Assembly: GCA_015066445.1 (NCBI GenBank)
Contig: SVOK01000020.1
Span: 1-36,395 of the forward strand
DNA: 36,395 bases
Origin: Oscillospiraceae bacterium
GTDB taxonomy: Bacteria > Bacillota > Clostridia > Oscillospirales > Acutalibacteraceae
Direction of reading: 5' to 3'
Under the pieces are notes generated by a model, which was given only the letters and a program-made list of their open reading frames with translations, was not told the origin of the DNA and made no database searches. Shown in pieces: positions 1-36,395 of this stretch (positions are counted from its first letter, which is position 1; every line of letters begins with the position of its first letter). Position numbers and translations under genes: made by a program.

Positions 1-259
1 CAATAGCACAAAAAATAAGAGAAAATCCGAAAGGTCGGCGCCAATAGATAGCGTAAAACACGCCCCACAGGCAGACAGCGGTCAGTATAAGGTAGACAAG
101 AAAACGCACCGCTTTTGATTTTGCATCTACAAGGACGAGAACTGCGGGGATATACAACATTGAAAGTGCAAATCTCATCACTATAGCATCATCAAGATAT
201 ATAAATATGTAACCGGTCATTATTCCTGCCACAAGTTCGATTAGGTATGTACAAACCAT
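1..259 (-). CDS. Membrane protein fragment, runs off the left edge
   Basis: The minus strand is open from about 286 down to position 1. The first ATG is at 259, but no Shine-Dalgarno site precedes it. The visible part is strongly hydrophobic, with about three likely transmembrane stretches and short basic loops (for example around DAKSKAVR). It begins right after the stop of the AbiEi-like gene, so it may be the C-terminal part of a gene whose 5' end was lost. The hydrophobic pattern recalls the end of EpsG/Wzy-type polysaccharide polymerases, but that is only an impression. The position where an AbiEii toxin would be expected is taken by this fragment. Function is not assigned. Confidence 0.4.
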   Translation of the reverse strand, partial: MVCTYLIELVAGIMTGYIFIYLDDAIVMRFALSMLYIPAVLVLVDAKSKAVRFLVYLILTAVCLWGVFYAIYWRRPFGFSLIFCAI

Positions 260-266
260 ACAACTA

Positions 267-887
267 TTACTGCGGCACACGGTAGATTACCTCGCTTTCA
301 ATTAGATTTCTGCAAGTCTTATCGGGAAAATACGGTATGTATTTGGTAATTTGCCTTTGGGTTATGCGGTTTTCTGCGATATAGTCGCTTATGAGTTTGC
401 GTTTATACTCATCAAGGGTTTCTACATCAATACCGTTCATTAGTTCCAAGAAGCATAGAACAGGCGCATTAAATTTATCGATTTTAGTTCTTGGTTTACG
501 AAGTGATATTCGATAATTGCCCAACTTGACTTTATGCAAATCTCGGCTTTCTTCATTGGTATAGATTTCGATAACGGCGGGTTTAAGTTTAGATATACCG
601 AGTTCGTATTGCAGATAACTTCCTGAATAGTACCCAAAAACATTATCAGTATCTTTTATAAATTTCTTTTCAATTACCTTTCTAGGATTAAAATGTGCAA
701 CTCCAAACGGAGTTGTTTTTGGTATGTAGTAAATACCTGAATCAAATTTAACAACCTTTCCGTCCTGGCATAACTTTCGCAAATCTCTGCTGATTTGTTG
801 AGGACACCAATTATTAAATTTTATTTCTGAAAACAGTATAGGTTTGTTATAACCGAATTCGGATAGCAATGTTTCATATAGGTTCAT
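267..887 (-). CDS. AbiEi-like (DUF6088-type) antitoxin/transcriptional regulator
   Basis: A 206-residue protein resembling the DUF6088/AbiEi_4 group. It has an N-terminal winged-helix-like segment (about residues 10-60, with ISRDLRKLCQDGKVVKF and GIYYIPK) and a C-terminal domain. In this family the protein is the antitoxin of type IV toxin-antitoxin pairs and represses its own promoter. The start at 887 is chosen because AAGGAGGAATTTC lies directly before that ATG; a longer frame to 956 has no such site. A 9-bp inverted repeat lies just upstream. The usual next gene, an AbiEii nucleotidyltransferase toxin, is not visible. A membrane-protein fragment follows instead, so this looks like an orphan antitoxin. 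Family call is moderate; role is inferred. Confidence 0.6.
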   Translation of the reverse strand: MNLYETLLSEFGYNKPILFSEIKFNNWCPQQISRDLRKLCQDGKVVKFDSGIYYIPKTTPFGVAHFNPRKVIEKKFIKDTDNVFGYYSGSYLQYELGISKLKPAVIEIYTNEESRDLHKVKLGNYRISLRKPRTKIDKFNAPVLCFLELMNGIDVETLDEYKRKLISDYIAENRITQRQITKYIPYFPDKTCRNLIESEVIYRVPQ

Positions 888-905
888 GAAATTCCTCCTT
901 TGAGT

Positions 906-942
906 GTTAATGAATTGAAGATGACAACCTAATTTCATTAAC
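906..942. promoter_or_regulatory. Inverted repeat upstream of the AbiEi-like gene
   Basis: GTTAATGAA (906-914) and TTCATTAAC (934-942) form a perfect 9-bp inverted repeat with a 19-bp spacer. It lies 19-55 bp upstream of the start codon of the AbiEi-like gene. AbiEi proteins are known to autoregulate through inverted repeats at their promoters, so this is a candidate operator. Confidence 0.4.
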
Positions 943-1002
943 AGTTTTTTCGACAATTTTTTGCGTTATAAAATCCTTAAAAAGTGCTCGGAACCCCCTT
1001 GT

Positions 1003-1695
1003 TTACTGAATTTGTGTGTAGAAAAAGACCATACCCTCGTTTGTTGGGTATGGTCTTATTTTAACATCATCAGGTGCCATTGCCGCACCCATATTGTTAG
1101 CGTCAGTTATGCCGTAATCCTCGATTTCGCCAAAAGTTACAGCATTTATATACGGTCCCTTTCCCTCGTTTGAGATAACAAGTGCACCCGAGCCCGTAAC
1201 GGTCCATTGAGCGGTTGGCGTGCGCTGTGAGCCGTAATTAAGAGGAAATCGGTACTGCCTTTCAGCCGAACAAAAATGCGAAGATGTTACTGCAACAGCT
1301 TTGTTAGCCGCTCCCGAATCCACAAAAAGTGAGGCAAGCCCCGTAGATAGTGCCATTGTGGAACAAGCACCGTAAAGTCCAATAAACGGAATACCGAGCT
1401 CCCTTATACCGAATGAGCTTCCTATACACTGATTAAGCAGGTCTCCCGCAAAAATTTTATCAATATCCTGAGGATTTAATCCAACCTTATCGAGCGCTAT
1501 CCCAATAGCGGTTTTTTGCAGTTTACTTTCCGCCTTTTCAAAGCTTTTCTCCCCGAAAAAGCTATCAATGGTATAATAATCGAACTCTTCGGATAACGGG
1601 CCCTCGTGTTCCTTTTTACCCACCACCGAGCCATAGCTTATAATGCGTGGCTTACTTTCAAGCTCAATTGTTCTTCTTCCCACTTTACGTGCCAT
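1003..1695 (-). pseudogene. spoVAD: Stage V sporulation protein AD, C-terminally truncated
   Basis: SpoVAD is a thiolase-fold protein of the SpoVA channel complex, which moves dipicolinic acid into the forespore. It is normally about 338 residues. Residues 1-211 here match the family well, including AGDLLNQ, the GACSTMALSTGLAS region, ATSSH-like VTSSHFCSAERQYRFP, TVTGSG and ITDANNMGAAMAP. After AAMAP the expected continuation (AAxDT and about 130 more residues) is replaced by 19 residues read through a hairpin. The start has GAGGTG 6 nt upstream. Neither spoVAC nor spoVAE is present. The break is near 1068-1072. It could be the edge of an inserted element, with the missing part beyond the left edge, or a deletion. 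Confidence 0.85.
1025..1057. terminator. Strong hairpin at the broken end of spoVAD
   Basis: AAGACCATACCC (1025-1036) and GGGTATGGTCTT (1046-1057) form a perfect 12-bp stem with a 9-nt loop. On the minus strand it is followed by TTTTTC, making a good intrinsic terminator; on the plus strand by ATTTTAA. It is read through as part of the aberrant spoVAD tail and begins about 10 bp after the point where SpoVAD homology ends. Confidence 0.7.
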
Positions 1696-1773
1696 ATCTA
1701 CACCTCAAATTAAAAACTTAAATCTATTATAAATAATTTTTGCTTTTTAATCCCGAATATGCGAAAAAGCAAA

Positions 1774-1879
1774 AAATTCCCTAAGCAAGTAATTCAAGCT
1801 TAAGGAATTTCAATATATTTGAAAAAACATAAAATTTATCACAAAAAAGAATACCATAATGGTCTGCTTAGGAAATTTG
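1774..1879. repeat. Three copies of a 13-bp motif, two forming a hairpin
   Basis: AAATTCCCTAAGC (1774-1786) and GCTTAAGGAATTT (1798-1810) form an imperfect 13-bp hairpin. A third related copy, GCTTAGGAAATTT, lies at 1867-1879. The hairpin is followed on the minus strand by TTTTTTGCTTTTT and could be a terminator. No gene is visible between 1696 and 1986; apart from these repeats and a promoter, nothing is recognised there. Confidence 0.4.
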
Positions 1880-1931
1880 GTGCGAGTTGTTCATAACCAA
1901 CCTATTGTGAGTCTGTTAATAAGTGAATATA

Positions 1932-1960
1932 TTTACTTTTGTTTTTTTATGTGATATAAT
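1932..1960 (+). promoter_or_regulatory. Sigma-A-type promoter of the DUF5071-like gene
   Basis: TTTACT (1932-1937), a 17-bp spacer and TATAAT (1955-1960). The -10 box is perfect. It lies 27 bp before the chosen start codon. Confidence 0.6.
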
Positions 1961-1986
1961 TCAAGAAAGTGAGGTGTTATACCATT

Positions 1987-2391
1987 ATGACATTAGACGA
2001 AATTTATGAATCGTTTATTTGGGATTCATCATACACTGACAAAGAATACGAATCTAAGATATTAGTCGGTATAAATGAGGCGAAAAAATACAAATATCTT
2101 TATCCGTTTATTCAGCCGGTAATTCCGGAAAAATCAAAATGTATTTGGGAGCCGTGTGCAAGGGTTATTGCATTAAAAACAGATGAAGAACTGAAGCCGT
2201 ATTTGTACCTATTATTTGAATGGTTGCAAGATTTAAACTGGCCGGGCGCCTATGTTATATTTGATAGATTATTGAAAATGCCCTTTGCGTTGTTGGAAAA
2301 CGAGTTAAATCATTGTAAATTGAGAGCCGAAAAAGAAAAAGATGAATTGTGGTTGATGGCTCTTGAAGATTTTCTTAAACGGAAAATTTAA
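1987..2391 (+). CDS. DUF5071-like protein
   Basis: A 134-residue soluble protein that resembles the DUF5071 family, mainly through the C-terminal signature around LQDLNWPGAYVIFDRLL, followed by a charged helix. The family has no established function. The start is the ATG at 1987, preceded by GAGGTG with a 10-nt gap; a frame from GTG at 1969 would begin on the Shine-Dalgarno site itself. A promoter with a perfect TATAAT lies just upstream. It is a lone plus-strand gene between minus-strand genes, with a stem-loop after its stop. It may be part of a small accessory insertion beside the broken spoVAD, but nothing shows this directly. Confidence 0.6.
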   Translation: MTLDEIYESFIWDSSYTDKEYESKILVGINEAKKYKYLYPFIQPVIPEKSKCIWEPCARVIALKTDEELKPYLYLLFEWLQDLNWPGAYVIFDRLLKMPFALLENELNHCKLRAEKEKDELWLMALEDFLKRKI

Positions 2392-2407
2392 TAACGCATA
2401 ACAATTT

Positions 2408-2457
2408 AACCCACTACGATATCTTTCTGTCAAAAACTGAAAGTGTCATAGTGGGTT
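2408..2457 (+). terminator. Stem-loop after the DUF5071-like gene
   Basis: AACCCACTA (2408-2416) pairs with TAGTGGGTT (2449-2457), and CTTTC/GAAAG can pair inside. There is no T-run afterwards, so termination would be weak or factor-dependent. Confidence 0.4.
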
Positions 2458-2517
2458 ACACTTTGAAAAAGTTGTGTAATAAAAAGGAGTAGTGATAAAC
2501 CTACTCAAAAATGAAGA

Positions 2518-2569
2518 TAAAAAATCGAGTGTTCATTTCCAACATTCAAGTTGGTTATGAACACTCGAT
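2518..2569 (-). terminator. Intrinsic terminator of the two-TM protein gene
   Basis: A perfect 13-bp stem, ATCGAGTGTTCAT (2524-2536) with ATGAACACTCGAT (2557-2569), contains an inner CCAAC/GTTGG stem. On the minus strand it is followed at once by TTTTTTATC. It lies 19 bp past the stop at 2588. Confidence 0.85.
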
Positions 2570-2587
2570 ATGGCAAGTTGCACCGAT

Positions 2588-3418
2588 TTAGATATCGGCA
2601 CTCATTTTTAAAAGATATTGTTGTGATTTTTCTGCAAAAACTGTTTTTTCGCAATTTTCTTTCACTGACATAAAACGGTAGATAGCTTCTATTTTATCCT
2701 CTGCCATATATGCAGCAATTCCTTTAAGATAGTTAATATATCCTTGGGTTGCCTTTGAATTATTCCACACTTCAATACAACTAAAGTTAGAGATTGCTTC
2801 TTTATTTTCTTCGGATATAGCAACTAGCAAATTCATTGTTTTGAGAATTTTATTATACGCATCTTTTGCCTTTTGATTAAGTTTTTTCATATTATTCAAA
2901 GCACTTTCGTATTGCTTAACTGTTGCTTTCAAGGAATCAAAATCACCCAAAAAGAACTCGCAACGAGCCTTATTAAAAAGACCTGTAATCATCATCGCAG
3001 GCTTATTGCTAGCAATCATTTTGTTCGCATAATTTAATGCCGCTTCAAAATTTCCCATATAGATAAAATCAGTAGCGTAAATATGGTCAATATTTTTTTG
3101 CTTATTAAGAACTACGTTAAGTGTTAAATGCTTTTGAGGATTACACTCCAAGTCCATTGATGTAGTCAGAGGAGTCGAAACAAGTACATAAGCAATAATT
3201 TCAAAAAAGAAAATCAACAATACAAGCAATATCGTAAAAATGGGATTGATGCCTTTATAATCAATAATGGTTTTATTTAGAAAGCCTATGTAAATAGGTG
3301 AGCAAGCAGTAATAGTTATCAGTACAGCAATAATCGTTAATACGATCACTACTTTTCTTTTGTGTTGAATTTTTTTAATTAAAGCATCGTACTCGTTAGA
3401 TTGGATAACTTGATTCAT
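2588..3418 (-). CDS. Two-TM protein with a TPR-like cytoplasmic domain, unrecognised
   Basis: A 276-residue protein not assigned to a named family. Residues 1-20 are polar and basic. Two transmembrane segments follow, about 21-48 (VVIVLTIIAVLITITACSPI) and 60-83 (FTILLVLLIFFFEIIAYVLV). From about residue 105 to the end is an alpha-helical region with repeat-like units, such as YMGNFEAALNYANKMI, FNKARCEFFLGDFDSLKATV and INYLKGIAAYMAEDKIEAIYRF. These look like degenerate tetratricopeptide repeats. The start has AAAGGAG 7 nt upstream, a good promoter at 3457-3485 and a strong terminator after the stop, so it is a self-contained transcription unit. A membrane-anchored scaffold is possible, but function is unknown. 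Confidence 0.6.
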   Translation of the reverse strand: MNQVIQSNEYDALIKKIQHKRKVVIVLTIIAVLITITACSPIYIGFLNKTIIDYKGINPIFTILLVLLIFFFEIIAYVLVSTPLTTSMDLECNPQKHLTLNVVLNKQKNIDHIYATDFIYMGNFEAALNYANKMIASNKPAMMITGLFNKARCEFFLGDFDSLKATVKQYESALNNMKKLNQKAKDAYNKILKTMNLLVAISEENKEAISNFSCIEVWNNSKATQGYINYLKGIAAYMAEDKIEAIYRFMSVKENCEKTVFAEKSQQYLLKMSADI

Positions 3419-3456
3419 ACATTAACTCCTTTAAAGAATGGGATTTTATTCACTTA

Positions 3457-3485
3457 ATTGTACCATATCACGACTTATGTTTCAA
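3457..3485 (-). promoter_or_regulatory. Sigma-A-type promoter of the two-TM protein gene
   Basis: On the minus strand: TTGAAA (3485-3480), a 17-bp spacer, TACAAT (3462-3457). Confidence 0.6.
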
Positions 3486-3573
3486 TAATTAAACCGCTAT
3501 ATTTTAGTTCAATTCCTCCCCGAAAGACGTTTTGGACGGAGGATATCTATAAAATTTAACTTTAAAAAACAGA

Positions 3574-3610
3574 AAGAAAAAACCCAGAAACCGTTGTGGT
3601 TTCTGGGTTT
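3574..3610 (-). terminator. Intrinsic terminator of tRNA-fMet
   Basis: AAACCCAGAAACC (3580-3592) and GGTTTCTGGGTTT (3598-3610) form a 13-bp stem with a 5-nt loop. On the minus strand it is followed by TTTTCTTTC. A second smaller hairpin (GAACCGA...TCGGTTC) sits between it and the tRNA. Confidence 0.85.
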
Positions 3611-3642
3611 TCCGAACCGATATCTTTTTCGGTTCGCAATGT

Positions 3643-3718
<76 letters not shown>

Positions 3719-3765
3719 ATATTTAATTAGGGCTGCAGGTTATTAACTTTCCCTACTGCTCTATT

Positions 3766-3794
3766 ATTATACACTAAAGTTATTTATAATGCAA
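3766..3794 (-). promoter_or_regulatory. Promoter of tRNA-fMet
   Basis: On the minus strand: TTGCAT (3794-3789), a 17-bp spacer, TATAAT (3771-3766). Confidence 0.7.
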
Positions 3795-3811
3795 CCCCTT
3801 TTTTTAAAAAA

Positions 3812-4237
3812 TTATTTTTTATTTTTACAAGCCGAACAAATACCGTAAAGGATACTGCCCTCACATTTTAAATCAAAGCCGTGGTCATTAAAAAGATGAG
3901 TGCGTATATGCTCCATAAAATCACATTCGATATGCTCAAGTCTTCCACAATGGGTACACTTTATATGTATATGCTCACTGCAGGAGTTTTTATGCCCCAC
4001 AAACTGATAAACTGCTCTCGCTCCGCTCTCATCGGTGATTTTTATAACCTTATGCTCAGCTGCCAACTTATTAAGAAATCTGTAAACGGTAGTAAAATTA
4101 ACCGAAATATCCATACTCTCAAGATATTCTGTGATATCAGAAACAGAAACGGTTTTATTACCGTTATTTTTTAAAAATTCGAGAATATACTTCCTTGACT
4201 TGGTATTATAGCTGCGGTTTTCGGTCACTCTTACCAC
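3812..4237 (-). CDS. zur: Fur-family repressor, probably Zur
   Basis: A 141-residue Fur-family regulator. The N-terminal winged helix covers about residues 10-80 (recognition region NFTTVYRFLNKL). The C-terminal dimerisation domain carries the structural-zinc cysteines C94, C97, C134 and C137 (CTHCG and CSAC) and a HIHIKC metal-site segment. It diverges from a znuACB operon, and palindromic boxes fill the shared region, so a zinc-sensing role is inferred; Fur and PerR cannot be excluded on sequence alone. The start is GTG at 4237 after GAAGGGA; a second in-frame GTG nine bases on is also possible. Confidence 0.8.
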   Translation of the reverse strand: MVRVTENRSYNTKSRKYILEFLKNNGNKTVSVSDITEYLESMDISVNFTTVYRFLNKLAAEHKVIKITDESGARAVYQFVGHKNSCSEHIHIKCTHCGRLEHIECDFMEHIRTHLFNDHGFDLKCEGSILYGICSACKNKK

Positions 4238-4273
4238 TTCCCTTCTAAAGCATTATATAACTTTTTTAATAAA

Positions 4274-4293
4274 ATTGCAAGTGATTTGCATTT
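4274..4293. promoter_or_regulatory. Upstream candidate Zur operator
   Basis: ATTGCAAGTGATTTGCAT (about 4274-4291) is an imperfect palindrome-like repeat of the TTGCAAAT half-site. It lies just upstream of the znuA -35 box and 40-55 bp upstream of the repressor start, so it could control both directions. Confidence 0.5.
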
Positions 4294-4297
4294 TTGC

Positions 4298-4326
4298 TTG
4301 ACAGGGAACATATTTAGCATTAAAAT
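4298..4326 (+). promoter_or_regulatory. znuACB promoter
   Basis: TTGACA (4298-4303), a 17-bp spacer and TAAAAT (4321-4326). It is followed immediately by the tandem operator at 4330-4350. Confidence 0.7.
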
Positions 4327-4329
4327 ATA

Positions 4330-4350
4330 ATTTGCAAATCATTTGCAAAT
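4330..4350. promoter_or_regulatory. Tandem Zur-type operator over the znuA transcription start
   Basis: Two perfect copies of the palindrome ATTTGCAAAT (4330-4339 and 4341-4350), one base apart, lie between the -10 box and the Shine-Dalgarno site of znuA. The spacing places them over the likely transcription start, as expected for repression by a Fur-family protein. Confidence 0.7.
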
Positions 4351-4361
4351 TGGAGTGTAAT

Positions 4362-5222
4362 ATGAAAAAAACTGTAATAATATTATTAACGCTATTAATC
4401 TCCGTTGTTTCTTTTGCAGGCTGTAAGGCTGAAGAAAGCGCAGAAAATGGGGATAAAAAAACAGTGGCTGTATCAATAGTTCCCGAAGCCACATTTGTAA
4501 ACAAAGTCTGTGGTAATAAATTTAATATTGTGACCGTTATCCCTGCAGGCGCATCACCTGAAACCTATGAGCCCAGCCCTGCAGAAATGAAAGAAATATC
4601 TGAGGCTGAGCTTTATTTTTCTATCGGCGTTCCTGCAGAAGAAAATTCTATACTCCCCATTATAAGCAAGGAAACCAAAACCGTGGCTTTGCATACTAAG
4701 GTGAGTGCTATTTACCCCGACCGCACTGATGACGGCGGCAGAGACCCGCATATATGGCTGTCTCCCAAAAGAGTTATGGTTATGGTAGCTTCCATTGCAG
4801 AGGCTTTTAAAGAGACAGACCCCGAAAATGCCGAATTTTATGAAACTAATGCCAACGAGTATATAAAAGAGCTTGAAAATCTTGACAGTTATATAATTAC
4901 CGCTCTGGCAGGCAGTAAAAACCGCAAGTTTATTGCTTTCCACCCCGCATTTGGCTATTTTGCAGAAGACTATTCTCTTACTATGTACGCTTTAGAGGAG
5001 CATGGCAAGGAAACCACTGCTAAAAGACTTGCCGAAATGGCGGACCTTGCTAAGAGAGAGAATATCAAATCGATTTTTTATCAAGCCGAAGCTTCCAAAA
5101 AACAGGCTCTTGCCTTTGCCGAGGAAATTGACGGCAAAGCTGTGATGTTAGAGCCGTTGTCATCAGATTACATTGCAAATCTCAAAGCTATGACCGATTC
5201 ACTTAAAGAGGCGATAAAATAA
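4362..5222 (+). CDS. znuA: Zinc ABC transporter substrate-binding lipoprotein ZnuA
   Basis: A 286-residue cluster A-I metal-binding protein. It has a lipoprotein signal with the acylated cysteine at about residue 21 (VVSFAGC). Metal-ligand regions visible are DPHIW (His130) and FHPAFGYFA (His194), with an acidic site near LEPLSSDY. The usual first histidine in the PHTYEP motif is replaced by glutamate (PETYEP, Glu67), and there is no His-rich acidic loop. The start at 4362 follows GGAGTGTAAT; an upstream in-frame start would fall inside the operator. It overlaps znuC by one base. Zinc is the likely substrate from the Zur context, though manganese is not excluded. Confidence 0.85.
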   Translation: MKKTVIILLTLLISVVSFAGCKAEESAENGDKKTVAVSIVPEATFVNKVCGNKFNIVTVIPAGASPETYEPSPAEMKEISEAELYFSIGVPAEENSILPIISKETKTVALHTKVSAIYPDRTDDGGRDPHIWLSPKRVMVMVASIAEAFKETDPENAEFYETNANEYIKELENLDSYIITALAGSKNRKFIAFHPAFGYFAEDYSLTMYALEEHGKETTAKRLAEMADLAKRENIKSIFYQAEASKKQALAFAEEIDGKAVMLEPLSSDYIANLKAMTDSLKEAIK

Positions 5223-5944
5223 TGGATTCAGAAATTAAAATTAAAAACCTTTCGGTTGCGTATAGCGGTGTGGATGCCATAACTGATATTAGCCTCGATA
5301 TAAAAAAAGGCGAATTCATTTGCGTTATAGGTCCTAACGGCGGTGGAAAAACCACCCTGCTTAATTCCATTCTGGGATTTTTAAAACCAAATTCGGGTAG
5401 TATTCAGATAACTGACAAAAACGCTATAAGCTATGTTCCCCAAACAGCCGCAATAGACCGCAATTTCCCCATATCTGTTCTTGAAACCGTTTTAACAGCC
5501 TTTTTAAAATCAGGACTGCACCCTTTTAAAAGCTTTAGTAAAGCTGAAAAGGAAAAAGCTCTTAATCTTTTGGGGGAGGTTGGTTTAGAGCGATATGCCA
5601 AGCGGCAGATAGCCGAGCTTTCGGGCGGTGAATTTCAGCGTTTGCTGATAGCAAGAGCTTTAGCCGCAAACCCCAGAATTTTACTTCTTGACGAACCCAC
5701 CGCTAATGTTGATATAGCTTCAAGAGACCGCATTTTTTCTATACTCAAGGAGCTTAATTCAAAAGGGATTACAATTATAACAGTAACTCATGACTTAGCC
5801 GCAGTGCGAAGCCTTGCTACAAAAACGGTAGCTATAAACCGAAGACTTATATACAGTGGTGACTGTCTACTAGACCAAGATATTTACCGCATTATGTGCG
5901 GAGAGGTATTATCCTCAGAAAGCGAGGCGGATACCGATGCTTGA
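5222..5944 (+). CDS. znuC: Zinc ABC transporter ATPase ZnuC
   Basis: A 240-residue ABC ATPase that powers the zinc importer from the cytoplasmic face. It shows Walker A (GPNGGGKTT, about residues 38-46), the Q-loop YVPQ, the ABC signature LSGGEFQRLLIARAL, Walker B ILLLDEPT and the switch histidine in VTHD. Length is normal. The start codon overlaps the znuA stop by one base, and its own end overlaps znuB by 8 bases, so the three genes are translationally coupled. Confidence 0.9.
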   Translation: MDSEIKIKNLSVAYSGVDAITDISLDIKKGEFICVIGPNGGGKTTLLNSILGFLKPNSGSIQITDKNAISYVPQTAAIDRNFPISVLETVLTAFLKSGLHPFKSFSKAEKEKALNLLGEVGLERYAKRQIAELSGGEFQRLLIARALAANPRILLLDEPTANVDIASRDRIFSILKELNSKGITIITVTHDLAAVRSLATKTVAINRRLIYSGDCLLDQDIYRIMCGEVLSSESEADTDA

Positions 5945-6746
5945 AGCATTAACTAAATATTCGTTTTTACAAAATGCCCTGATTGCGGGAATTCTTGCAA
6001 GTGTTCTTTGCGGTATTATCGGGGTTATAATCACCGAAAAAAAGCTGCTTATTATGAGTGGCGGTATTGCCCACACAGCCTACGGCGGAGTGGGACTCGG
6101 TTATTTATTAGGCTTTGAGCCTATTATAGGAGCTGGTATATTTTCGGTTGCGGCGGCACTGATAATCGGTGCTGTACGCCGAAAGAACACCGCTCACAGT
6201 GATATAATAATTTCGCTTTTATGGTCCTTGGGTATGGCGGCAGGTATAGCCTTTACAGGGCTTATGCCAGGATATCCGCCCGATATGAACTCTTACCTTT
6301 TTGGAAATATTTTAGCAGTAACAAAAAGCGATATTTACCTGATGCTTGCACTCACTTTAACAGTAGCCCTTGCTGTTACGCTTTTTTTCAATGACTGGAA
6401 GACCTTTTTATTTGACAGTGGCTTTGCAAAGGTGAACGGTATTAAAACCGCATTTTTAGAATATCTTCTTTTAATTCTCACTGCACTCAGCATTGTGGCA
6501 CTGATAAGAGTTGTAGGCATAATTCTTGTAATAGCGCTTCTGTCCGCCCCTGCCGCCTGCGGAGCACTTCTTACAAAAACACTTAAATCCCGAATAATAA
6601 CCGCTATGCTTTTAAGCGCTTTATTCTGCATATCAGGGCTCACAATCTCCTATTATTTTGGTATTGCCTCGGGAGCGGCGATAGTTTTTATTTCTGTAAT
6701 ATTTTACTTTATATTGCTTATATTTAAAAAACTAAGGACTCGTTGA
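5937..6746 (+). CDS. znuB: Zinc ABC transporter permease ZnuB
   Basis: A 269-residue ABC-3 family permease with about eight hydrophobic segments. Family features include IITEKKLLIMSGGIAHTAYGGVGLGY near the N-terminus, GLMPGYPPDMNSYLFGNIL in the middle and VVGIILVIALLSAPAACG towards the C-terminus. It forms the membrane channel of the ZnuACB importer. The ATG lies inside the end of znuC, and the stop is within the terminator hairpin shared with spoIVA. Confidence 0.9.
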   Translation: MLEALTKYSFLQNALIAGILASVLCGIIGVIITEKKLLIMSGGIAHTAYGGVGLGYLLGFEPIIGAGIFSVAAALIIGAVRRKNTAHSDIIISLLWSLGMAAGIAFTGLMPGYPPDMNSYLFGNILAVTKSDIYLMLALTLTVALAVTLFFNDWKTFLFDSGFAKVNGIKTAFLEYLLLILTALSIVALIRVVGIILVIALLSAPAACGALLTKTLKSRIITAMLLSALFCISGLTISYYFGIASGAAIVFISVIFYFILLIFKKLRTR

Positions 6747-6757
6747 GTCCTTAGTTT
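6728..6757. terminator. Bidirectional terminator between znuB and spoIVA
   Basis: AAACTAAGGACTC (6728-6740) and GAGTCCTTAGTTT (6745-6757) form a 13-bp stem, with T-runs on both strands. It serves the two convergent genes, whose stops are at 6746 and 6763. Confidence 0.85.
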
Positions 6758-6762
6758 TTTGT

Positions 6763-8241
6763 TTACAATAATATACACACAAGACCGTTACAGCCTTCAT
6801 TAATTACCCTTTCGACAGTTTCCTGAACACGCATTCTGGCATCAACAGGCATTCTTGCGAGTTTTGTATGTAACCCCTCATTTACAAGGTCATGGAGAGA
6901 TTTGCCGAAAATATTAGAATCCCATATTTTTACAGGATCTTCTTCAAAACCGCTAAGTAAATACATCACTAAATCCTCGGACTGCTTTTCACTGCCGACT
7001 ATGGGGCTCACCTCGGTTGTAATATTGGCTTTCATAAGATGTATTGACGGCGCTGAGGCTCTGAGTCTTACACCGTATCTGCCACCCTGCTTAACAATTT
7101 CGGGTTCCTCAAGCTTTAATTCTTCGGTATCAGGCATAATTATACCGTAACCTGTAGCTTCAACCTCATCAAGAGCACCCTTCACCCTGCTGTATTCCTT
7201 TTTAATTTGTGCCATTTCTGCCATGCTTTCCATAAGCTCCTGCTCATCATTGATAACAAGGCCCGTAGTCTCAGCAAGAATTTTATAGAATAAGCTGTGA
7301 TTTGTGGCAAGCTTTACCTCGGCGCAGCCTGCTCCCAAATCAATAGCAGCTACCGATGCCATATCAACATTGGGGCTATCACAAAATGCTTTTTCAAAGC
7401 AATCGATATCTCTTATATGCCTTATTCCTGAGGCTGACTTTTTTATAGTTTCTGTAAGGTCAGACCTGAGCCAATGGTCTAAGGGTAAAGAATTTATCCA
7501 ACGAGGGAAACAGATACTTATTTCCTTTATGGGAAACTCGAAAAGTATACGTGACAAAATAAGCTTAATATCATCATCTGAAAGCTCCAAGCAATTAACA
7601 GGCTCTACCGGAACTTTGTACTTTTCGGTAAGCTCTGCCGCCAATGCTTTAGCCTCCCCCGACTCGGGATACATACAGTTAAGCAGCACTATAAAGGGCT
7701 TTTCTATGGCCTTAAGCTCATCTATAACACGTTCTTCAGCCTCGGCGTATTCCTCACGTGGGATATCGCTTATACTGCCATCTGTGGTGATTACAAGGCC
7801 AATGGTTGAATGTTCGGTTATAACCTTTCTTGTACCTATTTCTGCCGCCATATTAAAGGGAATTGGCTCCTCATACCAAGGAGTCATAACCATTCTCGGT
7901 TGGTCGCCCTCAATATATCCCAAAGCGCTCGGTACTATATAACCTACACAGTCTATAAGTCTTACATTCATAGAAGCATTATCGTCAATATTTATCTGCG
8001 CGCCCTTTTCAGGTATAAATTTAGGCTCGGTAGTCATTATCGTTCGTCCCGACGACGACTGCGGAAGCTCATCATTAGCACGTTCTTTAAAATAGTCCCC
8101 CGAAATATTCGGCAAGACCAGCTTATCCATAAACTGTTTTATAAATGTGGATTTACCCGTTCGCACAGGTCCCACTATGCCGATATAAATATCACCGCCT
8201 GTGCGTTCGGCAATATCCTTATAAATACTCGCATTTGTCAT
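6763..8241 (-). CDS. spoIVA: Stage IV sporulation protein A, spore-coat ATPase
   Basis: SpoIVA is the ATP-hydrolysing scaffold that polymerises on the outer forespore membrane and anchors the spore coat. The 492 residues match the full family length. The family-specific Walker A GPVRTGKST is at about residues 24-32, followed by FIKQFMDKLVLPNI, a Thr-rich segment near SSGRTIMTTEPKFIP, and DCVGY. The C-terminus ends in the conserved hydrophobic pattern NGLVCILL, the membrane-targeting tail. The start follows AGGAGG with an 8-nt gap. It is transcribed alone. Its family is under sigma-E control in other spore formers, but no convincing sigma-E promoter was identified here. Confidence 0.95.
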   Translation of the reverse strand: MTNASIYKDIAERTGGDIYIGIVGPVRTGKSTFIKQFMDKLVLPNISGDYFKERANDELPQSSSGRTIMTTEPKFIPEKGAQINIDDNASMNVRLIDCVGYIVPSALGYIEGDQPRMVMTPWYEEPIPFNMAAEIGTRKVITEHSTIGLVITTDGSISDIPREEYAEAEERVIDELKAIEKPFIVLLNCMYPESGEAKALAAELTEKYKVPVEPVNCLELSDDDIKLILSRILFEFPIKEISICFPRWINSLPLDHWLRSDLTETIKKSASGIRHIRDIDCFEKAFCDSPNVDMASVAAIDLGAGCAEVKLATNHSLFYKILAETTGLVINDEQELMESMAEMAQIKKEYSRVKGALDEVEATGYGIIMPDTEELKLEEPEIVKQGGRYGVRLRASAPSIHLMKANITTEVSPIVGSEKQSEDLVMYLLSGFEEDPVKIWDSNIFGKSLHDLVNEGLHTKLARMPVDARMRVQETVERVINEGCNGLVCILL

Positions 8242-8253
8242 AAAAGTTTCCTC

Positions 8254-8570
8254 CTAAAGCTTAGCCAAAGCATTTAAACTTGGAAAAGATTTTGAAACAA
8301 GTATTTTATGCTGTGACTTCGTTAAAATACTCGTAAATCCGTAAGGATTTACTGCGTTTTTGCCTCGCACACCAAAAAATCCTTTATTTACAAAATTCTG
8401 CGACCTTAAAGCTGCTGATTTTTGTGTGAGTTTTGGTGAAGACAAGCACATAAGGCTAATGTCTATGTGTGCGAATGAGCCGAAAGCTGCCTAAAATCAG
8501 CCCTTTTAGGCCGGTTCAAGTTCAAATGCCTTGGCTAACAACCTTTTTGTAAATAATATGCGGCAAAACA
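8254..8570. repeat. Structured intergenic block between spoIVA and feoA
   Basis: The 408-bp gap between the start of spoIVA and feoA carries no credible gene. It contains several hairpins: AGTATTTT/AAAATACT (about 8300-8331) and a perfect GTAAATCC/GGATTTAC with a 4-base loop (8332-8351). A short minus-strand frame (8254-8451) spans them with no ribosome-binding site. From memory, similar short translated sequences recur in Clostridia genomes as spurious proteins, which suggests a dispersed intergenic repeat; this is not verified. Confidence 0.4.
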
Positions 8571-8649
8571 GTTAAGTATACCTCACCTTTTTATTTTTTG
8601 CGAATAGAATGTTAATGTGGCAAAAAGTAAATATAAATACGGTGATTTT

Positions 8650-8880
8650 ATGAAAACACTCAATGATTTAGAAACGGGAGAACGAGCCCTTATTTATAAA
8701 ATTTCAACTAACGGCAGTATGCGACAAAGATTTCTTGATATAGGCCTTATCGAAAACACTGTTGTGGAATGTGTGTGCAAAAGCCCCTCAGGAGACCCCA
8801 AGGCCTTTCTTATAAGAGGGGCTGTTATCGCCATTCGTTCTGAGGATTGCCGTGATATTTTTATTAAGGAGGCAAACTGA
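8650..8880 (+). CDS. feoA: Ferrous iron transport protein A
   Basis: A 76-residue SH3-like FeoA protein, which associates with FeoB and is needed for Fe(II) uptake. The domain runs from MKTLNDLETGERALI through RQRFLDIGL to IAIRSEDCRDIFI. The ATG at 8650, after GGTGATTTT, gives the normal family start; an in-frame GTG at 8617 would add 11 unconserved residues. The stop overlaps the feoB start by one base. No clear Fur box was recognised upstream. Confidence 0.9.
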   Translation: MKTLNDLETGERALIYKISTNGSMRQRFLDIGLIENTVVECVCKSPSGDPKAFLIRGAVIAIRSEDCRDIFIKEAN

Positions 8881-11015
8881 TGGGACTAACCTTTAATTCC
8901 ACAGGAAACAATGCTTCAAAAACCGAGCTTATTATAAATAAAAAAAGCGATAAGGATAAAATAATAGCCGTTGCAGGCAACCCGAATGTTGGAAAAAGCA
9001 CACTTTTTAATGCGCTGACTGGAATGCATCAGCATACAGGAAACTGGCCCGGCAAAACTGTAACTAATGCTCAAGGCTACTGCAAAACAAAAAGCTTTTC
9101 TTATGTACTGGTAGATATTCCGGGTACATACTCCCTTTTAGCGCACTCTCCCGAAGAAGAGGTTGCACGCAATTTCATCTGCTTTGGTAAGCCTGATGCG
9201 ATAGTAGTGGTTTGCGATGCTACCTGCCTTGAAAGAAACTTGAACCTTGTTCTTCAAACCCTTGAAATTTCAAAAAAGGTAATAGTTTGCGTTAATCTGC
9301 TTGACGAAGCAAAACGCAAGGGTATTGAAATAGACCTTGAAGCTTTATCCAAAAAATTAGGAGTTCCTGTTGTGGGTACGGTGGCTAGAAATAAAAAAAG
9401 CCTTAATTCACTGCTTAAAAGCTTAGATAATATTGATAATTCCGAAAGGAATGTATATTCCGTACGTTATCCCGATATAATCGAGCAGGCAATAAATATT
9501 ATAGAGCCTGTTATAAAGAAAAAGGCGAACAACAAATTGAATAGCCGATGGCTAAGCTTACAGCTTTTAGAGCCTGATGCCTCTTTGCTTTTTGAAATCG
9601 AAAAATACTTGGGTGCTGATTTTTTAAGTGATAAGGAAATAACCAAAGCTACCCAAAATGCCAAAGACTTTCTTTATAAAGAGGGAGTCCGAGCCGGCAG
9701 AATAAAGGATATGATAACCTCTGCTACTGTAATCTCTGCAGAAAATATATCCAAAGGAATTATTAAAGCCAGATCAAACGGTTATAACAAAACCGACCGT
9801 AAGATAGATAAAATTCTTACAAGTCGGCTTTTTGGATACCCTGTTATGATTCTGCTTTTGGCATTGGTTTTTTGGATAACCATTACGGGCGCTAATTATA
9901 TTTCCGAATGCTTATCCGCTTTATTCGGTACTGTAGAAAATTATCTCCGAAGCTTTCTTACAACGCTTGATACCCCGATATGGATTAAAAGTCTCATAGT
10001 TGACGGTATCTACCGTGTGCCTGCTTGGGTAATTTCGGTAATGCTGCCGCCTATGGCGATTTTCTTTCCACTTTTTACCCTACTTGAGGATGCAGGCTAT
10101 CTACCAAGAGTTGCCTTTAATCTTGATAAGCCCTTTAAACGTTGCCGAAGTTGCGGAAAGCAGGCACTTACTATGTGTATGGGCTTTGGCTGTAACGCCG
10201 CAGGAGTGGTGGGCTGCAGGATAATTGATTCCCCGAGAGAACGAATGCTCGGCATTATTACAAACAGCCTTGTTCCCTGCAACGGAAGATTTCCTGCAAT
10301 AATTTCAATTATTTCTATGTTTTTTATAACTCTGGGAGCCAAGTTTTCAGATATAATTTCAGCTTTAATACTAACCGCAGTAATACTTTTAGGGGTATTT
10401 ATGACCTTTGCTTCAACTAAGCTTCTCTCGCACACCGTTTTAAAGGGTATGCCCTCCTCTTATACATTGGAAATGCCGCCCTACCGACGTCCTCAGTTAG
10501 GTCAGGTTTTAGTTCGCTCCATATTTGACCGCACACTTTTTGTATTAGGCAGGTCTGTTACTGTAGCAATACCGGCGGGCATTATAATCTGGCTTATGGC
10601 AAACATCACTGTTTCTGATAAAACACTGTTAGCCTACGGCGCAGAAATTCTTGACCCAATAGCCAAGCCCTTAGGACTTGACGGCGTGATACTTATAGCC
10701 TTTATTTTGGGTTTTCCTGCAAATGAAATAGTAGTACCCATTATACTAATGGCATACCTGCAAAATGGAAGTCTTACTGAGCTTTCTTCACTTTCAGCTA
10801 TGAAAGAGGTTTTGGTGGCAAACGGTTGGAACACGCTTACCGCTGTTAATACGGTCATTTTCTTTCTATTCCATTGGCCCTGCTCAACAACAGTGCTTAC
10901 CGTTAAAAAAGAGACCGGAAGCACAAAATGGGCTTTGTTCTCTGCCGCATTTCCTACAGCTATCGGTGTGATGCTTTGCCTTATTACCACACTGATTTAT
11001 AGAGTAATGAATTAA
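8880..11015 (+). CDS. feoB: Ferrous iron transporter FeoB
   Basis: A 711-residue Fe(II) transporter. The N-terminal G-protein domain has G1 GNPNVGKST (about residues 33-41), G3 DIPGTYSL and G4 NLLDEA. A helical GDI-like linker follows, then the membrane domain with two gate regions: GCNAAGVVGCRIIDSPRERMLG...LVPCNGRFP in the first half and GFPANEIVVP with HWPCSTT in the second. There is no C-terminal FeoC-type extension. It is translationally coupled to feoA by a one-base overlap and followed by a perfect hairpin. Confidence 0.95.
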   Translation: MGLTFNSTGNNASKTELIINKKSDKDKIIAVAGNPNVGKSTLFNALTGMHQHTGNWPGKTVTNAQGYCKTKSFSYVLVDIPGTYSLLAHSPEEEVARNFICFGKPDAIVVVCDATCLERNLNLVLQTLEISKKVIVCVNLLDEAKRKGIEIDLEALSKKLGVPVVGTVARNKKSLNSLLKSLDNIDNSERNVYSVRYPDIIEQAINIIEPVIKKKANNKLNSRWLSLQLLEPDASLLFEIEKYLGADFLSDKEITKATQNAKDFLYKEGVRAGRIKDMITSATVISAENISKGIIKARSNGYNKTDRKIDKILTSRLFGYPVMILLLALVFWITITGANYISECLSALFGTVENYLRSFLTTLDTPIWIKSLIVDGIYRVPAWVISVMLPPMAIFFPLFTLLEDAGYLPRVAFNLDKPFKRCRSCGKQALTMCMGFGCNAAGVVGCRIIDSPRERMLGIITNSLVPCNGRFPAIISIISMFFITLGAKFSDIISALILTAVILLGVFMTFASTKLLSHTVLKGMPSSYTLEMPPYRRPQLGQVLVRSIFDRTLFVLGRSVTVAIPAGIIIWLMANITVSDKTLLAYGAEILDPIAKPLGLDGVILIAFILGFPANEIVVPIILMAYLQNGSLTELSSLSAMKEVLVANGWNTLTAVNTVIFFLFHWPCSTTVLTVKKETGSTKWALFSAAFPTAIGVMLCLITTLIYRVMN

Positions 11016-11044
11016 AGTTTAGCGGCTAACCGCTAAACTTTAAT
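11011..11044. terminator. Perfect hairpin between feoB and the amidase gene
   Basis: A perfect 15-bp stem with a 4-nt loop, ATTAAAGTTTAGCGG (11011-11025) and CCGCTAAACTTTAAT (11030-11044). It overlaps the feoB stop codon and sits 6 bp from the stop of the convergent amidase gene. No long T-run follows on either side, but a bidirectional terminator role is likely. Confidence 0.65.
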
Positions 11045-11049
11045 TCACA

Positions 11050-11778
11050 TCAATATTGTAAATACTGCGAACTCGCATAACCCACAATACCGTTATAGCC
11101 GACAACAGCCCAATCTGGTATAGTGGCATATACCGTAACCTCTGACCCGTTTGGAATACTGCCAATTATGTCGCTTGAAGTTGAGGGTGCGTATCTTATA
11201 TTCAGGTTAGAGCCTCTTGTAGCTACACTTGCCGTAAAAATAGGCTGTGGTGTATTAAACGGTATGCCGAAATATTCAGTTAAGGAATAAACTATATTAG
11301 CCGCCATAGCCTCAATATTATCTCTTATCCACTGTGCATCTGCAGGATTATCGTGGTAAGCCACCTCAATAAGCACACCCGGTGCCTTTACACGCCTTAC
11401 CTCACCTAAAGTTGTAGTAGGCACAGTGCGCACCATATTAGGAAGCGGATAGATAAGCTTAAAATTCTCTGCCGCAATATCTGCAAAGCGTTTACCGTTT
11501 ACACTTGAGGGGAAATAATAAAACTCCGCTCCTCTGGCATTTCCATCATTTGAAGCGTTTGAATGTAAAGCTAAATGAAAGTCATAATTCCCCATATTTG
11601 AAGCCGCTATCGAGCTTGCCGCTGTCATTTCGGGTGTATTTCGCACATACTGTATACCGCTGGCAGCTAAATAAGGTTCCATAGCGTCTGCCAAAAGATT
11701 CATATAGTATTCTTCATTTCCACCGCCCGAATAGGGATTGAATTCCTGCGTTGAGGGGCTTAAATAAATAATTGGCAT
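11050..11778 (-). CDS. N-acetylmuramoyl-L-alanine amidase with SH3 domain
   Basis: A 242-residue amidase_3-type zinc hydrolase that would cleave the lactyl-amide bond of peptidoglycan. The catalytic domain covers about residues 1-175, with IYLSPSTQEFNPY, NEEYYMN, HLALHSNAS and a GVLIEVAYHDNPADAQWI motif carrying the usual His and Glu ligands. A bacterial SH3 domain (about 182-242) probably binds the wall. No signal peptide is visible, which is common for this subgroup and for spore-lysis or phage-type enzymes. The start at 11778 follows GGAAGG with a 7-nt gap. The Shine-Dalgarno site lies in one arm of an inverted repeat (see separate feature). Confidence 0.85.
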   Translation of the reverse strand: MPIIYLSPSTQEFNPYSGGGNEEYYMNLLADAMEPYLAASGIQYVRNTPEMTAASSIAASNMGNYDFHLALHSNASNDGNARGAEFYYFPSSVNGKRFADIAAENFKLIYPLPNMVRTVPTTTLGEVRRVKAPGVLIEVAYHDNPADAQWIRDNIEAMAANIVYSLTEYFGIPFNTPQPIFTASVATRGSNLNIRYAPSTSSDIIGSIPNGSEVTVYATIPDWAVVGYNGIVGYASSQYLQY

Positions 11779-11785
11779 AAAAAAT

Positions 11786-11850
11786 CCTTCCAATCCTTGA
11801 AAAAAGTAATGACATTAAAAAGTCTATACTAATTCTATGAGATTGGAAGG
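11786..11850 (-). promoter_or_regulatory. Inverted repeat covering the amidase Shine-Dalgarno site
   Basis: CCTTCCAATC (11786-11795) and GATTGGAAGG (11841-11850) are perfect 10-bp inverted copies separated by 45 bp. On the minus-strand transcript the downstream arm contains the GGAAGG ribosome-binding site of the amidase gene, so pairing would hide it. Confidence 0.45.
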
Positions 11851-11860
11851 TTTTGTTATG

Positions 11861-12409
11861 TTAAATAATTCCGTTTTCCTTTGCAGCAGTTTTTACTACT
11901 GATAAAAACCAGCAGTAAAGTGCCTCGCCTAATTCCTGAAAAATAGGGTCGCCATCGTGAGAGCAAAGCATAGCAAAGGTCTGACCTATACGGCGGTCGA
12001 CCTCGCCGCCACGCCTGAAAGCAAGGTAATAAAAGGAGAAAGCTCCTGTATCCCCCGAAGTGCGGTAAAGATTACTGTCCGCCGCTTTTATGGTATCTAA
12101 AAAGCTTTTTTGAGCAATACCGCTTAAAGCATCATCCGAGCTTAATTGCTCAAAGCCTACAGTTGCGGTAAAGGATAACAGCATACGGCGCTGAACAAGC
12201 ATTTCGCCGTTAGTAGCCTCATTACCGTCTGCCGAGGATTCACGAGCGTCCTCAATAAACTTAAGAGCTACTGCCTTTCCCCAACTGCGAGCCTTTTTGA
12301 TTTCAGCCTTATCAATTCCGCTGTTTTCTTTCAAACGGGCTTCTCTATTCTTTTTTATTTGTTCGGAAGGCTTGTCACCTGCAATTTTAATATCATTATC
12401 CGAATACAA
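11861..12409 (-). CDS. Conserved hypothetical protein, unrecognised
   Basis: A 182-residue soluble, mostly alpha-helical protein that I cannot place in a family. The N-terminal third is rich in Lys, Asp and Glu (KPSEQIKKNREARLKENSG); the rest contains an Arg- and Gly-rich stretch (YYLAFRRGGEVDRRIGQTF) and a C-terminal helix with Trp and Phe. No signal or membrane segment is seen. The TTG at 12409, six bases after AGGGTG, is the best start; a GTG at 12418 would overlap that site. It is the last gene of a minus-strand series after the TSCPD gene (26-bp gap), so it may be co-transcribed with rpoD. Confidence 0.6.
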   Translation of the reverse strand: MYSDNDIKIAGDKPSEQIKKNREARLKENSGIDKAEIKKARSWGKAVALKFIEDARESSADGNEATNGEMLVQRRMLLSFTATVGFEQLSSDDALSGIAQKSFLDTIKAADSNLYRTSGDTGAFSFYYLAFRRGGEVDRRIGQTFAMLCSHDGDPIFQELGEALYCWFLSVVKTAAKENGII

Positions 12410-12435
12410 TCTAATCACCCTTTAATAGTGAACTT

Positions 12436-12681
12436 TTAAATCTTATTTGTCTTTAACGCTTCTGCCAGCTGAGCCGGACAGGAAGTGCCCTTAAAGCCGC
12501 ATTTGATACCCTCAAGTCGGGCTATTACCTCATCAACAGGCATACCCTCCACAAGAGCGGCAATACCCTTGGTATTTCCGTTGCAGCCACCCTCAAACTG
12601 AACCTTTTTTACTATATTATCCTCAACATCGATAAGTATGCTTCTGGAGCATACTCCCTTAGTTTTATATGAAATTTGCAT
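12436..12681 (-). CDS. TSCPD domain protein (TIGR03905 type)
   Basis: An 81-residue small protein with four conserved cysteines, including VCSRSI, GGCNGNTKGI, GIKCGFKGTSCPAQLA. It matches the small stand-alone TSCPD family TIGR03905 found in Clostridia. The domain also occurs at the C-terminus of B12-dependent ribonucleotide reductases, where it may bind metal, but the stand-alone protein has no defined role. It begins 11 bp after the rpoD stop and is probably in the same transcript. Confidence 0.8.
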   Translation of the reverse strand: MQISYKTKGVCSRSILIDVEDNIVKKVQFEGGCNGNTKGIAALVEGMPVDEVIARLEGIKCGFKGTSCPAQLAEALKTNKI

Positions 12682-12692
12682 ACAGAATATTC

Positions 12693-13760
12693 CTACCTGT
12701 CCTTAAATCTATTACTGCGTACGGGGTGACGCAGCTTACGAAGAGCCTTTGCTTCTATCTGGCGGATACGCTCACGTGTAACATTAAACTCTGTACCAAC
12801 CTCTTCAAGAGTATGGCATCTGCCGTCTTTGAGACCGAAACGAAGTCTGATAACAGATTCCTCTCTTGGAGTAAGAGTTTTAAGAACACCGTCAATATCT
12901 TCATTAGTTATGGTTTTAAGAGCAGCTTCATCGGGAGCTAAGGCTTCCTCGTCTCTTATAAAGTCCATCAGACGTGAATCCTCCTCGGGACCTATAGGAG
13001 TTTCCATTGAAACAGGCTCCTGAGCTACACGCATAATTTCTCTTACCCTTTCAACAGGCAGATCCATTTTCTCTGCAATAAGCTCCTCACTTGGCTCAAA
13101 ACCGTTTTCGTGCAATAGCTGACTCTGTACCTTTTTAAGGCGGTTAATGGTTTCAACCATATGAACGGGAATACGGATAGTTCTTGCCTGATCTGCAATA
13201 GCTCTGGTGATTGCCTGTCTTATCCACCAGGTAGCATAGGTTGAGAATTTAAAGCCCTTGGTATGATCGAACTTATCAACAGCCTTGATAAGACCAACGT
13301 TACCCTCTTGAATAAGGTCAAGAAAATACATACCTCTGCCAACATATTTTTTAGCAATACTTACAACAAGACGAAGGTTGGCTTCTGTAAGGCGCTGTTT
13401 TGCATACTCGTTACCCTCAGAAATTTTAACAGCAAGCTCAATTTCCTCATCAGAGGACAAAAGTGGAACTCTGCCTATTTCACGCAGATAAACCTTTACT
13501 GGATCATCGAGCGAAACATTATCAAAGGAAATATCCTCTTCGCTGAGCTTGTCAACATCCATCTCCTCAAGCTTTAATTCGTCATCAGTAGGCTCCTCAT
13601 CAAAATCAAGCTCTAATGTGGGCGGCTCTGAGAAAAGCTCATCGGGATCTTCGGGAGCATTTTCAATATCATCAATAGTGAGATTTTTTTCCTCTTGCTC
13701 CAAATAATCATTATTTTCCTGTGCTAATGTCTTTTTATTTTCCTTTGTGTTCTTATCCAT
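12693..13760 (-). CDS. rpoD: Primary sigma factor RpoD (SigA)
   Basis: A 355-residue housekeeping sigma-70. The first 75 residues are very acidic and variable. Region 1.2 starts at [12 protein letters not shown]; region 2 includes [37 protein letters not shown] and [32 protein letters not shown]; region 3 follows; region 4 ends with [41 protein letters not shown]. No typical region 1.1 fold is obvious. It lies 5 bp after dnaG, the classic macromolecular-synthesis arrangement. Its -10/-35 recognition agrees with the TTGACA/TATAAT promoters seen in this window. Confidence 0.97.
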
Positions 13761-13765
13761 AAGAT

Positions 13766-15538
13766 TTAATTCCCTTTCTTTTTCTTGCTTGCCATATTTT
13801 GTAGGGCATTAGCCCAATCCTCTAAAGAGGAATTATTACTATCGGAATTGTTTAAAATAATATCTTCTTCTAATATTACCTCAATACAATCCTTTAATAC
13901 CGTTTTTGCGTTTTTTCCTGCTTTATCGCTGTTTTGCAAGGAAACAAGATAACCTATCTCCGCAGGGAGCAACTTTTCGGAGAATACCGAAATATCAAGA
14001 CTTCGCCCCGACTCAATTGTAGCAGAAATTATTTCATAAATCCTTCTGTTAAGCCCTGTTACCATCTTTTCGGGGGGAAGCTTTTCCTTAACATTATCAT
14101 AAAAATCAGGGTGTTGCAGAAGTACAGCTATAAGTGTTTCCTCTGCCGCAGTAGCCTTTGGCGACCGCCGTCTTTCGGGATTAATATCATCCTTTGTAAA
14201 TTTAGGGCGGATTATTTCGGAAATTTCCTTTTTTTGACGCATTTTGTAATTTTTACGTCTTAGCTCGTCCACCTTAGCTGTAAGCGCTGTTCTTGAAACA
14301 CCGTATTTTTCACAGAGTCTGCCGATATATATATCCCTTGTCATAACATCATCATCTGTAGCTATGACTTCTGCGGCGGCGGACAGATAACGGAGTCTTC
14401 CATCATCACTTTCAAGGTTTATACCGTCTGCCGCCATAAGCAGCTTATACTCTATATCGCTGACAGCACCCTCAAGCAATGCCCTAAATCTTTCAGGACC
14501 GTTCTTCTTTATAAATTCGTCAGGATCCTTACCATCAGGAATTACAACCACCTTAACCTCAAGACCTGTATTTTCAAGCAACTGTGTTGCTCGTTTTATT
14601 GCCTTTTGTCCTGCCGCATCTGCGTCAAGCATAAGTACAATCTCTTTAGTATAGCGAGCTAAAAGATTTACCTGCTCACTTGTAAAAGCAGTTCCCAAAG
14701 GTGCCACAGCATAATTAAAGCCTGCCTGATGGAGAGATATAACGTCCATATTACCCTCAACCAGAATCACCCGTTCGGAGCAGTTATTCTTGGCATAATT
14801 TATACCGAAAAGATTTTCACTCTTTTTATAAACAGGTGTATCGGAGGTGTTAACATATTTTCCGCCCGCCTTGTCATCTCCCGGCATTGCACGTCCGCTA
14901 AAAGCCACCACATTGCCCCTTATATTAATTATAGGGAACATTATCCGCTTTCTGAAGCGGTCGTAAAAGCTTCCTTTTTGGCTTTTTCCCACAACATTTG
15001 CGGTGTACATATCATTAACCGAAAAGCCCTTGGACTTTAAATGATTTATAAGACTGTCCCAGCTGTCAGGCGCAGCGCCTAAGCCAAACCGCTTAATGGT
15101 TGAAAGGCTAAGACCTCTGCCTAAAAGATAATCCAGCGCCCACTTACCGTCGGGCGACATTAAATGGCTATGAAAAAATCTTGCAGTTTCACGGTTAATA
15201 TCATAAATCGTGTTTTTAAGACGTTGCATTGAATCGTCATAACCGTCCTGCGGAAGAGTTACTCCCGAACGCTCTGCTAAAAGCTTTACTGATTCAATAT
15301 AATCAAGATTTTCTATAAGCCCTGTAAAGGTGAAAACATCACCGCCTGCGCCACAACCGAAGCAATAAAATGACGCCGACTCAGGATAAACTGTAAAAGA
15401 AGGGGTTTTTTCGCTATGAAACGGGCAAAGACCCACAAGATTTTTGCCTCTGCGTTTAAGATTTACATACTGCGAAATCGCAGTTTCAATATCATTCCGG
15501 TATTTTATTTCTCTTATAACGTCCTCAGGTATTGCCAT
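13766..15538 (-). CDS. dnaG: DNA primase
   Basis: A 590-residue primase that makes RNA primers at the replication fork. The N-terminal CHC2 zinc ribbon reads [11 protein letters not shown]...[13 protein letters not shown] (about residues 38-70). The RNA polymerase/Toprim core contains [11 protein letters not shown] and [12 protein letters not shown] (about 255-310). The C-terminal part would bind DnaB helicase. The start follows AAGGAGG with a 7-nt gap. It is placed between dgt and rpoD, with a 5-bp gap to rpoD. Confidence 0.95.
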
Positions 15539-15600
15539 AAAACCGCCTCCTTTTCAATTCTTTTAGATTTTAACATATATTATGTACTAAAAACAGTGCA

Positions 15601-16596
15601 TCAAAGCGACCAGAATTTTGGAATATAGATATTAGAATAAACCGTCACAGCATAATGGTCGGTCATACCTGCAATATAATCTGCAACCGCACGCTCGGCG
15701 CCCTCTGCCTCGCATATATTTTTATATTCTAAAGGCAATCTATCGGTATTTTTAAGATAATATTCAAAAATACCGCTCACCAAACCAGATACCTTGGCTT
15801 CCTCCGATTTAGCGGCTGGATTTTTATATACTGCCTCAAAAAGAAATTCGTGCAGTTCATCATAATATTTTCTCGTGTCGCTATCCATAACGATATCGTC
15901 TTTACTGTTATTTACAACCGAATTTACAAGCGAGCTTATTCGCTGACTCTTGCTCTCACCTAATTTTTCGGTAATCTCCTTTGGTAAATCGTCAGCAGAA
16001 ATTATACCGCCTCTTATAGCATCGTCAATATCATGATTAATATAGGCTATTCTATCAGCCCATCGCACTATTCTGCCCTCAAGAGTTTTCGCCCACTCAC
16101 CTGTGGTGTGGCGTTCAATACCGTCCAGAACCTCAGCAGTAAGGTTAAGACCCTCGCCGTTTTTCTCCAACTTTTCGCAAACCCGCTTACTTTGCTCAAA
16201 ATGATAAAAGCCAAAGGAAACAAGCTCATTAATAGCTCTCTCTCCTGCGTGACCGAAAGGAGTGTGTCCTAAATCGTGACCCAAGGCTATCGCCTCGGTA
16301 AGGTCCTCATTTAAGCGCAGGGCTCTTGCTATTGTTCTCGCTATTTGCGAAACCTCCAAGGTGTGAGTAAGACGTGTTCTGTAATGGTCGGATTCAGGGG
16401 ATAAAAAGACCTGTGTTTTGTGCTTTAGTCTTCTGAAAGCCCGACAATGAATTATGCGGTCTCTGTCACGCTGAAATTCAGTTCGAAGGTCGCATTTTTC
16501 TTCGGCTACCACTCTGCCGCAACTGTCTGCTGCAAAAAACGCTTTATCAGACAATATTAGCCTTTCATTATTTTCTGTTTGTTCTCTTACCGTCAC
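15601..16596 (-). CDS. dgt: Deoxyguanosinetriphosphate triphosphohydrolase-like HD protein
   Basis: A 331-residue HD-domain phosphohydrolase of the dGTPase family, which splits dNTPs to deoxynucleosides and triphosphate. Visible motifs are RDRDRIIHCRAFRRLKHKTQVF, HYRTRLTHTLEVSQIARTIARAL and the metal-binding ALGHDLGHTPFGHAGE, then RIAYINHDIDDA. It is of the shorter type common in Firmicutes. The GTG at 16596, eight bases after AAGGGG, is the preferred start; the GTG at 16605 overlaps the ribosome site. A dgt gene directly before dnaG-rpoD is a recurring clostridial arrangement and may link nucleotide pools to replication. Confidence 0.9.
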   Translation of the reverse strand: MTVREQTENNERLILSDKAFFAADSCGRVVAEEKCDLRTEFQRDRDRIIHCRAFRRLKHKTQVFLSPESDHYRTRLTHTLEVSQIARTIARALRLNEDLTEAIALGHDLGHTPFGHAGERAINELVSFGFYHFEQSKRVCEKLEKNGEGLNLTAEVLDGIERHTTGEWAKTLEGRIVRWADRIAYINHDIDDAIRGGIISADDLPKEITEKLGESKSQRISSLVNSVVNNSKDDIVMDSDTRKYYDELHEFLFEAVYKNPAAKSEEAKVSGLVSGIFEYYLKNTDRLPLEYKNICEAEGAERAVADYIAGMTDHYAVTVYSNIYIPKFWSL

Positions 16597-16652
16597 GCCA
16601 TTCACCCCTTCAAATAATTAATTAGCTTTTTTTCTTAAAATACCTTTATTTT

Positions 16653-17291
16653 TTACAATTTTTTTAAAATTTCAAAGGCAGTAAGCTTCTTTTCGGTCTC
16701 AACAGCATTAAGTCTTGCCGAAAAAGCTTCTGAAAGCTTATCTGCAAAGGGAGGAAAATCCGTATCCCTGAAAGAATATTGGAGACTCACCTTATCGGTA
16801 AATTCTGTATTTTCTATCTTACCGCCTGCACTTTCCACAATGGATAAAAGCTTTTGGTGGTCGGTATATTCACAAACGGTGGTATAAACCGTGCAGGGTA
16901 TCATTTCGACAATTTTCGCACTTAAAAGCGCATCTCTTGCTGATTTTGAATAAGCACGCACAAGTCCGCCTGTTCCTAAAAGCACACCGCCAAAATATCT
17001 CGTTACCACAATGGCAATATTTTTTACACCGCTTCCGTTTATAACATCAAGTATAGGCTTTCCTGCGGTTCCGTGGGGCTCACCGTCATCAGAAAAACGG
17101 CAAAGAGAGCCGCCTCCCACAGAATAAGCAAAAACATTATGGCGGGCATCCCAATATTTAGAGCGCATTTCTTCTAAAAAAGCTGCGGCATCCTCCTCGG
17201 TCTCGCAATGGCGAAGATTTGCGATAAAACGGGAACGCTTTTCAACATATTCAGCTGTGGACTCCTCTAAAATAGTTAAAAACTCACCCAA
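16653..17291 (-). CDS. yigZ: YigZ/IMPACT family protein (UPF0029)
   Basis: A 212-residue protein of the YigZ family, related to eukaryotic IMPACT. Its biochemical role in bacteria is unclear; roles in translation control have been proposed. The N-terminal domain shows VEKRSRFIANL, ARHNVFAYSVGG, CRFSDDGEPHGTAGKPIL and VTRYFGGVLLGTGGLVRAYSKSA; the C-terminal half is a DUF1949-like domain. The reading frame extends upstream to 17396, but that extension runs through the rpmE terminator. The TTG at 17291, nine bases after GGAGG, gives the normal family N-terminus. Confidence 0.88.
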   Translation of the reverse strand: MGEFLTILEESTAEYVEKRSRFIANLRHCETEEDAAAFLEEMRSKYWDARHNVFAYSVGGGSLCRFSDDGEPHGTAGKPILDVINGSGVKNIAIVVTRYFGGVLLGTGGLVRAYSKSARDALLSAKIVEMIPCTVYTTVCEYTDHQKLLSIVESAGGKIENTEFTDKVSLQYSFRDTDFPPFADKLSEAFSARLNAVETEKKLTAFEILKKL

Positions 17292-17310
17292 AAAAGCCTG
17301 CCTCCGTTCT

Positions 17311-17344
17311 AAAAAAATACAGTCACCTTGTGATAAGGTGACTG
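17311..17344 (-). terminator. Intrinsic terminator of rpmE
   Basis: CAGTCACCTT (17320-17329) and AAGGTGACTG (17335-17344) form a perfect 10-bp stem with a 5-nt loop. On the minus strand it is followed by TATTTTTTT. It lies between rpmE and yigZ and ends only 6 bp from the yigZ ribosome-binding site. Confidence 0.85.
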
Positions 17345-17355
17345 CTGAATTAAGG

Positions 17356-17559
17356 TTATCCTTCAATATTGAAACGCTTCTTAAATCTGTCAACACGTCC
17401 GCCGGTGTCTACCAACTTCTGCTTACCTGTAAAAAATGGATGACATTTAGAGCAAATATCCAAACGGATATCCTTTTTTGTAGAGCGTGTCTCGAATTCC
17501 GCACCGCAAGCGCACTTAACGGTCACCTTTTCATACTGCGGATGAATACCTTCCTTCAT
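17356..17559 (-). CDS. rpmE: Ribosomal protein bL31, zinc-binding type
   Basis: A 67-residue bL31, a large-subunit protein that bridges to the small subunit. The sequence begins [11 protein letters not shown] and contains the zinc motifs [10 protein letters not shown] and [13 protein letters not shown], ending RVDRFKKRF. Keeping the cysteines marks it as the zinc-requiring form, whose paralogue RpmE2 (Cys-less) is often induced by Zur under zinc shortage in other Firmicutes. The ATG at 17559 lies 8 bases after AAAGGGG; ATG 17562 and GTG 17568 are alternatives. An intrinsic terminator follows. Confidence 0.95.
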
Positions 17560-17629
17560 CATTGTCACCCCTTTCTAAGTGATTAACATAGGAATAATAC
17601 CACAAAACTTTTGGAAATGCAAGCATTTT

Positions 17630-18247
17630 TTAATCTTTAATTAAATTTTTTATATTTTCATATATTTCTGCTATTTTAAAACGCATAATATACCTCTGTG
17701 GCTGTTCTGCAATATGGCTGCTTTCCTCGGTAACTGTATCAGATAAATCGGCAGTTGCCGCAGGTATGCAGACCTCCGGAAAAATCACACACCACCAGTT
17801 TTTTCCTTTAGCTTCACCTAAGGATATTATAAGGGATTTATAATTGCCTGCAGGCAGAGTGAAATCTTCATATTCTCTGGTTTCAAAATAACTGTATCCT
17901 ACAGTAGCTTCAGCTTTGTAATCGTAACCGTTTTCCTTGATTACCCTATTGGCTATTTCACAGTAATAATCGGCGTTTTGCTCTGCTTTTAAAACGGCAT
18001 TATCAATATCGTCAACTCCCTCAAACAAATCGCCGCTTTCTTCTAAAATGCGGTCTCTTATTTTAAGCTTGAGTGCCTGATCCTCACTGCTATCGGAATT
18101 TGCGATAATATGTAACCGCAAAACATTTGTACGCAAATCATCACAAGAAGCGTTAAAATCTGCAAAAGATAAAAACACCGCACATAAAAGCCCAAATAAA
18201 ATCGCCAAATTAAATGCTTTTGATGAAATTTTAAATTTGTTTAACAT
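17630..18247 (-). CDS. spoIIR: Stage II sporulation protein R
   Basis: A 205-residue secreted signalling protein. In Bacillus, SpoIIR is made in the forespore under sigma-F, exported to the intermembrane space and triggers processing of pro-sigma-E by SpoIIGA. Residues 1-33 form a signal anchor (FNLAILFGLLCAVFLSFADF). The family hallmark VLRLHIIANSDSSEDQALKLKIRDRIL follows at about 42-68, and the C-terminal half has GNYKSLIISLGEAKGKNWWCVIFP. The start has GGGAGATATT upstream, and this site lies inside a short hairpin. The sigma-F promoter was not located with confidence. Confidence 0.93.
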   Translation of the reverse strand: MLNKFKISSKAFNLAILFGLLCAVFLSFADFNASCDDLRTNVLRLHIIANSDSSEDQALKLKIRDRILEESGDLFEGVDDIDNAVLKAEQNADYYCEIANRVIKENGYDYKAEATVGYSYFETREYEDFTLPAGNYKSLIISLGEAKGKNWWCVIFPEVCIPAATADLSDTVTEESSHIAEQPQRYIMRFKIAEIYENIKNLIKD

Positions 18248-18256
18248 ATAATATCT

Positions 18257-18278
18257 CCCTTGATTTATTTTTCAAGGG
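18257..18278 (-). promoter_or_regulatory. Hairpin holding the spoIIR Shine-Dalgarno site
   Basis: On the minus strand CCCTTGA (18278-18272) and TCAAGGG (18263-18257) form a 7-bp stem with an 8-nt A-rich loop. The AAGGGAG ribosome-binding site of spoIIR is largely inside the 3' arm. Confidence 0.45.
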
Positions 18279-18302
18279 TAATATTGACAGCTTTTTAAAA
18301 TT

Positions 18303-20027
18303 TTATTCAATTATTAAAGCTTTAGCCAAAGGTTTCACAAGATAACATTCTGTGTTTTCCTGTTTAAGCTGTCTAAAAGCTACTTTTGCCGCCTTTTTAT
18401 CGGTGAAAAATGCAAAGCAGGTAGGACCGCTCCCTGAAAGGGATACTGCCATTGGTTCAAATTCGCCAAGCCTTTTTTCCATAGCATTATTCTGCCATAC
18501 AGCTCTAAAAGAGTTATCAAAAAGCTTTGCTGCTTTATTTGTATCATCTTTATTTAAAGCATCTATAAATGCATTTACATCTAAAAGCTTGGGACTTTCG
18601 CTATCAAGCCTTTTGTACATCTCACCCGTTGATGGCTTTTTATCCGCCTTGGCAAGCACAAAATATCCTGACAAAAAAGGTTTAAGCTTGGTTAAAGCCT
18701 CGCCTATCCCCTCAGCCCTTACTGTGCCGCCCTTTATAAAGAAGGGTACATCTGCTCCCAATTCAAGTGCCATTGCTTCGAGTTTTTCTTCCGATAGCCC
18801 TGTCATATAAAGCTTATTTAAAGCCACTAAAACCGCCGCCGCATCCGCACTGCCGCCGCCGAGCCCTGCTGCCATGGGGATACGCTTTTTAACAGTAATT
18901 ACAGCACCCTTTTTAATGCCTGTTTCTTTAAAGAAAAGCTCTGCCGCTTTAAAGGCTATATTTTCGCTGTTTTCAAGTTCTTTTGTATTGCATTTTATTT
19001 TAAGTCGCCCAGACGGTGCGATTTTAACATTATCTCCAAGGCTCACCGACTGCATTACAGTATCTATTAAATGATAACCGTCCTCTCTTTTGCCTGTTAC
19101 CGAGAGAATCAGATTAATTTTAGCATTAGCAGTAACTGTTATGCTTTTAATATTAAGTATCACTACCGAAGCCAACACCAATGTGATACCGATAATTCCC
19201 CAAACGGTAACTGTTTCGTGCAAAATAAGCGCGCCTATAACCGTTGCTACAACAGGCTCTAATGTGGCGATAATCGGAGCGACAGCTGGGTCAACACCTT
19301 TAAGACCTGCAGTATAGAACAAATACGGAATTACCGTATTAAAAAGTGCCATCAGAAAAAGTATTAACAAAGCTTTGGGCTCTGCTACAGTATAGCTTAC
19401 AGTCTTTGGAACATTTATAAAAGGCATACAGCAAACTGCGGCAGACAAAAAAACATAAAAGGTTATAGTAAGAGTACTGTAGCCTCGTTTTAAAAGAATT
19501 TCACCGAATATGGTGTAAAGAGCGTAGCCGAAGCCTGTGAGCAGACCGAAAAACAAAGCTTTTGCACTTATTCTGTGCGAAGCATCAAAAATTCCCGAAA
19601 CCAAGCTGCAACCCACAAACGCTACCACACAGGCGATACATTTATTAAACGTGAGCCTTGAAGCGAAAATAAAGCGTGAAATAATAACCACAAAAAACGG
19701 AGCTGTATACAAAAGCACCGCCGCCACAGCCTTGGAATTGGTGAGGGTCATAGTGGTATAATAAGAATAGTTAAACAATACAATGCTAAAAAGCCCCGCC
19801 GCAACAAATATCCATAAATCCCTGAGCTTTATTTTAAAAGCGGATTTATTTTTAAAAAGCATTATAAGTCCTACTAAAATTGCCGTTATGGTGGCTCTTC
19901 CGAATACAATTTGAATTTCGGAAATACTGTAGGCTTTTGCCGCCTCAACAAATATTCCCGCAGTTCCCCAAAGCGTTGCGGCAATAATTATAAAAATAAA
20001 ATAAACATTAATTTTTGCATTCTTCAT
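18303..20027 (-). CDS. ispE: EamA-type transporter fused to IspE kinase
   Basis: A single 574-residue frame holding two complete proteins. Residues 1 to about 297 form a ten-segment drug/metabolite transporter of the EamA family, with two repeated halves (LWGTAGIFVEAA near the start, VIPYLFYTAGLKGVDPAVAPIIATLEPVVATVIG in the second). From about 298 (SITVTANAKINL) to the end is 4-diphosphocytidyl-2-C-methyl-D-erythritol kinase of the MEP isoprenoid pathway, with GKREDGYHLIDTV, the GHMP ATP loop PMAAGLGGGSADAA, LGADVPFFIKGG and SLSGSGPT. The start ATG at 20027 overlaps the VanZ-like gene by 20 bases. No ATG and no good ribosome site is seen before the IspE part. Such a fusion is unusual; internal translation from GTG or TTG codons near 19150 is the alternative. 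Confidence 0.85.
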   Translation of the reverse strand: MKNAKINVYFIFIIIAATLWGTAGIFVEAAKAYSISEIQIVFGRATITAILVGLIMLFKNKSAFKIKLRDLWIFVAAGLFSIVLFNYSYYTTMTLTNSKAVAAVLLYTAPFFVVIISRFIFASRLTFNKCIACVVAFVGCSLVSGIFDASHRISAKALFFGLLTGFGYALYTIFGEILLKRGYSTLTITFYVFLSAAVCCMPFINVPKTVSYTVAEPKALLILFLMALFNTVIPYLFYTAGLKGVDPAVAPIIATLEPVVATVIGALILHETVTVWGIIGITLVLASVVILNIKSITVTANAKINLILSVTGKREDGYHLIDTVMQSVSLGDNVKIAPSGRLKIKCNTKELENSENIAFKAAELFFKETGIKKGAVITVKKRIPMAAGLGGGSADAAAVLVALNKLYMTGLSEEKLEAMALELGADVPFFIKGGTVRAEGIGEALTKLKPFLSGYFVLAKADKKPSTGEMYKRLDSESPKLLDVNAFIDALNKDDTNKAAKLFDNSFRAVWQNNAMEKRLGEFEPMAVSLSGSGPTCFAFFTDKKAAKVAFRQLKQENTECYLVKPLAKALIIE

Positions 20028-20730
20028 TATTCCAAACCCCAAATGTAAGCTTTGAAATTCCTTTGCTTATCCGTTTCTCATTTATAAAATAGTAAAACAG
20101 CATAGCGCCCGATGTGTTAAGTATTACATCATCAATATCACTGGAACCTGTTAAAAACAGAAATTGCAGTAATTCGATAGCTATTACCGAAATTAAAACT
20201 ATAATAAATATCTTTAATCCCGATTTAAACTTTTTAAAAAACATACATACAAAAAGCGGAAGCGGCATAAATGCAAGAAAATTTCCAAACAGATTTATAA
20301 CCGTATCCCCAAACGAAAGCTTATCGTTAAAATAACCGTTTATAAAAAGCTTAACTGTAGCAAAAGGTACAAGGTTAGTGCTTTCGTTTATATATTCCCT
20401 GAATGCACCCTTATTCCACGATAAAAAATTAAATATATTTCTACCGAAGCCATCATCTATAAGGGTGAAATCCACAAGCATCAAAATATAAAAGCCGAAT
20501 AAGAAAAATAAGAATTTCTTCATAAAACGGCACGCTTTTTTACCGCCCAGATAAAGGCAGTAAAAAAACGATGCGGCATATCCGCTTAAAACGAGACCCG
20601 CATCAGAAATTATTTTAACACTGTGTGAAAAATTCATTATTCCAAAAGCGTTGGCTAAAAGCCCGCACGCTGTTATAAAACATAAAAAATAAAGCACCGA
20701 CGCTATACCAAAACAATACCGTCGATTCAA
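20008..20730 (-). CDS. VanZ-family membrane protein
   Basis: A 240-residue integral membrane protein with about six hydrophobic segments. The VanZ-like domain is in the second half: STNLVPFATV, VINLFGNFLAFMPLPLFV, IELLQFLFLTGSSDIDDVILNTSGAMLFY. VanZ-family proteins have been tied to teicoplanin and lipoglycopeptide tolerance, but most members are uncharacterised. TTG at 20730, six bases after GAGGTG, is preferred; GTG at 20739 would overlap that site. Its end overlaps the EamA-IspE frame by 20 bases, so the two are co-transcribed. Confidence 0.85.
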   Translation of the reverse strand: MNRRYCFGIASVLYFLCFITACGLLANAFGIMNFSHSVKIISDAGLVLSGYAASFFYCLYLGGKKACRFMKKFLFFLFGFYILMLVDFTLIDDGFGRNIFNFLSWNKGAFREYINESTNLVPFATVKLFINGYFNDKLSFGDTVINLFGNFLAFMPLPLFVCMFFKKFKSGLKIFIIVLISVIAIELLQFLFLTGSSDIDDVILNTSGAMLFYYFINEKRISKGISKLTFGVWNNEECKN

Positions 20731-20858
20731 ATTAAACACCTCTTTATAATTTTACATTCTAATTTCACCTATGTCAAGTAGATATATTTAATATCCATAA
20801 CTGTTTTTTAATAATGTAACTTTTAAACAACACAAATTTAATCTACCGTATTTTAAAA

Positions 20859-20891
20859 GAGGAAGTAAGCTTAATCTTAACCTACTTCCTC
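20859..20891 (-). terminator. Intrinsic terminator of the restriction-modification operon
   Basis: GAGGAAGTA (20859-20867) and TACTTCCTC (20883-20891) form a 9-bp stem. On the minus strand it is followed by TTTTAAAAT. The rest of the 20740-20946 gap is AT-rich with nothing recognised. Confidence 0.65.
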
Positions 20892-20946
20892 CTGCAATCT
20901 GTAACACTAATAGCAACTAAAATACTTTATTTTAATTACAATTATT

Positions 20947-22713
20947 TTATAACACAAATTCTCCGTTATTGAACACCTCTTTTTTAATATCCTCATGTGT
21001 AAGGCGACCCGACTTATATGCCTCTGCACATAGCAAAAGATTTATCACAGCTAATGCAGTACCGCAAATCCCTTTAGTTCTGCTAATACGCTCAATTTGC
21101 GCTTTGTAATTTCCAACAAAATGACCTGAAACAAACATAAAATAAAATTCATTTATTTCATCGTCAAAATTTCTCCACCACATATTAGGATTCACTTTTT
21201 CATCTCTCACTTGATTTTCGCCTATATATCTTTCCATTTCATCAGCTTGTGAAATGGGCAAATTGTAACCCTTAGAGTATGCTTTGGTATCTATAATTAC
21301 ACCATATTTACATTTATCGGTAATTGTATAAATTATTCCATCAGGCTTACGGCTTCCACCAAGATGCAAACCTTGATAATCGCATTCTTCAATCAATAAA
21401 TCTAACGTTTTCATTTCAAACAATCGGTTTTGCTTGCTGTCATAAGCGAGGTCAATAAGAGATAAATACTCGTGTGACAAATTTAACAATTTCGCTCTTA
21501 CTGCTTCCTTACTCTCTGCCAAATCCGATTTTGCAAGTGATTGCGGTAACGGAATGATAAAATCGTTTATTTCATCATTAAACACATATTTATTACCTTT
21601 TTTTAATATGCATATACCTATATTCTGCAATCCCTTTATATCATCAGTAATAGTATTTTCATTCTCAACAAGATTAACTGTTTTAAGATATTCAATAATC
21701 TCAGGAATCGAAACGCTTTCTTTATTTTCGGACAAATACTTTAAAACAAAGGCACGACGTGTGCGTAAATATTCTCTGTCCGCTCCCTTTGTTGACAGCA
21801 TTTCCCAGCATACATTTTTAGAAATTCTTCTATGCCTACTACCACCAGCCGCCTTTCTCAAAGCAGTAATACCCCTTGCAGTAATCATATAGGCTTGTCC
21901 TATTGTTTCGGTATACTCTTTTCCAGCGATGGAAACTGTAATTTCTTTTGGGATTTTTTCAACAAGACCCAGCTTTTCAAGCCAACTTGCAATCATTCTT
22001 GCATATTTATCAGAAGAACCCTCCCAATCAGCCTTCATAATCTTTCTGTCTTTTGGGTCTGCATTTACCAATGACCTTATAAATGTTTTTTGAGGCATAC
22101 TTGTAAATCCGTCTTCACCTATAAAACCTAATTGTTGTCCTATTTCGAATTTAGTAAGATGTGTATCTTCTGTTTTTGAAAGTAGCTTTAATATCCTAAT
22201 AGCGGGCGGATATGCCAAAACAGCATTTATAAGCAGCTCACTCTCTTTTGTGGATAAAGCACTACTTGTTTCTCTTGCATTTGTAAGCTCTAATCCATTT
22301 TCTGTTATTTCAAATGTGTCATCCGTATAATCATATTTAATAAAACCAAAACAATGTGCCCAACGAATAAAGTTGTCAGCAGGCCAATCACCTATAAAAT
22401 CTCTGCCTTGACCCTTTACGGTTGCCTGAACGATACCGTTGCACCTAGACATACTTCTAGGTGTAAAAGCTTTACCTACAAGCTGGGAATATTTGATTCT
22501 TAACGGATTACACTTCAAAGCTTTTATTAACTCATCCCGTCCGTCCCGTTCTTCAACAAGCTTAGGAATGATATTATTTATTAACTCATCGTGCTTTTTT
22601 GAATTTGCATCAAATATAGCAACCACATCACAAAGACTACGTAAATTACTTGGGTCTTGAACCCAACCAAAAGCACGAAAGCTTGTATTATGAGTAGGAA
22701 TTACAGAAATCAT
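20947..22713 (-). CDS. FokI-like type IIS restriction endonuclease
   Basis: A 588-residue protein that matches FokI (about 583 residues) along its whole length, judged from memory. The N-terminal recognition region shares FGWVQDP (FokI FGWVQNP), FIRWAHCFGFI, YPPAIRIL, the GFTS segment, WEGSSDKYARMI, CWEMLSTK and EYLRTRRA. The C-terminal cleavage domain has LHLGGSRKPDG...VIIDTKAYSKGYNLP, giving a PD-D-x-K site at about D458, D475 and K477, equivalent to FokI D450, D467 and K469. D491 and R495 match the FokI dimer contacts D483 and R487. It should bind an asymmetric site and cut at a distance; GGATG is likely but not proved. The ATG lies 17 bp after the methylase stop with no clear Shine-Dalgarno site, which may keep expression low. 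Confidence 0.93.
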   Translation of the reverse strand: MISVIPTHNTSFRAFGWVQDPSNLRSLCDVVAIFDANSKKHDELINNIIPKLVEERDGRDELIKALKCNPLRIKYSQLVGKAFTPRSMSRCNGIVQATVKGQGRDFIGDWPADNFIRWAHCFGFIKYDYTDDTFEITENGLELTNARETSSALSTKESELLINAVLAYPPAIRILKLLSKTEDTHLTKFEIGQQLGFIGEDGFTSMPQKTFIRSLVNADPKDRKIMKADWEGSSDKYARMIASWLEKLGLVEKIPKEITVSIAGKEYTETIGQAYMITARGITALRKAAGGSRHRRISKNVCWEMLSTKGADREYLRTRRAFVLKYLSENKESVSIPEIIEYLKTVNLVENENTITDDIKGLQNIGICILKKGNKYVFNDEINDFIIPLPQSLAKSDLAESKEAVRAKLLNLSHEYLSLIDLAYDSKQNRLFEMKTLDLLIEECDYQGLHLGGSRKPDGIIYTITDKCKYGVIIDTKAYSKGYNLPISQADEMERYIGENQVRDEKVNPNMWWRNFDDEINEFYFMFVSGHFVGNYKAQIERISRTKGICGTALAVINLLLCAEAYKSGRLTHEDIKKEVFNNGEFVL

Positions 22714-22730
22714 AATTTATTTATCAGCAA

Positions 22731-24680
22731 TCAATAGTTTATTATTAAAACCTCTCTGCTGTCTCCTTTCTTGGTGTTGTAACTGGAATTTGAATAATCA
22801 TAATTCAAATCAATGATTTTATATCTTTTTGCCCATTCGAGTAAAATATCATTGACCTTTCCTTTATGCCAAATAACATTAGATAAAGCAAATCTTATAC
22901 CCCTTTTATTCGCTTCATCTAAATAGTTATATAAAGCATATTCTTCTTCAGCTTTCCAATCCTTAAAACCCCTTTTCCCGTCATTATATGTCCCGGTTGT
23001 TATAAAATACGGTGGATCGCAATAAATCAAATCCTCAGCAGTAAGTGTGTCTAACGACATTTGAGTAAAATCCTTACTTGAAAACTCAACATTCATTTTT
23101 TTAAGTTTAGAAACAAATGTCAACAAATTTCGCTCCATATTACCCGAAAATTGGCTTCGGTTTCTTCCAAAGGGATTATTGTATTCTAAATTATTATTAA
23201 ATCTAAATTGATAATTAAATGAATAACATGTAAGTGTATATAAATCTATTGGATTTTTTGTAGCATTGTAAAAGTCTCTGAATTTTTTAAATCCCTCCTC
23301 ATTTGTTTTTGAAAGTCCATATTCAAAAATCCTATCCTTTATTTGATACAATATTTCGCATAAATCCGTATCTTTAAAAGCCTCAAATAATTCGATTATT
23401 TTTTCATTTATGTCATTACAAATAATTTTGTTTGCATTGACATTTATAGCCACATTGCAACCACCGGAAAACAAATCGACAAAAGTTCCTATATAATTTG
23501 GAAAATGCGGTAAAATCTGCGGAAGCAACTTATATTTTCCACCTATATAATTCATCGGGCTTTTTATGTATTTTTTTGTATCAGTAATAATAGGATTTAT
23601 GTCATTTGATGTGCCTATAAAATCAAATGACAATTTTCTCGGAATATTCTTTTTAATATAAAAAATGTGTTCATACAAGCATTCTGTTTGCTTGGTTTTC
23701 TTACTCATATACTGTCTATATGGTATAGAATACATTTTATAGCTTTCTTCTACTCCGTATTTTTTTAATATTCCTTCTATTTTCTCAGAAGACATCAAAC
23801 CGTCTGTACTGTAGCTTAATATAATATTGCTGAATTTCGCTTTACTAATTAAGTCTTCAAAAGCACCACAAACCTCACTCTTTATACAAAAAGGTGACTT
23901 TAAATCGTCATATGACCTCATTCCTGTTACACCATGAATTTCTGGGAAGTCATATTTAGAAATAGTTTCAAGTAAATGATAGTTAGGGGCATATTGCCGT
24001 GAATTATAAGGAGGGTCTAAATATAAAATATCTCCGTCTAATTCTTGAATTAATTTATTGGCATCTTTATTATAGCTTTTATTATTTTTCTTATTATCAG
24101 TCACCTCTAACCGAGCCATTTCAAAATCTTTAAAAGTGCGCTTATCCCAATGCTTTAAATAAGCACCGTATGTTCCCGTAATATTTGAAACAGACGGAAC
24201 ACCTTCAATTAATCCGGCAAGTAAATAATAATATTCCGATTCCGTAAGTAATTTTTCTTTTCTCCACGCTTCTATGGTATTTCTTATAAAATCGATTCTT
24301 ACCGCATTTTTATTTGACAAATACATTCTCTTACAATTATCGTGTGGAGTATAATTTTGGGTTATAAAATAATTCCCATCATTATAATTAGGCACCTGTA
24401 TCTGCGTTTCTTCCAGAAATTTAAAGGGGTCTCCTATTCCTATATTTCTTAGCTTTGAAAATTCAGGTTTTGTATTATTTTCTATTGTTGCCTTTTGAAT
24501 GGCATAAGAAAAATGCAATATATCGTTTGAATACACCTCATATCTTGGCTTAAAATAACGTGCAACTGTACCTGTTCCTGAAAAAATGTCACAAAAAGAA
24601 TTTTCAATTCCTGTCGTATTCTCTGTTATAACAGTTTCAATATTTCTTAATAAATTCGCCTTACTTCCGATAAATCTCAT
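22731..24680 (-). CDS. FokI-type double adenine-N6 DNA methyltransferase
   Basis: A 649-residue protein with two complete adenine methyltransferase domains, the layout of M.FokI (about 647 residues), in which each half modifies one strand of an asymmetric site. Domain 1 has IGSK (residues 4-7), the AdoMet motif DIFSGTG (about 31-37) and DPPYN (about 222). Domain 2 starts at MNYIGGKYKLLP, with DLFSGG (about 400) and DPPYF (about 553). The ATG at 24680 has GAGG six bases upstream; a longer frame to 24701 is not needed. It precedes the nuclease gene, so protection would be made first. A perfect consensus promoter drives the pair. Confidence 0.92.
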   Translation of the reverse strand: MRFIGSKANLLRNIETVITENTTGIENSFCDIFSGTGTVARYFKPRYEVYSNDILHFSYAIQKATIENNTKPEFSKLRNIGIGDPFKFLEETQIQVPNYNDGNYFITQNYTPHDNCKRMYLSNKNAVRIDFIRNTIEAWRKEKLLTESEYYYLLAGLIEGVPSVSNITGTYGAYLKHWDKRTFKDFEMARLEVTDNKKNNKSYNKDANKLIQELDGDILYLDPPYNSRQYAPNYHLLETISKYDFPEIHGVTGMRSYDDLKSPFCIKSEVCGAFEDLISKAKFSNIILSYSTDGLMSSEKIEGILKKYGVEESYKMYSIPYRQYMSKKTKQTECLYEHIFYIKKNIPRKLSFDFIGTSNDINPIITDTKKYIKSPMNYIGGKYKLLPQILPHFPNYIGTFVDLFSGGCNVAINVNANKIICNDINEKIIELFEAFKDTDLCEILYQIKDRIFEYGLSKTNEEGFKKFRDFYNATKNPIDLYTLTCYSFNYQFRFNNNLEYNNPFGRNRSQFSGNMERNLLTFVSKLKKMNVEFSSKDFTQMSLDTLTAEDLIYCDPPYFITTGTYNDGKRGFKDWKAEEEYALYNYLDEANKRGIRFALSNVIWHKGKVNDILLEWAKRYKIIDLNYDYSNSSYNTKKGDSREVLIINY

Positions 24681-24693
24681 AATACGCCTCGCA

Positions 24694-24708
24694 CATCCCA
24701 AAACATCC
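24694..24708 (-). promoter_or_regulatory. Two GGATG motifs in the methylase leader
   Basis: GGATG occurs at 24708-24704 and 24698-24694 on the minus strand, in the same orientation and exactly 10 bp apart. Both lie between the likely transcription start and the methylase start codon. GGATG is the site of FokI, the closest known relative of the encoded nuclease. A regulatory role is inferred. Confidence 0.45.
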
Positions 24709-24718
24709 TTACATCTCG

Positions 24719-24747
24719 ATTATATCACTTTAATATTTAAATGTCAA
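24719..24747 (-). promoter_or_regulatory. Perfect consensus promoter of the restriction-modification operon
   Basis: On the minus strand: TTGACA (24747-24742), a 17-bp spacer, TATAAT (24724-24719). Both hexamers and the spacing match the sigma-A consensus exactly. Transcription should begin near 24712. Confidence 0.9.
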
Positions 24748-24808
24748 TATTACTGAAGGCTTACGGACAATTTTTATAAATGTAAATTCAAGTATTTTTT
24801 AAAACTTA

Positions 24809-24837
24809 TTGCGATTTATGAAAAAAGGTGTTATAAT
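24809..24837 (+). promoter_or_regulatory. Promoter of the degV-family gene
   Basis: TTGCGA (24809-24814), a 17-bp spacer, TATAAT (24832-24837). It diverges from the restriction-modification promoter. Confidence 0.7.
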
Positions 24838-24879
24838 ACCTTTAAACAGTTTGAAAACTTTATTTTGGAGGTTTTTATT

Positions 24880-25740
24880 TTGAGTTTTAATATTGCTATT
24901 ACGAGTGACAGTACCTGTGATTTAAGCCCTGAGCTCAAAGAACGCTATAATGTAGGAATTCTTCCTTTGGGCGTTACTTTGGATAATAAAACTTACTTAG
25001 ACGGCGTTGATATCACACCTGACGATATTTATGATTACCATAAAAAGACCGGTATATTACCTAAAACCACAGCCGCAAATTTAGGTGACTGTATTGAATT
25101 TTTCAAAAAATATGCTGATGAGGGTAAAGCAGTTATCCACTTTACCATAAGCTCCGAAATGTCTTCAACATATAATAATGCGCGTATGGCAGCTGAGGAA
25201 TTTGAAAACATTTTTGTTATTGATACTAAAAACCTTTCAACCGGTGGCGGACTTTTGGTTGTTGCTGCAGCCGAAATGGCAGCAAAGGGAATGGCTCCTG
25301 AGGCTATTGTAGAAGAAATCCAGAGCTTAGTTCCTTGTGTGGACGCTTCCTTTATTATCGATAACCTTGAATATCTCCACAAGGGTGGCCGTTGCTCTGC
25401 AGTTGCAATGTTAGGCGCTAATCTCTTAAAGCTTAAGCCCTGCATTGAGGTTAAAAACGGCTCAATGGGTGTTGGTAAAAAATACCGTGGCAAATTCTTA
25501 GATGTACTCAAGACCTACACTGAGGAACGTTTAGGTGACGGCAGTGGCATCGACCTTGACCGTGTGTTCGTAACCCACGCAGGCTGTGACGAGGAAATCG
25601 TTGAAGCTGTGGTAGCAGAGGTTAAAAAGCTCGGTAAATTCAAAGAGGTGTTTATAACCCGAGCTGGCTGTACCATTTCTTCTCATTGCGGTAAGGATAC
25701 TTTAGGTGTTCTCTTTATCCGTAAAGAGCCTATAGCTTAA
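24880..25740 (+). CDS. DegV-family fatty-acid-binding protein
   Basis: A 286-residue DegV protein. Family members (FakB) bind a fatty acid and present it to the FakA kinase, feeding phospholipid synthesis. Family motifs visible are ITSDSTCDL at the N-terminus, ISSEMSSTYNNA, FVIDTKNLSTGGGLLV, FIIDNLEYLHKGGRCS and, near the C-terminus, ISSHCGKDTLGVLFI. The TTG at 24880, eight bases after GGAGG, is the best start; the TTG at 24865 overlaps that site. FakA is not in this window. It has its own promoter and a strong terminator. Confidence 0.92.
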   Translation: MSFNIAITSDSTCDLSPELKERYNVGILPLGVTLDNKTYLDGVDITPDDIYDYHKKTGILPKTTAANLGDCIEFFKKYADEGKAVIHFTISSEMSSTYNNARMAAEEFENIFVIDTKNLSTGGGLLVVAAAEMAAKGMAPEAIVEEIQSLVPCVDASFIIDNLEYLHKGGRCSAVAMLGANLLKLKPCIEVKNGSMGVGKKYRGKFLDVLKTYTEERLGDGSGIDLDRVFVTHAGCDEEIVEAVVAEVKKLGKFKEVFITRAGCTISSHCGKDTLGVLFIRKEPIA

Positions 25741-25752
25741 TGTAACATTCAT

Positions 25753-25787
25753 AACCCCTGCCGCATATTATGCAGCAGGGGTTTTTT
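25753..25787 (+). terminator. Intrinsic terminator of the degV-family gene
   Basis: AACCCCTGC (25753-25761) pairs with GCAGGGGTT (25773-25783 region), with an inner GCATA/ATGC pairing, and is followed by a run of T to 25787. Confidence 0.85.
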
Positions 25788-25868
25788 CGGGATATCCCAT
25801 ATTTCGGCGGTGGTCAATTGCCTATCTTCAAATTACCGATAAGCTTAAAGCCCCTTTTAAAATAAATT

Positions 25869-25889
25869 GGCTGCCTTTTAAAGGCAGCC
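25869..25889. repeat. Near-perfect palindrome upstream of the deacetylase gene
   Basis: GGCTGCC (25869-25875) and GGCAGCC (25883-25889) flank TTTTAAA, giving a 7-bp GC-rich stem extendable to 10 bp. It lies about 20 bp before the next start codon and just before AAGGTG, so it could be an operator or a leader hairpin. Confidence 0.4.
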
Positions 25890-25908
25890 TCAAAAATAAG
25901 GTGTTATT

Positions 25909-26925
25909 ATGAAACAGGAAGTTAAAATTTTATCATTATTTTTAGTTTGTTTACTTATATTCACTTTTTCAGGCTGTAAGAAAAATAAAACCGTATCAGA
26001 GCCAAGCGATTTCAGCTCTGTGCCGGAGACCTCTTTCTCAGAGCCTGCACAGGTATCTTCCGAAGAAGGTGAAATAAGCAGCGAAATTTCGGCTGTGGAA
26101 TCTACTGTTCAAAGTGAACCCGAAGTAATAGTTTCGTCCGAAATCACAATTCCCACGCCCCCTGCCCCTGTCACTCCTCCCACTTCAGTGGAAATAGCCC
26201 CCGAATTTACTGTAAACGACCCTGAAAACACAAGAGGTCTCTCAGAAAAAAGTATGGGCTACGGACACGGGCAACAAACAGCTATGGATAATCAGACCCG
26301 TTTTAACTCTATGAGCGGTGTAGATGCACTTGCCATTGATACTATATCACAGGAAAAAAGAGTTTATCTCACCTTTGACTGCGGCTATGAATATAATAAC
26401 CTTACTGCTTCTATACTTGATGCCCTGAAGGAAAAGAATGTGAAAGCCGCATTTTTCTGTACACTAAGCTATATAAAGCAAAATCCAAATTTAGTTTGGC
26501 GTATGATAAATGAGGGTCACATTGTTGGAAACCACAGTGCAACCCACTCTGTTTTCCCAACTATAACCCGAACTAAAATGGCAAAAGAAATTTATGAGGT
26601 ACATAAATATTTGCAGCAAAACTTTGGCTATACTCCAAAATATTTCCGTTTCCCGACAGGTGCTTATTCGCATAGCTCTTTGGAATTGGTGACTTCGGTG
26701 GGATATAAATCAATTTTCTGGTCGTTTGCTTACAAAGACTGGGAAACTGCTAATCAGCCCGATATTAATTATGCTTTTGAAAAGATTAAAGGCGGATTTT
26801 ATAACGGCTCTGTTTTATTATTGCACGCCGTATCCCAGACTAACACCACTCTGTTACCGCAAATTATAGATTACGGTATTTCACAAGGCTACATATTCGC
26901 AACACTTGATGATTATTACAATTAA
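25909..26925 (+). CDS. PdaA-like polysaccharide deacetylase lipoprotein
   Basis: A 338-residue predicted lipoprotein: signal with lipobox ending at Cys23 (FTFSGC), then a long Ser/Glu/Pro-rich linker (about 24-105) that would span the wall, then a NodB-type carbohydrate esterase domain (about 145-338). Motifs include LTFDCGYEYNN, HIVGNHSATH (metal-binding His pair), FRFPTGAYS, FWSFAYKDW and LLLHAVS. FWSFAYKDW and TFDxGYE are typical of PdaA, which removes acetyl groups from muramic acid during spore cortex formation. A spore role is plausible but not shown, since vegetative homologues also exist. The start follows AAGGTG. Confidence 0.87.
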   Translation: MKQEVKILSLFLVCLLIFTFSGCKKNKTVSEPSDFSSVPETSFSEPAQVSSEEGEISSEISAVESTVQSEPEVIVSSEITIPTPPAPVTPPTSVEIAPEFTVNDPENTRGLSEKSMGYGHGQQTAMDNQTRFNSMSGVDALAIDTISQEKRVYLTFDCGYEYNNLTASILDALKEKNVKAAFFCTLSYIKQNPNLVWRMINEGHIVGNHSATHSVFPTITRTKMAKEIYEVHKYLQQNFGYTPKYFRFPTGAYSHSSLELVTSVGYKSIFWSFAYKDWETANQPDINYAFEKIKGGFYNGSVLLLHAVSQTNTTLLPQIIDYGISQGYIFATLDDYYN

Positions 26926-26967
26926 AAAATTCGCTGTAAAAAAATGATTTAAAACACATAAACAGCA

Positions 26968-27009
26968 GAAAACGGGTGATCGTTTGTCACCCGTTTTCTA
27001 TTTATTTTT
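26968..27009 (+). terminator. Intrinsic terminator of the deacetylase gene
   Basis: GAAAACGGGTG (26968-26978) and CACCCGTTTTC (26988-26998) form a perfect 11-bp stem followed by TATTTATTTTTT. Nothing else is recognised up to 27159. Confidence 0.88.
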
Positions 27010-27159
27010 TTACAATTAAAACGATGTAAGAAAACTCCCTTTCGGTGAAGTTGAATTAGTGCTTTCGGTAGAAAGCATCAGCGGATGTGCAGTTTCATTA
27101 AACTTGTCCACTACAAATCAACACACTGAGTTATCCACTGTCTTTCACCGCTAAGCTTA

Positions 27160-27993
27160 TTACTGATTACAAGAAGCAATCTCCATAGTGTAATTGCCTT
27201 CCGGTATAAAATATTTAGTGATTGTTTGCTTATACGAACAACCCACATCGGCATTTCCTTGAAGTATTATTGCGCCGTCAATCTGTTCGCCATCACGGTA
27301 CAAATAAAAAAAGACCTTAATATCCTTTGACGGTGTACTACCCTGTGCAGTTTTTCTCATATCAAAATTAATGTTTAACATTATTTGCCCATTTCCAAAG
27401 CTTCCTATGCTACATACAAAATTTTCTATTTTACACTTATTAGGTCCATTTGACACAGGACCGCAGGTATATTCCTCGTTTAAATCATTTATTAATTTAA
27501 ATGATGAATTACCATTTTCAACATAAGTTACAGATGCCAATTTAGGTATTACCTTTTGCGCAAGCAATATCGCACCGCAAACCGAACAGTGTTTTCCTTC
27601 AGTTAAACCTGTTGCCGATATTGTGGCATCAACTGCTTTATCTATTACTTCTATGTGCCCCTTAGCAGAGGTATAATTCTCATTATAAGTATCTCCACAA
27701 GAACAGCTATATTGGGTATATCCTTGTTTTGTACATGTTGGAGAAATTACGGTAGATATATACGAATGCGAATGACTGGGTACAATCTCTGATTCAACTA
27801 AAGAAACATCCACCTCATTCTCACTACTATCTAATGTACTCTCCTCCACATCTGTATCTACCTCTTTATCATTAATATCGGAATTAATAGTATTATCAAT
27901 TTGCATATTTTCTGATGAAATATTTTCCTTATTACAAGAAGATAGAGTTAACAGAATAATAAATGTAATAAAAAGCGTAAATATTTTTTTCAT
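27160..27993 (-). CDS. Lipoprotein with Cys-rich tandem repeat, unrecognised
   Basis: A 277-residue predicted lipoprotein with lipobox LTLSSC (Cys20) and an acidic linker to about residue 72. Two degenerate Cys-rich repeats follow: HSYISTVISPTCTKQGYTQYSCSCG and an equivalent ending GLTEGKHCSVCG. This repeat type is frequent in surface proteins of gut Firmicutes; it looks like a small zinc-ribbon or disulfide module but is not characterised. The C-terminal 120 residues look like a beta-rich domain with three more Cys. AGGAGG lies before the ATG. It diverges from a small XRE repressor across two perfect operators, one of which overlaps its promoter, so its expression is probably controlled by that repressor. 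Confidence 0.7.
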   Translation of the reverse strand: MKKIFTLFITFIILLTLSSCNKENISSENMQIDNTINSDINDKEVDTDVEESTLDSSENEVDVSLVESEIVPSHSHSYISTVISPTCTKQGYTQYSCSCGDTYNENYTSAKGHIEVIDKAVDATISATGLTEGKHCSVCGAILLAQKVIPKLASVTYVENGNSSFKLINDLNEEYTCGPVSNGPNKCKIENFVCSIGSFGNGQIMLNINFDMRKTAQGSTPSKDIKVFFYLYRDGEQIDGAIILQGNADVGCSYKQTITKYFIPEGNYTMEIASCNQ

Positions 27994-28084
27994 TTTTTTG
28001 TTCCTCCTAAAATAGAAAATTCAATAAACTTAACAATGCATATAATACCACAGTAAGCGATATACGCACTACACAAACCATACG

Positions 28085-28127
28085 TGTAACACATTGTTAC
28101 ATTTTTATTGTAACAGTTTGTTACAAT
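28085..28127. promoter_or_regulatory. Two perfect operators of the XRE repressor
   Basis: TGTAACA-N3-TGTTACA occurs at 28085-28101 and again, extended to ATTGTAACA-N3-TGTTACAAT, at 28107-28127. The centres are 24 bp apart. They fill the region between the lipoprotein and the XRE gene and cover the lipoprotein promoter. Confidence 0.75.
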
Positions 28128-28135
28128 AAAGTCAA
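28107..28135 (-). promoter_or_regulatory. Promoter of the Cys-repeat lipoprotein gene
   Basis: On the minus strand: TTGACT (28135-28130), a 17-bp spacer, TACAAT (28112-28107). The spacer and -10 box coincide with the second XRE operator. Confidence 0.7.
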
Positions 28136-28158
28136 GGAAAAAATTTGGTGGTAAAGAT

Positions 28159-28362
28159 ATGAAAATGATTGGCTTACAAGAAATCCGCAAAAGGAAAGGC
28201 TATACCCAGTTAAAGGTTGCTATGGATTTGAACATAACACGAGAAACCCTATCTTATTATGAAAACGGAAAACGCAATCCTGATTTAGAAACACTTGTGG
28301 CTCTTTCTAATTATTTTAATAAATCAATTGATTATTTAATCACAGGAAAAGAATTTCTATAA
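28159..28362 (+). CDS. Small XRE-family HTH repressor
   Basis: A 67-residue protein that is nothing more than a Cro/CI-type helix-turn-helix: LQEIRKRKGYTQLKVAMDLNITRETLSYYENGKRNPDLETLVALSNYFNKSIDYLI. There is no sensor domain, so any signal must act through a partner or through protein level. The ATG follows GGTGG. The two adjacent palindromes are its most likely binding sites, making it a candidate regulator of itself and of the divergent lipoprotein gene. Confidence 0.85.
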   Translation: MKMIGLQEIRKRKGYTQLKVAMDLNITRETLSYYENGKRNPDLETLVALSNYFNKSIDYLITGKEFL

Positions 28363-28366
28363 TATT

Positions 28367-28403
28367 AAAACCGTTCCACTTTTATTTGTGGAACGGTTTT
28401 TTA
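28367..28403. terminator. Bidirectional terminator between XRE gene and rhaD
   Basis: AAAACCGTTCCAC (28367-28379) and GTGGAACGGTTTT (28388-28400) form a perfect 13-bp stem with T-rich flanks on both strands. It serves both convergent units. Confidence 0.88.
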
Positions 28404-28410
28404 TACGGTA

Positions 28411-29226
28411 TTAAATGTTAAGAAAATCTTTTCTGTAATCGAGTCCAAAAGCTTCGGCAACAGCCTTTAATTCATCATCGTGGATAGTGTTTATATGAGG
28501 TAAATGAGCTATTAACATATAAAGCTCTGCCGCTTTTTCAACAGTTTCAATAAGACCGAAGGTTTCGTCCATATCTCTTCCGGCGCCATAAATACCATGA
28601 AGTCCCCAAACAACAAGGCGATACTCTTCCATTTTCTTTGCAGTTGCAACACCGATATCATTGTTACCGCAAACCATCCAAGGAAGAACTCCGATACCGT
28701 CAGGGAAAACAACTATACACTCAGTACACATTTCCCAGATAGTATGTGTGAACTTTTTATCGTCAAGCTCGTGAATATGAGTCATAGCAAGGGTATTTGT
28801 GGGGTGAGTGTGCATAACAACTCTGTGGTTGGGGTCTTTTTTAAGTCTTGTCATATGACTCATCAAATGTGCTGGCAGTTCACTTGTAAATCTGCCGCCG
28901 TCTTTATAGCCCCAAAGTAATTCTGCGGTTGTACCGTCCTTAGCAATTCTTATGATACCAAGGTTTGTTTCGGGGTCACCCTCAATATTCTTAAAATACT
29001 TACCTGTACCTGTAACGATAAATATTTTACCGATAAGCTCGGTAGCATCAAAGCCTGTGGGAATGGTGCGTATAACATTGTTAAGGTCAAGGTATTCTGC
29101 CACCTGTTCCTCTTCTAACATATAACTTACATTTCCGCCGTTTCTCTCATCCCAGCCAAGACGGTACATATTAGCGGTTACCTTTTTCATTTCCTCCACA
29201 AAAGGAGCAGTTAAAATATCTTTCAT
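28411..29226 (-). CDS. rhaD: Rhamnulose-1-phosphate aldolase
   Basis: A 271-residue class II aldolase that splits L-rhamnulose 1-phosphate into dihydroxyacetone phosphate and L-lactaldehyde, the last specific step of rhamnose breakdown. Family features are NGGNVSYML near the N-terminus, the zinc site HTHPTN, and the later histidine in GLHGIYGAG. Length equals that of the E. coli enzyme. It follows rhaA with a 5-bp gap and has AGAGAGG upstream. It ends the rha operon before a strong terminator. Confidence 0.95.
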   Translation of the reverse strand: MKDILTAPFVEEMKKVTANMYRLGWDERNGGNVSYMLEEEQVAEYLDLNNVIRTIPTGFDATELIGKIFIVTGTGKYFKNIEGDPETNLGIIRIAKDGTTAELLWGYKDGGRFTSELPAHLMSHMTRLKKDPNHRVVMHTHPTNTLAMTHIHELDDKKFTHTIWEMCTECIVVFPDGIGVLPWMVCGNNDIGVATAKKMEEYRLVVWGLHGIYGAGRDMDETFGLIETVEKAAELYMLIAHLPHINTIHDDELKAVAEAFGLDYRKDFLNI

Positions 29227-29231
29227 TTTTA

Positions 29232-30488
29232 TTATCCTCTCTTTGCTAAAACTTGCGTTTCGTAATTCTTAACGGTGCTGAACCATTCGCCATCAAGCGG
29301 AGCGTTACACTTTCTGCAATATTCTGCCCAGACATCTCCAAAAGGCATTGTTTTAAGCTCCTCTGCTCTTACCATAAGCTCGCTCCAGTTATCACTGTTC
29401 TGCAAATTGGTCATATCAGGGGTAAGTAATGCCATAAGTAAAGCCTTTTGAGTATTTCTAAGACCTACTGTCCAAGCGGAAATTCGGTTAATTGATGCAT
29501 CAAAATAGTCAAGTGCGATTTTTACTCTGCCCTCAAGACCGCCGCAACGAACTATCTCTTTGCAGATTTCCTTTGTTTCGTCGTCAAGAAGTACCACATG
29601 GTCACTATCCCAACGGATAGGTCTTGTTACGTGAAGTGCAATTTCGGGGAAGAATGCGAGCAAAGCAGGAATTTTGTCTGACACAACCTCTGTTGGGTGA
29701 TAATGTCCGTTATCCATAAGGGGAATACATTTGTCGCTGTTAGCCGCAGCATAAGAGAGTGAGAACTCTGCACTGCCTACAGTATAAGCCTCAACACCGA
29801 TACCGAATACCTTACTCTCAACACAGGGCTTTACTTTGTTGAAATCAAAAGGCTCGGAAAGAATTTCGTCGATAGCTTCCTTATAACGAACACGTGGACC
29901 CATTCTGTCAGCCGGAATATCCTTAAAGCCGTCGCCTGTCCAGATATTCATAACACATTCCTGACCTAATTCTTCAGCAAAATACTGTGAAATTCTGATA
30001 CACGCTTTACCGTGCTCTATCCAGAACTTTCTTGTTTCCTCATTGGGGCTTGAAAGGGTTAAGGGGTCACATTTAGGGTGTGAAAAGAATGTAGGGTTAA
30101 AGTCACAGCCAAGACCTCTTTCTTTGCAGAAATCGACCCATTTTTTAAAGTGCTTAGGCTCGATTTTATCCCTGTCAACCCAGCCGCCGTTTTCATCATC
30201 AAAAATAGCATAGCAAGCGTGAAGATTAAGCTTTTTAGTACCGGGGCAAAGCTTTAAAGCGACATCTAAATCTGCCATTAGTTCTTCGGGTGTAGTTGCT
30301 CTGCCGGGATAGTTACCTGTAGTCTGAATACCGCCCGATAACGCATCAACCTTCTGGTCAAAGCCTCTTACATCGTCACCCTGCCAGCAATGAAGTGCCA
30401 CAGGAACACTCATAAGTTTTTTAATTGCAGCATCAGTATCAACACCGATTTTTGCGTACATTTCTTTAGCTTCTAAATATCTGCTCAT
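29232..30488 (-). CDS. rhaA: L-rhamnose isomerase
   Basis: A 418-residue enzyme converting L-rhamnose to L-rhamnulose, of the usual length for the family. Recognisable segments are VPVALHCWQGDDVRGFD near the N-terminus, LNLHACYA, CDFNPTFFSHP, MNIWTGDGFKDIPADR, LMDNGHYHPTE and HVTRPIRWDSDHVV, which carry the metal-binding His, Asp and Glu residues. The start at 30488 follows GGAGGTTTAAA and lies one base after the rhaB stop. Confidence 0.96.
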   Translation of the reverse strand: MSRYLEAKEMYAKIGVDTDAAIKKLMSVPVALHCWQGDDVRGFDQKVDALSGGIQTTGNYPGRATTPEELMADLDVALKLCPGTKKLNLHACYAIFDDENGGWVDRDKIEPKHFKKWVDFCKERGLGCDFNPTFFSHPKCDPLTLSSPNEETRKFWIEHGKACIRISQYFAEELGQECVMNIWTGDGFKDIPADRMGPRVRYKEAIDEILSEPFDFNKVKPCVESKVFGIGVEAYTVGSAEFSLSYAAANSDKCIPLMDNGHYHPTEVVSDKIPALLAFFPEIALHVTRPIRWDSDHVVLLDDETKEICKEIVRCGGLEGRVKIALDYFDASINRISAWTVGLRNTQKALLMALLTPDMTNLQNSDNWSELMVRAEELKTMPFGDVWAEYCRKCNAPLDGEWFSTVKNYETQVLAKRG

Positions 30489-30489
30489 T

Positions 30490-31860
30490 TTAAACCTCCA
30501 CAATACTAAAAGATTTTTTTACAGTTTCTCTTGCTTTTTCAAGAGTAAAATCATTATCCAAATACATAAATTGGGCTATAAGGTTACCGATAGCTGTAGC
30601 CTCTGTAGGGCCTGCGAGCACCTTTTTACCTGTGTACTCTTTAGTAAGCTTGTTTAAATAACTATCCTTACTGCCGCCACCGATAATATTGATTAAATCT
30701 ATCTGCTTACCGCTTACTCTTTCAATAGTTTTTACAGCTTCATTGTAAGAGTTTGCAAGTGAATTATAAACTGAATTAAGCACATCACCTATGGGAAGAT
30801 CAGGTTTGTCCAGATATTTTCTTATAGCCTCTATCATATTTTCGGGAGCAGTAAATTCAGGAGAATTTGGATTAATAAGCTCCTTAAAATCGCTTTCCAT
30901 TGCCATATTCATCATTTCATCATAGCTATACTTTTTATCAAGATTGCATCTTATATTCTGGAATAGCCACATACCCATAATGTTTTCAAGGAAACGGTAA
31001 CGGTAATTAATTCCGCCCTCATTTGTAAAGCCGCCGTTCATAGCTTCTGCATTTAAAATCGGCTCTTTATTTTCAGTGCCGATGAGACTCCAGGTGCCCG
31101 AAGAAATATAAACACCGTTGTCGCCCACAGGGCAGGCTGCAACCGCAGATGCAGTATCGTGAGAGGGGCAGAAAATAACGGTAGTATCAAACCCAACCTC
31201 TTCCCTTACCTCATCACTTAAATTTCCTACAACAGTTGTAGGCAGTGATAATTCTTTAAATATATCCGTTTTAATGCCCAAAAGCTTTAATAAATCTTTG
31301 TCAAGCGTTTTGGTTTTCGCATTTACTATTGAGCCTGTTGTGGCATTAGTGTATTCATTCTTAATAACACCCGTAAGCTTGAAAGAGAGGTATTCAGGTA
31401 TCATCAAAAAATGAGCCGCCTTATCTAACTTCCCTGACTTCTTATCACAATAAAGCTGATAAATTGTATTAAAATTAATCGGCTGTATACCTGTTCTTTT
31501 ATAAAGCTCCTCTCGGGGGATAATTTTGTCAATTTCTTCAGGGATGCCGTTTGTGCGGCTGTCTCTGTAAGAAATAACAGGCATTATTTCCTTTTTGTTC
31601 TTATCAAGAAGAACATAGTCAACACCCCAAGTATCAATAGCAACAGTGCAAGGTATCTTACCCAAAGCACCGCAAGCCTTAAGACCTGCCTTAACCTCTG
31701 CAACTAAATGCTCAATATCCCAAACAAGTGTGCCGTTTTGGTTTGTAATATTATTTTCAAATCGGTATACTTCCTGCTGTTTAAGAATACCGCCTTCAAG
31801 CCAGCCTAAAATATGTCTTCCGCTTGAAGCACCTATATCTACTGCCAAAGAATAACGCAA
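30490..31860 (-). CDS. rhaB: Rhamnulokinase
   Basis: A 456-residue FGGY-family sugar kinase that phosphorylates L-rhamnulose at C1. It shows the N-terminal ATPase motif SLAVDIGASSGRHI, VAIDTWGVDYVLLD, FCPSHDTASAVAA, ISSGTWSLIG and the C-terminal INIIGGGSKDSYLNKL. The frame is open to 31965, but that extension lacks a ribosome site and reaches the AraC stop. TTG at 31860, seven bases after GGGAGG, gives the family N-terminus. It is first of the three catabolic genes. Confidence 0.93.
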   Translation of the reverse strand: MRYSLAVDIGASSGRHILGWLEGGILKQQEVYRFENNITNQNGTLVWDIEHLVAEVKAGLKACGALGKIPCTVAIDTWGVDYVLLDKNKKEIMPVISYRDSRTNGIPEEIDKIIPREELYKRTGIQPINFNTIYQLYCDKKSGKLDKAAHFLMIPEYLSFKLTGVIKNEYTNATTGSIVNAKTKTLDKDLLKLLGIKTDIFKELSLPTTVVGNLSDEVREEVGFDTTVIFCPSHDTASAVAACPVGDNGVYISSGTWSLIGTENKEPILNAEAMNGGFTNEGGINYRYRFLENIMGMWLFQNIRCNLDKKYSYDEMMNMAMESDFKELINPNSPEFTAPENMIEAIRKYLDKPDLPIGDVLNSVYNSLANSYNEAVKTIERVSGKQIDLINIIGGGSKDSYLNKLTKEYTGKKVLAGPTEATAIGNLIAQFMYLDNDFTLEKARETVKKSFSIVEV

Positions 31861-31961
31861 AAAAAGACCTCCCTTATATTGCTTTATAGTTATTTTACCA
31901 TAACAGCAGCTTAAAAGGTAGGTCTTAAATTTGTCAAAAAAGTGTCCTCTCTTGCAGAAAA

Positions 31962-32927
31962 TCAATTTAGCTGACGTGAGCTTAATCTGTATTCTCTTGG
32001 GGACATATTAAAGCTTTCTGCGAATTTTCTGTGGAAATAGCTTATATTTTCATATCCCACAGCATTAGAAATATCAGAAATCTTGCCGTTTGTATTTTTA
32101 AGCAAAAACGCCGCCTGTGAAAGCCGTTTTTCCTGTATGAGCTTAGTGTAGGTTTTACCTGTTTTTCGCAAAATTTCACGTGAAAGCCAGCTGATATCGT
32201 AGTGAAGCTCCTCTGCTATCTCGGTAAGACTTCCGCTAACATAGTTCGTTTCAACATAATTCAGTATTTTTAAAACCGCTTCGTCCTCCCGTGTTTCTGC
32301 GACAAGGCTTTCAGTATTAGCTAAAAGCTGCATAAAAAGCAACTCCATTGTCATCTGGCTTTGTTTTCGTTTATTGGGAGCTTGCCCTATAACCGTAAGC
32401 AGCAAATTCTCTGCCAGATTTTGAATTTCAGTAATATTTGATACCTTATAATGCAGATAATTATTACCCTTGCTATTACCGCAAAGGCAATCTATTAAAA
32501 AGCTTTTAAGCGGAGACTCATCGTCAATATCGGAAAGTGTATCAGCAAAAAAATGCGGAAGAATTATAAAATTAACAGCTATATCTTCCTTTTCAGCTCT
32601 TAATATGCTGTGATTAGCGCTCTGTCCCAAAAACAACAGCTCGCCCTTTTTTAAAATTATTTCCTTACCGTCAACAATGTGGGTGGTAACTCCCTCGCAC
32701 ATATAGACAAGCTCAACATAATCGTGGGTGTGCTCGGGGAAATTTATAAAACGGGTATGCTTTCGCATAGTTATAAGCTTGCCCGATTCCAACAGCTTTT
32801 TGCTGTTAACTATATTTCTTTTGCCCTGCATATAAATATTTCGGTCAATACTTGCCTGTCCTTTGAGAATTTCCTCCTCCTCTGGAGTAATTTCTCTTAA
32901 ATTCTCCAAAATTTCGGCTTTAAGCAC
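31962..32927 (-). CDS. AraC-family regulator of the rhamnose operon
   Basis: A 321-residue AraC/XylS regulator. A cupin-type sensor domain lies at about residues 50-150 (FPEHTHDYVELVYMCEG, GELLFLGQSANHSI). Two helix-turn-helix motifs form the C-terminal DNA-binding domain (about 220-321: LTEIAEELHYDISWLSREI and ISDISNAVGYENISYFHRKFAESFNMSPREYR). It lies directly upstream of rhaB in the same direction and probably senses L-rhamnose, as RhaR/RhaS do; this is inferred from position. Start is GTG at 32927, seven bases after GGGGG. Confidence 0.88.
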   Translation of the reverse strand: MLKAEILENLREITPEEEEILKGQASIDRNIYMQGKRNIVNSKKLLESGKLITMRKHTRFINFPEHTHDYVELVYMCEGVTTHIVDGKEIILKKGELLFLGQSANHSILRAEKEDIAVNFIILPHFFADTLSDIDDESPLKSFLIDCLCGNSKGNNYLHYKVSNITEIQNLAENLLLTVIGQAPNKRKQSQMTMELLFMQLLANTESLVAETREDEAVLKILNYVETNYVSGSLTEIAEELHYDISWLSREILRKTGKTYTKLIQEKRLSQAAFLLKNTNGKISDISNAVGYENISYFHRKFAESFNMSPREYRLSSRQLN

Positions 32928-32998
32928 AACGCCACCCCCTATAAAGCTTAAACTATTCTAATTTTATCAAAAAAGCTCCTCAATATCAAGTAGTTAAA

Positions 32999-33035
32999 AA
33001 CACAATCCCACATTCGGCGTGAGGTTGTGTTTTTT
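32999..33035. terminator. Terminator after the sigG remnant
   Basis: AACACAATCCCAC (32999-33011) pairs with GTGAGGTTGTGTT (33019-33031) with two wobble positions; T-runs follow on both strands. It closes the sigG unit on the minus strand. Confidence 0.7.
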
Positions 33036-33067
33036 GTAATGCTATAGTATTTTTGTTTTATAATATA

Positions 33068-33574
33068 TCAACCTTTAATTTTATCAAGTGCACCCTTTTC
33101 AAGGCGGGAAACCTGCGCCTGACTAATTCCTATTTCCTTAGATACTTCCATCTGAGTTTTACCCTGCATAAAACGCAAAGAAAGAATATTTTTTTCTCTT
33201 TCGCTTAAATTTTTGATAGATTCTTTTAAAGCAATTTCCTGAAGCCAATTATTATCGTCATTATTATCGCCTAATTGGTCAAGCACGTAAATAGTGTCAC
33301 CTCCGTCAGAGTAAACGGGGTCATAAAGCGACATTGGATTCACAACACTTTCCATTGCTATAACTACCTCAGAAGAAGAAAGGCTTAACTCCTTTGCGAT
33401 TTCGGCGACTGTCGGCTCTTGCTGACGCTCAGTCATAAGCCTTTCTTTGACCTGCATAGCCCTGTATGCAGTGTCTTTTATCGAACGACTCACCCGCACG
33501 GCGTTGTTATCCCTTAAATATCTGCGTATTTCACCTATAATCATCGGAATGGTTATAGAATGGCGAAAAAGCAA
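33068..33574 (-). pseudogene. sigG: Sporulation sigma factor G, 5' half missing
   Basis: The protein matches sigma-G from IPMIIGEIRRYLRDNNAVRVSRSIKD to the end: region 3, VVNPMSLYDPVYSDGGDTIYVLDQLGD, and region 4 with LSEREKNILSLRFMQGKTQMEVSKEIGISQAQVSRLEKGALDKIKG. A full sigma-G has about 255 residues; here only about 160 C-terminal residues remain. Region 1.2 and most of region 2, which bind core polymerase and the -10 box, are absent. Homology stops near 33550, where FSTYAV should precede PMIIGE. The upstream sequence contains a hairpin, then element-type genes including a serine recombinase. Either the gene is dead or it is the 3' part of a gene split by a removable element. Confidence 0.85.
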
Positions 33575-33580
33575 TATACA

Positions 33581-33606
33581 TAGAGGATGAACTTTTATCC
33601 ATCCTC
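33581..33606 (-). terminator. Hairpin at the break in sigG
   Basis: AGAGGATG and CATCCTCT (about 33581-33606) form an 8-bp stem; on the minus strand a T-rich stretch (TTGCTTTTTC) follows further on. It lies about 30 bp upstream of the point where sigG homology begins. Confidence 0.5.
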
Positions 33607-33694
33607 TTAATGTCTTATAAATTATCTACTTAATATTATACTTTTTATAGCGTTTTCGGTCAACTGACAATAACTGTAAACTGATTGATATTTG

Positions 33695-35149
33695 TTATTT
33701 GTAATTTACAATTTGATTTAAATTATAGAGCGTAATATTGTCATTGGCATCAGCCTCTGATATAACCTTGCTATCAAACCCTGATTCAGAAAATAGAGCG
33801 TAATAAAACTTTGCAGCATCTTTAAGTGGTGTCAGTTTGGTAACTGTATCAAGATACTCGGAATAATCAAACGGTGTATTTTTGAACTTACATTCACCAA
33901 CCAAATACTCCTTGCCGCCTTTTCCGATGCCGAGGATATCAATTTCGGTTTCAGCAACTCGAACACCTTTAGGTGCATCCTTATCACGCACCGTGGTTTT
34001 TCCTGTCCATCTACCCATTTTTGAATAGCGGAAAGGCAGCTCATTTTTCTTCTGCATCTCTCTTACAAACTCTTTGCACACGTCCTCAAAGGTAAAGGAT
34101 GCAAACTCGTGCAGTGCTGGTGCGATAACATAATCGTAAACGCCGTCTACATCGCCGTTTTCAAGCTGAGAAAAATTTGTAAAACCAAACGCATACCAGA
34201 ATCTAAAGAAATTATCGGTCAAGCGATAAGTGCCTCTGTTTGAGTTGGCTTTTTCCTTGCTTTTGGAATCAACTGAAAACTCACGCTCAACAATTCCAAG
34301 CTCGATAAGATTTTTAAGATATACGCTTGTTTTTGACGTGTCCTCTACGAGAGATTTTTGGCTGATGTCATTAAGCTTTGTATTGCCAAGTGCTACCGCC
34401 TCAATAATTGAGTTGTATATAGGGGTTTCACGAAGCTCTTGATGGAGTAAAAAATCAACCTCGCTATATAAAACTGAACCTTTAGTTAGGATATTTCTCT
34501 TAATATTCTCCGCTAATGAAAGCTTTGAACTAAACTGGCGAAGATAATGCGGAATACCGCCAAGTATGGAATATGCCAACACCTTATCTTTATCCGAATA
34601 ATTCGGGAAGAATTTAACCGCATCATAAAATCCCATCTCTGTCATTTTATAAATGCCGGTTGCCCTTCCGTAAAGCGGATTCTTTTCGGCAAGTAATTCT
34701 TTCTCAATAAAACTCATTGCGCTACCGCACAATACAATCATTACATTTTTATCTTTAAGCTCAGCATCCCAAAGGTTTTGCAGCACAGAGGGGATGCTTT
34801 TATTTCCCTTGCACATATAAGGAAACTCGTCTATGATGAGTAGTTTCTTTTGATCTCCAAAAGGAAAATCTAAAACAGAACGAAAAGCACTTTCCCAATC
34901 TGCAAACTCAGAGATATACTGCTTTGCAGGGATATCCTCTTTCAGAATATGCTTTGAGAATTTAGAAAGCTGAACTTTATCGGTACTTTGCGTGCAGGAA
35001 TAAAACACATGCTGTTTTCCTTTGCAAAACTCTCTTAATGTTTCGGTTTTGCCCACACGACGTCTGCCATAAAGAACAACAAGCTGACCATTCTCATTAT
35101 CAAATTTATCCTGAAGAAACTTTAATTCTGCCTCTCTTCCAATAAACAT
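33695..35149 (-). CDS. ATPase_2/DUF234 ATP-binding protein
   Basis: A 484-residue STAND-like P-loop ATPase of the archaeal-ATPase type. N-terminal Walker A is VVLYGRRRVGKTETL (about residues 24-38), Walker B is LLIIDEFP (about 103-110), and a sensor segment reads VLCGSAMSFIE. A winged-helix region follows (KTSVYLKNLIELGIVER). The C-terminal DUF234 domain has ETEIDILGIGKGGKEYLVGECKF, a pattern like the PD-(D/E)xK nuclease fold. Proteins of this kind are common on mobile elements; function is unknown. It has its own promoter and tandem operator-like repeats, and lies between the broken sigG and a serine recombinase. Confidence 0.85.
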   Translation of the reverse strand: MFIGREAELKFLQDKFDNENGQLVVLYGRRRVGKTETLREFCKGKQHVFYSCTQSTDKVQLSKFSKHILKEDIPAKQYISEFADWESAFRSVLDFPFGDQKKLLIIDEFPYMCKGNKSIPSVLQNLWDAELKDKNVMIVLCGSAMSFIEKELLAEKNPLYGRATGIYKMTEMGFYDAVKFFPNYSDKDKVLAYSILGGIPHYLRQFSSKLSLAENIKRNILTKGSVLYSEVDFLLHQELRETPIYNSIIEAVALGNTKLNDISQKSLVEDTSKTSVYLKNLIELGIVEREFSVDSKSKEKANSNRGTYRLTDNFFRFWYAFGFTNFSQLENGDVDGVYDYVIAPALHEFASFTFEDVCKEFVREMQKKNELPFRYSKMGRWTGKTTVRDKDAPKGVRVAETEIDILGIGKGGKEYLVGECKFKNTPFDYSEYLDTVTKLTPLKDAAKFYYALFSESGFDSKVISEADANDNITLYNLNQIVNYK

Positions 35150-35168
35150 ATTAAAACCTCCGTTAATT

Positions 35169-35197
35169 CAAATCGTAATTTACTAAATCGTGATTTG
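35169..35197. promoter_or_regulatory. Tandem operator-like repeats before the ATPase gene
   Basis: AAATCGTAATTT (35170-35181) and AAATCGTGATTT (35185-35196) are 15 bp apart. The second is a perfect AAATC-N2-GATTT palindrome. The block is bounded by CAAATC and GATTTG. It lies between the -10 box and the ribosome site of the ATPase gene. Confidence 0.5.
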
Positions 35198-35202
35198 ATA
35201 AT

Positions 35203-35231
35203 ATTATATATCATAATTTTTAGAAAATCAA
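35203..35231 (-). promoter_or_regulatory. Promoter of the ATPase_2/DUF234 gene
   Basis: On the minus strand: TTGATT (35231-35226), a 17-bp spacer, TATAAT (35208-35203). Confidence 0.7.
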
Positions 35232-35236
35232 GTGTT

Positions 35237-35277
35237 TTAAAAAATTTGAGGACACAAGTCTAAATAACTGTGTCCTC
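35237..35277 (-). terminator. Intrinsic terminator of the serine recombinase gene
   Basis: GAGGACACA (35248-35256) and TGTGTCCTC (35269-35277) form a perfect 9-bp stem. On the minus strand it is followed by AAATTTTTT. Confidence 0.85.
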
Positions 35278-35289
35278 ATACTAATTATT

Positions 35290-36395
35290 TCATTGTTTAT
35301 TGTCTTCCAAAAGATACTCTTGCAGTTTAAATTTAACCATAATACTCGGCTCTCCGTTAGCACCGCTGATGATAACCTTGTCTATAAGCTGGTCGCACAC
35401 ATGCTTCTTTTCTTCTATGCTCATTACTCCCCAAGACTTTTGAAGGTCACGCAAAAGTTCCCGTGAACGTTCAACCTTAATAGCAATAGTTGATTTTTTG
35501 CTCTCATTTTCAACTGCCTCTTGCAACCGGTCGATTTCTTGCTCACGTTCACTGATAACCTCTAAAAGCTGTTCAGTACCCTTTTCTGCGTAAATGTTAT
35601 AAAGACGTTTAATCTCTTCTTGCTTACGGCGGATCTTCAATTTAAGGTTATCCAACACCTCAAACTGCGAAACTGTCTTCTTTGTATTTTTATTATTAAG
35701 GTAAGACATCTGGAACAATTCTTGCACAACCGCCTCTTCAACATCCTCGGCAAAGTATTTTAGATTCTTACAATCGGGATCTTTAATAAGATACTGTTTT
35801 GTGCTTTGCTGAGAATAGCAGACGATTTTTACACTCTTGCCCCATTTTTGATAGCGCATTTTGGCACCGCAATCTCCACAAACCAAAAGTCCGCTTAAAA
35901 GATATTGTGAACGGGCGTAGGTTATGCTGCGGCGTTCCATCTCTTCTTGCGCCTCATAAAATATTTTTTCGTCAATAAGTGGCTCGTGGTTGCCTGCATA
36001 CTCCTTACCCTTGTAGACCAAATATCCGAGTGAGGTGCGACGTTTTAATATCTGCACAACAATACGTTCACCCTTGAAGCCCAACAAATCCGAAATTTTT
36101 GCAGGCGGCATCTTTTCCTCAACATACAGACGAAAGATTTCCCGAACCTTTTCTTTTTCTTCGGGGACAACATCGTAGTTTCCGGTTTCACGATTGTATC
36201 TGTAGCCATATGGCTGATTACCGCCGCCCATCGGCTTACCCGACTTTATGCGTTCTTCACGTCCGCGTTTCATTTTATAAACGATTTGGTCACGGTCGTA
36301 CTCGGCAAGACCGGCAAACAAGACCAACATCAGTTTAGAAGTGGGATTGTTTCGGTCCACGCTGACAAAAGGTTCAGCAATACTTACGAAGTTAA
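35290..36395 (-). CDS. Large serine recombinase, 5' end beyond the right edge
   Basis: The frame is open from 35290 to the window edge, giving 368 C-terminal residues. The visible part starts inside the resolvase catalytic domain (FVSIAEPFVSVDRNNPTSKLM, LFAGLAEYDRDQIVYKMKRGREERIKSG); the catalytic serine lies off the edge. The recombinase domain follows (PYGYRYN...ILKRRTSLGYLVYKGKEYAGNHEPLID), then the zinc ribbon (LLSGLLVCGDCGAKMRY and a later Cys pair), a coiled coil (about 225-290) and a C-terminal helix. Such enzymes integrate and excise phages and conjugative elements at attP/attB sites. It points towards the broken sigG 1.7 kb away, which fits an element boundary there. Confidence 0.93.
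   Translation of the reverse strand, partial: NFVSIAEPFVSVDRNNPTSKLMLVLFAGLAEYDRDQIVYKMKRGREERIKSGKPMGGGNQPYGYRYNRETGNYDVVPEEKEKVREIFRLYVEEKMPPAKISDLLGFKGERIVVQILKRRTSLGYLVYKGKEYAGNHEPLIDEKIFYEAQEEMERRSITYARSQYLLSGLLVCGDCGAKMRYQKWGKSVKIVCYSQQSTKQYLIKDPDCKNLKYFAEDVEEAVVQELFQMSYLNNKNTKKTVSQFEVLDNLKLKIRRKQEEIKRLYNIYAEKGTEQLLEVISEREQEIDRLQEAVENESKKSTIAIKVERSRELLRDLQKSWGVMSIEEKKHVCDQLIDKVIISGANGEPSIMVKFKLQEYLLEDNKQ

Follow-up and report, generated by a model that had tools for sequence, protein, structure and literature searches.

A large serine recombinase element inserted at one site of the sporulation gene sigG in several gut Clostridia

Mobile DNA resides in sporulation genes of several spore formers. 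The skin elements of Bacillus subtilis and Clostridioides difficile split a sporulation sigma factor gene, sigK, in frame and carry a serine recombinase beside one half of the gene, in the same direction; they are excised, and the precise join restores the gene. In the C. difficile skin element, a constitutive large serine recombinase (LSR) is combined with a cell-type-specific directionality factor, according to the available excerpt of PMC5025042. The gin element of gerE in Bacillus cereus ATCC 10987 is described in the excerpt of PMC5595907 as a 28.6-kb intervening element devoid of phage-related genes, with three serine recombinase genes and a demonstrated rearrangement in sporulation. Other cases, taken from excerpts of PMC10747680 and PMC4191935, are yin in yabG, vfbin in spoVFB, vrin in spoVR and SP-beta in spsM; vfbin and vrin belong to genes expressed in the mother cell, yabG is under SigK control and excision of SP-beta is confined to the mother cell. 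In the excerpts of these papers (PMC5595907, PMC10747680, PMC4191935), gene-intervening elements sit in mother-cell or late genes, a location that explains how such an element can be excised and still persist in the lineage.

The locus described here carries an LSR element in sigG, inserted at one shared point of the gene in several gut Clostridia from ruminants. On sequence grounds, the insertion is site-specific, occurs in several species and has spread horizontally, and a precise join would restore sigG. The sigG product, by its family a forespore sigma factor, would act in the cell that becomes the spore, whereas sigK works in the mother cell, which dies. Use of the interrupted gene in a terminal mother cell, a feature of skin-type elements, is thus absent here, given the family of sigG; this feature describes the known cases and does not define the mechanism. 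The layout otherwise matches that of skin-type elements: a sporulation sigma factor gene is split in frame, the recombinase lies inside the element beside one half and points in the same direction, and the precise join would reopen the gene, so that sigG would be a forespore case. Excision, established for skin, is one that we infer for the sigG element, and no phage structural gene was recognised in the element parts read. As in gin, the element is gene-intervening and carries a serine recombinase, but a single recombinase was seen in the parts read. Unlike yin, vfbin, vrin and SP-beta, as far as the excerpts on them go, it splits a forespore sigma factor gene, and does so in several species. 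The proposed logic, in which a host gene is interrupted and later reopened, is also that of the phage regulatory switches of active lysogeny, with the differences that no structural or packaging gene was recognised in the parts read and that reversal is proposed only. No report of a split sigG was found in the open-licence literature searched. Repeated settling in sigG breaks the mother-cell or late-gene rule, and either host sporulation is blocked or excision takes place in the cell of the next generation. Both outcomes bear on the persistence of mobile elements in spore formers and on which gut bacteria spread as spores.

The split gene and its attachment site

The window, i.e. the whole stretch of DNA analysed (36,395 nt), is one entire contig of a 1.75-Mb metagenome-assembled genome (MAG; genome G000). 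Its annotated features are compiled in Table 1.

Table 1. Features of the window at the sigG insertion
Feature	Coordinates	Strand	Basis
AraC/RhaS-like regulator; host flank outside the element, downstream of sigG, beside rhamnose genes	31962..32927	-	
3' part of sigG (PMIIGEIRR to stop)	33068..33547	-	partial NF006071 and TIGR02850 matches, HMM search of own genome
Crossover point, CC of Pro codon, common to attL and attR	33546..33547	-	junction comparison, split genomes
Right attachment-site arm TCTATAACCATT	33548..33559	-	exact inverted repeat of AATGGTTATAGA at the other element end (C27)
Short hairpin AGAGGATG...CATCCTCT, inside the element, adjoining attR	33582..33607	-	read by eye
ATPase_2/DUF234 ATPase, element gene	33695..35149	-	Pfam
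LSR, element gene, 367 C-terminal residues	35290..36393	-	Pfam, NCBIfam

A first-pass annotation of this DNA had noted that sigma-G homology begins abruptly near position 33550, behind a hairpin, an ATPase and an LSR in the same orientation. Both observations hold. The 168-aa open reading frame at 33068-33574 (minus strand) matches the SigG models only over positions 94-254 of NF006071 and 91-251 of TIGR02850, with the DNA-level start of the sigG part at the CC dinucleotide, and the upstream genes were recognised by their Pfam and NCBIfam matches and the hairpin by eye. The 5' half is not visible in the window because the contig stops at 36395. Its predicted end, FSTYA, was recovered by an HMM search of the source genome, on contig C27 (4088-4378, minus strand), in a half ending FSTYAV. 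The two parts cover profile positions 1-98 (C27) and 90-251 (window), and both are kept in the genome, as in skin-type systems. Two findings had been named beforehand as evidence against a split, a missing 5' half and a complete sigG elsewhere; the former is contradicted by C27, and the latter did not turn up in this search of the 87% complete MAG. The C27 half stops at the identical two bases, the CC of the Pro codon in AV-P-MIIGE; joined there, the halves encode a stop-free SigG of 254 aa that scores 422.7 bits against the NF006071 cut-off of 372.

Comparison of junctions in the split genomes places the crossover at this dinucleotide. In 5' halves, the base preceding CC differs between hosts and the one following it is constant; in 3' halves, the preceding base is constant and the following one differs between hosts. 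Exact crossover bases are pinned for two forms only, the main element type and the G053 variant of it. Around CC, the two ends of the element carry 12-bp arms that are perfect inverted repeats of each other, and the insertion point falls in a conserved sigG stretch (AVPMIIGE). Nine genomes with differing host flanks share the junction down to the single base, and an assembly joint at 33550 is accordingly very unlikely. In all seven genomes for which both halves were fetched, joining them gave a SigG frame free of stops (249-254 aa); a short shared core with inverted-repeat arms and a join that would restore the frame precisely are thus found here as in skin-type elements. Collectively, the skin-like reading of the first-pass annotation gains a matching attachment site, a join that reopens the frame and a geometry that recurs in other species; as an overall interpretation it is supported in part, and its developmental side is taken up below among several readings. 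The excised circle was sought with the exact main-type attP pattern, and neither 70 genomes of the genus nor the viral collection yielded a match. Two viral-collection matches to the attR pattern lay outside any sigma factor gene, as judged by eye, and were dropped as chance. The hairpin listed in Table 1 recurs in main-type attR flanks.

Distribution of the insertion and gene content of the element

Among the 61 genomes of the genus searched, sigG is whole in 47, split at this site in 10 and neither in 4. The MAGs with a split gene derive from goat and sheep rectum samples. The element or a close variant accounts for eight of the ten splits, and other element ends for two (G013 and G006). Both sigG parts are present in six of the ten, including the source genome, and in RGIG3041; in each of these seven genomes the two element ends lie on separate contigs, so that the relative orientation of the halves is hidden, and no assembly showed the element complete. 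Contigs of G011, G042, G024, G022 and G013 end 91-118 bases into the element. The host flanks of the halves match those of whole sigG in relatives (two groups). On the sigG tree the split state is scattered and needs nine changes, at least four of them forced by well-supported branches. The tree and the constraint test below draw their intact rows from 39 of the 47 whole-sigG genomes (all except G018, G020, G030, G036, G037, G044, G046 and G048). RGIG3041 and a contig in RGIG3123 (G071) that belongs to a distant host have identical LSR DNA. RGIG3123 was also the sole candidate for an excised form beside an integrated one; this was ruled out, as the bin is mixed and identity between its two sigG regions is only 76%, and no genome was found to hold both forms of one sigG. 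Two sigG pieces of G044 were likewise discounted: they represent a 97.9% identical variant that stops at a contig end and not at the attachment site.

The contig end removes the N-terminus of the window LSR. Full-size copies (four loci) have 524 aa, and the window LSR is 99% identical to them over the common part. Resolvase, Recombinase and zinc-ribbon domains are present in the window LSR and in the one full copy scanned; the element thus encodes a complete serine recombinase, as skin-type elements do. The best PADLOC match of the ATPase is PDC-S27, a candidate defence family. The first gene of the element, starting ∼44 bases past the junction in the direction of sigG, encodes a protein of 193-196 aa (MTRK...). 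A 60-aa protein is encoded before the LSR. With pairwise dN/dS values of 0.013-0.056, LSR, ATPase and first gene are under strong purifying selection. For 10 proteins from the two element ends, PHROGs gave a clear function for the LSR only, the remaining matches being weak and non-structural, and Pfam recognised no conjugation or mobilisation gene. In viral, phage and plasmid collections, the LSR has distant LSR relatives only (at most 36% among the matches listed) and a 283-aa element protein has three distant plasmid matches (27-31%); the first gene has no match in viral contigs or plasmids. In G033, the recombinase side is followed by 12 kb or more of metabolic genes, including a thioesterase with matches of at most 25-27% in the six close relatives searched. 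Stretches of this cluster recur elsewhere in the genus at up to 84% identity, and the region may therefore be rearranged, misjoined or cargo-bearing.

A sigma-F-like sequence upstream of sigG, GTTTA-N15-GGTAATA in a form picked by eye after viewing the sequences and without shuffle control, is kept in seven of the eight split 5' halves; of 30 regions upstream of sigG, just one had matched the sigma-F/G consensus applied before it. The motif had no match in the element pieces scanned, and a sigma-A-like promoter was read by eye before the LSR. In G000, G033 and G053, the sigma-F-like promoter of sigG precedes the first gene. This is not so in G013, where a start resembling that of the first gene sits on the 3' side of sigG and is directed away from it, so that co-transcription with sigG does not apply there.

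Fate of the interrupted gene

Split genomes keep sporulation genes: gpr is found in 10 of 10 versus 35 of 47 whole-sigG genomes, and SASP genes in 7 of 10 versus 37 of 47. At the 64 columns invariant in 40 intact rows, the ten split 3' halves show a mean of 0.30 changes, against 0.325 when intact rows are left out singly at the same columns. The median dN/dS to the nearest intact relative is 0.049 for split 3' halves versus 0.045 for the comparison. At the sequence level, the ten 3' halves thus display no relaxed constraint and the sigG halves examined no decay, although decay may not yet be visible if the insertions are very recent.

The reading that we prefer, with a probability of about one half, is that the LSR excises the element from sigG at sporulation and thereby restores the gene, as in skin-type elements. 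Hosts may have to excise it to complete their spores, because precise removal would repair sigG. A serious rival, at clearly less than even odds, is a plain inactivating insertion, in which the conserved gene is the target, the host cannot complete sporulation and split strains are short-lived or spore-free. The identical LSR DNA in RGIG3041 and the RGIG3123 contig and the scattered insertions agree with such an element moving between species, neither circle nor joined form was seen in the assemblies searched, and a recent loss would escape selection tests. The retained gpr and SASP genes (no excess loss of the two families), the sigG halves examined without decay, the use of the same site by the other element ends of G013 and G006 and the selection maintaining the LSR argue against plain inactivation. 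Two further accounts carry little weight. That the halves are made as separate proteins assembling into a working sigma factor is very improbable, although each half is an open reading frame with a potential start codon and conservation of the 3' halves persists: the break falls, as we take it, inside region 2, between parts acting as one fold, some 50 to 60 foreign residues would be appended to the 5' product and whole sigG prevails in the genus (47/61). An assembly or binning artefact, to which the separate contigs in 7/7 genomes and the mixed RGIG3123 bin might point, can practically be dismissed in view of the base-identical junction in varied host flanks and the synteny with intact relatives in two groups.

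Excision could also be unregulated, with a low constant LSR activity, sporulation by the sigG+ minority alone and spread of the element by transfer. The sigma-A-like promoter read before the LSR and the five contigs that stop 91-118 bases in, as expected if a sample contains the element ends in more than one context, in circles or in several hosts, fit this account, but the contig ends are explained just as well by an element shared among several hosts. Moreover, phage-encoded serine recombinases need a directionality factor to excise (PMC5595907, in excerpt), and unregulated excision is improbable. The preferred version of excision at sporulation, modelled on the C. difficile skin element, would have the LSR made constitutively from the sigma-A-like promoter and a directionality factor conferring cell-type control. 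The best candidate for this factor is the first gene, which by its position and direction would be read from the sigma-F-like promoter of sigG in the forespore. Unless it is lost, the excised circle would then have to persist inside the spore and integrate again once the spore has germinated. The full sequence of excision in the forespore under sigma-F, carriage of the circle in the spore and re-insertion after germination without the directionality factor, i.e. a developmental rearrangement of the germ line, is rather unlikely as a whole. If true, the element would be excised once in each spore generation, and one site of one gene would have received elements that differ in their ends. The cost of forespore excision would be inheritance of the excised state, a cost that mother-cell elements do not bear.

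Both halves of a broken sigG

The window spans all of contig C33, which belongs to a MAG (G000) of 42 contigs and 1.75 Mb, 87% complete. A truncated sigG with an ATPase and a large serine recombinase (LSR) adjoining had been seen correctly in the first-pass annotation, and the 5′ half that it predicted is present on another contig of the same genome (C27). No whole sigG was found in a profile search of this 87% complete MAG. Immediately downstream of the 3′ half are the genes for L-rhamnose isomerase and rhamnulokinase and that for an AraC/RhaS-like regulator.

Features at the two sigG halves in G000
Feature	Contig	Position	Strand	Remark
sigG 5′ half	C27	4088-4378	-	SigG profile positions 1-98
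Rhamnose genes and regulator	C33	29232-32927		
Truncated sigG ORF	C33	33068-33574	-	SigG models matched only from profile position 90-94 on
ATPase	C33	33695-35149	-	at window right end, beside truncated sigG
LSR	C33	35290-36393	-	cut off by contig end

The 5′ half of G000 ends as ...TTTTCTACCTATGCAGTTCC/AATGGTTATAGAGTGTCG and the 3′ half starts as ...TTCTATAACCATTCC/GATGATTATAGG, the slash marking the break. For the kind of element found in G000 (the main type), the crossover can be fixed at CC, bases 1 and 2 of the Pro codon of AV-P-MIIGE. Six 5′ halves (G000, G011, G033, G042, G053 and RGIG3041) all have A directly after CC, with a host-dependent base ahead of it; ten 3′ halves (main type and G053) all have T directly ahead of CC and differ in the base that follows it. 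Around CC, the two ends of the element, TCTATAACCATT and AATGGTTATAGA, repeat each other exactly in inverted orientation, in keeping with a serine-integrase attP (the circle junction). Joined at CC, the G000 halves encode 254 aa with no stops and, at 422.7 bits, exceed the cut-off of the SigG equivalog NF006071 (372); the join stays below the TIGR02850 cut-off (413 vs 457), as do all 61 genus genomes searched.

Recurrence at one site and spread between hosts

Among the SigG matches listed for 61 genomes of the genus (to about E 1e-35), sigG is whole in 47, broken at this site in 10 and neither in four (G005, G014, G031 and G060). Both halves are among the matches listed for G000, G011, G013, G033, G042 and G053, the 3′ half only for G022, G024 and G043, and the 5′ half only for G006. 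The exact main-type attR (junction with the 3′ half) occurs in seven of the 70 genus genomes searched and in one of 394 order-wide genomes, G000 itself, only four of these 394 being from this genus. The main type is also found in RGIG3041 (G070), with both halves, and on a contig of RGIG3123 (G071), whose host has sigE and spoIIGA adjacent (by eye). An LSR 99–100% identical is encoded in four MAGs of a named collection (Clostridia; three from goat rectum, one from sheep rectum). The element of G053 is a variant with slightly different arms. Other element ends, visible over just 53–106 bases, occupy the same site in G013 and G006, with crossovers placeable only within ~13 bases including CC and within ~8 bases, respectively. 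Two sigE–sigG regions in the RGIG3123 bin (L142 and L143; contigs C150 and C55) are only 76% identical, and the bin therefore mixes two organisms; two whole sigG regions in G027 (L099 and L100; C128 and C108), ~89% identical, stem from a mixed bin or from a duplication.

By sequence comparison, the halves arose by insertion, not gene rearrangement. On both sides, gene order in G033 and G011 is that beside whole sigG in G009, G004, G019 and G035, and gene order in G013 is that of G003; on the 3′ side, G043 and G022 match the whole-sigG locus of G003, and that of G055 also matches all three there. No relative with matching whole-sigG gene order was found for the G000 flanks among the loci compared. 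On a tree of 52 sigG 3′ halves (11 split and 41 intact rows), the split label needs nine changes, at least four of them where branch support is good, and its clustering barely exceeds that of shuffled labels (105 of 500 shuffles as low); resolution is poor, with 26 of the 49 inner branches left open, and the bootstrap had not settled. Element DNA is 91–100% alike between hosts whose sigG 3′ halves are often only 73–86% alike. Matching flank order, scattered labels and element DNA more alike than host sigG together show that the element has spread horizontally and inserted repeatedly.

Developmental excision or inactivation

The recombination module is under selection, given the low dN/dS of the LSR (0.013–0.020), the ATPase (0.022–0.054) and the first element gene after the sigG 5′ half (0.056, one pair). 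The LSR proteins of G033, G043 and RGIG3041 are 99% identical at ~94% DNA identity (dN 0.005–0.006, dS 0.31–0.37). In sigG itself, 64 columns do not vary across 40 intact rows; at these, the split 3′ halves of 10 genomes carry 0–1 changes each (mean 0.30 vs 0.325 for intact rows left out singly), and their median dN/dS to the nearest intact relative is 0.049 (9 computable of 10 pairs) vs 0.045 for intact genes. Retention of sporulation genes, judged on two families, is 10/10 in split vs 35/47 in whole-sigG genomes for gpr, and 7/10 vs 37/47 for SASP; the three split genomes without a SASP match are MAGs 57–87% complete.

The break had been proposed to be a skin-like interrupted developmental gene, with a plain inactivating insertion as the alternative. 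What stands of the proposal is a recurrent, site-specific and restorable interruption, as both halves, the CC crossover and the open join show at the sequence level; its excised products did not turn up, neither the main-type attP (exact pattern; 70 genus genomes and the viral collection) nor a joined sigG of a split species (assemblies searched). Developmental excision is the most likely use of the interruption, with a probability of about 0.5. Its main rival, plain inactivation of sigG by insertion, is less likely but a serious possibility: the missing attP and joined gene favour it and the constraint data are compatible with recent inactivation, but they exclude long-standing decay of the split 3′ halves. 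Contigs of G011, G042, G024, G022 and G013 break off 91–118 bases into the element, and the G006 contig does so after 53, a pattern suggestive of several contexts for the element ends. Circles could explain it, or just the presence of more than one host in a sample.

Among interrupted genes, published work names sigK, spsM, spoVFB, spoVR, gerE and yabG (PMC4191935, PMC5595907, PMC10747680), with a prophage inside sigK of C. tetani (PMC5553647). SP-beta excision is described as confined to the mother cell, and vfbin and vrin as elements within mother-cell-expressed genes (PMC4191935), whereas the gene interrupted here encodes the forespore sigma factor. The element here would be of the same kind as the known gene-intervening ones, with the gene of a forespore sigma factor as its target. 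Full-text searches of open-licence papers yielded no account of a split sigG.

Element genes and their proposed control

In order towards the sigG 3′ half, the right end carries a 60-aa ORF, the 524-aa LSR, the ATPase, a hairpin and attR. The left end, whose first gene encodes a 193–196 aa protein starting MTRK (weak HNH_repeat match, below the Pfam cut-off), also carries genes for a transglutaminase-like protein, a RemA-like protein and three proteins that belong to no Pfam family. Similar small genes (~160, 220–300, 280–300 and 91–93 aa; by eye) occur at L105 1197–4734 and L042 61–2330, a group near the left end in G000 and G033 that has relatives left of the LSR in RGIG3041 (by eye). Of the 10 proteins compared with PHROGs, taken from both ends, the LSR alone receives a clear function. 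The window ATPase, adjoining attR, matches the PADLOC candidate anti-phage family PDC-S27 (E 3.9e-59), and this element end may therefore carry a candidate defence gene. In G053 (C213, L050), the place beside attR holds a different, single ATPase (AAA_14/DUF4143, PADLOC PDC-S01) between attR-like sites at about 683 and 2359, 1.7 kb apart, suggesting a nested or tandem integration event in which cargo was exchanged.

No end-to-end copy was seen; the longest stretch is 5.0 kb on the left (in G033) and 9.6 kb on the right (in RGIG3041), and the right piece of G033 is 17.3 kb if the metabolic genes there belong to the element. On the LSR side of G033, a group of TTGCAA...TGAACC repeats marks the start of a run of lipid and regulatory genes at least 12 kb long. 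These spaced repeats (L057 12147–12450 and L058 4187–4400), where the G033 and G043 element copies cease to be alike, look like IS21-family-type ends or iterons. Stretches like those genes are present elsewhere in the genus, so that rearrangement of the element or misjoining of the contig is possible in G033. Across 61 genomes, LSR matches at E 1e-30 or better occur only in G000, G033 and G043, and first-gene matches only in G000, G033 and G053, plus a fragment at a contig end in G042; in most other split genomes, contigs end just inside the element.

A recurrent GTTTA-N14-17-GGTAATA-like sequence upstream of sigG resembles a sigma-F promoter. A sigma-F/G consensus pattern matched only 1 of 30 upstream regions. 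The form reported, picked by eye after that consensus mostly failed, was compared with 48 loci, of which 19 could not be located; it is found in 21 of the 29 others and in 7 of 8 split 5′ halves, two unlocated ones read separately. In the six element pieces scanned, a somewhat tighter form of the motif was not found. The first gene, which has a sequence like a ribosome-binding site, starts ~44 bases inside the element and shares an overlap with the frame of the truncated sigG; it would therefore be co-transcribed with sigG in G000, G033 and G053. A sigma-A-like TTGTGT-N17-TACAAT (read by eye) lies ahead of the LSR. For the C. difficile skin element, a constitutive LSR and a directionality factor, CD1234, confined to one cell type are described (PMC5025042). 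Its arrangement is that seen here, with a sigma-A-like sequence before the LSR and the first gene behind the sigma-F-like sequence of sigG. By this analogy, the MTRK protein is a putative directionality factor that would be read with sigG from its sigma-F-like promoter, and the LSR would be constitutive from the sigma-A-like one. In G013, a gene start like that of the first gene lies at the sigG 3′ side and points away from sigG, and would therefore need another promoter.
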